This document shows, in pieces, positions 1 through 49,940 of a stretch of 49,940 nt of DNA. The notes beneath the pieces were generated by a model. It saw only the letters and a list, made by a program, of their open reading frames with translations. It searched no databases and was not told the origin of the DNA. A program made the translations under genes and the position numbers. Source of the stretch: Synergistales bacterium (lineage in GTDB: Bacteria; Synergistota; Synergistia; Synergistales; Aminiphilaceae); assembly GCA_021736445.1 (NCBI GenBank), contig JAIPGA010000009.1, positions 1 to 49,940 on the forward strand, in the 5' to 3' direction. Numbering within the stretch: position 1 is the first letter of the stretch; the number at the start of each line of letters is the position of its first letter.

Positions 1-39
1 CGTCTCCACGGTGCCGTCGTCTCTCTACGAGCAGGGAGG

Positions 40-918
40 TTACTGGTTCAGACGACTCGCCAGCCCGATGGAGCTCAATTTCGTCGCGGCGCTGTCGAAA
101 CGGCTGGTCATCACCACCGGGCAGCGCGCTCCCAGGAGCACCCCCGCTCCGGTATCGCGGGACAGAAAGAGCAGGACCTTGGCGATCATGTTGGCGGCTT
201 CGATATGCGGAGCCACCAGGATATCCGCAGGCGGGCCCATCTCCCGGGGAGGAGCCACCGCCTGATCCAGGGAGAGCGGCCCGGTCAGCGCGCAGTCTGC
301 GATCTGCCCGCGGCGGTTCATCTGGGCGAGGGCCGCTGCATCCAGGGTGGAGGAGGCCTCCGGGTCCACCTCGCCGGAGGCGGAGAGAATGGCTACATGC
401 GGCTGGGCGACCCCAAGCTTCCGGAAGGCTTCGGCGGCATTCTCCACAATGTGTCGCTTGTTCTGCAGATCCGGATAGGTGGCCATCCCTGCATCGGAGA
501 CGGCCACCACCCGCCCCAGCCGTTTGATGGAAAACATGATCAGGTGCGAGAGGAATTGGCCGGTCCGGAGCCCCCAGTCGCGGTTCAGCACCGCCTTGAG
601 CAGCGTCGCCGTCTTCACACGGCCCTTCATGAGAACATCGGCGTCTCCGGAGGAAACGGCCTGCACGGCCTTCGCGGCGGCGCTCTTTTCGTCAGGGGCA
701 TCAACAATGGGAAATGCCTCCGGCTCGGAACCTATTTCGGCGAGGGCCTCCCTGACGAGGCGGGCCTCCCCAAAAAGCAGAGGCGAAACCAGACCACCTG
801 CAGCAGCCTCCCGAACGGCGCCGAGGACATCCTCTCCATAGGGGCCGACGACGGCCAAACGCTTGCGTTTGTGATCGCTTGCAGCGCACTGGAATGTATC
901 GAAATGCTCGAATCCCAC
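40..918 (-). CDS. ptb: Phosphate butyryltransferase (phosphotransbutyrylase)
   Basis: Converts an acyl-CoA (butyryl-, isobutyryl- or isovaleryl-CoA) plus phosphate to acyl-phosphate and CoA, normally followed by an acyl kinase that makes ATP. The 292-aa protein has the phosphate acetyl/butaryl-transferase family pattern: an N-terminal VVGPYGEDVL stretch, a central segment with DVLMKGRVKTATLLKAVL, an SDAGMATYPDL motif and a C-terminal GARCPVVMTSRFDSAATKL. Length fits Ptb (about 300 aa) rather than Pta. The start is GTG at 918 with AAGGAG seven bases upstream. It lies 30 bp after the unknown gene 949-2181 and near the 2-oxoacid:ferredoxin oxidoreductase, so it probably conserves energy from branched-chain 2-oxoacids. 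A partner kinase would lie beyond the window edge; bases 1-39 show no certain gene. Phosphate acetyltransferase is the less likely alternative. Confidence 0.88.
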   Translation of the reverse strand: MGFEHFDTFQCAASDHKRKRLAVVGPYGEDVLGAVREAAAGGLVSPLLFGEARLVREALAEIGSEPEAFPIVDAPDEKSAAAKAVQAVSSGDADVLMKGRVKTATLLKAVLNRDWGLRTGQFLSHLIMFSIKRLGRVVAVSDAGMATYPDLQNKRHIVENAAEAFRKLGVAQPHVAILSASGEVDPEASSTLDAAALAQMNRRGQIADCALTGPLSLDQAVAPPREMGPPADILVAPHIEAANMIAKVLLFLSRDTGAGVLLGARCPVVMTSRFDSAATKLSSIGLASRLNQ

Positions 919-948
919 CGGAACACTCCTTTCGGCAGCACCTCTTGT

Positions 949-2181
949 TCAGGCCTGCATCCGCAGCCTCGGAACCACGGGGTGAAAGACCGATTCCGCC
1001 ACAGCCAGCCACCGTTCGACAGCCAGGGCATTCAGGAGATTCTGCGCCGTCAGGCGGGAATCCTCGATGCTCCGGCAGGCGTCCACCTGTACTGCATCGG
1101 CGAAGACGGACTGCGGGAAGGACATCACCACATCATCGTCGGGAGGTGAACGCCTGGGAAGGAAGGAACAGAGGACAACCTCCTCTCCCCCGCCCTCGAA
1201 CCGGGTGATCTCGGTTTTCCTGCTGTTGAGGTAGGTCGCCCCGGCACGGAAACGCTCCTTGCGGGTATAGCCTTTCTCTTTCAGCGTTTCCTGGGCCTCC
1301 GGCTCGAAGGAAACCGTAGAGGCGGCAAGCACGGGGAAGTGCCGGACATAGAGGCGGATACCACGAAAGAGGGCATCACCGGCATCCTGCACCGCATCCC
1401 GCGAAAGCTCCTCGCCATCGCCAAGCAGCGGCATCCAGAGCGCCTCAGCCAGGGCGTTCTCCCCGGAGCCCGAGAAATCGCTCATGCAGAAGAGGCCGGC
1501 CAGGGCGGTGAGCATGATCGGCCGGTACCAGCGGTCTGAGGCCGCCGCCGTAAGGGAGGCGACAATGCCCCGTTTGCGGAGCAGGGCGAGAGGGTCTTGC
1601 TCCCTGGTTGTGGCGATGGCTTCGCCCAGAGGGGGGCCCTGGTCCTCCATCTGGCGGGCGATGGCACGCCGCTCTTCTTCCATGAGACCGAAGCAGGGCA
1701 CAAGCCAGGCCTCCTCCTGCTCGGGACGCTCCCGGACCTGGAGCCACAGCGAATCGCGCTTGTCCTCCCCCAGCACCCGAAGACGGTCGAGACTCGGAAT
1801 AAGCCGCGGACAGAGGATACATTCGCCGAAGAGGCGGTACATCCCCCACAGCCGCCTCCGCAGGACGGTATGGGACATGGCCTGTTCGACCATCTTGGAA
1901 AGGCTCTCCACCACGGTCTCGGCCGAGTAGGCGTGTGTTTCGGAATGCCCTTTGATCTGGAGATCCTTCGCCCCTTCGACCCAAGAGAGACGGGTTGACT
2001 TCGTCCGTCCCGTGTCGAGGTTCTCGATAAGCAGATGTGGTCCCCTGCGCCCCGCTTTGAGCGCAAAGGCCAGGTGCTCATCCACATGAAACGTCGATAA
2101 CAGCTGATTGGGAGAAAACACCGGCTCCCCCTCCCTTTGCAGAATACCGCGCCGATCTGATACCTCGAGTCCTGCTCTCAT
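949..2181 (-). CDS. Hypothetical protein, 410 aa
   Basis: I do not recognise this protein. It is predicted soluble, with no signal peptide or clear membrane segment. Visible features are a central region rich in charged residues (about 140-215), a more hydrophobic patch around RPIMLTALAGLF (about 215-235) and a C-terminal half with alternating basic and hydrophobic stretches; no nucleotide-binding loop or metal cluster motif is apparent. The ATG at 2181 is the only start in this frame before upstream sequence without start codons, but its best purine-rich stretch lies about 20 bases away, so the start is uncertain. It sits between ptb and korB in the same direction, separated from korB by a strong terminator, so it is probably transcribed with ptb. 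Confidence 0.7.
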   Translation of the reverse strand: MRAGLEVSDRRGILQREGEPVFSPNQLLSTFHVDEHLAFALKAGRRGPHLLIENLDTGRTKSTRLSWVEGAKDLQIKGHSETHAYSAETVVESLSKMVEQAMSHTVLRRRLWGMYRLFGECILCPRLIPSLDRLRVLGEDKRDSLWLQVRERPEQEEAWLVPCFGLMEEERRAIARQMEDQGPPLGEAIATTREQDPLALLRKRGIVASLTAAASDRWYRPIMLTALAGLFCMSDFSGSGENALAEALWMPLLGDGEELSRDAVQDAGDALFRGIRLYVRHFPVLAASTVSFEPEAQETLKEKGYTRKERFRAGATYLNSRKTEITRFEGGGEEVVLCSFLPRRSPPDDDVVMSFPQSVFADAVQVDACRSIEDSRLTAQNLLNALAVERWLAVAESVFHPVVPRLRMQA

Positions 2182-2306
2182 GAGTACTGTGTACCAATCG
2201 CCCTCCCCTTCTCCCGTGACGTAACGGAAATCGTTGCAAGGAACAGAGTCCCATAGCGTTTCTCCAACTATACCATATAGCTCAGTCTACAACGCCCATA
2301 AAAAGA

Positions 2307-2345
2307 GGGAAGGGGGGAAGGATCGACGATCCTTCCCCCCTTCCC
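2307..2345 (-). terminator. Rho-independent terminator after korB
   Basis: A near-perfect 19-bp inverted repeat (2307-2325 with 2327-2345, G/C runs broken by AA/TT) lies 32 bp past the korB stop and is followed on the minus strand by a short T run (2301-2304). It should end the korA-korB transcript and separates it from the unknown gene and ptb. Confidence 0.85.
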
Positions 2346-2376
2346 CGGTTCCGCTGTCCCCCGCGGTCAACAGCCT

Positions 2377-3240
2377 TCAGACATAGGTCTCCTCAATAAA
2401 GCGCTGCACCTTCCCGGGGTCCGGACGCCCTTTGTAGAGGGCCTCGCGACGTTCTCCGTAGGGCGCGAGCTGGTATTCAAACACGGGACGTTCGCATCTG
2501 TAGAGGATCCCCAGGGCGAAACGCTCCTGCTCGAAGGCCTTCTCCAGCGCCGCCGTTCTGTCCCATGGATCGTAGGACTCCTCCAGATAGTAGGTATGAT
2601 CCTTGAACCACTTGAAGGTGTTCACCTTGTTGAAGGAAACGCAGGGCTGGAAGATATCCACCAGGGCGTAGCCTTCGTGCTGCATGGCGGCCTTGATGGT
2701 CTCCTTGGTCTGCTCCACGTCGCCGGAAAAGGCCCGGGCGACAAAGGATGCGCCCAGGGAGACGGCCAGCGCAATGGGGTTCACCGGAGCGTTCACGACG
2801 CCCTCCGGTGTGGTGGGGGTCTGGAAGCCCAGCGGACTGGTCGGTGAAGCCTGGCCTTTGGTCAACCCGTAGACCATGTTGTTGTGCACCAGATTGGTGA
2901 TGTTGGGGTTGCGGCGGATGGTGTGGAGAAAGTGATTGCCGCCCTCGCCGTACATGTCGCCGTCTCCGCCGATCGCCAGGACAGGCATGGTGGGATTGGC
3001 CATGCGGAATCCCGTGGCGTTGGAGATGGAGCGGCCGTGCAGCCCGTTGAAAAAGTGGGCCTTCATGAAGTGGGGCAGCTTGGCGGCCTGCCCTATTCCG
3101 GAGGCCAGGAGCACATCGGAGGGCTTCAAATCCTGTTCGGCCAGCGCCTTCTTCAGCGCCTCCATGATCTGGAAATCCCCGCAGCCGGGGCACCAGGCGA
3201 CATCCACCACGTCCAGTTCGTATTCCTTGAGATCTCTCAT
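2377..3240 (-). CDS. korB: 2-oxoacid:ferredoxin oxidoreductase, beta subunit
   Basis: Thiamine-diphosphate-binding catalytic subunit of a 2-oxoacid:ferredoxin oxidoreductase, which oxidatively decarboxylates a 2-oxoacid to acyl-CoA with ferredoxin reduction in the cytoplasm. The 287-aa protein has the family CPGCG motif at residues 17-21 and the TPP/Mg-binding GDGDMYGEGGNH at 92-103 followed by NN at 120-121. Length matches KorB/VorB. It starts 12 bp after korA, so the two form a bicistronic operon ended by the hairpin at 2307-2345. No separate ferredoxin-like delta subunit is present. The substrate (2-oxoglutarate, 2-oxoisovalerate or pyruvate) cannot be fixed from sequence; proximity to ptb favours branched-chain 2-oxoacids. 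Confidence 0.92.
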   Translation of the reverse strand: MRDLKEYELDVVDVAWCPGCGDFQIMEALKKALAEQDLKPSDVLLASGIGQAAKLPHFMKAHFFNGLHGRSISNATGFRMANPTMPVLAIGGDGDMYGEGGNHFLHTIRRNPNITNLVHNNMVYGLTKGQASPTSPLGFQTPTTPEGVVNAPVNPIALAVSLGASFVARAFSGDVEQTKETIKAAMQHEGYALVDIFQPCVSFNKVNTFKWFKDHTYYLEESYDPWDRTAALEKAFEQERFALGILYRCERPVFEYQLAPYGERREALYKGRPDPGKVQRFIEETYV

Positions 3241-3252
3241 CGATACCCCTCC

Positions 3253-4980
3253 TCACGCCAGGTGTTCCCGGAGTCCCGCCTGCACTTCCTCCACGGAAAA
3301 CTGCAGGCCCTTCCAGGTCAACACCCTGTCTTCCACCAGGAATCCCGTCTCCTGACGCAACAGGTTGCACAGCTGTCCGGTGGCGTTGCCCTCCACCGCC
3401 ACCACATGCTCCGCCTGCTGCAGATAGCCTTCCGTTTCCGCCGGCAGCGGATAGACCTGGGACAGGTGCAGCAGCGCCGTATCGGGAAGCTGCAGCTGTC
3501 GGAGCGCCTCCTCGACAATATGGAGCGTGGAACCCCAGCAGAGCACCAGCCGGGTGTAGTCCTTCGGCCCCACCAGCGTCGGCGGCACCGTTTCGCTGCG
3601 GATTCCCTCCATCTTTTTGAGGCGCTTGGCGTTCATCCGGGTACGCAGCTCGAAATCCTCCCACACGTGTCCCTCTTCGTCGTGTTCGTGGCTGTCCACC
3701 CCGACAATCCCCTCTCCGTAGCCGGGCACGCTTCTCGGAGAGACACCGTCTTCGGCCATCTCGTATCTCCTGTAGGAGGGACCGGCTTCCACGATGTGCC
3801 GTTCCACCTCCCAGGATCCGCACTCGGGGACATCCAGGTCGTAGTAGGAGTTGATGAAGTACTGATCCGTCAGGACAAAGACCGGCGTCTGATAGCGGTC
3901 GGCCATGTTGAGCGCCCTGTGGGTAAGACGCACCGCCTCCTCCAGGGAACCGGGGGCGTAGACCAGCCGGGGGAACTCGCCGTGGCCGCCGTAGACAGCC
4001 AGTTCGAGGTCACCCTGCTCGGTTCGCGTGGCCATGCCGGTGGCCGGCCCCGGTCGCTGGGCCAGATGGACCACTACGGGCAGTTCGGCCACCCCGGAGA
4101 GGCTGATCCCTTCGCACATCAGCGAGACACCGCCGCCGGAGGTGGTGACCACCGGCCTGGCGCCGGCGAAGGAGGCGCCGAGGGCCATGTTGATGGCTGC
4201 GATCTCGTCTTCCACCTGCTCCATAGCAACACCGAAGGTGTGGGCGTTCTGGGCCATGAAGGTCAACACCCCAGTGGCGGGCGACATGGGATAGCCGCAG
4301 CAGAAGTCGCACCCGCCGGAGACGGCGCCCAGCGAGACGGCGTGGGCACCGTCGAAGACCACCCGCTCTTCCACCGAGGGATCGGGCTGCAGGGCGAAGG
4401 CCAGTGTCCCTTCGGACGCAAGCTCCTTCCCGCGCTCGATCCCCATGCGGGCGGCCTGCATGTTCCTGTCCACCGTTTCCCGGCTCTTGTGGCCGAAACG
4501 CTTCCGGAAGTAGCGTTCCATGATCTCCTCCGGCGCCTCGAAGAGCCCCGCCATGACACCGGCGGCGATGACATTGGCGAAGACCCTCCCCCCGGCCTCC
4601 CTGGCCAGTGATGCCAGAGGGATATGGAGAAAGGTCCCCGGCAGTTCGGCAAACTCCTCACCCAGCGCCTCCCGGTCGCCGACAATCACCGTCTCGTCGT
4701 CCAGCCGAGCCCGGATGTTGTCCCGGATGCCGCCGCTCATGGGGATCAACACATCGATCCGGTCCACCAGTGCACGGACCGGCTGGGAAGAAACCCGGAT
4801 CTCCGTGGAGTTGTTCCCGCCCCGCACCCGGGACATGTATTCACGGTTGGCGAAGACGTGATAACCGGCCCCCTTCACCAGCTTCACCAGCAGCTGCTCG
4901 ACGGTCTGCACCCCCTGTCCGGCTGCGCCGCAGAGCACAATAGAGATGTCGCGCCTCTCTCCCACGGGAAATCGTGCCAT
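3253..4980 (-). CDS. korA: 2-oxoacid:ferredoxin oxidoreductase, fused gamma-alpha subunit
   Basis: Carries two subunits in one chain: an N-terminal gamma domain (about 1-180, beginning with the Rossmann-like SIVLCGAAGQGVQTVEQLL) and an alpha domain (about 190-575) with the pyrimidine-domain features GCDFCCGYPMSPAT and EQVEDEIAAINMALGAS, plus a C-terminal transketolase-C-like region. Together with KorB it makes the two-gene KorAB form of the enzyme. I chose ATG 4980 over an upstream in-frame ATG at 5031 because GGAGGG sits eight bases in front of it; this gives 575 aa. A TTGACA/TAAACT promoter lies at 5058-5085. The exact 2-oxoacid used is not determined. Confidence 0.92.
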   Translation of the reverse strand: MARFPVGERRDISIVLCGAAGQGVQTVEQLLVKLVKGAGYHVFANREYMSRVRGGNNSTEIRVSSQPVRALVDRIDVLIPMSGGIRDNIRARLDDETVIVGDREALGEEFAELPGTFLHIPLASLAREAGGRVFANVIAAGVMAGLFEAPEEIMERYFRKRFGHKSRETVDRNMQAARMGIERGKELASEGTLAFALQPDPSVEERVVFDGAHAVSLGAVSGGCDFCCGYPMSPATGVLTFMAQNAHTFGVAMEQVEDEIAAINMALGASFAGARPVVTTSGGGVSLMCEGISLSGVAELPVVVHLAQRPGPATGMATRTEQGDLELAVYGGHGEFPRLVYAPGSLEEAVRLTHRALNMADRYQTPVFVLTDQYFINSYYDLDVPECGSWEVERHIVEAGPSYRRYEMAEDGVSPRSVPGYGEGIVGVDSHEHDEEGHVWEDFELRTRMNAKRLKKMEGIRSETVPPTLVGPKDYTRLVLCWGSTLHIVEEALRQLQLPDTALLHLSQVYPLPAETEGYLQQAEHVVAVEGNATGQLCNLLRQETGFLVEDRVLTWKGLQFSVEEVQAGLREHLA

Positions 4981-5057
4981 GTGCTTCCCTCCTTGCATGT
5001 CATAGGTCATACTCGCCTTAGCCGTATGCACACACCGCTTAACTGTAATCTATTTGA

Positions 5058-5085
5058 AGTTTAGCAGCTGCAGCAATGGTGTCAA
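5058..5085 (-). promoter_or_regulatory. Predicted promoter of korAB
   Basis: On the minus strand a perfect -35 TTGACA (5080-5085) is followed after 16 bp by TAAACT (5058-5063) as -10. This leaves a leader of roughly 70 bases before the korA start at 4980. Confidence 0.5.
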
Positions 5086-5270
5086 TCGGCGCCACGCTGA
5101 CCAGGTGTCCATGATACCAGGAATACCGCCCTGGCCGGAGAGATCTGTGGCCCGAACAGGCAGTCCCGGATCATCCCTCGCCCCGGAGGTATGACAGCGG
5201 GGGCTGTTTTTGCTACCATGCCGTATGTTTATCTCTGACAAGCGCTTCCATTTCGAAGGGGTGGGAAATT

Positions 5271-5975
5271 ATGGATGAACTGATACGCGCTATCCCGATA
5301 TTCGGCACCATCGTCAACGCCCTGGCCATCGTGGCCGGAGGCACCCTGGGGTTGCTGCTCCACAAGCGCTTTCCCAAGGCCTGGACGGAGATCACCTTTC
5401 AGGGCATCGGTCTCTTTACCATCGTACTGGGAATACGGATGGCCATCAGTTCCCAGAGTGTCCTGATCCTGGTGTTCAGCATTGTCGTGGGCGGGGTCTT
5501 CGGCGCTGCCGCCAAGCTCGAAGACCGTTTGAACACCGCCGTAGGGAGGATCCAGCGGCGCTTCGCCGCCTCCAGCGACCGTTTTGTCGAAGGGGTGATG
5601 ACGCCTTTTTTGCTCTTCTGTACCGGTTCCATGACCATCCTCGGGGCCATCGAGGAGGGTCTGGGGGGCTTTCCCAACCTGCTGCTCGCCAAGTCGCTGC
5701 TGGACGGCATGTCTTCCATCGCCTTCGCCGCCTCCCTCGGTGCGGGGGTGCTCCTCTCCGCGGTGCCGCTGCTTCTCTTCCAGGGGGGGATCACGCTCTT
5801 CGCAGCCTTCCTCGAACCGATACTGACAGAGGCCGTGATCACCGAGGTAACCGCCGTCGGCGGGCTGATGCTTCTGGGATTGGGGTTGAACATCATGGAG
5901 TTGAAAACGATCCGGGTCCTGGATATGCTCCCCTCTCTGGTGGCGGCCGGCGTGCTGGCCTCCCTGTTTCTGTAG
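5271..5975 (+). CDS. DUF554 family membrane protein
   Basis: A 234-aa integral membrane protein of the DUF554 (YdfK-like) family, whose function is not established. Family features visible are the N-terminal GTIVNALAIVAGGTLGLLL, the GIGLFTIVLGIRMA segment, a LFCTGSMTILGAIEEGL segment and the C-terminal GGLMLLGLGLNIMELKTIRV. About six hydrophobic segments alternate with short polar loops. ATG 5271 follows a GGGGTGGG ribosome-binding site. It is expressed away from korAB and followed about 100 bp later by the small zinc-ribbon gene. Confidence 0.85.
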   Translation: MDELIRAIPIFGTIVNALAIVAGGTLGLLLHKRFPKAWTEITFQGIGLFTIVLGIRMAISSQSVLILVFSIVVGGVFGAAAKLEDRLNTAVGRIQRRFAASSDRFVEGVMTPFLLFCTGSMTILGAIEEGLGGFPNLLLAKSLLDGMSSIAFAASLGAGVLLSAVPLLLFQGGITLFAAFLEPILTEAVITEVTAVGGLMLLGLGLNIMELKTIRVLDMLPSLVAAGVLASLFL

Positions 5976-6080
5976 ATCCGGGGGATGACAGACCTCTTGG
6001 CCGCACCTGCGGGGCGTGCTATACTTTCCCCGAACGTAGCTATTCACTGATGAAACAAGAGCAGGGAGGTGTGGTGAACA

Positions 6081-6242
6081 GTGCGCACGTTTCGTTGCCT
6101 TGAATGCAAGCACGAGTTCTCCGTTGAGGAGCTGCCCCCGATTCTCAAGTGCCCCAAGTGCCTGAGCCACTATGTGGAGCTCGTCTCCGGGGAACCGCTG
6201 AAGGGGAAACCCTATGGGGGCAAGAGCTACAGCGTCAAGTAA
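6081..6242 (+). CDS. Small zinc-ribbon protein, 53 aa
   Basis: A short gene starting with GTG at 6081 and ending TAA at 6240-6242; an in-frame TGA at 6075 closes the frame just upstream, which fixes the start, and GGGAGGTG at 6064-6071 provides a ribosome-binding site nine bases away. The product begins MRTFRCLECKHEF and has two CxxC pairs (Cys6/Cys9 and Cys24/Cys27), the arrangement of a single rubredoxin-like zinc ribbon, followed by a basic Gly/Lys-rich tail. Such proteins are often small regulatory or nucleic-acid-binding ribbons, but no function can be assigned. It lies directly before tRNA-Val, whose own promoter starts about 18 bp after the stop. Confidence 0.75.
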   Translation: MRTFRCLECKHEFSVEELPPILKCPKCLSHYVELVSGEPLKGKPYGGKSYSVK

Positions 6243-6259
6243 GACCGCTGGATTCCGTA

Positions 6260-6288
6260 TTGCGCCAATCGGGAAAGCACGGTATAAT
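6260..6288 (+). promoter_or_regulatory. Promoter of tRNA-Val
   Basis: TTGCGC (6260-6265) and a perfect TATAAT (6283-6288) separated by 17 bp lie 12 bp before the mature 5' end of tRNA-Val. Confidence 0.7.
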
Positions 6289-6300
6289 GCCACCTGTTGC

Positions 6301-6375
6301 GGGCGACTAGCTCAGCGGAAGAGCGCTTCCCTCACACGGAAGAGGTCACAGGTTCGAGCCCTGTGTCGCCCACCA
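6301..6375 (+). tRNA. tRNA-Val (anticodon CAC)
   Basis: Complete cloverleaf: acceptor GGGCGAC pairs with GTCGCCC at 6365-6371, D-arm GCTCAGCGGAAGAGC, anticodon loop CTCACAC giving CAC, T-arm with GGTTCGAGCC. The discriminator base A and CCA end are encoded (6372-6375). It has its own promoter and a terminator just downstream, so it is a single-gene transcript. Confidence 0.97.
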
Positions 6376-6384
6376 GGAAGAGAC

Positions 6385-6416
6385 AAACCCCTGTGCCGCA
6401 AGGCATGGGGGTTTTT
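6385..6416 (+). terminator. Terminator of tRNA-Val
   Basis: A 13-bp stem with a GCAA tetraloop (6398-6401) followed by five T residues, ten bases after the tRNA CCA end. Typical Rho-independent terminator. Confidence 0.88.
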
Positions 6417-6733
6417 GTTCGCCTTGCGGAAATACCCCTCAAAATTGGCGACCGTTTCCCGTCCCGTTTTCTCCATTGTCAGAAAATTGACCCTTCTCCT
6501 CCTCGGGGCTTATTTGTCAACCCCTCCATGTCTCCCGCCGAACGTCTCTCCGAAACAATAACCCGTCAATTTTAATAGTCATTCTCCATCCTGACTTCCC
6601 TCACTTTCTCCTTTCAAATCCACTGTTTGCCCAGCTCCGGAGAGAACCCTCCCGCCTTTCCCCGCGGGGCACACGCCATTTCCGCCTGAGCCGCTCTGCG
6701 GACCACCGGAGCCAGGAGCCATGGAACCTTGTG
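6417..6733. other. Gene-free stretch between tRNA-Val terminator and rimI
   Basis: About 317 bases with no convincing gene on either strand. It receives the downstream end of the rimI transcript. The only structure seen is a separated inverted repeat, AAAATTGAC at 6483-6491 and GTCAATTTT at 6565-6573, and a more A/T-rich composition than the neighbours. Function unknown. Confidence 0.5.
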
Positions 6734-7225
6734 CTACGACTCTTCCTCTTCTCCCTCCGGGGGGGTGCTGGGGAGCGGCAGGAGCGCCCTGAGGACCAGG
6801 GCGTCCTCGCCATCCTGCTTGTAATAGCCAACCCGCTTCCCCGCAGGCGCAAACCCGAACTGTTTGTAGAGCCTCAGTGCAGCGGAGTTGGAGGGGCGGA
6901 CCTCCAGCGCAGCGTACCGGCAGCCGGCCAGCTCGCCGATTCCGCTCTGGGCGACAAGCAGCTGCCCACCGATCATACGCCCTCTGTAGGAGGGATCAAC
7001 GGCCATCCTCAGAATATGAAGCGCCGCCCGCTCGATCCGGCAGGCGGCGTATCCTACAAGCTGCTCCTTCCACCAGGCACCGATGTACATAGCCCCACTT
7101 CCCCGGCTCTCCAGATCTCCACGGATAAGCCCTTTGTGCCAGGGATCGGGGAAGCAGAGGCTCTCAAGCTGATAGATACGTTCGGTATGCCTGGGGGTAC
7201 AGAACCCCAATTCAACCCGGAGCAC
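6734..7225 (-). CDS. rimI: Ribosomal-protein-alanine N-acetyltransferase (GNAT)
   Basis: GNAT-fold acetyltransferase expected to transfer acetyl from acetyl-CoA to the N-terminal alanine of ribosomal protein S18. Visible motifs are the core LHILRMAVDPSYRGRMIGGQL (acetyl-CoA pyrophosphate loop R-G-x-x-I-G region), the ALEVRPSNSAALRLYKQFGF segment and a VGYYKQDGEDALVL end, all typical of RimI. The open frame continues upstream inside purA, where its sequence is only the shifted purA tail, so the start is placed at GTG 7225 (163 aa), 14 bp after the purA stop; the ribosome-binding site is weak and the start is moderately uncertain. It is the last gene of the long envelope operon. Other N-acetyltransferase substrates are possible. 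Confidence 0.8.
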   Translation of the reverse strand: MLRVELGFCTPRHTERIYQLESLCFPDPWHKGLIRGDLESRGSGAMYIGAWWKEQLVGYAACRIERAALHILRMAVDPSYRGRMIGGQLLVAQSGIGELAGCRYAALEVRPSNSAALRLYKQFGFAPAGKRVGYYKQDGEDALVLRALLPLPSTPPEGEEEES

Positions 7226-7239
7226 CGAGAGACCGGGCC

Positions 7240-8535
7240 CTACAGCCCTCTCCGAATCGTCTGGTCCCTCTCCGGCCCGACACCGATGAGGACCACCGGA
7301 ACGCCTGCCTGTTCCTCGATATACCGCAGGTAGTCCCGGGCCCCCTGCGGAAGCTCTTCGAAGGCGGTGCATCCGGAGATGTCGTCATCCCAGCCAGGAA
7401 ACCCGCTGTATGCAGGTGTGGTCCCGGCGAGGGCGACACTGTGGTTGGGGTAGACCGTTCCGCTTTGCTCTGCTCCCGAAGCAGGCGTATAGCCTTCAAC
7501 GACCTTCACTGTTTCGAGACCCGTCAGCACATCAAGCTTGGTCAGGGCGATGGCGTCGATGCCGTTGACGCGGATCGCGTACTTGAGCGCCACCATATCC
7601 AGCCAGCCGCAGCGCCGGGGTCTCCCGGTGGTGGCACCGTATTCGCCACCCTGTTCCCGCAGGTACTGGCCGGATTCTCCTTTTTCCTCCGAGGGAAAGG
7701 GGCCGCTCCCCACCCTGGTGCAGTAGGCCTTGACCACGCCGATCACCCTGCCGACAGCGGAGGGCCCGAGTCCCGTACCGGTGAGCGCCCCCTGCGCCAC
7801 GGGATTGGAGCTGGTCACATAGGGATAGGTTCCGTGGTCCACGTCGAGAAGCGTCCCCTGCGCGCCTTCCAGCAGTACGCCCTGCTTTCGGGAAAGGGCA
7901 TCGCTGATGACGACGGAACAGTCGCCTACGTAGGGGGCCAGGCTCTTTCCCCAGCTGCGGGCTTTGTTGTAGATCTCGTCAAAGGACAGGGGGTCTTCCC
8001 CGAAGACCCTGGAGAGCATCAGATTTTTGATCTCAAGGTTTGTGGAAAGCTTTTCCCGCAGGGTGTCCGGAGAGAGGAGATCCTCAACCCGAATGCCCAT
8101 CCGGTTCACCTTATCCACATAACAGGGACCGATGCCCCGACGGGTTGTTCCGATGCTGTGCTCGCGCCCGCGGAAACGTTCCTCGGCGCCGTCGAGGATC
8201 TTATGGTAGGGAAAGACCACGTGGGCCGCGCCGCTGACAACGAGCCGGGCCCGGTCTTTGCCCTGTTCCTGCAGTCCACCGAGCTCCTCCAGCAGCTTGT
8301 CGGGGTCCACCACCACCCCGTTGCCAATCACGCAGGTCTTGCCGCTGTAGAGCATCCCGGAGGGCAGCAGGTGGAAGATGTATTTCTCCTTCCCCACGAT
8401 CACTGTATGTCCCGCATTGGCGCCGCCCTGAAACCGTGCGATGACGTCGACATCCCCCGCGACGGTGTCGACCACGCGGCCCTTCCCCTCATCGCCCCAC
8501 TGTGCGCCAACAATCACCTCTGCACGTCCATCCAC
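7240..8535 (-). CDS. purA: Adenylosuccinate synthetase
   Basis: Catalyses GTP-dependent formation of adenylosuccinate from IMP and aspartate, the first committed step to AMP. The 431-aa protein matches full length and contains the phosphate-loop GAQWGDEGKGR near residue 10, the GGANAGHTV motif near 38, the IGTTRRGIGPCYVDK segment, EGAQGTLLDVDHGTYP and the C-terminal TTGRPRRCGW region that binds aspartate and IMP. ATG 8535 has GGAGGAG upstream. It sits between yibQ and rimI at the end of the envelope operon; a purine gene there is conserved housekeeping hitch-hiking rather than an obvious functional link. Confidence 0.96.
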   Translation of the reverse strand: MDGRAEVIVGAQWGDEGKGRVVDTVAGDVDVIARFQGGANAGHTVIVGKEKYIFHLLPSGMLYSGKTCVIGNGVVVDPDKLLEELGGLQEQGKDRARLVVSGAAHVVFPYHKILDGAEERFRGREHSIGTTRRGIGPCYVDKVNRMGIRVEDLLSPDTLREKLSTNLEIKNLMLSRVFGEDPLSFDEIYNKARSWGKSLAPYVGDCSVVISDALSRKQGVLLEGAQGTLLDVDHGTYPYVTSSNPVAQGALTGTGLGPSAVGRVIGVVKAYCTRVGSGPFPSEEKGESGQYLREQGGEYGATTGRPRRCGWLDMVALKYAIRVNGIDAIALTKLDVLTGLETVKVVEGYTPASGAEQSGTVYPNHSVALAGTTPAYSGFPGWDDDISGCTAFEELPQGARDYLRYIEEQAGVPVVLIGVGPERDQTIRRGL

Positions 8536-8553
8536 GAGTAACTCCTCCTCCGT

Positions 8554-9573
8554 CTATTGCTGCGAACATCGAGAAAACAGCTGGGGAATGGTCACGAATT
8601 CCACACTGTCGTACCTGTCGGTATCCACACTGGCCAGAAAATCGTAGGTCGCGGGACGGTTGTGGCAGATCACCACCACCCATCCCCGCCGCTCGGCCAT
8701 GGAAACGGCCTTGTCGAGCTGGCGTTGCATAAAGGACCGCTCGGTATAGTGGTCGAGAAAAACGCTGTTGTAGGCCGCATCGAGGCCCTGGCGGCAGGCC
8801 ACCTCGTAGGCGATGGAGCTCCCGCTGGTCCGGCTGTCCACAAAGGGGAGGTGCCGCGCTCCCAATTCGCACATCAGCGGCTCCATGAGCGCCCATGTGG
8901 ATGTCGCCAGGGAACCGCGGTGATTGTTCAGCGCCACCGCTTCGGGCAGTTCGACAAAGGCTTTCCGGACGGCGGAACGGATATCCGCGGAGGCCATTCC
9001 CTCTACAATCCAGGAGCGTTTGTAGGTGCCGGCGTCCTTGTCGGTATCGCTGATCGCCTGCATCGGCAGATGGATCATGTAGGGGAGCTGTTTCTCCTCG
9101 GCCAGACGCCTGGTGGCCTCCGTCCCGCTGGTCCCCGGGATGATCGCCCAGGTAAGGGAGATCTCCAGCCCGGCGAATCTCCGGGCCAGCGGCAGATTGT
9201 ACCCGAAATCGTCGACCACGATCGCCACCAGCGGCGTGCCTCCGCTACAGCGCAGGCCTGTCCCGCCGTTCTCCCGTGCATTCCCTTCCCGGGCGCTCCC
9301 GAGTTCCGACTCGATACGGAGATACTGTTTCTCCAGCAGCGTCGCATCCCCGGACCCAGGTGCTGCCCCTGTCGAGGCCCATCCCCCTAGTATATCTTCA
9401 GAGAGTGCGGTCTCCACCTCTCCGGCTGTCTGGGCGGTGCTCGTCTCCACAGGAATCCCTGAGAAGGAATGCAAGGTGAAGACAAGATAGGCCACCCCGG
9501 CCAGCAGCAGAACCAGGAAGAACGGCAGACGCTCTCGGATGTGATGCCAAAGGCTTCCGGAAGAGACCATCAC
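8554..9573 (-). CDS. yibQ: Divergent polysaccharide deacetylase family protein
   Basis: Belongs to the divergent polysaccharide deacetylase (YibQ/DUF610) family, envelope proteins commonly encoded beside EnvC and CtpA. The 339-aa protein has an N-terminal membrane anchor (about 16-33, LPFFLVLLLAGVAYLVFTL), a variable Ala/Gly/Glu linker, then the catalytic-fold domain from about 105 beginning LVAIVVDDFGYN with the metal-binding-type DD pair, HLPMQA, NNHRGS and a FVDSRT strand. Start is GTG 9573 (or ATG 9570), four bases after the ctpA stop. Located outside the cytoplasmic membrane, it probably acts on cell wall or envelope glycans; the true substrate is unknown for the family. Confidence 0.85.
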   Translation of the reverse strand: MMVSSGSLWHHIRERLPFFLVLLLAGVAYLVFTLHSFSGIPVETSTAQTAGEVETALSEDILGGWASTGAAPGSGDATLLEKQYLRIESELGSAREGNARENGGTGLRCSGGTPLVAIVVDDFGYNLPLARRFAGLEISLTWAIIPGTSGTEATRRLAEEKQLPYMIHLPMQAISDTDKDAGTYKRSWIVEGMASADIRSAVRKAFVELPEAVALNNHRGSLATSTWALMEPLMCELGARHLPFVDSRTSGSSIAYEVACRQGLDAAYNSVFLDHYTERSFMQRQLDKAVSMAERRGWVVVICHNRPATYDFLASVDTDRYDSVEFVTIPQLFSRCSQQ

Positions 9574-9576
9574 GCG

Positions 9577-10839
9577 TTATCTGCTGTCTCCGGCACCTAC
9601 TGGTGCTTCCCGTTCCGCCGGGTCCGTCATGTCGTCCGAAACCGGTATCGCCCCGTCGTCGACGATCAGCTCCATCTCCTCTATGGCTTCCTGGAGCTGC
9701 CGGTCCTCGCTGTGCACCCGCACGAAGTCGCCGCTGACGGTGATGTCCGGAGACAGACCGATCTCGTCGATGATCCGCCCTGAGGGGGTGTGGTACTTGG
9801 CGATGGTGACATAGAGACCGGAGCCTTCCGGCAGGGGGAAGAGGGTCTGCACCGATCCCTTGCCGAAACTCTTTTGGCCCATCACCAGGGCACGTCCGTT
9901 GTCCTTCAGCGCACCTGCGACGATCTCCGAGGCGCTGGCGCTTCCTTCGTTGATGAGCACAATCATGGGAAGATCGGTCACGCGGTCCGCTGTGGCATGG
10001 ATCTCATCGTTGGCCTTCTTGACACGGCCCTTCATCCCCACGACCAGTCCTCCCTGGAGGAATGTATCCGCCACATCGACAGCGGAATCCAGCAGGCCGC
10101 CGGGGTTGTTCCGCACGTCCAGGATGAGTCCGCGGGCGTCGTCGCTTTCCACCTCGTGGAGCGCCGAACGGAGCTCGCCTGCGGTCTTCTGGTTGAAATG
10201 CACCAGTCGGATATAGGCGATGGCGTCCCGCAGCATCTCGAAGCGGACCGTCTTGATCTGGATCTGCTCTCGAACGATGTCGAAGCGGAGGAGACCCGTC
10301 TCCTCGCGATCATCCCGCCGCACCCAGATGGTCACCTCCGTACCGGGCTTGCCGCGGAGCGTGGAGACCACCTTCTGCTGGTCCCAGCCGGTGATCACCT
10401 CGTCGCCCACCTTGACGATCACATCCTGCGGTTTCAGCCCGGCGCGGTCGGCCGGGGTATCCTCAATGGGACTGATGATCACCGTTCTGCCGTCCCGTTC
10501 GGTGATGTAGATCCCGAGACCCCCATACTCGCCTTCCATCTCGATTTCCTCTTCCTTGAGCTGTTCCGGCGACACATACCGGGTATAGGGGTCCCCCAGC
10601 GAGGAGACCATACCCTTCAGGGCACCGTGCACCAGGACATCCTCGGAGATCGTTCCATCCTCATCGACGTGGTAGGTTTCCAGGATGGCCCGGGTCTGCT
10701 TGATCAGCCAGAGCGACTTGGCATCAAAGGGAACCACCTGCTCCAATGAAAAATCATCGGCCCTCAGCCCTCCGGTGAGGCCCACCAGGAGTGCGCCGAT
10801 GACAATGCCTAGAATGACACCTCGTGTTTTCTTCCACAT
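9577..10839 (-). CDS. ctpA: Carboxy-terminal processing peptidase, S41 family
   Basis: A 420-aa extracytoplasmic serine peptidase of the C-terminal processing (Tsp/CtpA) family. It has an N-terminal signal/anchor (residues 8-24), a PDZ domain (about 105-175, with YGGLGIYI and GLKPQDVIVKVGDEVI) and the catalytic S41 domain, with the serine within EGSASASEI (298-306) and the lysine of the dyad at Lys327 in SFGKGSVQ. Context between an EnvC/LytM hydrolase and a YibQ protein points to control of peptidoglycan hydrolases or envelope protein turnover. Start ATG 10839 is preceded by GAAGGTGAG. All catalytic residues are present. Confidence 0.94.
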   Translation of the reverse strand: MWKKTRGVILGIVIGALLVGLTGGLRADDFSLEQVVPFDAKSLWLIKQTRAILETYHVDEDGTISEDVLVHGALKGMVSSLGDPYTRYVSPEQLKEEEIEMEGEYGGLGIYITERDGRTVIISPIEDTPADRAGLKPQDVIVKVGDEVITGWDQQKVVSTLRGKPGTEVTIWVRRDDREETGLLRFDIVREQIQIKTVRFEMLRDAIAYIRLVHFNQKTAGELRSALHEVESDDARGLILDVRNNPGGLLDSAVDVADTFLQGGLVVGMKGRVKKANDEIHATADRVTDLPMIVLINEGSASASEIVAGALKDNGRALVMGQKSFGKGSVQTLFPLPEGSGLYVTIAKYHTPSGRIIDEIGLSPDITVSGDFVRVHSEDRQLQEAIEEMELIVDDGAIPVSDDMTDPAEREAPVGAGDSR

Positions 10840-10922
10840 AACGACAACAGCTCACCTTCGCGAATCTTTGTATAGATATCCCATCGTTCGTTCCACTTGA
10901 TCGCCCTTTCGGGCTGAACCGC

Positions 10923-12182
10923 TCATCTCCCCAGGTACCGCATGGGGTCGGTGGCGTCACCGTCCTTGCGCACCTCGAAATGCAGGTGAGGCCCTGTGGA
11001 GACACCGGTGCTTCCCACTTGCCCCAACACCGTCCCCTGGCTCACCCGCTGCCCTTCCCGGACACGGATCGAGGAGAGATGGGCGTACACGGTGGAGAGC
11101 TTGCCCCCATGCTCAAGGATGACGATCTGACCGTATCCGCGGAGCCAGCCGGCGTAGAGCACCTCGCCCGTTGCGGCGGCCCGGACGGGATCACCCTGGT
11201 CTGCGTCGATGTCGACACCGGTATGCCGCATCCGCGTACCGAATACGGGGTGCTGACGCATCCCGAAGGGGCTGGTCACCTCACCGCGGACGGGCCACGC
11301 CAGCGGACCGGAGGGTTTTTTCAGGACCGGGCGCGGGCGTTCGCCCCGCTCCATGGCCTTCTTTGCCTCCTCACGTCGCTTGCGTTCCAGGGCCTGCCGC
11401 TTCCGCACAAGGAGCTGGTGGATCTGCCGCTCCACCTGTTCTTCCAGCCGCCGCAGCTCCTGGACAGTGCTCTTGTGTTCCTCCCGTCTCGAACGCAGCT
11501 GTTCCAGAAAGGTGTTCCGCTTGTTCCGGATCGCCACAAACTCCTCTTTCTTCTTTTCCTCCGCGGCCCGCTGTCGTGCAAGGAGCTTCTGCTGCTTCAC
11601 CAGCTCCGAGCGGGCGGCATCGAGCCTGTGCTTGTGCTCGATGCTCTCGTTGAAGAGCTCTTCGTCCTGCCGCACCATTCTGTTGAGATAGTAGGTGGTC
11701 TTCAATGCATCCTGCGCGTTCTGGGAGGCCAGGAGGAGGCTCAACTCGCCCATGTCGTCACCGTGTTTGTAGAGGGCGATGATCCGTTCGCCGAGCAACG
11801 TCCGGATTGAGGCGATCCGCTCCTCGGTATCGGCGATCTCCTTCTGCAGCTCCGCCAGACGTTTGCGGGTTTTCTCCTGTTTGAGCTCCAGCAGGGAGAG
11901 CCGCTGTTCGGCCAGAGCGATCTCGTCGGTCAGACGTTTGAGCTCCTGCAGCACATTCTGCTCTTTCTGCGTGCTCTCCTGAAGCCTGGCCTTGTGGTAT
12001 TCCACCTTGCGTTCGATGTCGGAGAGCCGCTTTTCGTTGCGTGTGATCATGTCCCGCAGATCCTGGACCGAGGGGTCCGCCCAGGCGGTCCCCGCAGCAA
12101 TGGTCAGGAATGCGAGCGCCACGCAGAAGAGAAGCATCAGGGGAACGGGAAGAACTGGTTCTCGGTTTGGGAAGGGTTTCAT
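10923..12182 (-). CDS. Coiled-coil M23 (LytM/EnvC-type) murein hydrolase
   Basis: Secreted peptidoglycan hydrolase or hydrolase activator. From ATG 12182 (AGGAGGTG six bases upstream; preferred over 12239) it has 419 aa: signal peptide ending near AGTAWA (about 35), a long coiled coil (about 40-285, repeated Lys/Glu/Arg heptads) and a C-terminal M23 domain. Zinc and catalytic residues are intact: His320 and Asp324 in HTGVD, His368 in YAHL, His399 and His401 in PHLHFE. E. coli EnvC lacks several of these, so here the protein is probably itself an endopeptidase. Encoded directly after ftsEX, it fits the FtsEX-controlled coiled-coil hydrolase arrangement in which the ABC complex drives the coiled coil to activate the enzyme. 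Confidence 0.9.
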   Translation of the reverse strand: MKPFPNREPVLPVPLMLLFCVALAFLTIAAGTAWADPSVQDLRDMITRNEKRLSDIERKVEYHKARLQESTQKEQNVLQELKRLTDEIALAEQRLSLLELKQEKTRKRLAELQKEIADTEERIASIRTLLGERIIALYKHGDDMGELSLLLASQNAQDALKTTYYLNRMVRQDEELFNESIEHKHRLDAARSELVKQQKLLARQRAAEEKKKEEFVAIRNKRNTFLEQLRSRREEHKSTVQELRRLEEQVERQIHQLLVRKRQALERKRREEAKKAMERGERPRPVLKKPSGPLAWPVRGEVTSPFGMRQHPVFGTRMRHTGVDIDADQGDPVRAAATGEVLYAGWLRGYGQIVILEHGGKLSTVYAHLSSIRVREGQRVSQGTVLGQVGSTGVSTGPHLHFEVRKDGDATDPMRYLGR

Positions 12183-12276
12183 GCCAACACCTCCTTCGAG
12201 AGGAACCACACAACCGTGGTGTCGCTGCGGTCCCGACAATGGACAGCACCACGCACCCGCGCGGACCGCCGCCAGG

Positions 12277-13176
12277 TTATATCGGTTTCAGGGCCTTGCG
12301 GATGAACTTCTCCACCGCCAGCCAGCTGCTCACCCATCCCACTGTCGTGCCGCCTCCGAGCAACACGATACCGAGACGGAAAAGCAATACGGGATCACCT
12401 ATGAGCTGCACAAAGGGAAGGGTCTGCTGGATGCCCCGCACCACCGTATGGTAGGCGCTCCCGAGCATCACCGTGGCGCCCAGGGCCCCCAGGGTGCCGA
12501 GGAGCATCCCCTGCAGCACGTAGGGGAGAGCCACAAAGGTGGTGGTCGCCCCGACGAGCAGCATGACACTGATCTCCTCGCGCCGGGAGTAGATGGCGAT
12601 CCGTATGGTATTGAACAACACCAGTGCACTGGCTGCAATAGCGATGATGAGTATACTCGCCGACAATCGCGTTGCAAATTCCGACAGCCGGGACAGCTTG
12701 TCGGCCAGGGAACCGGAATACACCACATCCACCACCTCGGGGACAGCCAGAAGCCGCCTGGCGATCCCCTCCACCATGGCCGCTCGTTCCACCTTCACTT
12801 CCACACTCGGCGGCAGGGGATTCTCCTCGAGGATCGTCAGCGCTTCGGCGTTTTCGTCCAGGCGTTTTTGCAGTTCCATCATGGCTTGTTCGGGCACCAC
12901 GGTGCGGACCGACACCACGCCGGAAAAACCGGATACCTGTCTGGCCACCCTGGAGAGTTGATCGTCCATCCCCTTGTCGAGGAAGGCGGTGATCTGCAGC
13001 TCCTGCTCCACCTGACTGACCAGGTAGCGGGTATTCAGCATGAAGAGTGCGCTGCTTCCCACTAAAAAGAAGACAGCCACCGCGGTGATAAACGTAAGAA
13101 TGCTCAGTCCCCAGTGTCGCCAGAGCAATCGAAAGGTGTCTCTGAGGATATATCTAAAGGTCCCCATCAGCCTCAT
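12277..13176 (-). CDS. ftsX: Cell division protein FtsX (permease-like)
   Basis: Membrane subunit of the FtsEX complex that transmits ATP hydrolysis across the membrane to peptidoglycan hydrolases at division. The 299-aa protein has an N-terminal transmembrane segment (about 22-48), an extracytoplasmic domain (about 50-165 with VEQELQITAFLDKGMDD) and three further C-terminal segments ending in a WLAVEKFIRKAL tail, the FtsX topology. It overlaps ftsE by 23 bp from ATG 13176; ATG 13167 (fourth codon) has better spacing from the GGGGAAGG site and may be the true start. The coiled-coil M23 hydrolase encoded next is the likely partner. Confidence 0.93.
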   Translation of the reverse strand: MRLMGTFRYILRDTFRLLWRHWGLSILTFITAVAVFFLVGSSALFMLNTRYLVSQVEQELQITAFLDKGMDDQLSRVARQVSGFSGVVSVRTVVPEQAMMELQKRLDENAEALTILEENPLPPSVEVKVERAAMVEGIARRLLAVPEVVDVVYSGSLADKLSRLSEFATRLSASILIIAIAASALVLFNTIRIAIYSRREEISVMLLVGATTTFVALPYVLQGMLLGTLGALGATVMLGSAYHTVVRGIQQTLPFVQLIGDPVLLFRLGIVLLGGGTTVGWVSSWLAVEKFIRKALKPI

Positions 13177-13849
13177 ACCTTCCCCGCTTCTCGTCCCGGA
13201 TCACACGCCCCTTGCTGAGCTCCACGACCCTCTGTCTGTATGAATTCACGATATTGTGATTGTGTGTCGCCATGATAACAGTGGTGCCGGAGGCGTTGAT
13301 GGACAGCAGCAGCTGCATGATATCCTCGGCGGTGTGTTCGTCGAGATTGCCGGTAGGCTCGTCAGCCAGGAGAATGGCCGGCGAGTTGACCACCGCCCTG
13401 GCGATCGCGACCCGCTGCTGCTCTCCCCCGGAGAGCTGTGGCGGTCTCAGAAACCGGCGCCGCCAGACACCGACGCGGTCCAGCACCTCACCGGCTCGCT
13501 CCTTGACCTCCGCCGGGGGCACGCCGATGACATCCAGCGCAAAGGAGACATTCTCGATCACAGTGAGATAGGGCAGCAGTTTGTAGTCCTGGAAGACCAC
13601 GCCCAGATCCCGGCGGTAGAGAGCCAGATCGAGGGCGCCCATCTTCCGGAGGTTGAAGTTGCCCACCGAGAGCACCCCAGTGCTGCTCACGGCCTCCCTG
13701 GTGATGAGCCGCAGGAGGGTGGTCTTCCCGGAACCGGTGGAGCCGATGAGGTAGACAAACTCACCGCTGGAAACGGTAAGATAGACATCCTCAAGTGCGC
13801 AGATATCGGGATCGAAGAACTTGCTCACTCCAGCAAAACGGATGTCCAT
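13154..13849 (-). CDS. ftsE: Cell division ATP-binding protein FtsE
   Basis: Cytoplasmic ABC ATPase that pairs with FtsX. ATG 13849 shares TGATG with the stop of the preceding transketolase-like gene, which fixes the start and gives 231 aa. Walker [10 protein letters not shown] spans 36-44, signature LSGGEQQR 139-146, Walker [10 protein letters not shown] 159-167 with catalytic Glu164, and the switch His is at 196 (ATHNH). The sequence [17 protein letters not shown] is characteristic of FtsE rather than of LolD-type transporters. Confidence 0.94.
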
Positions 13850-14817
13850 CACGTACGCCTCCGCATGGCCCACACCTGCCCGACCGCTCCGACGATCTCC
13901 TGCGCCGTCAGCGCGTAATACTCCCGCAGCTCCTCCACGGCCCCGCTCTGGCCGAAGGTGTCCCCTATCGCCACGGATCGGACCGGCACCGGATACTCGC
14001 TGCAGACAAGCTCGGAGACGGCGCTGCCCAGGCCGCCGACGACACTGTGCTCCTCGGCGACGACACAGCAGCCGGTCCGCCGTACGGAGCCGATGATATC
14101 CTGCCGGGGCAGGGGCTTTACGGAGTAACAGTCCAGCACATCGGCTTCTATCCCCTGCCGGGAGAGCGTTTCGGCCGCCTCCAGAGCCACGGAGACCATA
14201 ATACCACAGGCGCAGAGGGTGACATTGTCGCCCGTCCGGAGCGATCTGGCACCGCCGGGGCCGACGGCAAGGGAAGCGTTCCCGGCCCCCACGGCATCGG
14301 GGAGATCACGGAAGGCACTGAGCCGCACATAGGAACAGCAGGGTTCGGCCACCAGCCGCTCCAGCAATCCGGAGAGCTCGCTTCTGTCGGAAGGGACCAG
14401 CACGGAGACCCCCGGCAGGGCCCGGACAAGGGCGATGTCCTCCACCACCTGGATCGTCCCGCCGACGGCCCCGTTGGAAAAACCGGGTGTGACGCCAAGC
14501 ACGATCATGGGATGGGCGGGCAAGGCGATGGAACCGCGGATCTGGTCGTAGGCCCGGGTCAGAAAGAAGGGCGTCGAGGGACCGACCACCGTCAGCTTGC
14601 CTTCGCCGGCCAGACCGGCGGCGACCAGCGCCAGATTCTGTTCGGAGTACCCTACATTGATGTACCGTTCCGGGAAACGGTCGGCAAAGAGCGCAAAGGA
14701 CTCTTCGTAGATATGTCCCCCGTCAACCACATAGATGTCGGGCTCTTCCTCTGCAAGATGGGTCAGCATCTCGTCGCATTCGTCGATCACCGATATCGCC
14801 TGGTCCCGTCTGCTCAC
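13849..14817 (-). CDS. Transketolase-like protein, C-terminal (pyrimidine-binding) half
   Basis: A 322-aa protein equal to the C-terminal half of a split transketolase: pyrimidine domain (about 1-185) with YSEQNLALVAAGLA, whose Glu59 aligns with the catalytic Glu that activates TPP, a RAYDQIR motif, and the transketolase C domain (about 200-315). The usual His-containing loop (GxDGxTHQ type) is replaced by GVTPGFSNGAVGGT, so a conserved substrate-binding His is missing. Start GTG 14817 overlaps the stop of its partner (GTGA). The pair sits between csaB and ftsE in the envelope operon. It may make or modify a sugar for envelope polymers, or have another TPP-dependent role; ordinary pentose-phosphate transketolase activity is doubtful. 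Confidence 0.75.
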   Translation of the reverse strand: MSRRDQAISVIDECDEMLTHLAEEEPDIYVVDGGHIYEESFALFADRFPERYINVGYSEQNLALVAAGLAGEGKLTVVGPSTPFFLTRAYDQIRGSIALPAHPMIVLGVTPGFSNGAVGGTIQVVEDIALVRALPGVSVLVPSDRSELSGLLERLVAEPCCSYVRLSAFRDLPDAVGAGNASLAVGPGGARSLRTGDNVTLCACGIMVSVALEAAETLSRQGIEADVLDCYSVKPLPRQDIIGSVRRTGCCVVAEEHSVVGGLGSAVSELVCSEYPVPVRSVAIGDTFGQSGAVEELREYYALTAQEIVGAVGQVWAMRRRT

Positions 14818-15665
14818 GCTCCGTCACCGCCCTCTCTCTGCCTGCGGGATTCGATCTCCCGAAGCGCCCAGTCCACATCAGGCCTGCCGTTCAGTGTCAG
14901 CATCCGCCCGGCATCCCGGTCACCGAGGCCGCAACCGAGCCTGACGTCTGCAAACAAAACCAGGGGCATCCCGCCTCCGGCGGACGCGCCCTCTTTTTCC
15001 GTATAGACACGCTCCATGTCGGAGAAGTCGTGGCCGTCCATATCCGCCGTGGGACAGCCAAGAATCCGGCAGTGCTCCTTCAGGATGGAGCCGGCGGAAT
15101 CCCGGGCGTTTTCGGCTCCTTCCACCTGTGGGAGGGTCACCAGAAGCACAAGATTGCCGAGGCGCCGCTGGAAAGAGAAGCGGAGGCTTTCCCAGAACAC
15201 CCCCTCCTGGGTCTCCCGGATATCGAGAAGACAGGCCACGGAAGGCGAAGGGTCCACATCAGCCAGAGACAACGCGATGCCCGCGGCGATTCCCGGCCCC
15301 TGGCCGTGGAAGCCCGGGGTCGCATCGATGCCCGGCGTCCGCCGCATGGTGGGCACACCCTGGAGCATGGCTCCCAGTCGCGCATAGCTCCAGAGCTCCG
15401 ACCTCGGGAAGAAGCCCCGCCCCGCCAGGACAGCGTACAGCGAAGGACAGGCAAGCACATCGCTCAACACAAAACGGTCCCGCCCCCCCTCAAGCGGCGT
15501 CTCGGGGGCAACCCGCAGCCTCTCCCAGTAGAGAAACACCAGGATGTCCACCAGGGCCAGCGATCTGGAGAGATCCCCCGTCCCCGCGAGGGAGATCATC
15601 CTTACAACATCCTTACGGACCTCCGCCGCAATGTTGCTCAACTCTCTGCTGCGTTCAGCCTCCAT
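14814..15665 (-). CDS. Transketolase-like protein, N-terminal (TPP-binding) half
   Basis: A 283-aa protein resembling the N-terminal subunit of split transketolases, with helical N terminus, PGIDATPGFHGQGPGIAAGI (111-130) in place of the usual GxLGxG region, and DIRETQEGVFWES (148-160) where transketolases have GDGExxEGxxWE. The Gly-Asp-Gly of the thiamine diphosphate/Mg motif is thus changed to Asp-Ile-Arg, and the later DxNxxQ is replaced by VTLPQVEG, so cofactor binding is questionable. ATG 15665 with GGGAGGGG eight bases upstream is chosen over 15704; it overlaps csaB by 11 bp. It is translationally coupled to the C-terminal half. Either a divergent TPP enzyme or a non-catalytic derivative. 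Confidence 0.72.
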   Translation of the reverse strand: MEAERSRELSNIAAEVRKDVVRMISLAGTGDLSRSLALVDILVFLYWERLRVAPETPLEGGRDRFVLSDVLACPSLYAVLAGRGFFPRSELWSYARLGAMLQGVPTMRRTPGIDATPGFHGQGPGIAAGIALSLADVDPSPSVACLLDIRETQEGVFWESLRFSFQRRLGNLVLLVTLPQVEGAENARDSAGSILKEHCRILGCPTADMDGHDFSDMERVYTEKEGASAGGGMPLVLFADVRLGCGLGDRDAGRMLTLNGRPDVDWALREIESRRQREGGDGA

Positions 15666-16689
15666 CAGCCATCCCCTCCCGCACACTCGTCCAGGCCTGC
15701 CCAAGCACCCTCTCTACCTGACGTGCAGCCTGTTGCGGATCAACGGAGGCGCTCTGCGGATTTGGAAGCGCCCCACGCCCTTCCCAGAGCGGTATTCCAC
15801 AGCTCCCGGCCAGGGCACGCACCTTGGGGTCATAGGGAAGGACTGTCACCGGACGGGCGCACAGCACCGAAAAGAGCACAAAGTGCAATCGCATCCCCGC
15901 CGCTCTGTCACCCATCGCCCATATCCCGGCAATCTCCTCCGGCCCGCGCACCGACTCGATCGTCTCGACGGAAAGCCGCCCTTCATCGGCGAAACGTTCC
16001 ATCAACGCCGCATCCTCCGGCGACAGCGCCACGGCGACAAGAGACAGTCCACACTCTTTCGCGTACCGCTCCACCACATCGGCGCACAGGGCCTCGTACC
16101 GCCCGTCCCAGGGGCGCAGATTGACCAGCAGGTTTCCCCTGTCCGCCTCGCCCCGGTCCATCGCCCCCAGCAGAAACGCAGGATCGGGAGCCAGCTCCCC
16201 GCTCATTCCCATGGACGCAAGCAGCTCCAGAGAGGGGCGATCCCGGACACACCGGGGACTGCAGGAAACGAGGGTTCCCCTGGCAAGCCACCGCCCCAGC
16301 CGGCTCCGCAAGGGGCCGATGGACTGCCCGAAAACCCACGGACGGCACCCTGCCCTCCGGGCCAGACGAACGACCCCCCAATAGTAGAGGCAGGAGCGGA
16401 CGCTGGTGGCATCCTGCAGGAGTCCGCCGCCGCCCAGCAGAAGCGTCCGGCTCGAACGGAGCGCCTTCCACACCTCCCGGGGACGCCACCTGTTGACGGC
16501 CGCGACACCGAACCGTTGGGAGATCGCCCCGGGGTCGGCGCTCAGAACACACTGTCTGCGGCGGGGAATCCCCAGCCGTTCCAGCCCGCCGGTGAGCGTC
16601 GCCGCCAGCACCTCGTCGCCGAGGTTGCCGAAACCGTAGTAGCCGCAGAGGGCGACATCAAAGGAACGACGCTTGCGGGGCATGAGCAC
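15655..16689 (-). CDS. csaB: Polysaccharide pyruvyl transferase CsaB
   Basis: Pyruvylates a secondary cell-wall polysaccharide, the modification recognised by S-layer-homology (SLH) domains. The 344-aa protein begins with the family signature LCGYYGFGNLGDEV (about 14-27) and contains LLLGGGGLLQDATS, the FGQSIGPLRSRLG segment and DPAFLL, all CsaB features. GTG 16689 (or ATG 16683) follows the DUF5693 stop by three bases. Neighbouring uppP and DUF5693 fit an envelope polymer role, and the gene predicts that the organism has SLH-anchored surface proteins. Confidence 0.9.
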   Translation of the reverse strand: MLMPRKRRSFDVALCGYYGFGNLGDEVLAATLTGGLERLGIPRRRQCVLSADPGAISQRFGVAAVNRWRPREVWKALRSSRTLLLGGGGLLQDATSVRSCLYYWGVVRLARRAGCRPWVFGQSIGPLRSRLGRWLARGTLVSCSPRCVRDRPSLELLASMGMSGELAPDPAFLLGAMDRGEADRGNLLVNLRPWDGRYEALCADVVERYAKECGLSLVAVALSPEDAALMERFADEGRLSVETIESVRGPEEIAGIWAMGDRAAGMRLHFVLFSVLCARPVTVLPYDPKVRALAGSCGIPLWEGRGALPNPQSASVDPQQAARQVERVLGQAWTSVREGMADGG

Positions 16690-16692
16690 CGG

Positions 16693-18606
16693 TCAATTCA
16701 GAATCGGCCGTTGCCAGCGCCGCCACAGCGGCAGTGCGATCCACCACAGCACAGCCGCCAGGAGCAGCCCCAGCAGGACACCGGAGACCACACCGTTGCC
16801 CACCCGCCAGAGGGTAAAGTACAGCGGCGTGTGGAAGTGGCAGAAGCTGTTCACCGCCGAGGCAAAGGCGAAGACAGACACCACGCGGAAGACCTCCCGG
16901 TAGCGCGGCCAGAGATCCTTGCGTCGGAAGAGGTACCAGAGCACCAGCGCAGGGTAGCCCAGGAAGAGCTCCTTGTTCCTCGGCCGGGCCACCAGCAGCT
17001 GCTCCAGTTTCTCGCGAACCGTCACTTCCCATCCCGGAACGAGCGAGACGTTCCCGCTCCGGAGCACCAGGAAGGCCACGCCTCCCAGCAGGGCACCCAG
17101 CAGCACGAATTCGCCCCACACAGGCGGCCGGGACAGCACATGCCCCAGCGATTCCGGGTGGATGCGCCGTTTCAGATCCGAAAAGAGCACCAGCAGAGGA
17201 GGCAACAGCAGCGTCAGTTTGACCCCCGAGAAGGTGCGCAGTCGCAGCATATACTCCGGCACCCCGAAGAAGGCCGCCACCGTACAGCCTCCCACCAGGA
17301 GGACCACCATCGCCATGGACAAGGCCAGGGTCGGTCGGCGCCACCCGTCGAGGGCGAAGAGCGCAGCCTCGGCGGCCACCAGGGCTGTGGCCAGTGCACC
17401 GACGAGCTTCGCCGCCTGACTGTTGTTGTAGACCGCCAGCCCCAGTCCGGCGGCGATAACCAGCAACACCACAAACCCGCCGATCTGGAGCGGCTCCCGT
17501 TCGGTCATGGCATTGCGCCAGAGATACTCCATGGAGCAGAAAATCAGCACCACAGCCAGGGCGACGGCTGCAAGCAGTGAAGTGGAACGATCCTGCAGGG
17601 TCTCCGGCCAGGCGGAAACGTAGCCACCTGCCTCCAGCTCCCCCGTGACGGCGGCGATATCCTCGGCGAATCGATCCAGACGCTCCCCCGAAGCGATGGC
17701 GTAGGGACGCATCAGCAACAGACGCACCGAACGTTCCCGGGCGGCGCGGATCATCCGCTCCACCAGATCCCGGCGTCCCAGCCTGCGGCTCAGCACCTCC
17801 TCTTCGGTGACGCTGTGCAGGGGAAGCACCCGGGGATAGCCGCTCCATACCAGGGAATTCGCTCCCCACTGGCGGGAAAACTCCACGCCGGCCACGGCGA
17901 CCCCGATCTCCCCGGCCATGCGACCCAGAGCGGCGGCATGGGGGTAACCGGCCGCAACGGCACCGGCCGGAGCGAGACAGCGGATCCCCTCGTAGCGATT
18001 GCAGAGATCACGTATCTGTCGCACCACGGCGTCGGTGGGGACACCGGCGGTCTGCATCGGACGATAGATCACCGGGACATCCAAATCCGCGCACTGCCGG
18101 AGCCCGGCGATATCGGGGAGCACCCCCGCTTCCAGAAGCATCCTGTAGGAAAAGGGGAGGATGAAGGCCTGCCCCCCCTCAAAGGGCAATTCCCGGAGCG
18201 CCGGGAACTTCATCTCCAGATACCGTCGCACCTGAGGCAGGAGTGCCTCTGTTTCCTCCGGAACGGTCACCACGGCCCGATCGCTCATGCCGGGCTGTTC
18301 GTGGTCGGGCAAGGCGGGTGCTACCCTGCTGTAGGGATCAAAGCGGATCGGCAGTGCCCCCCGCTGGAGCTCCCGGCCCGTGAGCTCGTAGACATTGAGC
18401 CCCTCCAGGCCTGCATCCTCCAGCTTGCGGTAGGTCTCCGGAAGAGAGAGCCCTTCCTCGGAACCCATCTCCCGGAGATCCTTCAGATCCGCCACCACCG
18501 CCACCTGCATATGGTCGCCCTCTTCCTGCCAACGCTGCAGCAGCGCAGGCAGCGACAGGAGCAGGGCAAGCCCAAGGGCCAGGAAAAACAACACTCGTCT
18601 GTTCAT
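16693..18606 (-). CDS. DUF5693 family membrane protein
   Basis: A 637-aa membrane protein of the DUF5693 type, often encoded next to csaB. It has an N-terminal membrane segment (7-23), an extracytoplasmic domain (about 30-345) resembling a polysaccharide deacetylase-like barrel in layout, and around eight hydrophobic segments from about 345 to 630. No biochemical function is established. ATG 18606 overlaps the maf stop (ATGA) and its own stop is three bases before csaB, so it is coupled to both. Association with CsaB suggests assembly or export of pyruvylated cell-wall polymer, which is inference. Confidence 0.8.
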   Translation of the reverse strand: MNRRVLFFLALGLALLLSLPALLQRWQEEGDHMQVAVVADLKDLREMGSEEGLSLPETYRKLEDAGLEGLNVYELTGRELQRGALPIRFDPYSRVAPALPDHEQPGMSDRAVVTVPEETEALLPQVRRYLEMKFPALRELPFEGGQAFILPFSYRMLLEAGVLPDIAGLRQCADLDVPVIYRPMQTAGVPTDAVVRQIRDLCNRYEGIRCLAPAGAVAAGYPHAAALGRMAGEIGVAVAGVEFSRQWGANSLVWSGYPRVLPLHSVTEEEVLSRRLGRRDLVERMIRAARERSVRLLLMRPYAIASGERLDRFAEDIAAVTGELEAGGYVSAWPETLQDRSTSLLAAVALAVVLIFCSMEYLWRNAMTEREPLQIGGFVVLLVIAAGLGLAVYNNSQAAKLVGALATALVAAEAALFALDGWRRPTLALSMAMVVLLVGGCTVAAFFGVPEYMLRLRTFSGVKLTLLLPPLLVLFSDLKRRIHPESLGHVLSRPPVWGEFVLLGALLGGVAFLVLRSGNVSLVPGWEVTVREKLEQLLVARPRNKELFLGYPALVLWYLFRRKDLWPRYREVFRVVSVFAFASAVNSFCHFHTPLYFTLWRVGNGVVSGVLLGLLLAAVLWWIALPLWRRWQRPILN

Positions 18607-19232
18607 GCTTCACTCCTCCCGGCGGCCAACTGCCATGCCAGGCTATATCCCGCCTGCTCCAGCAGACGGCTGGCCACAGCCAACGGCAGACCCACCACAT
18701 TGTAAAAACACCCTGACAGCGACTCCACGAGAAGGCCCCCGAGAGCCTGTATCCCATAGGCGCCGGCCTTGTCGAAGGGTTCGCCGCTCGCTACGTAGGC
18801 AGCAAGCGCCGCTTCCGGGAGATGGCGGAAACGGACCAGGGTCTCGCCATAGTCCGACCGCATCCTTCCGTCGGCTCCGATCACCGCAACACCGGTAACG
18901 ACGCGGTGTTCCGCTCCGTTCAATCGCCGCAGCATCGCCAGCGCCTCGCTCCTCTCCACGGGCTTCCCCAGGAGCTCTTCTCTCCAGATCACCATCGTAT
19001 CGGCGGCCAGGACGGGGCGGAGGGTGTTCCCGGCGGCGACCTGCTCAGCCTTCACACGCGCCAGACGGACCGCCGCGTCGACGGGAGCCTCTGTCGGAGC
19101 GGTGCTCTCGTCGATCCCCGCAGGCTGCACCGCCACGGTCCATCCGAGCCGCTCCAGAAGCTCCGCCCGCCTCGGGCTGGCCGAGGCCAGCAACAGCGGC
19201 CGCCCGCCGCCGGGACTCATCGACTCAGCCAT
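18603..19232 (-). CDS. maf: Maf-like nucleotide pyrophosphatase
   Basis: Nucleoside triphosphate pyrophosphatase of the Maf/YhdE family, hydrolysing non-canonical or modified NTPs and linked to septum regulation. The core motif LLLASASPRRAELL appears within the first 25 residues, followed by ESTAPTEAPVDAAVRLARVKA, VLAADTMVIWREELLGKP with the catalytic Asp, and KAGAYGIQALGGLLVESLSG. The open frame extends further upstream through the DUF4321 gene in another frame, so the start must be internal: ATG 19232, or ATG 19220 which forms ATGA with the DUF4321 stop. Length about 209 aa is normal. Confidence 0.9.
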   Translation of the reverse strand: MAESMSPGGGRPLLLASASPRRAELLERLGWTVAVQPAGIDESTAPTEAPVDAAVRLARVKAEQVAAGNTLRPVLAADTMVIWREELLGKPVERSEALAMLRRLNGAEHRVVTGVAVIGADGRMRSDYGETLVRFRHLPEAALAAYVASGEPFDKAGAYGIQALGGLLVESLSGCFYNVVGLPLAVASRLLEQAGYSLAWQLAAGRSEA

Positions 19233-19450
19233 ATGCCGACCACCGCCCCGATCAGGGTTCCCAGGTTGACCCGGAAGGAGATGGAGAGACCGCACCGCAT
19301 AAAGACGAGGTCCAGTTCCCGGAGGTCGAACCCCACTGCGGGCAGGGGCGAGAAGTAGGGGAAGAGCAGCCCCAGGCGATGGAGCAGCAATCCGGCGAGG
19401 GTTCCCAGAACAATGCAGACCACAATGACCAACCAACGTTTCGTTCGCAC
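19217..19450 (-). CDS. DUF4321 small membrane protein
   Basis: A 77-aa protein with two membrane segments (about 6-26 and 58-75) separated by a hydrophilic stretch with LRELDLVF. The layout and sequence match DUF4321, small inner-membrane proteins of unknown function often found between uppP-type and maf genes. ATG 19450 lies 13 bp after uppP and the 3' end overlaps the maf start, so it is part of the envelope operon. Confidence 0.75.
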   Translation of the reverse strand: MRTKRWLVIVVCIVLGTLAGLLLHRLGLLFPYFSPLPAVGFDLRELDLVFMRCGLSISFRVNLGTLIGAVVGIWLSR

Positions 19451-19463
19451 AGGCAGCGTCCTT

Positions 19464-20270
19464 TCATCGCATGACGGACATCGCCAGAGCCAGGCCGCCT
19501 ATGGCAAAACAGTACCACGCAAAGCCGCCCCATCGCCCGCCGATGACAACCTTGCGGAGCACCATCAGGGAAAACAGTCCCGACACCAGGGCAATCACGG
19601 CACCCGCTATCCAGCCGGAAGGCAGGCTCGCCACAAAACCGCTCACCCCGGCGGTGTCGGTCAGTTCGAGCAACAAACCGCCCGCAATGGCGGGCAGAGA
19701 GAGCAAAAAGGAAAACCGGAAGGCGTCGTCCCGCCGGACACCCAGAAAGAGGGCCGTGACGATGGTGATCCCCGAACGGGAGATGCCGGGTATGACGGCG
19801 AATCCCTGGACCAGTCCGACCACAAGGCCAACTACCAGACCGATCCGCCCGGCTCCGGAGGACGGGGACAACCGGCTCCCTGCAAGCAGCACCGCCCCTG
19901 TACCGAGCAAGGCGGCTCCGATGGCCGCGAGACTGCCGATCCACACCTCGACAAAGGGTTTCAGAGCGATGCCCACGACTCCCGTCACCACCGTGCCGGC
20001 AAGGATCGCCCATCCCATCCGCCAGCCTTCGGAGTCCCTTGCCCCGGAACCTCCGAAACCGGAGCCCCACTGCACCGCCAGAGCGATCAGGTCCCTACGG
20101 AAATAGAGGATTGTCGCGGTCATCGTCGCGACATGCAGGAGGATATCGAAGGAGAGAGGGGGCTCCGACCAGCGCAACAACACCTGGGCCAGCCCCAGAT
20201 GACCGGAACTGCTGACAGGCAGGAACTCCGTAAGCCCCTGCACCAGACCAAGCAATGAGGATTCTATCAC
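19464..20270 (-). CDS. uppP: Undecaprenyl-diphosphatase (BacA type)
   Basis: Membrane phosphatase that recycles undecaprenyl diphosphate to the monophosphate carrier needed for peptidoglycan and wall polymer synthesis. The 268-aa polytopic protein has the BacA signatures LTEFLPVSSSGHL (13-25) and IPGISRSGITI with the catalytic Glu/Ser/Arg region, and about eight hydrophobic segments. The start is GTG 20270 because the first codons MIESSLLGLVQG are the normal family N terminus. It begins 60 bp after rnj and leads the envelope genes. Confidence 0.94.
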   Translation of the reverse strand: MIESSLLGLVQGLTEFLPVSSSGHLGLAQVLLRWSEPPLSFDILLHVATMTATILYFRRDLIALAVQWGSGFGGSGARDSEGWRMGWAILAGTVVTGVVGIALKPFVEVWIGSLAAIGAALLGTGAVLLAGSRLSPSSGAGRIGLVVGLVVGLVQGFAVIPGISRSGITIVTALFLGVRRDDAFRFSFLLSLPAIAGGLLLELTDTAGVSGFVASLPSGWIAGAVIALVSGLFSLMVLRKVVIGGRWGGFAWYCFAIGGLALAMSVMR

Positions 20271-20330
20271 CGGCGATCCACTCCATAACGTCTGTGCTGG
20301 ATTTGTGCTTGCGTACGAACAGTGTCGATG

Positions 20331-22070
20331 CTACTCCTTCACCACGGAAATCATAGGCATCACGAGCGGATTGGAACGCGCGTTCTTGCGCAACAGGGAG
20401 CGCAGTCTTCCCCGCACCTCCTCGGCGAGCAGCTCGGGGGAGCGATCCTTTCGTTCGGCCACCCGGCCGACCTCCCGGGTCACGGACTCCTCGAGCATCT
20501 CGTAGAGCTCCCTGGCATCCCCCTTGTGGACATATCCGCGGCTTTCGAACCGCGGTGTGCTCTTGAGTCGCAACTGTCTGTCCACAGCAATGGAAACCAC
20601 AATGACCCCGTCTTCGGAGAGATCCCGCCGCTCTTTGAGGAGACTGTCTTCCATCTCGCCCAACGCCTTCCCGTCCACCAGGATAGCGCCTGCGGGCACC
20701 GTCTGCTTGACACCGGCGCGTTTTCCGGTGATCCGCAACACATCGCCGGCCCGCATGACAAAGGCGTGTTTCGCAGACACCCCCACCTCTTCGGCCAGCT
20801 GTGCGTGCCGCACCTGATGACGGTACTCGCCGTGGATCGGCACGAAGAAATCGGGACGAACCATGCTGAGCATCATTTTCAGCTCCTCCCGGGCGGCGTG
20901 GCCGGAGACATGGATCTCCTTGTTCTCCTCGTAGATCACCTCGCAGCCACAGGCGAAGAGCCTGTTGATCGTCCGGCTGACCAGCTTTTCGTTGCCCGGG
21001 ATGGGGGTAGCGTTCACCACAACCAGATCCTTGGATCCGACGTTGAGATGGCGGTGCTCCCCCTTGCTCATCAACACCAGCCCCGAGAAGGGTTCTCCCT
21101 GGCTGCCGGTGGTCAGGACCGCCGTTCTGTTGGGAGGGTGGTTGTTGGCCTCGTGCATAGGGAGAAACATGCTGTCGTCCACGTTGAGATAGCCCAGCTC
21201 CCGGGCGAGCTCCACGTTTCTGATCATGCTGCGCCCCATCAGGGCCACCTTTCTGTTGAACTGGGCCGCGGTGTCGAAGACCTGCTGGACCCGATGCAGA
21301 TTGCTGGCGAAGGAGGCCATGATGATCCGCCTGGACCGGTGCAGCCGGAAAATCCGCTCCAGTGTCCGTCCCACCACACGCTCCGAAGGGGTGAATCCGC
21401 TCCGTTCCACATTGGTGGAATCGGAGAGCATCAGCATGACACCCTCGTTGCCCAGCTCCGCGAAGGTGCTGTAGTCGGTGATGCGGCCGTCGATGGGCGT
21501 GGGATCAAGCTTGAAATCCCCCGTATGGACCACCTTGCCGAGAGGCGTATCGATCGCCAGCCCCACACCGTCGGGAATAGAGTGGCACACCGAGATGAAC
21601 CGGATACCGAAGACGCCGAGCTGGATGGTATCGTTGGCGCTGATCTCGTGCATTTCTGCTTTGTATCGGGGAATGGCCTCCTCGAACTTGCTGCGCACCA
21701 GTCCCAGGGTGAGCTTGGTACCGTAGATGGGACAGTCGATCTTGGGAAGCACAAAGGGCAATGCACCGATATGGTCTTCGTGGCCATGGGTCAGCACAAG
21801 CCCCCTGATCCGATGTTTGTTTTTCTCCAGGTAGGTGATATCGGGGATCACGTAGTCGATCCCCAGCATGTCCTCGTCGGGGAACATCAATCCCGAATCA
21901 ATGATCATGATGTCCTCCCCGTATTCGAGGAGGTACATATTCTTCCCGATCTCCCCGACTCCTCCCAGCGGAATGAAGCGCAGCTCCTCCTGCTGCTTGC
22001 TCCGCGACGAACGACGGCTCTTCTTGCTCTTCGATCCAGTCTGTGTATTCTGTTCGCTCTGCTTCTTCAT
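20331..22070 (-). CDS. rnj: Ribonuclease J
   Basis: Metallo-beta-lactamase/beta-CASP ribonuclease with endo- and 5'-3' exonuclease activity, central to RNA turnover where RNase E is absent. The 579-aa protein has a Lys/Ser-rich N-terminal extension (1-28), the zinc motif THGHEDH (94-100), SDSTNVERSGFTPSE, the beta-CASP PVHGEYRH segment and a C-terminal domain ending KNARSNPLVMPMISV. ATG 22070 has GGAGG six bases upstream. It is the first gene of the superoperon and is preceded by a consensus promoter and a leader hairpin (22146-22175). Confidence 0.95.
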   Translation of the reverse strand: MKKQSEQNTQTGSKSKKSRRSSRSKQQEELRFIPLGGVGEIGKNMYLLEYGEDIMIIDSGLMFPDEDMLGIDYVIPDITYLEKNKHRIRGLVLTHGHEDHIGALPFVLPKIDCPIYGTKLTLGLVRSKFEEAIPRYKAEMHEISANDTIQLGVFGIRFISVCHSIPDGVGLAIDTPLGKVVHTGDFKLDPTPIDGRITDYSTFAELGNEGVMLMLSDSTNVERSGFTPSERVVGRTLERIFRLHRSRRIIMASFASNLHRVQQVFDTAAQFNRKVALMGRSMIRNVELARELGYLNVDDSMFLPMHEANNHPPNRTAVLTTGSQGEPFSGLVLMSKGEHRHLNVGSKDLVVVNATPIPGNEKLVSRTINRLFACGCEVIYEENKEIHVSGHAAREELKMMLSMVRPDFFVPIHGEYRHQVRHAQLAEEVGVSAKHAFVMRAGDVLRITGKRAGVKQTVPAGAILVDGKALGEMEDSLLKERRDLSEDGVIVVSIAVDRQLRLKSTPRFESRGYVHKGDARELYEMLEESVTREVGRVAERKDRSPELLAEEVRGRLRSLLRKNARSNPLVMPMISVVKE

Positions 22071-22145
22071 GGAACCTCCAGTATCTATGTGTGATTCGTT
22101 TTTCGCATCCGAGACAGCGTATCATCCCGCCAACGACACAACGAC

Positions 22146-22175
22146 TCAAGGGGCAGCCCCGAAGGCGCCCCTTGA
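22146..22175 (-). promoter_or_regulatory. Stem-loop in the rnj mRNA leader
   Basis: Inverted repeat TCAAGGGGC / GCCCCTTGA (22146-22154 with 22167-22175) with an inner GCC-GGC stem closing a five-base loop and one bulged base, so about 12 pairs. It lies between the rnj promoter and start codon, near the 5' end of the expected transcript, and has no U tract, so it is more likely a leader element than a terminator. Confidence 0.5.
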
Positions 22176-22187
22176 CAGAACAGATTC

Positions 22188-22216
22188 ATAGTACTGTCCG
22201 GGAAACCGCGGGTCAA
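22188..22216 (-). promoter_or_regulatory. Predicted promoter of rnj and the envelope operon
   Basis: Minus-strand TTGACC (22211-22216), 17-bp spacer, TACTAT (22188-22193). The predicted transcript starts near 22180, leaving a leader of about 110 bases before rnj. No other strong promoter was noticed between here and rimI, so it may drive up to 15 genes. Confidence 0.6.
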
Positions 22217-22354
22217 GGAAGGCGGGCACTCTCCTTTACAAAATTCGGGGAGAGATGCCCGGTACCAACTTTTTTCTCTCCATGGGTTGCACACTCCGCA
22301 AAGGCATGATAGTATATTTCGCGCTCTAGGGGCAAGAAAAAAGATGAACGGCAC

Positions 22355-22429
22355 TGGGGTATGGTCTAATTGGCAGGACGCCTGACTCTGGATCAGGTAG
22401 TCGTGGTTCGAGTCCACGTACCCCAGCCA
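22355..22429 (+). tRNA. tRNA-Gln (anticodon CTG)
   Basis: Acceptor TGGGGTA pairs with TACCCCA (22419-22425), with U1 typical of tRNA-Gln; anticodon stem CCTGA/TCAGG encloses CTCTGGA, giving CTG. T-arm GGTTCGAGTCC is canonical and CCA is encoded (22427-22429). Confidence 0.96.
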
Positions 22430-22439
22430 GATTTTGAGT

Positions 22440-22515
22440 GGTCCCTTCGTCTAGTGGTCTAGGACGGCGGGTTCTCAGCCCGTTAACAGGGGTTCGAATC
22501 CCCTAGGGACTGCCA
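22440..22515 (+). tRNA. tRNA-Glu (anticodon CTC)
   Basis: Eleven-base spacing after tRNA-Gln. Acceptor GGTCCCT pairs with AGGGACT (one G-U), D-arm GTCTAGTGGTCTAGGAC, anticodon loop TTCTCAG giving CTC, T-arm GGGGTTCGAATCCCC, encoded CCA (22513-22515). Closely matches the bacterial tRNA-Glu pattern; cotranscribed with tRNA-Gln. Confidence 0.96.
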
Positions 22516-22522
22516 GGTTTCG

Positions 22523-22549
22523 AGCGGCGGCTTGCGAGCCGCCGCTTTT
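22523..22549 (+). terminator. Terminator after tRNA-Gln/tRNA-Glu
   Basis: Ten-base perfect stem AGCGGCGGCT/AGCCGCCGCT around a TGCG loop followed by TTTT, eight bases after the tRNA-Glu CCA. It ends 25 bp before lspA, so lspA must rely on read-through or on a promoter inside this short interval. Confidence 0.85.
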
Positions 22550-22574
22550 CCTATCTTCGAACAATCGCGAAGGG

Positions 22575-23123
22575 ATGGAGCCGATGCCCCTCTTCCCTGT
22601 TTCGAACCCGGAAGCACCGCCACATCTGTCCCGCTACCAGAGAGCGCTGCTGCTCCTGCCGCTGTTGGCGGATCAGGCGAGCAAACTGCTGGCAAGCAGG
22701 CTGCTGGCCTCGTCGTCCTACCCGGCGTCCGGGAACGCTCTGGTGTTTGCGCTGCACCACAACAGCGGCGCCGCCTTCTCCCTCTTTCACAACCCCGACA
22801 GCCCCCTGTTCCTCGCCGCGGCGACCGCAATCCCCCTCCTGCTCGTCACCTATCTGATCCGGACCCGCACAGGCCGGCTCCCCTCCGGGCTCCTGCTGCT
22901 CTGGGGAGGGGCGCTGGGGAACATGGCCGACAGGCTCTTCCGGGGGTATGTGGTGGATTTTATCGCTCTCAACATCCCCTGGAGCGGCTTCCTCTACTTC
23001 AACCTCGCCGATCTCTGGATCATTGCGGGATCCCTGGCTCTCGTCCTCCCCTTTGTTCTGCCCTCCCCAAAAACGTGGAATGATACCAATTCGGAGAGAA
23101 AAAGGCACCAATCGGACATGTAA
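22575..23123 (+). CDS. lspA: Lipoprotein signal peptidase (signal peptidase II)
   Basis: Membrane aspartyl peptidase that removes signal peptides from diacylglyceryl prolipoproteins. The 182-aa protein has four hydrophobic segments and the family motifs DQASKLLA (33-40), HNSGAAFSLF (62-71), GGALGNMADRLFRGYVVDFI with catalytic Asp128, and FNLADLWI with catalytic Asp146. The N terminus is ambiguous: ATG 22575 or ATG 22584, since the GAAGGG purine stretch directly abuts the first. It lies directly after a tRNA terminator and upstream of ybaK and tex in the same direction. Confidence 0.93.
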   Translation: MEPMPLFPVSNPEAPPHLSRYQRALLLLPLLADQASKLLASRLLASSSYPASGNALVFALHHNSGAAFSLFHNPDSPLFLAAATAIPLLLVTYLIRTRTGRLPSGLLLLWGGALGNMADRLFRGYVVDFIALNIPWSGFLYFNLADLWIIAGSLALVLPFVLPSPKTWNDTNSERKRHQSDM

Positions 23124-23203
23124 CGGCATTGCGCGGATATGCTATCCTTAATCCACCCAATGCAGGCGCTGTGTACTGTTGCCGCCGAGAGGTGATCAAA
23201 AAT

Positions 23204-23692
23204 ATGAAAAAAACGAACGCTCTTCGCTTTCTGGAAAAACAGGGCATCCCTTTCACATTGCGAAGCTATGAGGTAGACCCCGACAATGTCGGCGCCGATT
23301 ATGTGGCCGCGCAGATCGGCATACCCATCGAACGGGCCTGCAAAACCCTCGCCACCAGAGCCGACAGGGAAACGGTGCTGCTTGCCGGTCTGCCGGGCCA
23401 TGCCGAGCTGGACCGGAAGAAGCTGGCCGCCTTGAGCGGACACAAGAAGGTGGAGATGCTGCCCCTCCGGGAGGTGGAGCAGGTGACGGGGTATATCCGC
23501 GGCGGCGTCTCGCCGATCGGATGCAAACGGGTCTTCCCTGTCTACCTGGAGGCCTCCCTCCTGCAGCACGAGACCATCTGTGTCAGCGCCGGCAGGCGGG
23601 GACTCCAGATCGTCCTGGCCCCGCAGGCTCTGGTCGACCTGCTCGGTGCGATCACCGGGGATATCTGCAAGTCCGCTGGAGCAGCACAATGA
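23204..23692 (+). CDS. ybaK: Aminoacyl-tRNA deacylase YbaK (Cys-tRNA(Pro) type)
   Basis: Editing-domain protein that hydrolyses mischarged aminoacyl-tRNA, in the classical case Cys-tRNA(Pro). The 162-aa product contains the family features KTLATRA with the conserved Lys, LLAGLPGHAELDRKKLAAL, and YIRGGVSPIGCKRVFPVYLE (GGxSPxG motif). ATG 23204 is preceded by GAGAGGTGAT; the open frame continues upstream but lacks a better site. Its stop overlaps the start of tex (ATGA), so they are coupled. Confidence 0.9.
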   Translation: MKKTNALRFLEKQGIPFTLRSYEVDPDNVGADYVAAQIGIPIERACKTLATRADRETVLLAGLPGHAELDRKKLAALSGHKKVEMLPLREVEQVTGYIRGGVSPIGCKRVFPVYLEASLLQHETICVSAGRRGLQIVLAPQALVDLLGAITGDICKSAGAAQ

Positions 23693-25839
23693 CCGCCCGC
23701 CACCGGACCATCGCCGAGGAACTGCTGCTGGAACACTGGCAGGTGGAAGCCGTCCTCCGGCTCATGGACGAGGGCTGCACCATCCCCTTTATCACCCGGT
23801 ACCGGAAGGAGGCCACCGGGAGCCTTGACGAGGTGGATATCACCAGGATACGGGACAGGAACGACGCTCTGGCCGCCCTGGACGAACGGAAGGAGCGTAT
23901 TCTCCGGTCGTTGCGGGAACGGGAGCTTTTGAGCGACGAACTGGAGCGGGCCATCGCCGGGGCCGGCACACTGCAGGTTCTGGAGGACATCTATCTTCCC
24001 TACCGACCAAAGCGGACGACCAGAGCCGCCCGGGCCAGGGAACGGGGGCTGGAGCCTCTGGCCCTCCTGCTGTGGGAACAGAGCGGACACGACCCCGTGG
24101 AGAAAGCCAAAACCTTTGTCGACAGCGAAGCCGGGATCGACGATGAGGATGCCGCTCTGGACGGCGCCTGCGACATCATCACCGAATGGATCAGCGAAGA
24201 TCGGGGGATACGGGAGAGGCTGCGGTCGCTCTATGGGAGCAAGGGGATCGTCACCTCGAAGGTCAAGGCCGCCAAAAAGAACGACCGGGAGGCACAGACC
24301 TTCCGGGACTATTTCGAATGGGGCGAGGGCATCACCCGCATCCCCTCGCACAGGGTACTTGCGCTCTTCCGTGGAGAGTCCCAGGGTGTTCTGACGGTGA
24401 AGATCGGGGTTCCCGAAGCGGAGGCGCTCCAGCTGATCGAACACGATATCGTCACCGGCCTCGGCCCCGACTCGGAGGAGATCCAGTCGGCGTCGCGGAA
24501 TGCCTTCAAGCGCCTCCTGGCCCCGGCGATGGAAAAGGAGATGCGCCGACAGCTGAAAACGGAGGCCGACATCGAGGCCATCGACGTCTTCTCCGCCAAC
24601 CTGAAGAAGCTGCTCATGGCCCCTCCTTTCGGCAATCGCCGCGTCCTCGCCGTGGATCCCGGCCTGCGGACGGGATGCAAGGTGGTCTGCCTCGACGAAC
24701 AGGGGGGGCTGCTCCACCAGGAGGTTCTCTACCCCCTGAATGGAGACAGCCAGGCCAGGGAAGCCGCCGCACGTTTCGGCGAACTGGCTGGACACTACCG
24801 TCCCGAAGCCATCGCCATTGGAAACGGCACCGGCGGGCGGGAAACAGAACAGTTTTTCCGGAACAGTGTCTCCCTTCCGGAGGGTGTGGTGGTCAGCCTG
24901 GTCAATGAAAGCGGGGCCTCGGTCTACTCCACCTCCGAAGCCGCCCGGAGGGAGTTCCCCGATCAGGACGCCACCGTCCGGGGCGCCGTTTCCATCGGGC
25001 GGCGCCTCATGGACCCGCTCGCCGAACTTGTGAAGATCGACCCCAAATCCATCGGGGTGGGACAGTACCAGCACGATGTGGACCAGAAGGCGCTCCGATC
25101 CGCCCTGGACGACACGGTGGAGCTCTGCGTCAACGCAGTGGGGGTGGCCGTCAACACCGCCAGCCCGGAGCTCCTCGCCCGCGTATCGGGACTCAGCGGA
25201 AAGAAGGCCGAGGCCATCGTCCGCTTCCGCGCCGAAAAGGGGCTCTTCGCCTCCCGGCAGGCGCTCAAAGCCGTCCCGGGCATCGGCCCCAAGGCCTTCG
25301 AACAGTGCGCCGGCTTCATCCGCATCCCCGGCGGCGACAACCCGCTGGACGCCGGGGCCGTACACCCCGAAAACTACCCCATTGTAGAAGCCATGGCCGC
25401 CGATCTGGGATGCACCGTCAGAGAGCTTCTCGACAGCCGGGCACTCCAGCAGCAGATCGACCCGAACCGGTATATCACCGCCGATGTCGGTCTTCCGACA
25501 CTGCAGGATATCCTTGAAGAACTGGCACGGCCCGGAAGAGACCCCCGAAGCCCCTTCGCCGCCTTCGCGTTCGACCCGCGCGTCCGCTCCATCGACGATC
25601 TCGCTCCGGGGATGGTGCTGCCCGGCATTGTCACCAACGTCACCTCCTTCGGGGCCTTTGTCGATGTCGGCGTCCACAACGACGGGCTCATCCACATCAG
25701 CGAACTGGCCGACCGCTTTGTGCCCCACCCTTCGGAGGTTGTGAGCCCCGGCGACCGGATCCACGTGCTCGTGCTGGATATCGATACCGAACGCAAACGG
25801 ATCTCCTTCTCCAAAAAGGGACTCAACCGAGAGGGATGA
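23689..25839 (+). CDS. tex: RNA-binding transcription accessory protein Tex
   Basis: A 716-aa Tex/YhgF protein: N-terminal helical domain, YqgF-like RNase H domain beginning NRRVLAVDPGLRTGCKVV (about 320), tandem helix-hairpin-helix repeats (ARVSGLSGKKAEAIV and LKAVPGIGPKAFEQ, about 500-540) and a C-terminal S1 domain (about 640-712, GMVLPGIVTNVTSFGAFVDVG). It binds nucleic acid and transcription machinery; the precise role is unsettled. ATG 23689 forms ATGA with the ybaK stop. The 3' end overlaps the convergent polymerase gene by 17 bp. Confidence 0.95.
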   Translation: MTARHRTIAEELLLEHWQVEAVLRLMDEGCTIPFITRYRKEATGSLDEVDITRIRDRNDALAALDERKERILRSLRERELLSDELERAIAGAGTLQVLEDIYLPYRPKRTTRAARARERGLEPLALLLWEQSGHDPVEKAKTFVDSEAGIDDEDAALDGACDIITEWISEDRGIRERLRSLYGSKGIVTSKVKAAKKNDREAQTFRDYFEWGEGITRIPSHRVLALFRGESQGVLTVKIGVPEAEALQLIEHDIVTGLGPDSEEIQSASRNAFKRLLAPAMEKEMRRQLKTEADIEAIDVFSANLKKLLMAPPFGNRRVLAVDPGLRTGCKVVCLDEQGGLLHQEVLYPLNGDSQAREAAARFGELAGHYRPEAIAIGNGTGGRETEQFFRNSVSLPEGVVVSLVNESGASVYSTSEAARREFPDQDATVRGAVSIGRRLMDPLAELVKIDPKSIGVGQYQHDVDQKALRSALDDTVELCVNAVGVAVNTASPELLARVSGLSGKKAEAIVRFRAEKGLFASRQALKAVPGIGPKAFEQCAGFIRIPGGDNPLDAGAVHPENYPIVEAMAADLGCTVRELLDSRALQQQIDPNRYITADVGLPTLQDILEELARPGRDPRSPFAAFAFDPRVRSIDDLAPGMVLPGIVTNVTSFGAFVDVGVHNDGLIHISELADRFVPHPSEVVSPGDRIHVLVLDIDTERKRISFSKKGLNREG

Positions 25840-27121
25840 TCCGCTCCGAGGCGCTTTCGGCGCTCCGCTCCGTGTTGACCCGTTCCGCACCACCGGGGTG
25901 GTCCCGACGCATGGCCCAGCTCCGGCGTCCGGGCTCACCCGACCCCGCCAGCCAGATCAGTTCTTCACCGGAGGCGTTGATGCTGTCCACGACGCGCATC
26001 AATCGGCGCTGCCTGCTCCGGTCGGCCACGGCGAAGAGTCTGGGCTGTACGGCCTGCCGCGGAACCAGAGGAGCGAGGACCACCGAAACCTTCTTGAAGC
26101 TGTATCCGCTGCGGTAGATCTCCTCTATCCCCCGCAGCGCCGCCTTCACCAGCGTGGGCGTATACTCCGTCGGTTCGGCGAGCCTCACATCGATGCCCTG
26201 AGCGTACTGGGGTGCCTCCCTGTCGAACCGGTTCGTCATGATGGCCACCTGCACACAGGTGGCCATCATGCCATCCCGTCGCATCCGTTCGGCGGCGTCA
26301 GCCACATAGGCCGCCGCTGCCTCGGCGAGGTCCCCGTACGAGGAGAGCGGCCTTCCGAAACTCTTGGCCACAGAGACGGACTTCCGCGGCTCCCGCCGCT
26401 CTCTGAGCGCGTAACAGGGGATCCCGCGCAGTTCGTAGGCCATCTGCACGACCCGAATCCCATAGCCCTTGAGCGCCGCTTCTTCATAATCCCGCAGTGC
26501 CTCGGCAGTGGTGAGCCCGATCTTCCGGAGACCCCGCGCCAGACGTCTCCCCACCCCCCAGATCTCTTCAACGGGGGTCTGGCGGAGAATCGCATCCCGC
26601 TCCCCGGCATCCCGGGGCAGCACAAAAACCCCCTGGGACAGTCGGTTCCTCTTGACGTGATGCACCGCCACCTTGGCCAGGGTCTTGGTATCGGCGACAC
26701 CGATCGAAAGGGGAACCCCTGTCTGCCGCCACACCGCCCGACGGATATCGCGGGCATAGCCGGCGGGGTCTTTCCTGGCGAGGATGTCCAGAGAAAGAAA
26801 GGCCTCATCGATGGAGTAGACCTCCATAAGGGGAGAGAAACGACGGAGCACATCCATCACCTGACGGGAGACACGGTTGTAGAATGCGTGGTCCCCGCTG
26901 AGGACAGCCACATTGTGGCGTTCCAGAAAGGGGCGTACCTTGAAATATGGGGTGCCCATGGCCACACCCAGGGCCTTGACCTTCGGCGAACGGGCCACGA
27001 TGCAGCCGTCGTTGTTGGAAAGCACCACCACCGGTCGATCTCGCAGAGCGGCGTTGCGCACCCGCTCGCAGGAGACATAGAAGTTGTCGCAATCGCACAG
27101 CGCGATCAGCAATGTAATCAC
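25823..27121 (-). CDS. umuC: Y-family DNA polymerase, UmuC type
   Basis: Translesion DNA polymerase V-like catalytic subunit, 432 aa. Motifs: LCDCDNFYVSCERV (8-21) with metal ligand Asp10, YSIDEAFLSL (102-111) with Asp105-Glu106, the UmuC-type SIGVADTKTLAKVAVHHVKR, the helix-hairpin-helix region WGVGRRLARGLRKIG, little-finger domain to about 360 and a UmuC C-terminal tail. Start GTG 27121 or the internal TTG 27112, which has better spacing from AGGTG. No umuD or lexA-like gene is adjacent, so cleavage-activated partner proteins, if any, lie elsewhere. A near-consensus promoter and two 8-bp repeats precede it, suggesting stress control. Confidence 0.92.
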   Translation of the reverse strand: MITLLIALCDCDNFYVSCERVRNAALRDRPVVVLSNNDGCIVARSPKVKALGVAMGTPYFKVRPFLERHNVAVLSGDHAFYNRVSRQVMDVLRRFSPLMEVYSIDEAFLSLDILARKDPAGYARDIRRAVWRQTGVPLSIGVADTKTLAKVAVHHVKRNRLSQGVFVLPRDAGERDAILRQTPVEEIWGVGRRLARGLRKIGLTTAEALRDYEEAALKGYGIRVVQMAYELRGIPCYALRERREPRKSVSVAKSFGRPLSSYGDLAEAAAAYVADAAERMRRDGMMATCVQVAIMTNRFDREAPQYAQGIDVRLAEPTEYTPTLVKAALRGIEEIYRSGYSFKKVSVVLAPLVPRQAVQPRLFAVADRSRQRRLMRVVDSINASGEELIWLAGSGEPGRRSWAMRRDHPGGAERVNTERSAESASERIIPLG

Positions 27122-27130
27122 CTCGCCTTG

Positions 27131-27173
27131 AAGTAAACATACAGTAGGCTGGGCGCGCTGTCAATAAGTAAAC
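27131..27173 (-). repeat. Direct repeat GTTTACTT flanking the umuC promoter
   Basis: Two perfect copies of GTTTACTT (minus strand) at 27131-27138 and 27166-27173, start-to-start 35 bp. The first overlaps the -10 box and the second abuts the -35, positions suited to a repressor. The sequence is not a classic E. coli or Bacillus LexA box. Confidence 0.5.
27136..27164 (-). promoter_or_regulatory. Predicted promoter of umuC
   Basis: Perfect -35 TTGACA (27159-27164), 17-bp spacer, -10 TATGTT (27136-27141) on the minus strand, about 15 bp before the GTG start, so transcript leader is very short. Confidence 0.65.
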
Positions 27174-27244
27174 TTTTTCGAGAAATTGTAACATTTTGGT
27201 GCGAAGCGCTTACGATCCGTCCATGTAGGGAAAAGAAGGTATAC

Positions 27245-27280
27245 GTAATGGCACGGGAACAAGGAGTCCCGTGCCATTAC
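27245..27280 (-). terminator. Strong hairpin after ccdA, probable terminator
   Basis: Perfect 14-bp inverted repeat (27245-27258 with 27267-27280) with an 8-base loop, 70 bp beyond the ccdA stop. The minus-strand sequence after it is only weakly T-rich, so termination efficiency is uncertain; it lies between ccdA and the umuC promoter. Confidence 0.55.
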
Positions 27281-27349
27281 GGAAGGCTCTCATGGAGGAA
27301 AGCCGACTGCGCCCCGATATGACGTGCCATCCAGGGACGCAGAGGGAGA

Positions 27350-28045
27350 TCAGGCTTCGTAGATGAAATAGACCCCGGCGAGAATGATCAGGACACCGCA
27401 GACCCGGTTGATCCACAGCGTTCCCCTGGAGCGTTCGTCCCACTGCATGAACCGCTGTACGAACCCGGCGAAGGTCCCCACGGCGATGATCACCAGGGCG
27501 ACACCGGCGGCGTAGGCGAACAGCAGCAACATGCTGAATACAGGCTGCGTGGCCACGATTTTCAGCACCAGCACCATCACCGGCGCCACATAGGCGAAGG
27601 AACAGGGACCCACCGCCAGCCCCGAAACCAACCCGAGGACCAGAGCGCCCATGGCGCCTGAGCGCTTCGTTTCGACAGCAGGCTGAGCAAACCAGGGGAT
27701 GGTGATGACCTCCAGCAGGTGCAGCCCGACAACAACAAGGATGGCGGCCACAAGGTAGTTGAGATAGCTGCCGATCCCCGAAAGAAAGTGCCCCGCCGTA
27801 GCGATCAATCCCCCGATAAGCAACAGGTTCACCAGTATGCCGACCCCGAACAGCGAGGAGAGCAGCAGAGCCTTCCGGGGATTCTCGGCGCTCTGGCTAT
27901 CCACGTAGCCGACGATGAGCGGGATCGCCACAATGTTGCAGGGGCTGAGGATGATGCTCATGCCGCCCCACAACAGCGCCGCGCCGATGGCGATCCCGCT
28001 GGACTCCTGCAGGGCCACGCTTATCGTGCGAATGAAAGCATCCAT
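27350..28045 (-). CDS. ccdA: CcdA-family transmembrane thiol reductant transporter
   Basis: A 231-aa, six-helix membrane protein of the CcdA/DsbD-beta family, which passes reducing equivalents from cytoplasmic thioredoxin to extracytoplasmic thiol proteins. The two reactive cysteines are visible in LSPCNIVAIPLI (first helix, about 32-43) and VGPCSFAYVAP, each followed by the proline-containing pattern typical of CcdA. Start ATG 28045 has AGGGAGCTGG upstream and lies 13 bp after the thioredoxin-like gene, so the two are cotranscribed. The likely electron acceptor is that neighbour, whose active site reads UPAC if UGA is decoded. Confidence 0.9.
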   Translation of the reverse strand: MDAFIRTISVALQESSGIAIGAALLWGGMSIILSPCNIVAIPLIVGYVDSQSAENPRKALLLSSLFGVGILVNLLLIGGLIATAGHFLSGIGSYLNYLVAAILVVVGLHLLEVITIPWFAQPAVETKRSGAMGALVLGLVSGLAVGPCSFAYVAPVMVLVLKIVATQPVFSMLLLFAYAAGVALVIIAVGTFAGFVQRFMQWDERSRGTLWINRVCGVLIILAGVYFIYEA

Positions 28046-28058
28046 CGTACCAGCTCCC

Positions 28059-28616
28059 TTAGGATTCGTTCTCCGGAGGCTCCACGCCGAGCTTCTTCAG
28101 ACCCACCCGGAGCTCCTCCAGTTTCGCCATACCCTCGTGTTTCCCGATCGCCTTTCCGGACGGGTCAAGGATAACCAGGGTGGGCACCACGCGGACGTTG
28201 TACCGCTCGGCCACTGCCTGATTCTCCCACACGTCGACCGTCTGTACCTCCAGTGCACCGCTGAATTCCTGATCCAGATCAGAGACCACCGGCCCCATAG
28301 CCTTGCAGGCCGGTCAGGTGGCCGTTTTCAGATAGAGGAGTCTGTAGGCCCCTTCGTCGGCCGCTGCGGATTCCGTCCCTGCTTCAGTCGGGACCGCGGT
28401 CCCATCCGATGCCACCTCGCCCGAGCCGGCATCGGCCGACGCTGTCGGGACCTGTGCGGCAGTGGGCAACGCCTGCGCGTTCTCCTGCTCCGCCACGGGC
28501 TGCTCTCCGGCGACGTCAGCCTGTTCCGCAGGATGGTCCCTGTTTTTCAGCACCAGGGCGCCGCCAACCAGCAGCGCCACCCCTACAAGGACAAGGGCTT
28601 TCCCCTTTGTCTTCAT
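28059..28616 (-). CDS. Membrane-anchored thioredoxin-like selenoprotein (UPAC, UGA = Sec)
   Basis: One 185-residue gene interrupted in frame by TGA at 28314-28316. ATG 28616 follows a GGGGGGAA site. The order is: membrane anchor (about 7-23, ALVLVGVALLVGGALVL), Ala/Glu/Pro-rich linker (about 28-88), then a compact thioredoxin fold starting YRLLYLKTAT. The TGA is codon 101 and is followed by PACK, so it replaces the first cysteine of the CxxC motif (U101-P-A-C104). The fold continues with VVPTLVILD containing cis-Pro145 and a C-terminal helix. Coding quality is intact on both sides and hairpins follow the TGA, so selenocysteine is favoured over a nonsense mutation. It should be an extracytoplasmic thiol oxidoreductase reduced by CcdA, encoded 13 bp downstream. 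A broken gene is the main alternative. Confidence 0.8.
28269..28316 (-). promoter_or_regulatory. Candidate bacterial SECIS region after the in-frame UGA
   Basis: Reading from the TGA (28316-28314), a perfect 7-bp stem ACCGGCC/GGCCGGT (28314-28308 with 28294-28288) encloses a 13-base loop; a second hairpin with stem CTGAT/ATCAG occupies 28282-28269. The first loop is nearer to the UGA than is usual for bacterial SECIS elements and the second is at the far end of the usual range, so which one acts is unclear. Confidence 0.4.
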
Positions 28617-28674
28617 CGCTGTTCCCCCCTGTTCTGTGTACCTCTCGTCCGATTTGTGGCACAATACAGTGGAA

Positions 28675-28704
28675 ATTATACCTTGCTGGTGTTTCCGAGG
28701 TCAA
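28675..28704 (-). promoter_or_regulatory. Predicted promoter of the thioredoxin-ccdA operon
   Basis: Minus-strand TTGACC (28699-28704), 18-bp spacer, perfect TATAAT (28675-28680). Transcript start near 28668, about 50 bases before the ATG at 28616. Confidence 0.65.
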
Positions 28705-28708
28705 TACG

Positions 28709-28722
28709 TACCCCTACGGGTA
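28709..28722. promoter_or_regulatory. Dyad TACCCCTACGGGTA, CsoR-family-like operator
   Basis: Inverted repeat TACCC/GGGTA with a four-base centre, located directly upstream of the -35 box of the thioredoxin promoter and in the intergenic region shared with the plus-strand gene at 28809. The TACCC-N-GGGTA layout resembles operators of CsoR/CstR/RcnR-type repressors; the assignment is by appearance only. Confidence 0.35.
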
Positions 28723-28749
28723 TATAGGGCAAGGGAAAACAAAGGACTC

Positions 28750-28788
28750 TCCTCCGGAGGAAAGCAGCCGGCTTCCTCCGGAGGAAGC
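28750..28788. repeat. Two related palindromes before the secreted-protein gene
   Basis: TCCTCCGGAGGA (28750-28761) and an 18-bp perfect palindrome centred on the same core (28771-28788), 21 bp apart. Both contain CCTCC, complementary to the GGAGG ribosome-binding site at 28796-28800 of the gene starting at 28809, so they could form alternative RNA structures or be protein-binding sites. Confidence 0.6.
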
Positions 28789-28808
28789 CCCCCAAGGAGG
28801 TGGATGGT

Positions 28809-29282
28809 ATGGTGCGGATTCTTGCAGCGATGCTCTCGCTGCTCCTTGTCCTGGCCCCACCGGCGGCATCCTGGCAGCTGACCGAACGGGCACAGAGCAT
28901 CTACGACTCCCTCCCCACATCAACGGTATCCCCTGTGGAAAGCTGGCTCTCCTGGGCCCCCTCTTCCCTGCGGGAGAAGGAACGGGAGAGCCTTGGCGCG
29001 CTGGCCGGAGCCTGGATCATCTGGGGATACACCCAGGGCGAGGGGTTCCATAAGGCCGCGTTTCTCTCCTATCTGGAGCAGGAAGAAGGAGACATCGTCC
29101 ACGGCAACGTCTTCGCGCGCGGCGGGGTACGGATGTCTGTGGACAACCTCGCTGAAGAGGGAAGTGCAGACCAGGAATGGGTGGCCACACTCCTCGCGCC
29201 GGGCATGCAGCCCACGGCTCTCGCCTGTTCGCTCTATGCGGGGCAGAGCCCTCTCTTTGACAGCATCAGTCCGGACCAGTAG
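28809..29282 (+). CDS. Secreted hypothetical protein, 157 aa
   Basis: I do not recognise the family. ATG 28809 has GGAGGT at a good distance; an in-frame GTG at 28800 overlaps the site and is less likely. The product has a signal peptide (about 1-21, ending PPAAS) and a mature domain of about 135 aa with LTERAQSIYDSLP near its N terminus, a central GYTQGEGFHKAAFLSYLEQ and no obvious enzymatic motif. It is divergently transcribed from the selenothioredoxin-ccdA operon, whose substrate proteins are extracytoplasmic, but it contains a single cysteine (in LACSLYAG), so a disulfide is not expected within one chain. Confidence 0.7.
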   Translation: MVRILAAMLSLLLVLAPPAASWQLTERAQSIYDSLPTSTVSPVESWLSWAPSSLREKERESLGALAGAWIIWGYTQGEGFHKAAFLSYLEQEEGDIVHGNVFARGGVRMSVDNLAEEGSADQEWVATLLAPGMQPTALACSLYAGQSPLFDSISPDQ

Positions 29283-29289
29283 GCGGTGT

Positions 29290-29583
29290 TCACTCCCCGG
29301 CGTCGTCACGCTCCCATTGCAGCAGACCATCCTGCCCGCTCCGCAGGCTTCCCCCGGCTATCTCGTCCAGGTCGACGCCATACACCGTGCCGGCAAGCAG
29401 AGCCATCAATGCGGCGCCGTGCACGAATCCCATTGCGTAGTCATCGCTCGCCTCGCTGGGGCGATGGGTAAAGAGGCTTCCCAGAGACCGCTCCGCCACG
29501 GCGGGTTCGTTCATGGAACGCGCCAATGCTGCGGCAGCCTCTCTGGCCAGATCCAACTCCCGCTCGCTGAATTCTACGGGCAT
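29290..29583 (-). CDS. Hypothetical protein, 97 aa
   Basis: Unrecognised small protein, predicted mostly helical. ATG 29583 with GGGGAG upstream is chosen over 29625, giving a product beginning MPVEFSERELDLAREAAAAL. The middle carries FVHGAALMALLAGTVYGVDL, a moderately hydrophobic helix, and the end is acidic. It is convergent with the secreted-protein gene, with seven bases between the two stops. Codon use is like its neighbours. Confidence 0.65.
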   Translation of the reverse strand: MPVEFSERELDLAREAAAALARSMNEPAVAERSLGSLFTHRPSEASDDYAMGFVHGAALMALLAGTVYGVDLDEIAGGSLRSGQDGLLQWERDDAGE

Positions 29584-29726
29584 AGCCGCACTCCCCTCTC
29601 CAGGGCATTCTCCGGTCCTCCGCAATTGTACTGAGGACTTCTGTGCTGTTTTCCCGATAGAGAGATCGGCGGGGCTGATGTATACTCTTTTCGGTAACCG
29701 CCTCTCCTTCCTATCCCTTTGCCGCC

Positions 29727-29760
29727 GGAGGGCCGGGATGATTCCCGGCCCTCCTTTTTT
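29727..29760 (+). terminator. Plus-strand terminator without an assigned upstream gene
   Basis: Perfect 12-bp stem GGAGGGCCGGGA/TCCCGGCCCTCC with a four-base loop and six T residues on the plus strand. The nearest plus-strand gene ends 445 bp upstream, beyond an antisense gene, while a TATACT box lies at 29681-29686. The stem would also form in the minus transcript past dcyD, but the T tract is on the plus side. Confidence 0.7.
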
Positions 29761-29784
29761 AGCGCCGTGCAGGACGACCTCCCT

Positions 29785-30789
29785 CTACCCGCCGCAGGCG
29801 TCCACAAGCTGCCGACGGTAGGGGAAGAGGCCAAAGGCACCGCCGGTGTGGATGAATACCACCGTATCTTCGGGACCGAAGCGTCCGGCACGGATCTCCC
29901 CGCGCAAGCCGAACAGCGCCTTGCCCGTATAGACAGGATCGACGATGATCCCCTCCAGCTCGGCCACACGCCGGATGAAGACAAGCTGTTCGTCGGTGGT
30001 CGCCCCGTATCCGGCCCCGATATACCCGTCATAGACGCTGTAGTGCCCATCCTTCAGCTCCGGAATCTTCCACTGGGCGGTCACCTCCTCGACCAGGCCA
30101 TCCACCTTCTCTCGTACTGCGGACGCGGCAAAGGCCACACTCATGCCCACAGCTTCAGCCGCAAGCCCGCTGTAGCGCAGTCCGGCGGCCATGCCGGCGA
30201 GCGTTCCTCCCGAACCGGTAGCCGCCAGGACATAGTCCGGCTTGATCCCCTGGTGCGCGCACTGTTGAGCCATCTCCTCCATGGCATTGATATAGCCGAG
30301 GACACCGGTGGCGTCAGATGCACCCAGAGGAATCACAAAGGGGACCTCGCCCTTGGCGCGGTATCCCTCGGCGACGCTCTCCATCCGTTGCTCCATGTCG
30401 AGCAGGCCGGCATCCGGTTCGTAGGTGCATGCCGCACCGAACAGAAAATCGAGAAAGTTGTTCCCTTCAGGAACGGAGGGTTTCTCGCCATTGAGGACAA
30501 GATGGCTTTTCATCCCCAGTAGGGCTGCAGCGGCCGCCGTGGCCCGACAGTGGTTGGACTGGACCCCGCCGCAGGTGATCAGCACCGTGGCGCCTCCGTC
30601 CCGGGCCTGTTTGCCGACGTATTCGAGCTTTCGGATCTTGTTGCCGGAAATCGCCATTCCGGTCAGGTCGTCCCGTTTCGCGAATATCCTCGGCCCTCCC
30701 AGTTCCGCTCCAAGGCGCGTCAACTCGTGGAGCGGCGTGGGAAGCCTGCCGAGATGGATACGATTCTCCAGAGGGAGTCTGTTCCGCAT
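29785..30789 (-). CDS. dcyD: D-cysteine desulfhydrase / ACC deaminase family, PLP-dependent
   Basis: Fold-type II PLP enzyme of the D-cysteine desulfhydrase/1-aminocyclopropane-1-carboxylate deaminase family, 334 aa. Visible are RLPTPLHELTRLG near the N terminus, the PLP lysine Lys51 in SGNKIRKL, the CGGVQSNHCRATAAAA motif and the ATGSGGTLAGM phosphate-binding loop. It probably cleaves a D-amino acid to a 2-oxoacid and ammonia. It is the last gene of the cluster headed by ortA, in which D-alanine is produced and alanine racemase is present, so a role in D-amino acid catabolism is consistent. Substrate cannot be fixed from sequence. Confidence 0.82.
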   Translation of the reverse strand: MRNRLPLENRIHLGRLPTPLHELTRLGAELGGPRIFAKRDDLTGMAISGNKIRKLEYVGKQARDGGATVLITCGGVQSNHCRATAAAAALLGMKSHLVLNGEKPSVPEGNNFLDFLFGAACTYEPDAGLLDMEQRMESVAEGYRAKGEVPFVIPLGASDATGVLGYINAMEEMAQQCAHQGIKPDYVLAATGSGGTLAGMAAGLRYSGLAAEAVGMSVAFAASAVREKVDGLVEEVTAQWKIPELKDGHYSVYDGYIGAGYGATTDEQLVFIRRVAELEGIIVDPVYTGKALFGLRGEIRAGRFGPEDTVVFIHTGGAFGLFPYRRQLVDACGG

Positions 30790-30839
30790 GGTCTTCCACC
30801 TCCTATGGAGTGCATGTCACAGGATGCACCGTCGCCGTT

Positions 30840-32045
30840 CTAGGACAGGGCAAGCAACCGTCGTGCTATGCCGTAGAACCCGCAACAGGCCTGTTTCAGC
30901 TGCTCCCGTTCGATGTACTCATCCTTCACATGGGCCATGGTCTCCGGAGATGGCCCATACCCTACAGTGGGAATCATTCGCTCTCCTGCATAGTGGCTGC
31001 CGTTGGTGCAGAAGGCGTAGTGCCCGATGGCCGGCTCCTGTCCCTGATCACGCAGTCCCTGAAGCGCCGCCGTCACCACGGGATCGCCCTCGTGGAACTG
31101 CCAGGCCGGCGCGAAGCGCTCCGCTTCAAGGGCGGCTCCCGTGTAGCAGCGGTCCCGTCCGACAGCGATGGACGCCGTGGCGTTGAGTTCAGGTCTCTCC
31201 GCCGAGAGTCTGTCGATGATCTCCCGGATGTCGGCGAGCACCGCTTCCCGGTTCTCCCCGGGAAGCAGCCTCCTGTCGAAGGTGACCCGGCAGTGATGGG
31301 GCAGCACACTGGCTCCGGGGTAGGGCGCCGAACAGATATCGGTAGGTTCAAGGATCCCCTTTCCCAGAAGGGGGTGTTCCGGAGCATCGTAGCCGTGTTC
31401 CATCTCCACCAGCAGGGCCGCCATGGTCCGCACCGCGTTGATCCCCTTCTCCGGGCTGGAGGAATGGGCATTGACGCCGGCGGTCTCCAGCACCACCTCC
31501 GCCCGCCCCCGCTGGCCTATCTTGAGAGAGAGCCCCGAGGGTTCGCCGATCACCACGAAATCCGGTTCCACAGCAGCAGAGATCTCCCGGGAGGCCACCC
31601 CTTCGAAACACTCCTCGTGCACGCTGCCGGCCACACAGAGCCTCCCCGGCAGGGTGTTCCCCAGGTCTTCCCTGAGAAAGGCCGCTGCGCAGATCATGGC
31701 GGTCAGACTGCCTTTCATATCGCTGGTGCCGCGCCCGTAGATACGGCCGTCCACCTCCTCGGCGCCGAAGGGTTCCCTGCTCCAGGCGTCCCTGTCGCCG
31801 ATGTCCACATGGTCCATATGTCCCTCAAAGAGGACCGTAGCGCCGGGATTCCCGCCATCGATGGTCCCCACTACATTTCCCAGACGATCACGCTCAACAC
31901 TGTCGAAACCGAGACGCCCCATGGCGGCGGCTACGATATCGGCCACCGCACTCTCCTGCCCTGAAGGGCTCGGCGTGCGCACCGCCTTCCCGCACAGCTC
32001 CACAAGCTCCGTTTCCCGTTGCTGCTGCAACATCATACAACCCAC
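30840..32045 (-). CDS. M20 family metallopeptidase (ArgE/DapE/YgeY-like)
   Basis: A 401-aa dinuclear zinc amidohydrolase of the M20 family, closest in look to YgeY-type hydrolases. Motifs: FEGHMDHVDIGD (first metal ligands), GRGTSDMKGSLTAM (bridging Asp), SVHEECFEGVA (catalytic Glu pair) and EPSGL, then a dimerisation domain (about 185-300) and the C-terminal metal His in a TNGSHYAG segment. GTG 32045 has AGGGGTGG seven bases upstream and starts four bases after the aminotransferase stop. It likely deacylates an N-acyl amino acid or cleaves a small amide within the amino-acid cluster. Confidence 0.85.
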   Translation of the reverse strand: MGCMMLQQQRETELVELCGKAVRTPSPSGQESAVADIVAAAMGRLGFDSVERDRLGNVVGTIDGGNPGATVLFEGHMDHVDIGDRDAWSREPFGAEEVDGRIYGRGTSDMKGSLTAMICAAAFLREDLGNTLPGRLCVAGSVHEECFEGVASREISAAVEPDFVVIGEPSGLSLKIGQRGRAEVVLETAGVNAHSSSPEKGINAVRTMAALLVEMEHGYDAPEHPLLGKGILEPTDICSAPYPGASVLPHHCRVTFDRRLLPGENREAVLADIREIIDRLSAERPELNATASIAVGRDRCYTGAALEAERFAPAWQFHEGDPVVTAALQGLRDQGQEPAIGHYAFCTNGSHYAGERMIPTVGYGPSPETMAHVKDEYIEREQLKQACCGFYGIARRLLALS

Positions 32046-32049
32046 TTGA

Positions 32050-33405
32050 TTACCACCCCTTTACTGTCTCCAAAACGGAATCGGGGATCTCGTCCCGCAG
32101 ATAGGCCTCGATGGCGCTGCGGATGATCCGCAGTCCCGTATCGAGTTCGCGTTCGGCGATCACCAGCGGCGGCTGGATGCGGAGCACCGACCCGCTGAAA
32201 AAGGAGAGGATCAACCCGTTCTGCCAGGCCCAGTAGCAGATCTTGGCCGCCGCTTCGGTGTTCCGCTCTCTGGTGGCCCGGTTTTTCACCAGGTCTACAC
32301 CGATGGAGAGCCCTCTGCCCCGGACATCTCCAATCAGCTCAAACTCCTCCTGCATGTTTCCGAGCTCCTGCATCGCACGGGCACCGAGGCGTTCGGACCG
32401 TTCCACCAAGCCCTCCTCCTCGATGACATCCAGCGTAGCGAGCGCAGCACGGCAGCCCACCGGATGCCCCGCACAGGTGAAGCAGTGGGCAGGCGGCTGC
32501 CATTGCTCCATGATCTCCGCTCTGGCGACGATGGCGCTCAAGGGCATGCCGGAGGCGATCGATTTGCCGAGGATCACGGCGTCGGGCACCACGTCGAAGT
32601 GCTCGATCCCAAACCATCGGCCGGTGCGCCCAAAGCCCTGCTGGACCTCTTCGGAAACGAACAGTATCCCGTGTTCGTCGCAGAGCTCCCGCAGGCGTTG
32701 CAGAAACCCCTGCGGAGGAATAACGAGCCCCGCATCGCCCTGGATCGGTTCGACGATCACCGCGGCGACCTCTTCCGGCGGGATATAGTTCGCAAAGGCC
32801 TCCTCCAGCCGGCCGATATGGTAGCGGGCGGCCTCCTCCTCGGACATGGGGACCGGCGTCCGATAGGGATCGGGCGAAGGAAAGTGGTACACCTCCGGGA
32901 GCATCGGCCCCATCCTGCGCCGCATATTGAGACTCAACGCACTGAGCGTCATGGCTCCGTAGGTGGTGCCGTGGTAGGAGCGCTGAAAGGCGATGATCTT
33001 GCTCCGGCCAGTGTACCACCGGGCCAGCTTGATCATCCCATCGTTGGCATCCGACCCGGATAGCCCGTAGATCACCCGTTTCCGGAAATCGCCGGGGGTA
33101 ACGCTGCAGAGGCGCCGGCTGAGGCGCACCAGAGGCTCGTGGTACATATAGACGGCCGTATAGAGGAGCAGCTCTTCGGCCTGCTCCTTCACCGCCTCCA
33201 CAACCCTGGGGTGGCAGTGTCCCGTATTCAGGGCGGCGGCGCTGGAGAGGAAATCGATATAGCGATTGCCGTCCATGTCCTCCACCTCGGCCCCTCTCCC
33301 CCGCTTCACCGCCAGCGGATAGTAGGGCACCCGCGATGCCGCCGCAACAACGCTCTTATCCTCTTCGACGAGTTCCATGCATTTCCGGTACCGATCATCC
33401 TGCAC
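32050..33405 (-). CDS. Class III PLP-dependent aminotransferase
   Basis: Omega-amino-acid type transaminase, 451 aa from GTG 33405, which has GGAGGGAG five bases upstream (the longer frame to 33450 runs into leader hairpins). Class III features: DMDGNRYIDFLSSAAALNTGH near the N terminus, the GLSGSDANDGMIKLAR segment, the RSYHGTTYGAMTLSALS region and PLP lysine Lys281 in ILGKSIASGMPL. In the usual DEVQxGxGRTG motif the PLP-N1 aspartate is replaced by Glu (SEEVQQGFGRTG), which is unusual. Position between the TRAP binding protein and an M20 peptidase suggests it acts on the imported amino compound. GABA, beta-alanine or ornithine-type substrates are possible. Confidence 0.86.
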   Translation of the reverse strand: MQDDRYRKCMELVEEDKSVVAAASRVPYYPLAVKRGRGAEVEDMDGNRYIDFLSSAAALNTGHCHPRVVEAVKEQAEELLLYTAVYMYHEPLVRLSRRLCSVTPGDFRKRVIYGLSGSDANDGMIKLARWYTGRSKIIAFQRSYHGTTYGAMTLSALSLNMRRRMGPMLPEVYHFPSPDPYRTPVPMSEEEAARYHIGRLEEAFANYIPPEEVAAVIVEPIQGDAGLVIPPQGFLQRLRELCDEHGILFVSEEVQQGFGRTGRWFGIEHFDVVPDAVILGKSIASGMPLSAIVARAEIMEQWQPPAHCFTCAGHPVGCRAALATLDVIEEEGLVERSERLGARAMQELGNMQEEFELIGDVRGRGLSIGVDLVKNRATRERNTEAAAKICYWAWQNGLILSFFSGSVLRIQPPLVIAERELDTGLRIIRSAIEAYLRDEIPDSVLETVKGW

Positions 33406-33446
33406 GCTGCTCCCTCCCTCGCGCAAAGCTGCACCCCAAAGGTGCA

Positions 33447-33476
33447 ACAAGGCGGGGTGGACGCACCCCGCCTTGT
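33447..33476 (-). terminator. Hairpin between dctP and the aminotransferase gene
   Basis: Perfect 13-bp stem (33447-33459 with 33464-33476) with a four-base loop, followed on the minus strand by a second smaller hairpin (33431-33445). There is no U tract, so it may be an mRNA-stabilising element for dctP or an attenuator rather than a full stop. Confidence 0.5.
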
Positions 33477-33529
33477 GTCCTGCTTCGATCCTATTGTCGG
33501 CTCACAGTGGAATCTACGCGAAGAGACCC

Positions 33530-34534
33530 CTAGTTCGTCTCGACAGCCTTCATGACACGCTGGAAGAGCTCCTCGCCGAGCATCTCCTCCAACTGGGGCC
33601 ATACGTCCTCGCGGACGGCAGTGGCGCAGGCTTTCAGCTGCTCGTCGCTCAGCACGATGACCTCCCAGTCGAACTCGTCGGCAAGGATCTGACGGTAGTT
33701 GGCATCCTCGGTTTTCACCATCTCCCAACGCTTGTTGGAGATCTCCGTGGCTGCTTCCTGGATCTGCTGCTGCAGCTCTTCGTCGAGTTCGTTCCACTTC
33801 TCCATGTTCATGACGATCCAGTGCTGCTCAAAGTAGTCGTTGTACTGGATCCACACATTGTTGACGTCACGGAACTGCCAGGCCTGGAAGGGAGGTCCGC
33901 CCATCTGGCCGTCGACGATCCCCGTCTGGATGGCGCTGTAGCACTCTGCGTAGGGAATGGGGGTGGGGATGTAGCCCAGGCGCTGGTAGGTCGCCTGGCA
34001 GGCCTTCAAAGGCATAACGCGGATCTTCATGCCCTTTTTGACATCGGGATCGCCGGGAGAGGGGGGCGCCTCTGTGAGGGAGACACCGGCCATGCCGATG
34101 GGGAACACCGCGAGCGCCTTGATGTCGTGTTTGGCCCAGAGATCCTTGATGATGTCGTAGGCCCAGCCGCCGGGAGCGTAGGCGTCGCGGGCTTCTTCGA
34201 GGCTGCTCACCACGTAGGGCATATAGTAGGCGAAGTTCAGTTTCGAGTCGTAGGCCGCATTGGCGATCTGGAATCCCATGTTGACGTTGCCGCGCATGAT
34301 CAGCTCGAAGGTCTCTGTCCAGTCACCCAGCTGGTTGTTCGGGTAGATCTGCACCTCCACACGGCCATCGGTCTTTTCCTTCACAAGGTCAGCAAACTCA
34401 TGTGTCAGTTTGTCATAAGGCGTATCCACAGGATTCGGGTGCCCCGCTCTAAAGGTATACTCCGCAGCAGAGGCCACTCCAGCAAAGGCAACCACCAAAA
34501 CAGCTACAAGTAACAGAGTGAGAAACTTTCTCAC
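33530..34534 (-). CDS. dctP: TRAP transporter substrate-binding protein DctP
   Basis: Extracytoplasmic solute receptor of a tripartite ATP-independent periplasmic transporter, 334 aa from GTG 34534 (GAGGAGG seven bases upstream). Signal peptide of about 23 residues ends AGVASA; the mature protein starts EYTFRAGHPNPVDTPY. The DctP family signature is present: GMKIRVMPLKACQATYQRLG with the conserved carboxylate-binding Arg, then IPYAECYSAIQTGIVDGQMG. Substrates of this family are usually carboxylates or amino acids; cluster context (OrtAB, racemase, aminotransferase) suggests an amino acid or its keto derivative. Confidence 0.93.
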   Translation of the reverse strand: MRKFLTLLLVAVLVVAFAGVASAAEYTFRAGHPNPVDTPYDKLTHEFADLVKEKTDGRVEVQIYPNNQLGDWTETFELIMRGNVNMGFQIANAAYDSKLNFAYYMPYVVSSLEEARDAYAPGGWAYDIIKDLWAKHDIKALAVFPIGMAGVSLTEAPPSPGDPDVKKGMKIRVMPLKACQATYQRLGYIPTPIPYAECYSAIQTGIVDGQMGGPPFQAWQFRDVNNVWIQYNDYFEQHWIVMNMEKWNELDEELQQQIQEAATEISNKRWEMVKTEDANYRQILADEFDWEVIVLSDEQLKACATAVREDVWPQLEEMLGEELFQRVMKAVETN

Positions 34535-34706
34535 GAAAAAACCTCCTCTCCACTTCTCTTGCCACTTCTCCACATGGACCACTCATGCGCCGCTTCACTC
34601 CACATCAATCATATGCACGCCCGGGCATCACTCCCTTCCGGAACCCTGTAGCAGTAGCGATACCCGCGGAAGTTCGCTTCCCGCCGGCACCGCCGAAACG
34701 GACCGC

Positions 34707-36005
34707 CTAGTATCCCATGAGAAGCCGGGGAAGGAACATCGCGAGATCGGGAACATAGGTAGTCAGCAGAACAACCGGCAGCTGCGCGAGCAACATGAAA
34801 GCCAGCGCCGGTTTGACGTACTTGTCGAAGGAGACGCCTCCGATCCGTCCGCCGAGGTAGAGTATCGGCGCGCAGGGAGGGGTCACGTTGCCGAGCCCCA
34901 GATTGGTGCCGATGATGGCGGCGAAATGGACGGGGTGGACACCGATCTCGATCATCAGGGGCAGGAGAAGCGGTGCGGCCAGCATGGTTCCGCTGAAATC
35001 GTCCATCATCATTCCGATGATGACCAAAAATACGTTGACCAACATAAGGATAACATACTTGTTATCTGAGATGCTCATCAGAAAACCGGCCAGCTGCTGT
35101 GGGATCTGCTGCATCGTGTAGATCTTGGCGAGGATGGAGACAAAGAAAAGCATCAGCACGGCCACACCGGTGGTTGTGGAAGAGGTGACCAGCGCTTTGC
35201 CCAACACCCTGGCGTTGAGCTCCCGGTGGATGAAAAAGCCCACCAGCATGGCGTAGCCCATGGCAATGGCGGCCGCCTCGGTGGGGGTGGTGATGCCGCC
35301 GTAGATCCCGCCGAGGATGATCACCGGCATCAGAAGGCTCCACATGCCGTGTTTGGTGGCGTAGCCGATACGCCCCATCTTCTCGCGGAAGGAGATCTGC
35401 GGTTCCACCTTGATCTCGGGGTGCCAGGAGGCGTAGAAGTAGTTGACCACACACATCAGAATGGTGGTGATGATACCGGGGATCACCGTGGCGAGGAAGC
35501 AGGCGGCCACAGACTGCTGGGTCACCCAACCGTAGAGGATCATGGGAACGCTGGGCGGAATGAGCTGCCCCAGCACGGATGCGCAGCTGATCATGGCCAC
35601 CGAATAGTGCTTGGGGTATCCCAGCTCCTTGAGCTGGGGGATCATGATGCTGCCGATACAGGCCACCGCAGAGGAGCAGGTCCCCGAGATGGCGCCGAAG
35701 ATGGCGCAGGCCACGATGGTCGCCGCACCCATGCCGCCCTTGAGCCTCCCGAGGAAGGCCAGCGCGAAGGTGATCAGGCGTTCGGCGATCCCCGACGACG
35801 ACATCAGCGCCCCGGCCATGATGAAAAAGGGCACCGAAAGCAGCGTGAGGGAATTCAGAGCATGGAATCCCGCGGGCAGAAGAAAGTCAAAGCTGAAGCC
35901 GTAGGCCATCCCCATGAAGATCGCGGCCGACATAAAGCAGAAGGGCACGGGGAGACCGATAATAATCAAACCGATCAGGAGGGCCAGGTTCAAGGCAATA
36001 ATCAT
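34707..36005 (-). CDS. dctM: TRAP transporter large permease DctM
   Basis: A 432-aa polytopic protein with about 12 hydrophobic segments, the ion-coupled translocation subunit of the TRAP system. It has the DctM hallmarks: LLSVPFFIMAGALMSSSGIA, FGAISGTCSSAVACIGSIMIP and the C-terminal half with GGITTPTEAAAIAMGYAM and NLGLGNVTPPCAPILY. ATG 36005 follows AGGAAGAGG. It is encoded between DctQ and DctP in the same direction. Confidence 0.95.
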   Translation of the reverse strand: MIIALNLALLIGLIIIGLPVPFCFMSAAIFMGMAYGFSFDFLLPAGFHALNSLTLLSVPFFIMAGALMSSSGIAERLITFALAFLGRLKGGMGAATIVACAIFGAISGTCSSAVACIGSIMIPQLKELGYPKHYSVAMISCASVLGQLIPPSVPMILYGWVTQQSVAACFLATVIPGIITTILMCVVNYFYASWHPEIKVEPQISFREKMGRIGYATKHGMWSLLMPVIILGGIYGGITTPTEAAAIAMGYAMLVGFFIHRELNARVLGKALVTSSTTTGVAVLMLFFVSILAKIYTMQQIPQQLAGFLMSISDNKYVILMLVNVFLVIIGMMMDDFSGTMLAAPLLLPLMIEIGVHPVHFAAIIGTNLGLGNVTPPCAPILYLGGRIGGVSFDKYVKPALAFMLLAQLPVVLLTTYVPDLAMFLPRLLMGY

Positions 36006-36081
36006 TGGTCCTCTTCCTTTCGCTCAGAGCTGGACCACCACGAGCAATCCAGGTGGACACCGTACCGCAGGGGCGAGGCCA

Positions 36082-36654
36082 TCACTCCTCGGCAGAACAT
36101 GTCGCCGCACCCTCCTCGGGAATACAGACATCTTCGCCGATAAACTCGGCAGCAATCGGCTTCTTGCCGATGGCCTGCATGAAATAATCGATAAATTCAA
36201 CACAGAAATAAAATACCATCAGAATAGCGCTGATAAAGATGCTGCCCTGGGAATAGACCATGGGAATACCCAGGGTGAAGGAACGCTGCATCTTGGTGAT
36301 GCCCCAGTAGACATATGACCATCCCCAGAAGACCATCATGACGGCGAGCACTACCGAGAGAGCGGCCGTAAAGGCCTTGATCCACACCAGCCTTCTGGGG
36401 TTTTTGATCATGGCATTCATGACATCTGCCTTAATGTGCGAACGCTCCGCCGTGCCCCAGGAAGCCCCCATGAAGTAGAGCCAGAACCCCACCAGGGTGG
36501 CCACCTCCTCAACACCCATGATCGGCAGGGTAAAGACATAGCGAAGAAACACCTGCACGAGAACGAGCGTCAGGATTGTCAACGAGGACACACACATCAC
36601 TACCTTCTGAATGATGCCGAGAACGTACCAGAATCGCGTCTCTGTAATATTCAT
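36082..36654 (-). CDS. dctQ: TRAP transporter small permease DctQ
   Basis: A 190-aa membrane protein with four hydrophobic segments, the small subunit that associates with DctM. Family cues are RYVFTLPIMGVEEVATLVGFWLYFMGASW and the following EAERSHIKADV-type segment (AERSHIKADVM), plus a charged C-terminal tail. ATG 36654 has AAGGAGGA upstream. It starts 60 bp after the alanine racemase gene. Confidence 0.9.
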   Translation of the reverse strand: MNITETRFWYVLGIIQKVVMCVSSLTILTLVLVQVFLRYVFTLPIMGVEEVATLVGFWLYFMGASWGTAERSHIKADVMNAMIKNPRRLVWIKAFTAALSVVLAVMMVFWGWSYVYWGITKMQRSFTLGIPMVYSQGSIFISAILMVFYFCVEFIDYFMQAIGKKPIAAEFIGEDVCIPEEGAATCSAEE

Positions 36655-36713
36655 GTCCTTCCTCCTCCTTGCACTGTACTCCTGTTTTGCACGACACCGT
36701 TATTCTCCTTTTC

Positions 36714-37841
36714 TCACGCACCCCCCTCTTCTCTGTAGACTCTCGGGACGCGCTTGCCGATCTGCACGGGAATCACGCAGACCAGCGTGTCGAGCTTGTC
36801 GGCGATCTCCTCCAGCTTGATCTCCTCGTCTCCCTGCCGACCGATCAGCACCACCTCGTCACCCACCTCAGCTTCGGGAACCTGCGTGACATCGATCATC
36901 ATCTGATCCATACAGATACGGCCCACCAGGGGTGAGCGCATTCCACGCACCAGTACCTCGCTCCGGTTGGAGAGATCCCGGGAATAGCCGTCGGCATACC
37001 CCACCGGGAGTGTGGCGATACGCGATTCACAGCGGGTGATGTAGGTGAGCCCGTATCCTATACTTCTCCCCCGGGGAACCGTTTTGAGAGCCGAGATCTC
37101 TGTTTTGAACTGGAATGCCGGCTGCAGGTCAACGGACCGGATCGTTTCGTGGGAGGGATACATCCCGACCATGGCATGGCCCGGCCGGACGGCATCCAGG
37201 GCCATCCCGGGAAAGGCCAGCGTTCCCGCCGTATTGCAACAGTGGCGCATGGAGAAGGTGATCCCCTGTCCCTTCAGCTGCTCCAGCAATCCGGTGAATA
37301 CCTCGAACTGATGCCTGGTGAAGGCCAGGTTGCGCTCGTCCGAGGAGGCAAAGTGGGTGTAGATGCCCTCCAGTTCCAGGCCGGGGAGCGAACGAAACGC
37401 CGTAACCATGGCCGGGACATCCTCGGGAACGTATCCGAGCCGACCCATGCCCGTGTCCACCTTGACGTGGGCGTAGGCCGTCTTCCGCTGCCGCTGTGCC
37501 GCCTCGGAGAGCGCTTCGGCCATACGCCGGTCCGTAAGGGTACAGCGCAGATTGTGTCTGACATACTCGTCGGCGGCGTCAAAGGGCGGGGCACCCAGAA
37601 CAAGGATCGGTTCATCCAGGCCATCCTCCCTGAGCTCCAGGGCTTCGTCTGGTGTGGCCACAGCAAAGTAGGAGGCGCCGGCCTCACGAAGGGCCCGGGT
37701 CACCTCGCACACCCCAAGGTTGTAGGCGTTGGCCTTGACCACCCCGATCACCGTCGCGTCGTTGCCTACATGCCGCTGCACCGCCTGGAAATTCCTTTTC
37801 ACGGCGCCGAGATCCACTTCCAACCAGGTAGGTCGAATCAT
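36714..37841 (-). CDS. alr: Alanine racemase
   Basis: Fold-type III PLP enzyme interconverting L- and D-alanine, 375 aa. PLP Lys36 lies in VVKANAYNLG (usually KANAYGHG), the catalytic Tyr263 in SIGYGLTY, and the C-terminal beta domain carries PLVGRICMDQMMIDVT. It is encoded directly after ortB; OrtAB forms D-alanine, so here the racemase probably turns it into L-alanine for transamination or growth, with a wall precursor role also possible. A broader amino-acid racemase is an alternative because the residues after the PLP lysine differ from the common form. Confidence 0.9.
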   Translation of the reverse strand: MIRPTWLEVDLGAVKRNFQAVQRHVGNDATVIGVVKANAYNLGVCEVTRALREAGASYFAVATPDEALELREDGLDEPILVLGAPPFDAADEYVRHNLRCTLTDRRMAEALSEAAQRQRKTAYAHVKVDTGMGRLGYVPEDVPAMVTAFRSLPGLELEGIYTHFASSDERNLAFTRHQFEVFTGLLEQLKGQGITFSMRHCCNTAGTLAFPGMALDAVRPGHAMVGMYPSHETIRSVDLQPAFQFKTEISALKTVPRGRSIGYGLTYITRCESRIATLPVGYADGYSRDLSNRSEVLVRGMRSPLVGRICMDQMMIDVTQVPEAEVGDEVVLIGRQGDEEIKLEEIADKLDTLVCVIPVQIGKRVPRVYREEGGA

Positions 37842-37892
37842 GTTCTATTGTCCCCTCCACTCCCCAAAGATGGTCACCTCGATGGCACGCGG

Positions 37893-39317
37893 CTACTCGA
37901 CGGTAATCCCCCTGTCCTCCATATAGCTCCGCACCACATGGCCGGCAAGGTTGGCATCCTCGGCCAGGAAATCCACGTCGGCAACGGTGACGGATCGACG
38001 GTCCCCGAGGCTCTCGCAGGCACGCTTCAGATAGGAGGAACGCAGTCGGTTCAGGTCCATCTCACGCACTGCAAGCTGCTCCGGCCTCTCGGGCACCACA
38101 ATGACGCTGCCGGCCTTCTCCTCGGCCGGGTCGCCCCGGCGCACCTCCACCCCCATGGTCCTGGCGAAGCCAAGCTGGGCGTAGGGATGCTTTCCCGCTC
38201 CGGTGTATTCCGTCTCGTTCACGACGATCACGGCATCCTCAGGCATCTCCCGGGCCAGTACAAAGGCTGCCGTGAGCGAGGTGTTGCCCGCGGGGCCGCG
38301 CTCCAGCCCTTCCAGCTGGGCCAGGGCCTCTGTGATATAGAAGACGGAACCCTGAGGGACGGTGACGTAACGGTCGAGATAGCGCAGAACACGGGCGGCG
38401 TTCTTCGGCACATCGGAGCGATCGGGCCAGACAGCGAAGGGGATGCCGAATCCGGTGTGTCCGGTGGTGAAGGACTTGCGGTTGAAATCGCGGTCGGAGG
38501 CCATGTGGAGTCCTTCCAGGCTCACACTGGCCCCGACGATCTCCACGCTGTCGCAGCCGGCCTTCCGGGCGCCTCTGGCCGTTCCGGTGGTGATACCGCC
38601 GCCGGCATGGGTGCTGACAATCATGTCCGGATCGCGTCCGGTACGTCCCCGGGTCTGTTCGACAATCTCGGCACCCAGCGTCTCGATGCCGGCGACGGAA
38701 AAGGGGGTGTAGAGGGAGGCATTGAAATATCCCGTCTCTTCCAGCACCCGCAGGAAGACATAGAAAAGTTCGGGACCGACTGACAGCTGAAGGACCTCGG
38801 CGCCGTAGGCCTCGCAGGCCCTTCCTTTTTCCGCGATCTCCGGCTGCTCGAAGCCCCGGCTGTCGAAGATCTCCTGCACAATGATGCAGCCCAGCATTCT
38901 CCGCGCCGCCTGACTGGCGACCGCTGCGCCGTAGTTGCCGCTGGTGGCGGCGATGAGACCGGGATAGCCTTTGGCCGCCGCATGGTAGGAGGACACAGAG
39001 GCACGCCTGTCTTTGAAGGAACGGGCGGGGTTGTTGGCCTCGTCCTTGACGAAGATTCGGGCACCTCGGCCGGGCTCGGCAAGCTGCCGGGCCAGCCGGG
39101 TGAGATTGTGCATCTCGATCAGCGGGGTGTCGCCCACGTTGACCTCCCGCTGGATACGGCGCACCTCGTCCAGTGGATAGCCGATCTGCTCCATCATCCC
39201 CTCGTAATCGAAGGAGAGACGCCCCGTAGCAAATCGCCCGTAGTCGATCCCTACAGAGCGGAGCATGATATCATGCTTCCGCGCCATCACCGAGGCATAG
39301 TCCATCGGCTTGTTCAC
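37893..39317 (-). CDS. ortB: 2-amino-4-oxopentanoate thiolase, beta subunit
   Basis: PLP-dependent subunit of the OrtAB thiolase, which cleaves 2-amino-4-oxopentanoate with CoA to acetyl-CoA and D-alanine in the anaerobic oxidative ornithine pathway. The 474-aa protein belongs to the tryptophan-synthase-beta fold: VNVGDTPLIEMHNLTRLA, PLP lysine Lys102 in NPARSFKDRRAS, the AATSGNYGAAVA loop, and THAGGGITTGTARG for phosphate binding. GTG 39317 overlaps the ortA stop (GTGA). The alpha subunit just upstream makes the identification strong. Other ornithine-pathway genes (ornithine aminomutase, 2,4-diaminopentanoate dehydrogenase) are not in this window. Confidence 0.88.
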   Translation of the reverse strand: MNKPMDYASVMARKHDIMLRSVGIDYGRFATGRLSFDYEGMMEQIGYPLDEVRRIQREVNVGDTPLIEMHNLTRLARQLAEPGRGARIFVKDEANNPARSFKDRRASVSSYHAAAKGYPGLIAATSGNYGAAVASQAARRMLGCIIVQEIFDSRGFEQPEIAEKGRACEAYGAEVLQLSVGPELFYVFLRVLEETGYFNASLYTPFSVAGIETLGAEIVEQTRGRTGRDPDMIVSTHAGGGITTGTARGARKAGCDSVEIVGASVSLEGLHMASDRDFNRKSFTTGHTGFGIPFAVWPDRSDVPKNAARVLRYLDRYVTVPQGSVFYITEALAQLEGLERGPAGNTSLTAAFVLAREMPEDAVIVVNETEYTGAGKHPYAQLGFARTMGVEVRRGDPAEEKAGSVIVVPERPEQLAVREMDLNRLRSSYLKRACESLGDRRSVTVADVDFLAEDANLAGHVVRSYMEDRGITVE

Positions 39318-39631
39318 GAGACAGGCCCCCTCTCGTGCAATCGGGCCCGAAGCTCTTGACCGACGGGGAGCAACTCCGGCGGGATCTCGCCGAAGGTGAT
39401 CTCATAGGGAGGATTGGCGGCCACCAGCATCCCCTGAAGGGTCCTGCCGGTCATGGTGCGTATGGAGACCTGATCGCCTATGCCGGCCTCCTCGGTATCC
39501 AGAAAACCCTTCACCTTCATCTCAAGCGGCACGGCAGCCGTGTCCTCAGGCACCTGGGGCGCCCGTTCCCCAGCGGCAAGGATCACCTGATAGATCTGGA
39601 CAAAATCCCCTCGATGCATCCGTTCCGGCAT
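39314..39631 (-). CDS. ortA: 2-amino-4-oxopentanoate thiolase, alpha subunit
   Basis: A 105-aa protein matching OrtA in size, position and sequence character: N-terminal GDFVQIYQVILAAGERAPQVPEDT (here in shortened form), central AGIGDQVSIRTMTGRTLQGML and a PPYEITFGEIPPEL end. It is required with OrtB for thiolase activity. ATG 39631 has AAGGAGGG five bases upstream. It is the first gene of the amino-acid cluster, with a leader of about 270 bases behind a consensus promoter. Confidence 0.85.
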   Translation of the reverse strand: MPERMHRGDFVQIYQVILAAGERAPQVPEDTAAVPLEMKVKGFLDTEEAGIGDQVSIRTMTGRTLQGMLVAANPPYEITFGEIPPELLPVGQELRARLHERGPVS

Positions 39632-39903
39632 GGTGTTCCCTCCTTATTTTCAACACTCATCAACAGCCTCACCATATGGCGCCACGATGAAGGCTACGGT
39701 ATTCTTCATGGAAAACCTGGAGAGTTGACTGTGGAATACGGAAGCAATGCAAGTATATCTGTTCGGTGCTGCGCCGGGAACGCTCCTGCCACATGGACGA
39801 CAGCCGCCGGCGATCCGCCCCTTCCGCTGCACCTGGCAGCCGCTCGCGGCAGAGCCTGCCGGCACCACCGGACCCCTCTCTCTCATACTCTCCCCAGCTT
39901 GGT
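39632..39903 (-). other. Long untranslated leader of the ort cluster
   Basis: About 270 bases separate the predicted transcription start from ortA. The 5' two thirds are G/C-rich with several possible stems; I could not match it to a known riboswitch or T-box (no TGGNACCGCG-type element). A possible 19-codon reading frame ends just before the ortA ribosome-binding site. Confidence 0.45.
39650..39709 (-). CDS. Possible leader peptide, 19 aa, before ortA
   Basis: ATG 39709 to TGA 39652 encodes MKNTVAFIVAPYGEAVDEC. The stop lies 18 bases before the ortA ATG, overlapping the leader directly upstream of its ribosome-binding site, an arrangement that could couple translation. Its own ribosome-binding site is weak (AGG six bases upstream). 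It may be chance. Confidence 0.2.
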   Translation of the reverse strand: MKNTVAFIVAPYGEAVDEC

Positions 39904-39909
39904 GTGGTC

Positions 39910-39938
39910 ATTGTATATGCGCCCATCATCCCTGTCAA
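39910..39938 (-). promoter_or_regulatory. Predicted promoter of the ort cluster
   Basis: Perfect -35 TTGACA (39933-39938), 17-bp spacer and -10 TACAAT (39910-39915) on the minus strand, the best promoter match in this part of the window. It should drive ortA-ortB-alr and possibly the TRAP and downstream genes. Confidence 0.7.
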
Positions 39939-39952
39939 CGAGCAAAAGGCCT

Positions 39953-39976
39953 ACATTGTTAATAAAATATCAATGT
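39953..39976. promoter_or_regulatory. A/T-rich dyad upstream of the ort promoter
   Basis: Inverted repeat ACATTG...CAATGT with a 12-base A/T centre, 15 bp upstream of the -35 box. It contains TTGTTAATAAAATATCAA, whose left half matches the clostridial form of the Rex (NADH-sensing) operator and whose right half matches in five of seven bases. It could instead be a weak end signal for the MFS transcript. Confidence 0.35.
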
Positions 39977-39989
39977 GTCCGCGACCCAT

Positions 39990-41162
39990 TTATTCTGCTT
40001 CACAATGGACGGGATAGGCAACGACCAGGACCAACCCCAGTACCGCAATACCTCCACCGGCAAGAAAGGGCCCCCACATGCCACAGAGGACATAGGCACC
40101 GCCCATGAGAACCGGCCCGACGGTCTGCCCTATCCGAAGCGCCGCCCCGAGGAAGGCCATCGTAACCCCCCGATACCGCTGAGAGGCGATACCGGCCAGT
40201 CTGGCCTGGGTACAGGGGACGGCGATGCCTTGGGCGGTTCCCAGGGCGAGGCCGGGGATCAGCGCCAGCCAGAGGGAAGGCATGGCGGGCAGAACCAGTA
40301 CGGCAGAGAGAACCAGCGCAAAGGCCGCGGCCAGCAGACGCCGTACATTGGAACAGGCCATCAGACGCCCCAGCTGTGAGGCGGCGACCACCGTACCCGC
40401 CGACACGCCGGACATGAACAGTCCCACCGTGACAGCGGTGCCGCCAAAATTCCGCTCCACCAGAAAGGGAATATAGGAGAGGGCGACACCGTAGAGGTTG
40501 ACAAAGAGGAGCACGCTGATCAGGTAGAGCAACAGCTCCTCCCTGCCCAGCGTTCCGATCCCCTCCCTGGCATGCTGCATCGCCCGCGACCAGGGCATCC
40601 CCTCCGCGCGTTCCGGCAGGACGGCGGCGACCATCAGGGCCACGGGCAGAGCGGCAAGCGGTAAAAGGAAGGGGGCATTCCAGCCAAGCATCCCCAGAGC
40701 CCCGCCAATGGCGGGATAGGTGGCGGTGCCGACGCTGAGAAGGCTTGCGTTGATACCCATGGAGCGGTTGAGCCTCCGGCCGTTGAACAGGTCACCCATG
40801 ATGGTCAGATTGACCACCGGGAGCGGGGCCGCACCGATCCCCTGCAGGAAGCGAAGCGCCAGAATGTGGGCGAAGCGGTCGGTGAAAAAGCAGCCCGCGC
40901 CGGCGAGCGCGAAGAGCGCCAGGGCGGGGATAAGGATACGTTTCCTGCCCACCACATCGGCAGCGAGCCCGGCAAGCGGCGCAAGCACGATACCGGGCAG
41001 GGTGAAACAGGTAATGAGGAGACCCGTCCGTTCGGGACGTATCGACAGGGCGCGGGCCAATGACGGGAAGACCGGTGTCACACTGGCCACACCCATTACC
41101 GCAATCAGCGTCACCATCACAATCACCGGGAGATACGGTCCTGTCTGCTGCGGTTGCCCCAC
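39990..41162 (-). CDS. MFS transporter
   Basis: Major facilitator superfamily permease, 390 aa with 12 predicted membrane segments. The N-terminal half has the motif LAGLAADVVGRKRIL (loop 2-3, G-x-x-x-D-x-x-G-R-K/R-R pattern) and LRFLQGIGAAPLPVVNLTIMGD as in drug/proton antiporters. GTG 41162 is the start, with GGGTGG upstream. It is likely an exporter, but the substrate is unknown. It follows rubrerythrin in the same direction with a strong hairpin between them. Confidence 0.88.
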   Translation of the reverse strand: MGQPQQTGPYLPVIVMVTLIAVMGVASVTPVFPSLARALSIRPERTGLLITCFTLPGIVLAPLAGLAADVVGRKRILIPALALFALAGAGCFFTDRFAHILALRFLQGIGAAPLPVVNLTIMGDLFNGRRLNRSMGINASLLSVGTATYPAIGGALGMLGWNAPFLLPLAALPVALMVAAVLPERAEGMPWSRAMQHAREGIGTLGREELLLYLISVLLFVNLYGVALSYIPFLVERNFGGTAVTVGLFMSGVSAGTVVAASQLGRLMACSNVRRLLAAAFALVLSAVLVLPAMPSLWLALIPGLALGTAQGIAVPCTQARLAGIASQRYRGVTMAFLGAALRIGQTVGPVLMGGAYVLCGMWGPFLAGGGIAVLGLVLVVAYPVHCEAE

Positions 41163-41204
41163 TGTTCCACCCGTCCTTTCGCAGCTGTTTCACCAGAGCA
41201 TACC

Positions 41205-41246
41205 ATGAGAACGGGAGCCGCCGGTACCGACGGCTCCCGTTCTCAT
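41205..41246 (-). terminator. Hairpin terminator between rubrerythrin and MFS genes
   Basis: Perfect 16-bp inverted repeat (41205-41220 with 41231-41246) around a 10-base loop, 37 bp past the rubrerythrin stop. No T run follows on the minus strand; still the most stable hairpin in the area. Confidence 0.6.
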
Positions 41247-41282
41247 TCCGCATCCCCACCGATGGCAGCTGTCAGGCTGCGG

Positions 41283-41792
41283 CTAGGCAACCACCGTGTA
41301 CTGCTCCGGCTTTGCGCCGCAGATGGGGCAGCGCTCCTCGGGTTTCCCTTCGGAGATGTGGCCGCAGACAGGACAGAGATAGTAGTCCGCAGCCTCTCCG
41401 GAAGCCCCGCTTTCGACATCCTCCAGCGCCTTCCTGTACAGCTCGGCATGGACCTTCTCGGCCTCCCGGGCCAGCTGGAAGGAGCGCCGGGCCTGGGCGT
41501 TGTCGCCTTCCTCATTGGCATCGTTGAGGAAATCCGGATACATCTCCGAATACTCGTAGGTTTCCCCGGCGATGGCGTCTTCAAGATTCTCGGCAGTGGT
41601 CTTGACCATTCCCATGGCCTTGAAATGAGCCAGCGCATGGATGGTCTCCGCCTCCGCCGCGGTCCTGAAGAGCTTGGCAACCTTCGTTTTTCCCTCGGCC
41701 TCCGCCTTCTGTGCGTAGGCGATATACTTTCTGTTGGCCTGGGATTCGCCGGCAAAGCCTTCCGCAAGATTCTTCTGTGTCTTGGAACCCAT
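41283..41792 (-). CDS. rbr: Rubrerythrin
   Basis: Non-haem diiron peroxidase that reduces hydrogen peroxide in anaerobes. From ATG 41792 (GGGGGAAGG upstream; the longer open frame has no site) it has 169 aa: a ferritin-like four-helix domain (about 1-135) with FAGESQANRKYIAYA, EAETIHALAHFKAM and REAEKVHAELYRKAL supplying the Glu/His iron ligands, and a C-terminal rubredoxin-like domain with CPVCG and CPICG. A promoter and a perfect 19-bp palindrome lie directly upstream, so expression is probably repressed until oxidative stress. Confidence 0.95.
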   Translation of the reverse strand: MGSKTQKNLAEGFAGESQANRKYIAYAQKAEAEGKTKVAKLFRTAAEAETIHALAHFKAMGMVKTTAENLEDAIAGETYEYSEMYPDFLNDANEEGDNAQARRSFQLAREAEKVHAELYRKALEDVESGASGEAADYYLCPVCGHISEGKPEERCPICGAKPEQYTVVA

Positions 41793-41808
41793 GGGTACCT
41801 TCCCCCTA

Positions 41809-41827
41809 ATTTGAAATTTTTTCAAAT
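41809..41827. promoter_or_regulatory. Perfect palindromic operator at the rubrerythrin promoter
   Basis: ATTTGAAA-TTT-TTTCAAAT, a perfect 8-3-8 inverted repeat overlapping the downstream part of the -10 box and the start region of the rbr transcript. This placement suits a repressor. It differs from the Bacillus PerR box, so the regulator is unassigned. Confidence 0.6.
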
Positions 41828-41853
41828 ATACCAGAGCCGCCCCTCCTTGGCAA
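41825..41853 (-). promoter_or_regulatory. Predicted rubrerythrin promoter
   Basis: Minus-strand TTGCCA (41848-41853), 17-bp spacer, TATATT (41825-41830), about 30 bp before the ATG at 41792. Confidence 0.65.
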
Positions 41854-41907
41854 CCGCACACCGCCCTATCGGAAGCGTTGTGGATACTCCACACAACACA
41901 ACCAGAC

Positions 41908-41937
41908 TGTACCGGCTCTCCCCTTCTTTGGTATAGT
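41908..41937 (+). promoter_or_regulatory. Weak candidate promoter of the glgE operon
   Basis: TATAGT at 41932-41937 with a poor -35 TGTACC (41908-41913) at 18 bp. It would give a leader of about 175 bases before glgE. A dyad TGTGGA-TAC-TCCACA lies at 41879-41893 just upstream. The rest of the 327-base gap between rbr and glgE shows no gene. Confidence 0.3.
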
Positions 41938-42119
41938 TTGTGGGGGAACAGCATACAAAGACGCTGCACCGCCTTTCTGTCCTTCCTCCCTGTTATGCAA
42001 AGCAATCCCACGGTTCCTTTCTCTACAGCGTACCGCCCCGGAAACACGGAGCATATGGGCAGGCATCGAGGGGACAGAACAGGCATAAGGATTCAGTGCA
42101 AAGGGGTGAACGCAAGGTG

Positions 42120-44111
42120 ATGATACACAAACTACCTGGTCGGCAGCGTGTGGTGATCGAGGCGGTCAAGCCGGAGATCGACTGCGGGCGCTTTCCCATC
42201 AAACGGGTCCACAATGAACGTGTCACGGTACAGGCAGCGGTCTTCGCCGACGGCCACGACGAGATTGCCGCCCAGCTCCTCTACCGCAACGAGGGCGGCC
42301 ACACCTGGCACTCCCTTCCCATGCAGCGCGACCGGGGAGACAGCTTTTCCGCTTCTTTCCAGGTGGAAGGCCCCTCCTCATACTCCTACACAGTACAAGG
42401 GTGGGTGGACCGCTTCGCCACCTGGCGGAAGGACTTCGCCAAGAAACGACAGGCCGGACAGCCGACGGAGAAGGAGCTGGAGATCGGCAGGAAGTTGGTG
42501 GAGAGCGCCCTGCCCTACGCAGGTCAGGAACGGGCGGACAGGCTGAAGGAGCGGCTCGAAAGCATAGAAGGAGCCGCCACCGGGGAGGAGCGGGCCGCAC
42601 TGCTGATGGACGAGAGTCTGGCCACACTGGTGCGTCCCTGCGTCGCGCCGGAGCGCATCACCACCTATGAACGGACGCTCCGTGTCCTCGTGGAACGGAA
42701 GCGCGCCGCTGCAGGCGCCTGGTACGAATTCTTCCCCCGTTCGGCACCGGCCGAAGGCAGGGAACACGCCACATTGACCGATGCGGCCAGGCTGCTCCCC
42801 GAGATCGCCCGGATGGGCTTCGACGTGGTCTATCTGCCGCCGATTCACCCTATAGGACACACAAACCGCAAGGGAAAGAACAACAGCGTCACCGCAGAAC
42901 CCGGCGATCCGGGAAGCCCCTGGGCCATCGGTTCCGGAGAAGGGGGACACACCAGCGTCCACCCCCGACTCGGCACGGAGGAGGACTACCTGGCTTTCAC
43001 CGAACAGGTGCGCGAACAGGGCATGGAACCGGCCATGGATCTGGCGTTCCAGTGCGCGCCGGATCACCCCCTCATTGCGGAACACCCGGAATGGTTCAAG
43101 TGGCGCCCCGACGGCACCATCCAGCACGCCGAAAACCCGCCCAAGAGGTACGAAGACATCGTTCCCTTCGATTTCGAGTGCGACGCCTGGCAATCGCTCT
43201 GGGAGGCCGCCAGGGATATCGTGCTCTACTGGGCGGAACGGGGCATCCGGATCTTCCGGGTGGACAACCCCCACACCAAGCCCTTTGTCTTCTGGGAATG
43301 GCTGCTGCAGGAGACGCGCCGGGCATACCCGGATCTGATCTTCCTCTCCGAGGCCTTCACCCGGCCCAGCGTCATGAAACGTCTGGCCAAGCTCGGCTTC
43401 AGCCAGTCCTACACCTACTTTACCTGGCGCAACACCAAAGAGGAACTGGAGGCATATGTCACGGAACTCACCGCAACGGAGACCGCCGAGTACCTGCGGC
43501 CCAACTTCTGGCCCAACACGCCGGACATCCTCCCCGAATACCTCCAGTACGGCGGCAGGGCGGCCTTTGTGATCCGACTGGTGCTGGCGGCGACGCTCTC
43601 GTCCTGCTACGGCATCCTCGGTCCGGCCTACGAACTGATGGAAGACCGCGCACTCCCCGGGCGGGAGGAATACCTCGATTCGGAGAAATATCAGATCCGG
43701 CAGTGGGATCGGGAGCGTCCCGACCGGCTCAACGATCTCATCGCCCGGATCAACGACATCCGAAGGCACCACGCACCGCTGCGTCAGACCAGGAACATCA
43801 CCTTCCTGGAATCGGCGAACGAGCATATCCTGGCCTATATGAAGACAATCGAAGCGAGCGATGAGCTGATCGTGGTGACGGTGAACCTGGATCCGTTCCA
43901 CCACCAGGAGGGAGGAATCCGCATGCCTCTGGAGCAGCTGGGGATGGGATTCGACCAACCCTATCTGCTCCACGACCTGCTCGGTGAAGAGCGGTACTTC
44001 TGGCAGGGCGACTGGAACAGTATCGGCCTGGACCCCCAGGTGCTTCCGGCTCGGATCTTCCTCGTCCGGAAACGAATGCGGAAAGAAGAGGACTTCGACT
44101 ACTTCATGTAG
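42120..44111 (+). CDS. glgE: Alpha-1,4-glucan:maltose-1-phosphate maltosyltransferase
   Basis: GH13 enzyme that extends linear alpha-1,4-glucan by transferring maltosyl units from maltose 1-phosphate. ATG 42120 (or GTG 42117) after AAGGGGTG gives 663 aa, the normal GlgE length; the frame extends upstream without a good start. Layout: N-terminal beta and helical-bundle domains (1-about 205), catalytic barrel from about 205 with VYLPPIHPIGHTNRKGKNN, nucleophile Asp382 in RVDNPHTKP, acid/base Glu411 in FLSEAFTRP and Asp469 in WPNTPDIL, then a C-terminal beta domain. It starts the GlgE-pathway operon; the maltose 1-phosphate comes from the next gene's kinase domain. Confidence 0.95.
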   Translation: MIHKLPGRQRVVIEAVKPEIDCGRFPIKRVHNERVTVQAAVFADGHDEIAAQLLYRNEGGHTWHSLPMQRDRGDSFSASFQVEGPSSYSYTVQGWVDRFATWRKDFAKKRQAGQPTEKELEIGRKLVESALPYAGQERADRLKERLESIEGAATGEERAALLMDESLATLVRPCVAPERITTYERTLRVLVERKRAAAGAWYEFFPRSAPAEGREHATLTDAARLLPEIARMGFDVVYLPPIHPIGHTNRKGKNNSVTAEPGDPGSPWAIGSGEGGHTSVHPRLGTEEDYLAFTEQVREQGMEPAMDLAFQCAPDHPLIAEHPEWFKWRPDGTIQHAENPPKRYEDIVPFDFECDAWQSLWEAARDIVLYWAERGIRIFRVDNPHTKPFVFWEWLLQETRRAYPDLIFLSEAFTRPSVMKRLAKLGFSQSYTYFTWRNTKEELEAYVTELTATETAEYLRPNFWPNTPDILPEYLQYGGRAAFVIRLVLAATLSSCYGILGPAYELMEDRALPGREEYLDSEKYQIRQWDRERPDRLNDLIARINDIRRHHAPLRQTRNITFLESANEHILAYMKTIEASDELIVVTVNLDPFHHQEGGIRMPLEQLGMGFDQPYLLHDLLGEERYFWQGDWNSIGLDPQVLPARIFLVRKRMRKEEDFDYFM

Positions 44112-44131
44112 TCGGGGCAGGGAGGATCAGC

Positions 44132-47100
44132 ATGGCACAGACCGCAACGGCACCGATTACCAAAGAAACGCTCTGGTACAAAGACGCCGTGATCTACCAG
44201 CTCCATGTCAAAAGCTTTGCCGACAGCAACGGGGACGGCATCGGCGACTTCCGGAGGCTGGAGCAAAAGCTGGGGTATCTCCGGGATCTGGGGGTGACGG
44301 CCGTCTGGCTGCTGCCCTTCTACCCTTCTCCCCTGCGGGACGACGGCTACGATATCGCCGACTACTACGGCGTGCATCCCGACTACGGCACGTTGCGGGA
44401 CTTCAAACGTTTCCTGCGCAAGGCCCACAGCATGAACCTCAAGGTCATCACCGAGCTGGTGATCAACCATACCTCCGATCAGCACCCCTGGTTCCAGCGG
44501 GCCCGGCAGGCACGGCCCGGAACAACGCGGCGCAACTTCTATGTCTGGAGCGACACACCGGACCGGTTCAACGAAGCGCGGATCATCTTCCAGGATTTCG
44601 AGACCTCCAACTGGGCCTGGGACAACGAAGCCAGGGCCTACTACTGGCACCGTTTCTACTCCCATCAGCCGGACCTGAACTTCGACAACCCGAAGGTACA
44701 GAAGGAAATCATCAAGGTCATCGATTTCTGGCTGGGTATGGGGGTGGATGGTCTCCGGCTGGATGCCGTACCCTACCTCTTCGAACGGGAGGGAACGAAC
44801 TGCGAGAATCTGCCGGAGACCCACCACTTTCTGAAGAAGCTCCGGAGCCACGTGGACGAACGCTTTCCCCAGGCCATGTTGCTGGCGGAGGCCAACCAGT
44901 GGCCCGAGGACGCCGTCAGCTACTTCGGCGAAGGCGACGAGTGCCATATGGCCTTCCACTTCCCCATCATGCCCAGGCTCTTCATGTCCCTGTGGATGGA
45001 AGACCGCTTCCCCGTTATGGATATCCTGGAACAGACGCCGCCGATCCCCGACAGCTGCCAGTGGGCGCTCTTTCTGCGCAATCACGACGAGCTGACACTG
45101 GAGATGGTCACCGACGAGGAACGGGACTACATGTACCGGGTCTACGCCAAGGACCGTCAGGCCCGGATCAACCTGGGCATACGGCGCCGCCTTGTCCCCC
45201 TGCTGGGGAAGAACAGGCGGCTGGTGGAGCTGATGAACGTGCTGCTCTTCTCGCTCCCCGGGACACCGATCATCTACTACGGCGACGAGATCGGCATGGG
45301 GGACAACTACTTCCTGGGCGACAGGAACGGCGTTCGGACACCCATGCAGTGGTCGCCCGACAGGAACGCCGGCTTTTCCATGGCCAATCCTCAGAAACTC
45401 TATCTTCCACTGATCCTCGACCCCGACTACCACTACGAGGTGGTGAACGTGGAGAACCAGGAACACAACCTCTCCTCTCTCCTCTGGTGGACACGGCGGG
45501 TCCTCTCCACGCGGCGACAGTACCGCGCCTTCAGCCGCGGCGGGACCTCCTTTCTGCGGCCCAAAAACCACAAGGTCATCGTCTTCATCAGGGAATGCGA
45601 GGGAGAATCCATACTGGTGGTGGTGAACCTCTCGCGCTTCGCCCAGGTGGTGGAGCTGGACCTCTCGGACTATGCAGGATGCTCGCCTGTGGAGGTAATG
45701 AGCGGAGCCGGATTCCCGATTATCAAAAAGGACGAGCCCTACGTGCTCACTATGGGCTTCCACGACTACTTCTGGTTTCTCATCAAAGAGGAGGAAGAGC
45801 GCGACGCGTACCAGGCCAAACCACAGGATCTCCCCCAGTTGCAGCTGGGCACGACCTGGAACAACAGACTGCCCGGGAAATTCCTGGAGAGCCTCTCCAG
45901 CGTTTTGCCGGCCTACTTCAGGAACGCCCGCTGGTTCGGCGGCAAGAACCGCACCATGCGACGGACCGTCATCCAGGAGGATATCCTGCTGCCCGGCGAG
46001 GAGGGCAGGCACCACATCCTTCTGGTGCGGGTCACCTTCACCGAAGGGCTCTCCGAGAACTATACCCTTCCACTGGCGGTAGCCCTGGGGGAACAGGGCC
46101 ACAGGATTCAGGAACAGTCACCGGAATCCATCATCACCAGAATGGACTATCGGGGAGAAACGGGCTATCTGATCGACGGCAGTTACGACGACACCTTCCG
46201 CCGCGACCTGCTGGCCTTCCAGTCGCGACGGCACCGGACCAGAACACGGGAGGGGTCGTTCTTCTCCCGGCCCAGCACACAGCTACGCTCCATGCTGCCT
46301 GAAGGCGAATGGAAGACCTCTCTCCTCAGGGCCGACCAGAGCAACAGCTCCTATCTGCTGAACGACGCCCTCTTTTTCAAGCTCTTCCGCAAGGTGGAAG
46401 AGGGCATCAATCCGGAGGTGGAGCTGCTCTCCCACCTCACCGAGAAGACCCGTTTCGCCCATGTCCCGCGGTATGGAGGGACACTGGTCTATCGACATCC
46501 CAAAAAAGGCGACTTCTACCTGGGGCTGCTGCAGAACCAGGTACCCAACCACGGCACAGCCTGGACCTTTATGCTGGAGCAGGTAGATCTCTTTCTGGAC
46601 TACCTCCTCTCGCTGGGACCCGAACAGCAACCAGACTTCCCATCGGGGAAACCGCTTCTCGATCTGCGGGGAGAAAGCAGGGGATACCATGAGCTGCTGG
46701 GAGAGTTCTGTTCCGAGATGATCTGGCTGCTGGGGTGCCGAACCGCTGAGATGCACCTGGCCTTCTCTGCGTCCCCGAAGGACGGCGCCTTCGCGCCGGA
46801 GCCCTTCTCCAAGCTCTACCAGCGGGCGATGTACCAATCCATGCGGGGGCTCGCCAGGAAAACGCTCCTGGCGCTGGGAGACATCCAGGGGCATCTGGAC
46901 AGGGAGGTCGGAGAGCTCGCCCAGCAGGCCATGGACCAGGAAGACGCCATTCTCGGACGGATGGCCCGTATCCTGGAGCATCGGATCGATTCCTCCAAGA
47001 TCCGGATCCACGGAGACTACCATCTCGGTCAGGTGCTCTTTACCGGCAAGGATTTCGTGATCATCGACTTTGAAGGGGAACCGGCCCGGCCGGTGAGCGA

Positions 47101-47485
47101 GCGGCGCCTCAAGCGCTCACCCTTTCGGGACATCGCCGGCATGATCCGCTCCTTCCACTACGCCTCGCAGACGGTGCTCCTCAAACGGCAGAGCATGCTG
47201 GCCGTAGAGAGCGACGAACTCCAGCGATGGGCCAGCCAGTGGTACCGGCTGGCAGGCGCCATCTTCCTGGATGCCTACCTGGAGACCGCCGACAGGAGCA
47301 TCTTCATCCCGGACGACAAAAACAGTCTGGCTGTCCTGCTGGACGCCTTCATCCTGGAAAAAGCCGTCTACGAGGTGGGCTACGAGATGAACAACCGACC
47401 GGACTGGCTCGCTGTGCCCCTGAAGGGCATCGGCCAGCTCCTTTCTGCAGAACCGCAAGGGGGAAACGACCATGACAGACAGTAA
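44132..47485 (+). CDS. treS: Trehalose synthase-maltokinase fusion (TreS-Mak)
   Basis: Bifunctional 1117-aa protein. Residues 1-about 550 are a GH13 trehalose synthase that isomerises trehalose and maltose: YQLHVKSFADSNGDGIGDF, nucleophile Asp211 (LRLDAVPYLFE), acid/base Glu253 (LLAEANQWPED) and Asp319 (FLRNHDEL). Residues about 590-1117 are a maltokinase with ARWFGGKNR near its start, Asp962 in HGDYHLGQ and IIDFEGEPARP, which phosphorylates maltose with ATP to maltose 1-phosphate. The fusion channels trehalose to GlgE, encoded 20 bp upstream, and overlaps glgB by 14 bp. Such fusions are known in other bacteria with the GlgE pathway. Confidence 0.95.
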   Translation: MAQTATAPITKETLWYKDAVIYQLHVKSFADSNGDGIGDFRRLEQKLGYLRDLGVTAVWLLPFYPSPLRDDGYDIADYYGVHPDYGTLRDFKRFLRKAHSMNLKVITELVINHTSDQHPWFQRARQARPGTTRRNFYVWSDTPDRFNEARIIFQDFETSNWAWDNEARAYYWHRFYSHQPDLNFDNPKVQKEIIKVIDFWLGMGVDGLRLDAVPYLFEREGTNCENLPETHHFLKKLRSHVDERFPQAMLLAEANQWPEDAVSYFGEGDECHMAFHFPIMPRLFMSLWMEDRFPVMDILEQTPPIPDSCQWALFLRNHDELTLEMVTDEERDYMYRVYAKDRQARINLGIRRRLVPLLGKNRRLVELMNVLLFSLPGTPIIYYGDEIGMGDNYFLGDRNGVRTPMQWSPDRNAGFSMANPQKLYLPLILDPDYHYEVVNVENQEHNLSSLLWWTRRVLSTRRQYRAFSRGGTSFLRPKNHKVIVFIRECEGESILVVVNLSRFAQVVELDLSDYAGCSPVEVMSGAGFPIIKKDEPYVLTMGFHDYFWFLIKEEEERDAYQAKPQDLPQLQLGTTWNNRLPGKFLESLSSVLPAYFRNARWFGGKNRTMRRTVIQEDILLPGEEGRHHILLVRVTFTEGLSENYTLPLAVALGEQGHRIQEQSPESIITRMDYRGETGYLIDGSYDDTFRRDLLAFQSRRHRTRTREGSFFSRPSTQLRSMLPEGEWKTSLLRADQSNSSYLLNDALFFKLFRKVEEGINPEVELLSHLTEKTRFAHVPRYGGTLVYRHPKKGDFYLGLLQNQVPNHGTAWTFMLEQVDLFLDYLLSLGPEQQPDFPSGKPLLDLRGESRGYHELLGEFCSEMIWLLGCRTAEMHLAFSASPKDGAFAPEPFSKLYQRAMYQSMRGLARKTLLALGDIQGHLDREVGELAQQAMDQEDAILGRMARILEHRIDSSKIRIHGDYHLGQVLFTGKDFVIIDFEGEPARPVSERRLKRSPFRDIAGMIRSFHYASQTVLLKRQSMLAVESDELQRWASQWYRLAGAIFLDAYLETADRSIFIPDDKNSLAVLLDAFILEKAVYEVGYEMNNRPDWLAVPLKGIGQLLSAEPQGGNDHDRQ

Positions 47486-49409
47486 CAATCAGCAGGTCCT
47501 CTCTGGACACTCGCTCCTGACCGAACAGGACATCTACCTCTTCAAGGAGGGACGGCACACCCAGCTGTACGATAAGATGGGCGCCCATCCCTGCACCTTC
47601 CGGGGCAGGGATGGGGTGCAGTTTGCCCTGTGGGCGCCAAACGCCAGGGCCGTGTCGGTGGTCGGCGAGTGGAACCGGTGGACACCGGGGACACATCAGC
47701 TGACTGCACGCGGGGACGAATCGGGCATCTGGGAGGGGTTTCTCCCCGATGTCGGCCCGGGGGAACTCTACAAGTACCACATCGAGTCGCGCTACAACGG
47801 CTTCCACGTAGACAAGGGAGACCCCTTCGCCTTTCGCTGGGAGCTCTCTCCGAGAACGGCATCCATCATCCACAGCCTGGAGTTCCCCTGGCAGGATGAA
47901 CGGTGGCTCGAGACCCGGCGGGACAGCAACACCCTGGAAGCACCCATGTCGGTCTACGAATGCCACCTGGGGTCCTGGATGCAGAAGGAGGGCAGCGAAC
48001 GGCACCTCGGCTATCGAGAGATAGCGCCGCTTCTGGCGAGCCATCTCCACGACCAGGGCTTCACCCATGTGGAGTTCCTCCCCATCATGGAACATCCCTT
48101 CTACGGCTCCTGGGGCTACCAGACACTGGGCTATTTCGCCCCCACCAGCCGCTACGGCACCCCCGAGGAATTCATGTATCTCGTCGACTACCTCCACAAC
48201 GCCGGGATAGGGGTGCTGCTGGACTGGGTGCCCTCCCACTTCCCCGGCGACGAGCACGGGTTGATCTACTTCGACGGCACCCACCTCTATGAACACGCCG
48301 ATCCACGCAAGGGATTCCACCCCCACTGGAAGAGCTATATCTTCAACCTGGGGCGCAACGAGGTGCGGAGCTTCCTGCTCAGCAGCGCCCACTTCTGGAT
48401 CGATCGCTTCCACGCCGACGGACTGCGCATCGACGCCGTGGCCTCCATGCTCTACCTTGACTACGGCCGGGAAGGGGAGGACTGGATCCCCAACGAGTAT
48501 GGCGGGCGGGAAGACCTGGAATCCATCGCCTTCCTGAGAGACCTCAACGAGTCGCTCTACCGCGACCATCCCGGCATCCAGACCATCGCCGAGGAGTCCA
48601 CCGCCTGGCCCATGGTCTCCCAGCCTGTCTACGTGGGGGGACTGGGCTTCGGGATGAAGTGGAACATGGGCTGGATGCACGACACGCTGGACTACTTCAA
48701 CCAGGATCCCATCTTCCGCAAGTACCACCACGGCGAGCTGACCTTCAGCATCATGTACGCCTTCAGCGAGAACTTCATGCTCCCCCTCTCCCACGACGAG
48801 GTGGTCCACGGCAAGGGTTCGCTGCTGGGGAAGATGCCCGGCGACCGGTGGCGTCGCTTCGCCAACCTCCGGCTGCTCTACGGCTACATGTTCACCCATC
48901 CCGGGAAGAAGCTGCTCTTCATGGGCGGCGAGTTCGGCCAGGAGAAGGAGTGGAACCACGAGGAAGGACTGCAGTGGGAGCTCCTCGAGGATCCCATGCA
49001 CACCGGACTGCTCCAGTGGCTGCGGGAGCTCAACACCGCCTATCGCGCCAATCCGGCTCTCCACGCCGGCGACTTCGACCCCGAAGGCTTCCGCTGGATC
49101 GACTGCGACGATGTGGAAAACAGCGTCTTCACCTATCTGCGGAGCACCCCTCGGGCCCAACCCATTCTGGTGGCCTGCAACTGCACCCCCATGCCGCGGC
49201 AGAACTACCGCATCGGCGTCCCCTCCAAGGGGCGCTGGAAGGAGCTGCTGAACAGCGACGGCAAGGAGTACGGCGGCAGCGGCCAGGGGAACTTCGGCGG
49301 CGTGGCGACGACCCCGATCCCCTACCACGGCTACAACCAGTCGCTGACGCTCACTCTGCCGCCGCTGGCCACGCTGATCATGCAGCTGGAGGATACGACG
49401 GAGTCATGA
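47472..49409 (+). CDS. glgB: 1,4-alpha-glucan branching enzyme
   Basis: GH13 enzyme that introduces alpha-1,6 branches into the GlgE product. The 645-aa protein has an N-terminal CBM48-type domain (about 30-130), the catalytic barrel with Asp321 in LRIDAVASMLYLDYGR, the AEEST pair Glu374/Glu375 and Asp442 in LSHDEVVHGKGSLL, and a C-terminal beta domain. ATG 47472 lies inside the treS-mak 3' end, showing tight coupling. Length is typical for GlgB lacking the extra N-terminal domain. Confidence 0.96.
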   Translation: MTDSNNQQVLSGHSLLTEQDIYLFKEGRHTQLYDKMGAHPCTFRGRDGVQFALWAPNARAVSVVGEWNRWTPGTHQLTARGDESGIWEGFLPDVGPGELYKYHIESRYNGFHVDKGDPFAFRWELSPRTASIIHSLEFPWQDERWLETRRDSNTLEAPMSVYECHLGSWMQKEGSERHLGYREIAPLLASHLHDQGFTHVEFLPIMEHPFYGSWGYQTLGYFAPTSRYGTPEEFMYLVDYLHNAGIGVLLDWVPSHFPGDEHGLIYFDGTHLYEHADPRKGFHPHWKSYIFNLGRNEVRSFLLSSAHFWIDRFHADGLRIDAVASMLYLDYGREGEDWIPNEYGGREDLESIAFLRDLNESLYRDHPGIQTIAEESTAWPMVSQPVYVGGLGFGMKWNMGWMHDTLDYFNQDPIFRKYHHGELTFSIMYAFSENFMLPLSHDEVVHGKGSLLGKMPGDRWRRFANLRLLYGYMFTHPGKKLLFMGGEFGQEKEWNHEEGLQWELLEDPMHTGLLQWLRELNTAYRANPALHAGDFDPEGFRWIDCDDVENSVFTYLRSTPRAQPILVACNCTPMPRQNYRIGVPSKGRWKELLNSDGKEYGGSGQGNFGGVATTPIPYHGYNQSLTLTLPPLATLIMQLEDTTES

Positions 49410-49940
49410 GCATCGGCGCCCGGCTGACCGACCAGGGAGCCACCTTCTCCCTCTGGGCGCCCTGCGCCGAGCGTGTGGAGGTGTGCTGCCGGAACGACGC
49501 GGGCCAATGGACCGAAGCGCTCGCCCCGCAGACGGAGGGATACTGGGGACACGCCATCCCGGGACTGACCGCCGGTACCCGGTACATGTACCGCCTCGAC
49601 GGCGGTCCCTGGCGGCCCGACCCGGCCTCCCACTTCCAGCCGGAGGGGGTGCACGGCCCCTCGGCACTGGTGGATCATGGCTTCGACTGGCGGGACAAGG
49701 TCTGGCGCGGTGTTCCCATGGAAGAGATGATCATCTACGAACTCCACACCGGCACCTTCACGCCGGAAGGGAGCTTCGACGCCGTCATCCCCAGGCTCGA
49801 CGACCTGCGGGAGCTGGGCGTCAACGCGATCGAGCTCATGCCGGTGGCCCAGTTCCCGGGAAGGCGGAACTGGGGCTACGACGGTGTGGATCTCTTCGCC
49901 GTCCAGAACAGCTACGGCGGCCCCCAGGGCCTCAAGCGGC
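49406..49940 (+). CDS. treZ: Malto-oligosyltrehalose trehalohydrolase, 5' part
   Basis: Partial gene cut by the window end; 178 codons are visible from ATG 49406, which overlaps the glgB stop (ATGA). The N-terminal CBM48-like domain (MSIGARLTDQGATFSLWAP), the PDPASHFQPEGVHGPSALVD stretch and IIYELHTGTFTPEGSF at the start of the barrel are characteristic of TreZ rather than of the debranching enzyme GlgX. TreZ releases trehalose from maltooligosyl-trehalose; with a TreY, expected downstream, it would return glucan to trehalose. Confidence 0.88.
   Translation, partial: MSIGARLTDQGATFSLWAPCAERVEVCCRNDAGQWTEALAPQTEGYWGHAIPGLTAGTRYMYRLDGGPWRPDPASHFQPEGVHGPSALVDHGFDWRDKVWRGVPMEEMIIYELHTGTFTPEGSFDAVIPRLDDLRELGVNAIELMPVAQFPGRRNWGYDGVDLFAVQNSYGGPQGLKR

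Follow-up and report, generated by a model that had tools for sequence, protein, structure and literature searches.

A membrane-anchored thioredoxin with a predicted selenocysteine at its redox site, encoded beside ccdA in a Synergistales bacterium

Introduction

The stretch of Synergistales DNA analysed here (49,940 nucleotides, hereafter the window) carries two open stretches that lie in one frame and are separated by a single TGA. When TGA is taken as a stop, as in standard annotation, two fragments are reported and the protein is missed. A preliminary description of the locus had read them together as a membrane-anchored thioredoxin with selenocysteine (Sec) replacing the first active-site cysteine, cotranscribed with a gene for the electron donor CcdA. 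The locus thus raises two questions: whether the TGA is decoded as Sec, and what such a protein would do next to CcdA.

A single thioredoxin domain spans the TGA

We found the reading frame and its one in-frame TGA as described, and placed the gene on the minus strand, which had not been specified (Table 1). The TGA, codon 101 (28316-28314), falls at the first cysteine position of a thioredoxin redox site that reads T-U-P-A-C-K. The protein matched Pfam PF00085 with an E value of 3e-13 (50 bits, cut-off 23.5) and also PF13098 (33.7 bits). One N-terminal hydrophobic helix and a linker of about 60 residues precede the domain, and the rest of the fold follows the TGA, including P145 at the cis-Pro position within a VVPT motif. 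An AlphaFold model, built from twelve sequences with Cys substituted for Sec, displayed pLDDT values of 93-96 across residues 91-180 and secondary structure elements in the order E-H-E-H-E-E-H. The nearest solved structures identified with Foldseek were thioredoxins (top match 2o85, E 3.8e-08, TMt 0.80). Fold, CxxC-type site and cis-Pro are all present, which places the protein in PF00085. On the other hand, its score with the canonical thioredoxin model TIGR01068 (45.4 bits) did not reach the equivalog cut-off of 96.8, and no NCBIfam model reached its cut-off with this protein.

A stop-free run of 84 codons follows the TGA. As such a run is expected by chance in one frame with p ~0.08, openness by itself is weak proof. 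Chance is instead excluded by the fact that both halves form one thioredoxin domain, and by the presence of 29 other genes in the phylum with TGA at the identical column. If UGA acted as a stop here, translation would yield a short peptide with the anchor and perhaps a C-terminal fragment from a start of its own; UGA is also an ordinary stop codon, and an in-frame ATG (M107) occurs six codons past it. However, a stop would cut the fold at the active site into two pieces that are not expected to fold, the C-terminal one devoid of the redox nucleophile, whereas the Cys-containing relatives are single continuous proteins. We consider termination at this codon extremely improbable, and the least likely of the explanations weighed in this study.

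Table 1. Positions of the thioredoxin gene, its elements and neighbouring genes in the window
Feature	Position	Strand	Basis or remark
Predicted Sec-thioredoxin gene	28059..28616	minus	185 aa with TGA as Sec; Pfam and sequence
Start codon ATG	28616-28614	minus	Sequence
Stop codon TAA	28061-28059	minus	Sequence
Shine-Dalgarno-like AGGGGGG	28624..28630	minus	7 nt 5' of ATG; sequence
Predicted membrane anchor helix, residues 5-23	28548..28604	minus	Hydropathy; helix 6-27 in AlphaFold model
Low-complexity linker rich in Ala/Glu/Pro/Thr, residues 28-88	28353..28535	minus	Low pLDDT; sequence and model
Thioredoxin domain, residues 89-178	28083..28352	minus	Pfam PF00085; AlphaFold model; Foldseek
In-frame TGA, proposed Sec101, first position of UPAC	28314..28316	minus	Sequence and homologue alignment
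Codon of resolving Cys104	28305..28307	minus	Sequence; invariant in homologue alignment
Pro145, cis-Pro position	28182..28184	minus	Invariant in homologue alignment
Candidate SECIS hairpin GGGGCC-GGU-GGUCUC	28282..28296	minus	6 bp, GGU triloop; 23 nt after UGA; same place as class-1 hairpin (18 relatives)
ccdA, DsbD_TM family	27350..28045	minus	231 aa; starts 13 nt after thioredoxin stop; Pfam PF02683
Shine-Dalgarno-like GGGAGC of ccdA	28053..28058	minus	Directly after thioredoxin stop; sequence
Divergent ORF	28803-29282	plus	159 aa; no Pfam/NCBIfam match
UmuC/DinB-type polymerase gene, downstream of ccdA	25823-27121	minus	PF00817, PF11799, DUF4113

The genome encodes selenocysteine machinery and other selenoproteins

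Examination of the genome for selA, selB, selC and selD, suggested earlier as a check, revealed all four. The selA gene (478 bits) adjoins selB (319 bits) on contig 4, the tRNA-Sec gene (76.3 bits) is on contig 21, and selD (333 bits), on contig 32, itself carries an in-frame TGA. The assembly is fragmented into 112 contigs and is 97.6% complete. Besides the window gene, seven known selenoprotein genes bear TGA at the canonical site: those for SelD, four GrdB proteins (context TSTUGTCTRCGA) and two GrdA proteins (TECFVUTAAG). Judged from its genome, the organism can decode UGA as Sec. The six Grd genes of this genome (G000) were located on contigs C68, C22, C18 and C46 (L192-L197). Synergistota were previously known to be rich in selenoproteins, and 13 selenoprotein genes have been reported in Aminobacterium sp. 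MB27-C1 (PMC12013277).

Selenocysteine and cysteine interchange among Synergistota relatives

If the TGA encodes Sec, Cys or UGA should appear at codon 101 in homologues, as the preliminary description had proposed. We searched 61 genomes and then, by profile, 188 Synergistota genomes, plus named genomes, and examined the 83 distinct Synergistota genes retaining the two-residue redox site. The first redox position was encoded by TGA in 30 and by TGC or TGT in 53 (31 and 22, respectively). Including the window gene, the TGA genes are spread over 28 genomes and 12 genera, Dethiosulfovibrio and Acetomicrobium among them. The in-frame TGA thus occupies a conserved redox site that is Cys in other homologues, the pattern of bacterial selenoproteins. 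TAA or TAG did not occur at this codon in any tabulated homologue, and relatives of the thioredoxin were not found in viral contigs.

In the first sample, all genomes with a Sec gene have tRNA-Sec above the cut-off, and two genomes without a strong tRNA-Sec and without SelB above the cut-off (G036, G047) both carry Cys. SelB above the cut-off was absent from one Sec genome, G019, which is only 86% complete. Another genome, G005, encodes two full-length SelB proteins above the cut-off (C1:115089-116933; C2:296380-298251) and has a Cys thioredoxin.

A tree of the homologues requires 10 Sec/Cys changes, at least 8 of which are forced by well-supported branches; its resolution is limited by the small number of alignment columns and by long branches in places. 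In this tree the window gene groups as sister to three Cys genes. Its nearest orthologues (family f6) have TGC and the gene is absent from the three other genomes of the organism's own family, leaving it without a close Sec neighbour. Together with the fragmentation of the assembly, the TGC of these orthologues could mean that an ordinary CPAC thioredoxin underwent a change from TGC/TGT to TGA in this genome alone, either as a pseudogene or through a sequencing or assembly error. A sequencing error, considered beforehand as a potential refutation, cannot account for TGA in 30 genes from 28 genomes, and the 29 TGA genes other than that of the window rule out pseudogene and error as general explanations. 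As for the window gene itself, a local defect is contradicted by the TGA at the same column in those genes, by the Sec machinery and the seven other Sec genes of the genome, by an otherwise intact frame with conserved Cys104, P145 and G162, and by a hairpin of published SECIS geometry in place, although this hairpin is weaker than those of the relatives (see below). With Sec and Cys swapping at exactly this position in relatives, the in-frame stop is almost certainly no broken gene, and we judge the chance of a pseudogene or error to be very small. We infer that codon 101 of the window gene encodes Sec, and on the strength of these comparisons regard this as nearly certain.

In a small number of divergent homologues, most of them second copies from gut lineages, the first Cys is replaced by a different residue (for example EPTC in L063 and SPEC in the second copy of L076) or both cysteines are gone, indicating that the first redox position is not absolutely fixed across the wider family. 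Homologues of gut Synergistota (L024, L019, L076, L141, L063 and L167), often tandem second copies, retain the domain apart from one or both redox residues, as in MKKNSPEC and STKTYSGREN.

A candidate SECIS hairpin follows the UGA

The published bSECIS model comprises a loop of 3-9 nt with G in the first two places and a stem of 4-16 bp, at 16-37 nt from the UGA and with MFE <= -7.5 (PMC13188914). We compared the folding of the region 12-48 nt after the codon with that of shuffled sequences. The mean z-score was -1.62 for Sec genes (n=30) and +0.28 for Cys genes (n=53), with a Mann-Whitney U p of 9e-11 that is not corrected for relatedness. Two classes of hairpin were recognized. Class 1, with 18 distinct sequences, has a 6-bp stem and an RGUY loop; 98% of pairs are kept, and at one pair five of the 18 sequences have G-C instead of U-A. 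Class 2, with eight sequences, has an 8-bp stem with two compensated pairs. These patterns provide strong sequence evidence for a SECIS hairpin in the Sec relatives. Frequent switching between Sec and Cys in one family, with the hairpin accompanying Sec and missing with Cys, constitutes a natural experiment on the retention and loss of Sec.

In the window gene, the SECIS check proposed beforehand gave a divided result: a hairpin with suitable geometry is present, and its standing as a SECIS element is suggestive. The loop, stem and spacing of the GGU hairpin satisfy the published geometry. Alone it gives -5.5 to -6.7 kcal/mol, and the stretch from +6 to +38 gives -10.8. Longer stretches fold no better than shuffled sequences (z -0.14 for 36 nt and -1.29 for 51 nt). 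A stronger stem beside the UGA competes with the GGU hairpin. The latter is the optimal fold only if the nucleotides immediately 3' of the UGA, which would lie under the ribosome, are excluded. GGY triloops on 7-bp stems, 17-18 nt after the UGA, were also observed in selD and all four grdB genes of the same genome, and not in the grdA genes. A hairpin of this type follows 10 of the 1132 TGA triplets in the window (0.9%). As this match was noticed post hoc, it supports the window hairpin and does not prove it. The GGU hairpin was preferred to an alternative one, CUGAU-CUGG-AUCAG (28282-28269), whose distance from the UGA is borderline for the model and whose loop does not have G at either of its first two positions.

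The adjacent ccdA gene and the nature of the pair

The ccdA gene starts 13 nt 3' of the thioredoxin stop and has a Shine-Dalgarno-like site of its own, making cotranscription very probable. Its product matched PF02683 (DsbD_TM; 44 bits, cut-off 27.1), and Cys36 and Cys148, the SPC and GPC redox cysteines of CcdA, are situated inside predicted helices, as in members of this family. It was the sole DsbD_TM protein detected in the genome. A ccdA gene is located -10 to +18 nt from the thioredoxin stop in 25 of the 29 Sec genes that could be assessed; among the Cys genes linkage was found in 10 of 53, three of them remote, and these counts are not corrected for relatedness. At the gene level, the locus therefore has the make-up of a CcdA-coupled extracytoplasmic relay, in which the gene of an anchored or exported thioredoxin accompanies ccdA.

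The best NCBIfam match of the CcdA protein was ArsG (NF040495), and weak matches to the thioredoxin-like ArsE/ArsF families were also seen. This raised the possibility that the thioredoxin does contain Sec, but that its neighbour is an ArsG-type permease and the pair acts in the export or detoxification of metalloid or aromatic compounds rather than in a disulfide relay. The ArsG score of 54.9 bits, however, is far below the cut-off of 200, the protein retains both the SPC and GPC cysteines of CcdA and passes the Pfam DsbD_TM cut-off, and no third gene recurs beside the operon in the ten neighbourhoods inspected. We rejected an ArsG-type identity for the neighbour on the basis of its score, and regard a role of this kind for the pair as unlikely.

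ResA and CcmG are likewise anchored thioredoxins paired with CcdA, and a weak ResA match (15 bits against 170) was obtained for the window protein, so a Sec-thioredoxin serving cytochrome c maturation was also considered. The family score is weak, and no cytochrome c maturation gene recurs in the ten neighbourhoods. Such a role appears less likely still than one of the ArsG kind.

Comparison with known systems

Sec-thioredoxins with a UxxC site are established as a family in bacteria (PMC9312934, PMC13188914), with examples in Treponema denticola and Geobacter (PMC1794560). The window protein shares with them the thioredoxin fold of PF00085, Sec for the first active-site Cys and the existence of Cys homologues, but differs in its membrane anchor, its UPAC site, the adjacent ccdA and its score with the NCBIfam thioredoxin model (45 against 97 bits). 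In the CcdA-Etrx relay of Streptococcus pneumoniae (PMC3914529), a membrane-tethered extracytoplasmic thioredoxin receives electrons from cytoplasmic thioredoxin through CcdA, an arrangement that the genes suggest here as well. The Etrx proteins, however, are Cys lipoproteins that feed MsrAB2, whereas the window protein would have Sec and a helix anchor, and no MsrA was detected.

Three further selenoproteins were compared. TsoB, a rhodanese/DsbD fusion-like protein (NF045694), also combines Sec with a DsbD-like membrane part, and CcdA matched its middle region (39 bits); TsoB is, however, a single fused protein with a UxxxxU site, and the score is far below the cut-off of 805. SaoT (NF040730) is a thioredoxin-like UxxC selenoprotein and belongs to the SAO operon, which encodes six selenoproteins (PMC13188914). 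Weak SaoT matches were found in 6 of 21 members of the window protein's family, but the window protein itself had no NF040730 match at E 0.001, and its neighbours are ccdA and the UmuC-like gene. The thiol:disulfide interchange selenoprotein (PF13098, UxxC; table in PMC9312934), compared here by its description, is also a predicted thioredoxin-like Sec protein and shares the PF13098 match, but no record was found linking it to CcdA.

The relay had been put forward as unusual. This holds for the combination, as we found no description in the open-access literature that joins a Sec-thioredoxin with CcdA; UxxC selenothioredoxins and CcdA-membrane thioredoxin relays are each already known. With the window gene, the Sec-thioredoxins gain a branch that is predicted to be exported and coupled to CcdA.

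A proposed extracytoplasmic selenium-dependent relay

In several orthologues (L014, L020, L022) the N terminus resembles a signal peptide with an AxA site. Together with the anchor and linker, these N termini make the earlier proposal of a thioredoxin domain outside the membrane a well-supported prediction, although the charges around the anchor favour an outside location of the C-terminal part only weakly. CcdA proteins carry electrons outward from cytoplasmic thioredoxin. We propose the following course of events. SelB, guided by the hairpin just 3' of the UGA, would insert Sec at codon 101. The uncleaved N-terminal helix and flexible linker would hold the thioredoxin outside the cytoplasmic membrane, with Sec101 as the attacking residue of the UPAC site. 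CcdA, from the same likely operon, would probably draw electrons from cytoplasmic thioredoxin and deliver them through the membrane to the selenenylsulfide between Sec101 and Cys104; the protein, kept reduced in this way, could reduce oxidised targets on the outside. Electron flow would resemble that in S. pneumoniae, where CcdA1/2 feed the anchored thioredoxins Etrx1/2, which in turn reduce MsrAB2 (PMC3914529), with a selenol as the nucleophile. An anchored extracytoplasmic Sec-thioredoxin kept reduced by CcdA is, overall, the explanation that we favour with good confidence; the relay fed by CcdA, an electron step that we infer from gene adjacency, we regard as likely, with slightly more reserve.

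Neither MsrA nor DsbA was found in the genome (97.6% complete as assembled), and both were rejected as partners; the target is thus probably not MsrA, and the role probably not that of a counterweight to DsbA. More tentatively, Synergistota may possess a lineage-wide extracytoplasmic seleno-redox relay from CcdA to Sec-thioredoxin, in which strict anaerobes use the selenol to resist over-oxidation or to act on a hard-to-reduce substrate outside the membrane, in the present case in an organism whose genome yielded neither DsbA nor MsrA. We consider this a possibility of rather low probability. The locus suggests that strict anaerobes may spend selenium on reducing power on the outer side of the membrane.

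In two genomes a nitroreductase-family gene directly follows ccdA (L200:4845-5393, minus strand, Pfam-confirmed; L203:4304-4843, minus strand). In two others, both of genus g21, a PF00578 peroxiredoxin gene whose peroxidatic Cys codon is replaced by an in-frame TGA (FTFVUATEV) lies near the operon (L201:7156-7878, minus strand; L204:886-1608, plus strand). This arrangement was seen in these two loci only, and the peroxiredoxin, a candidate second selenoprotein, could be a redox partner of the thioredoxin there.
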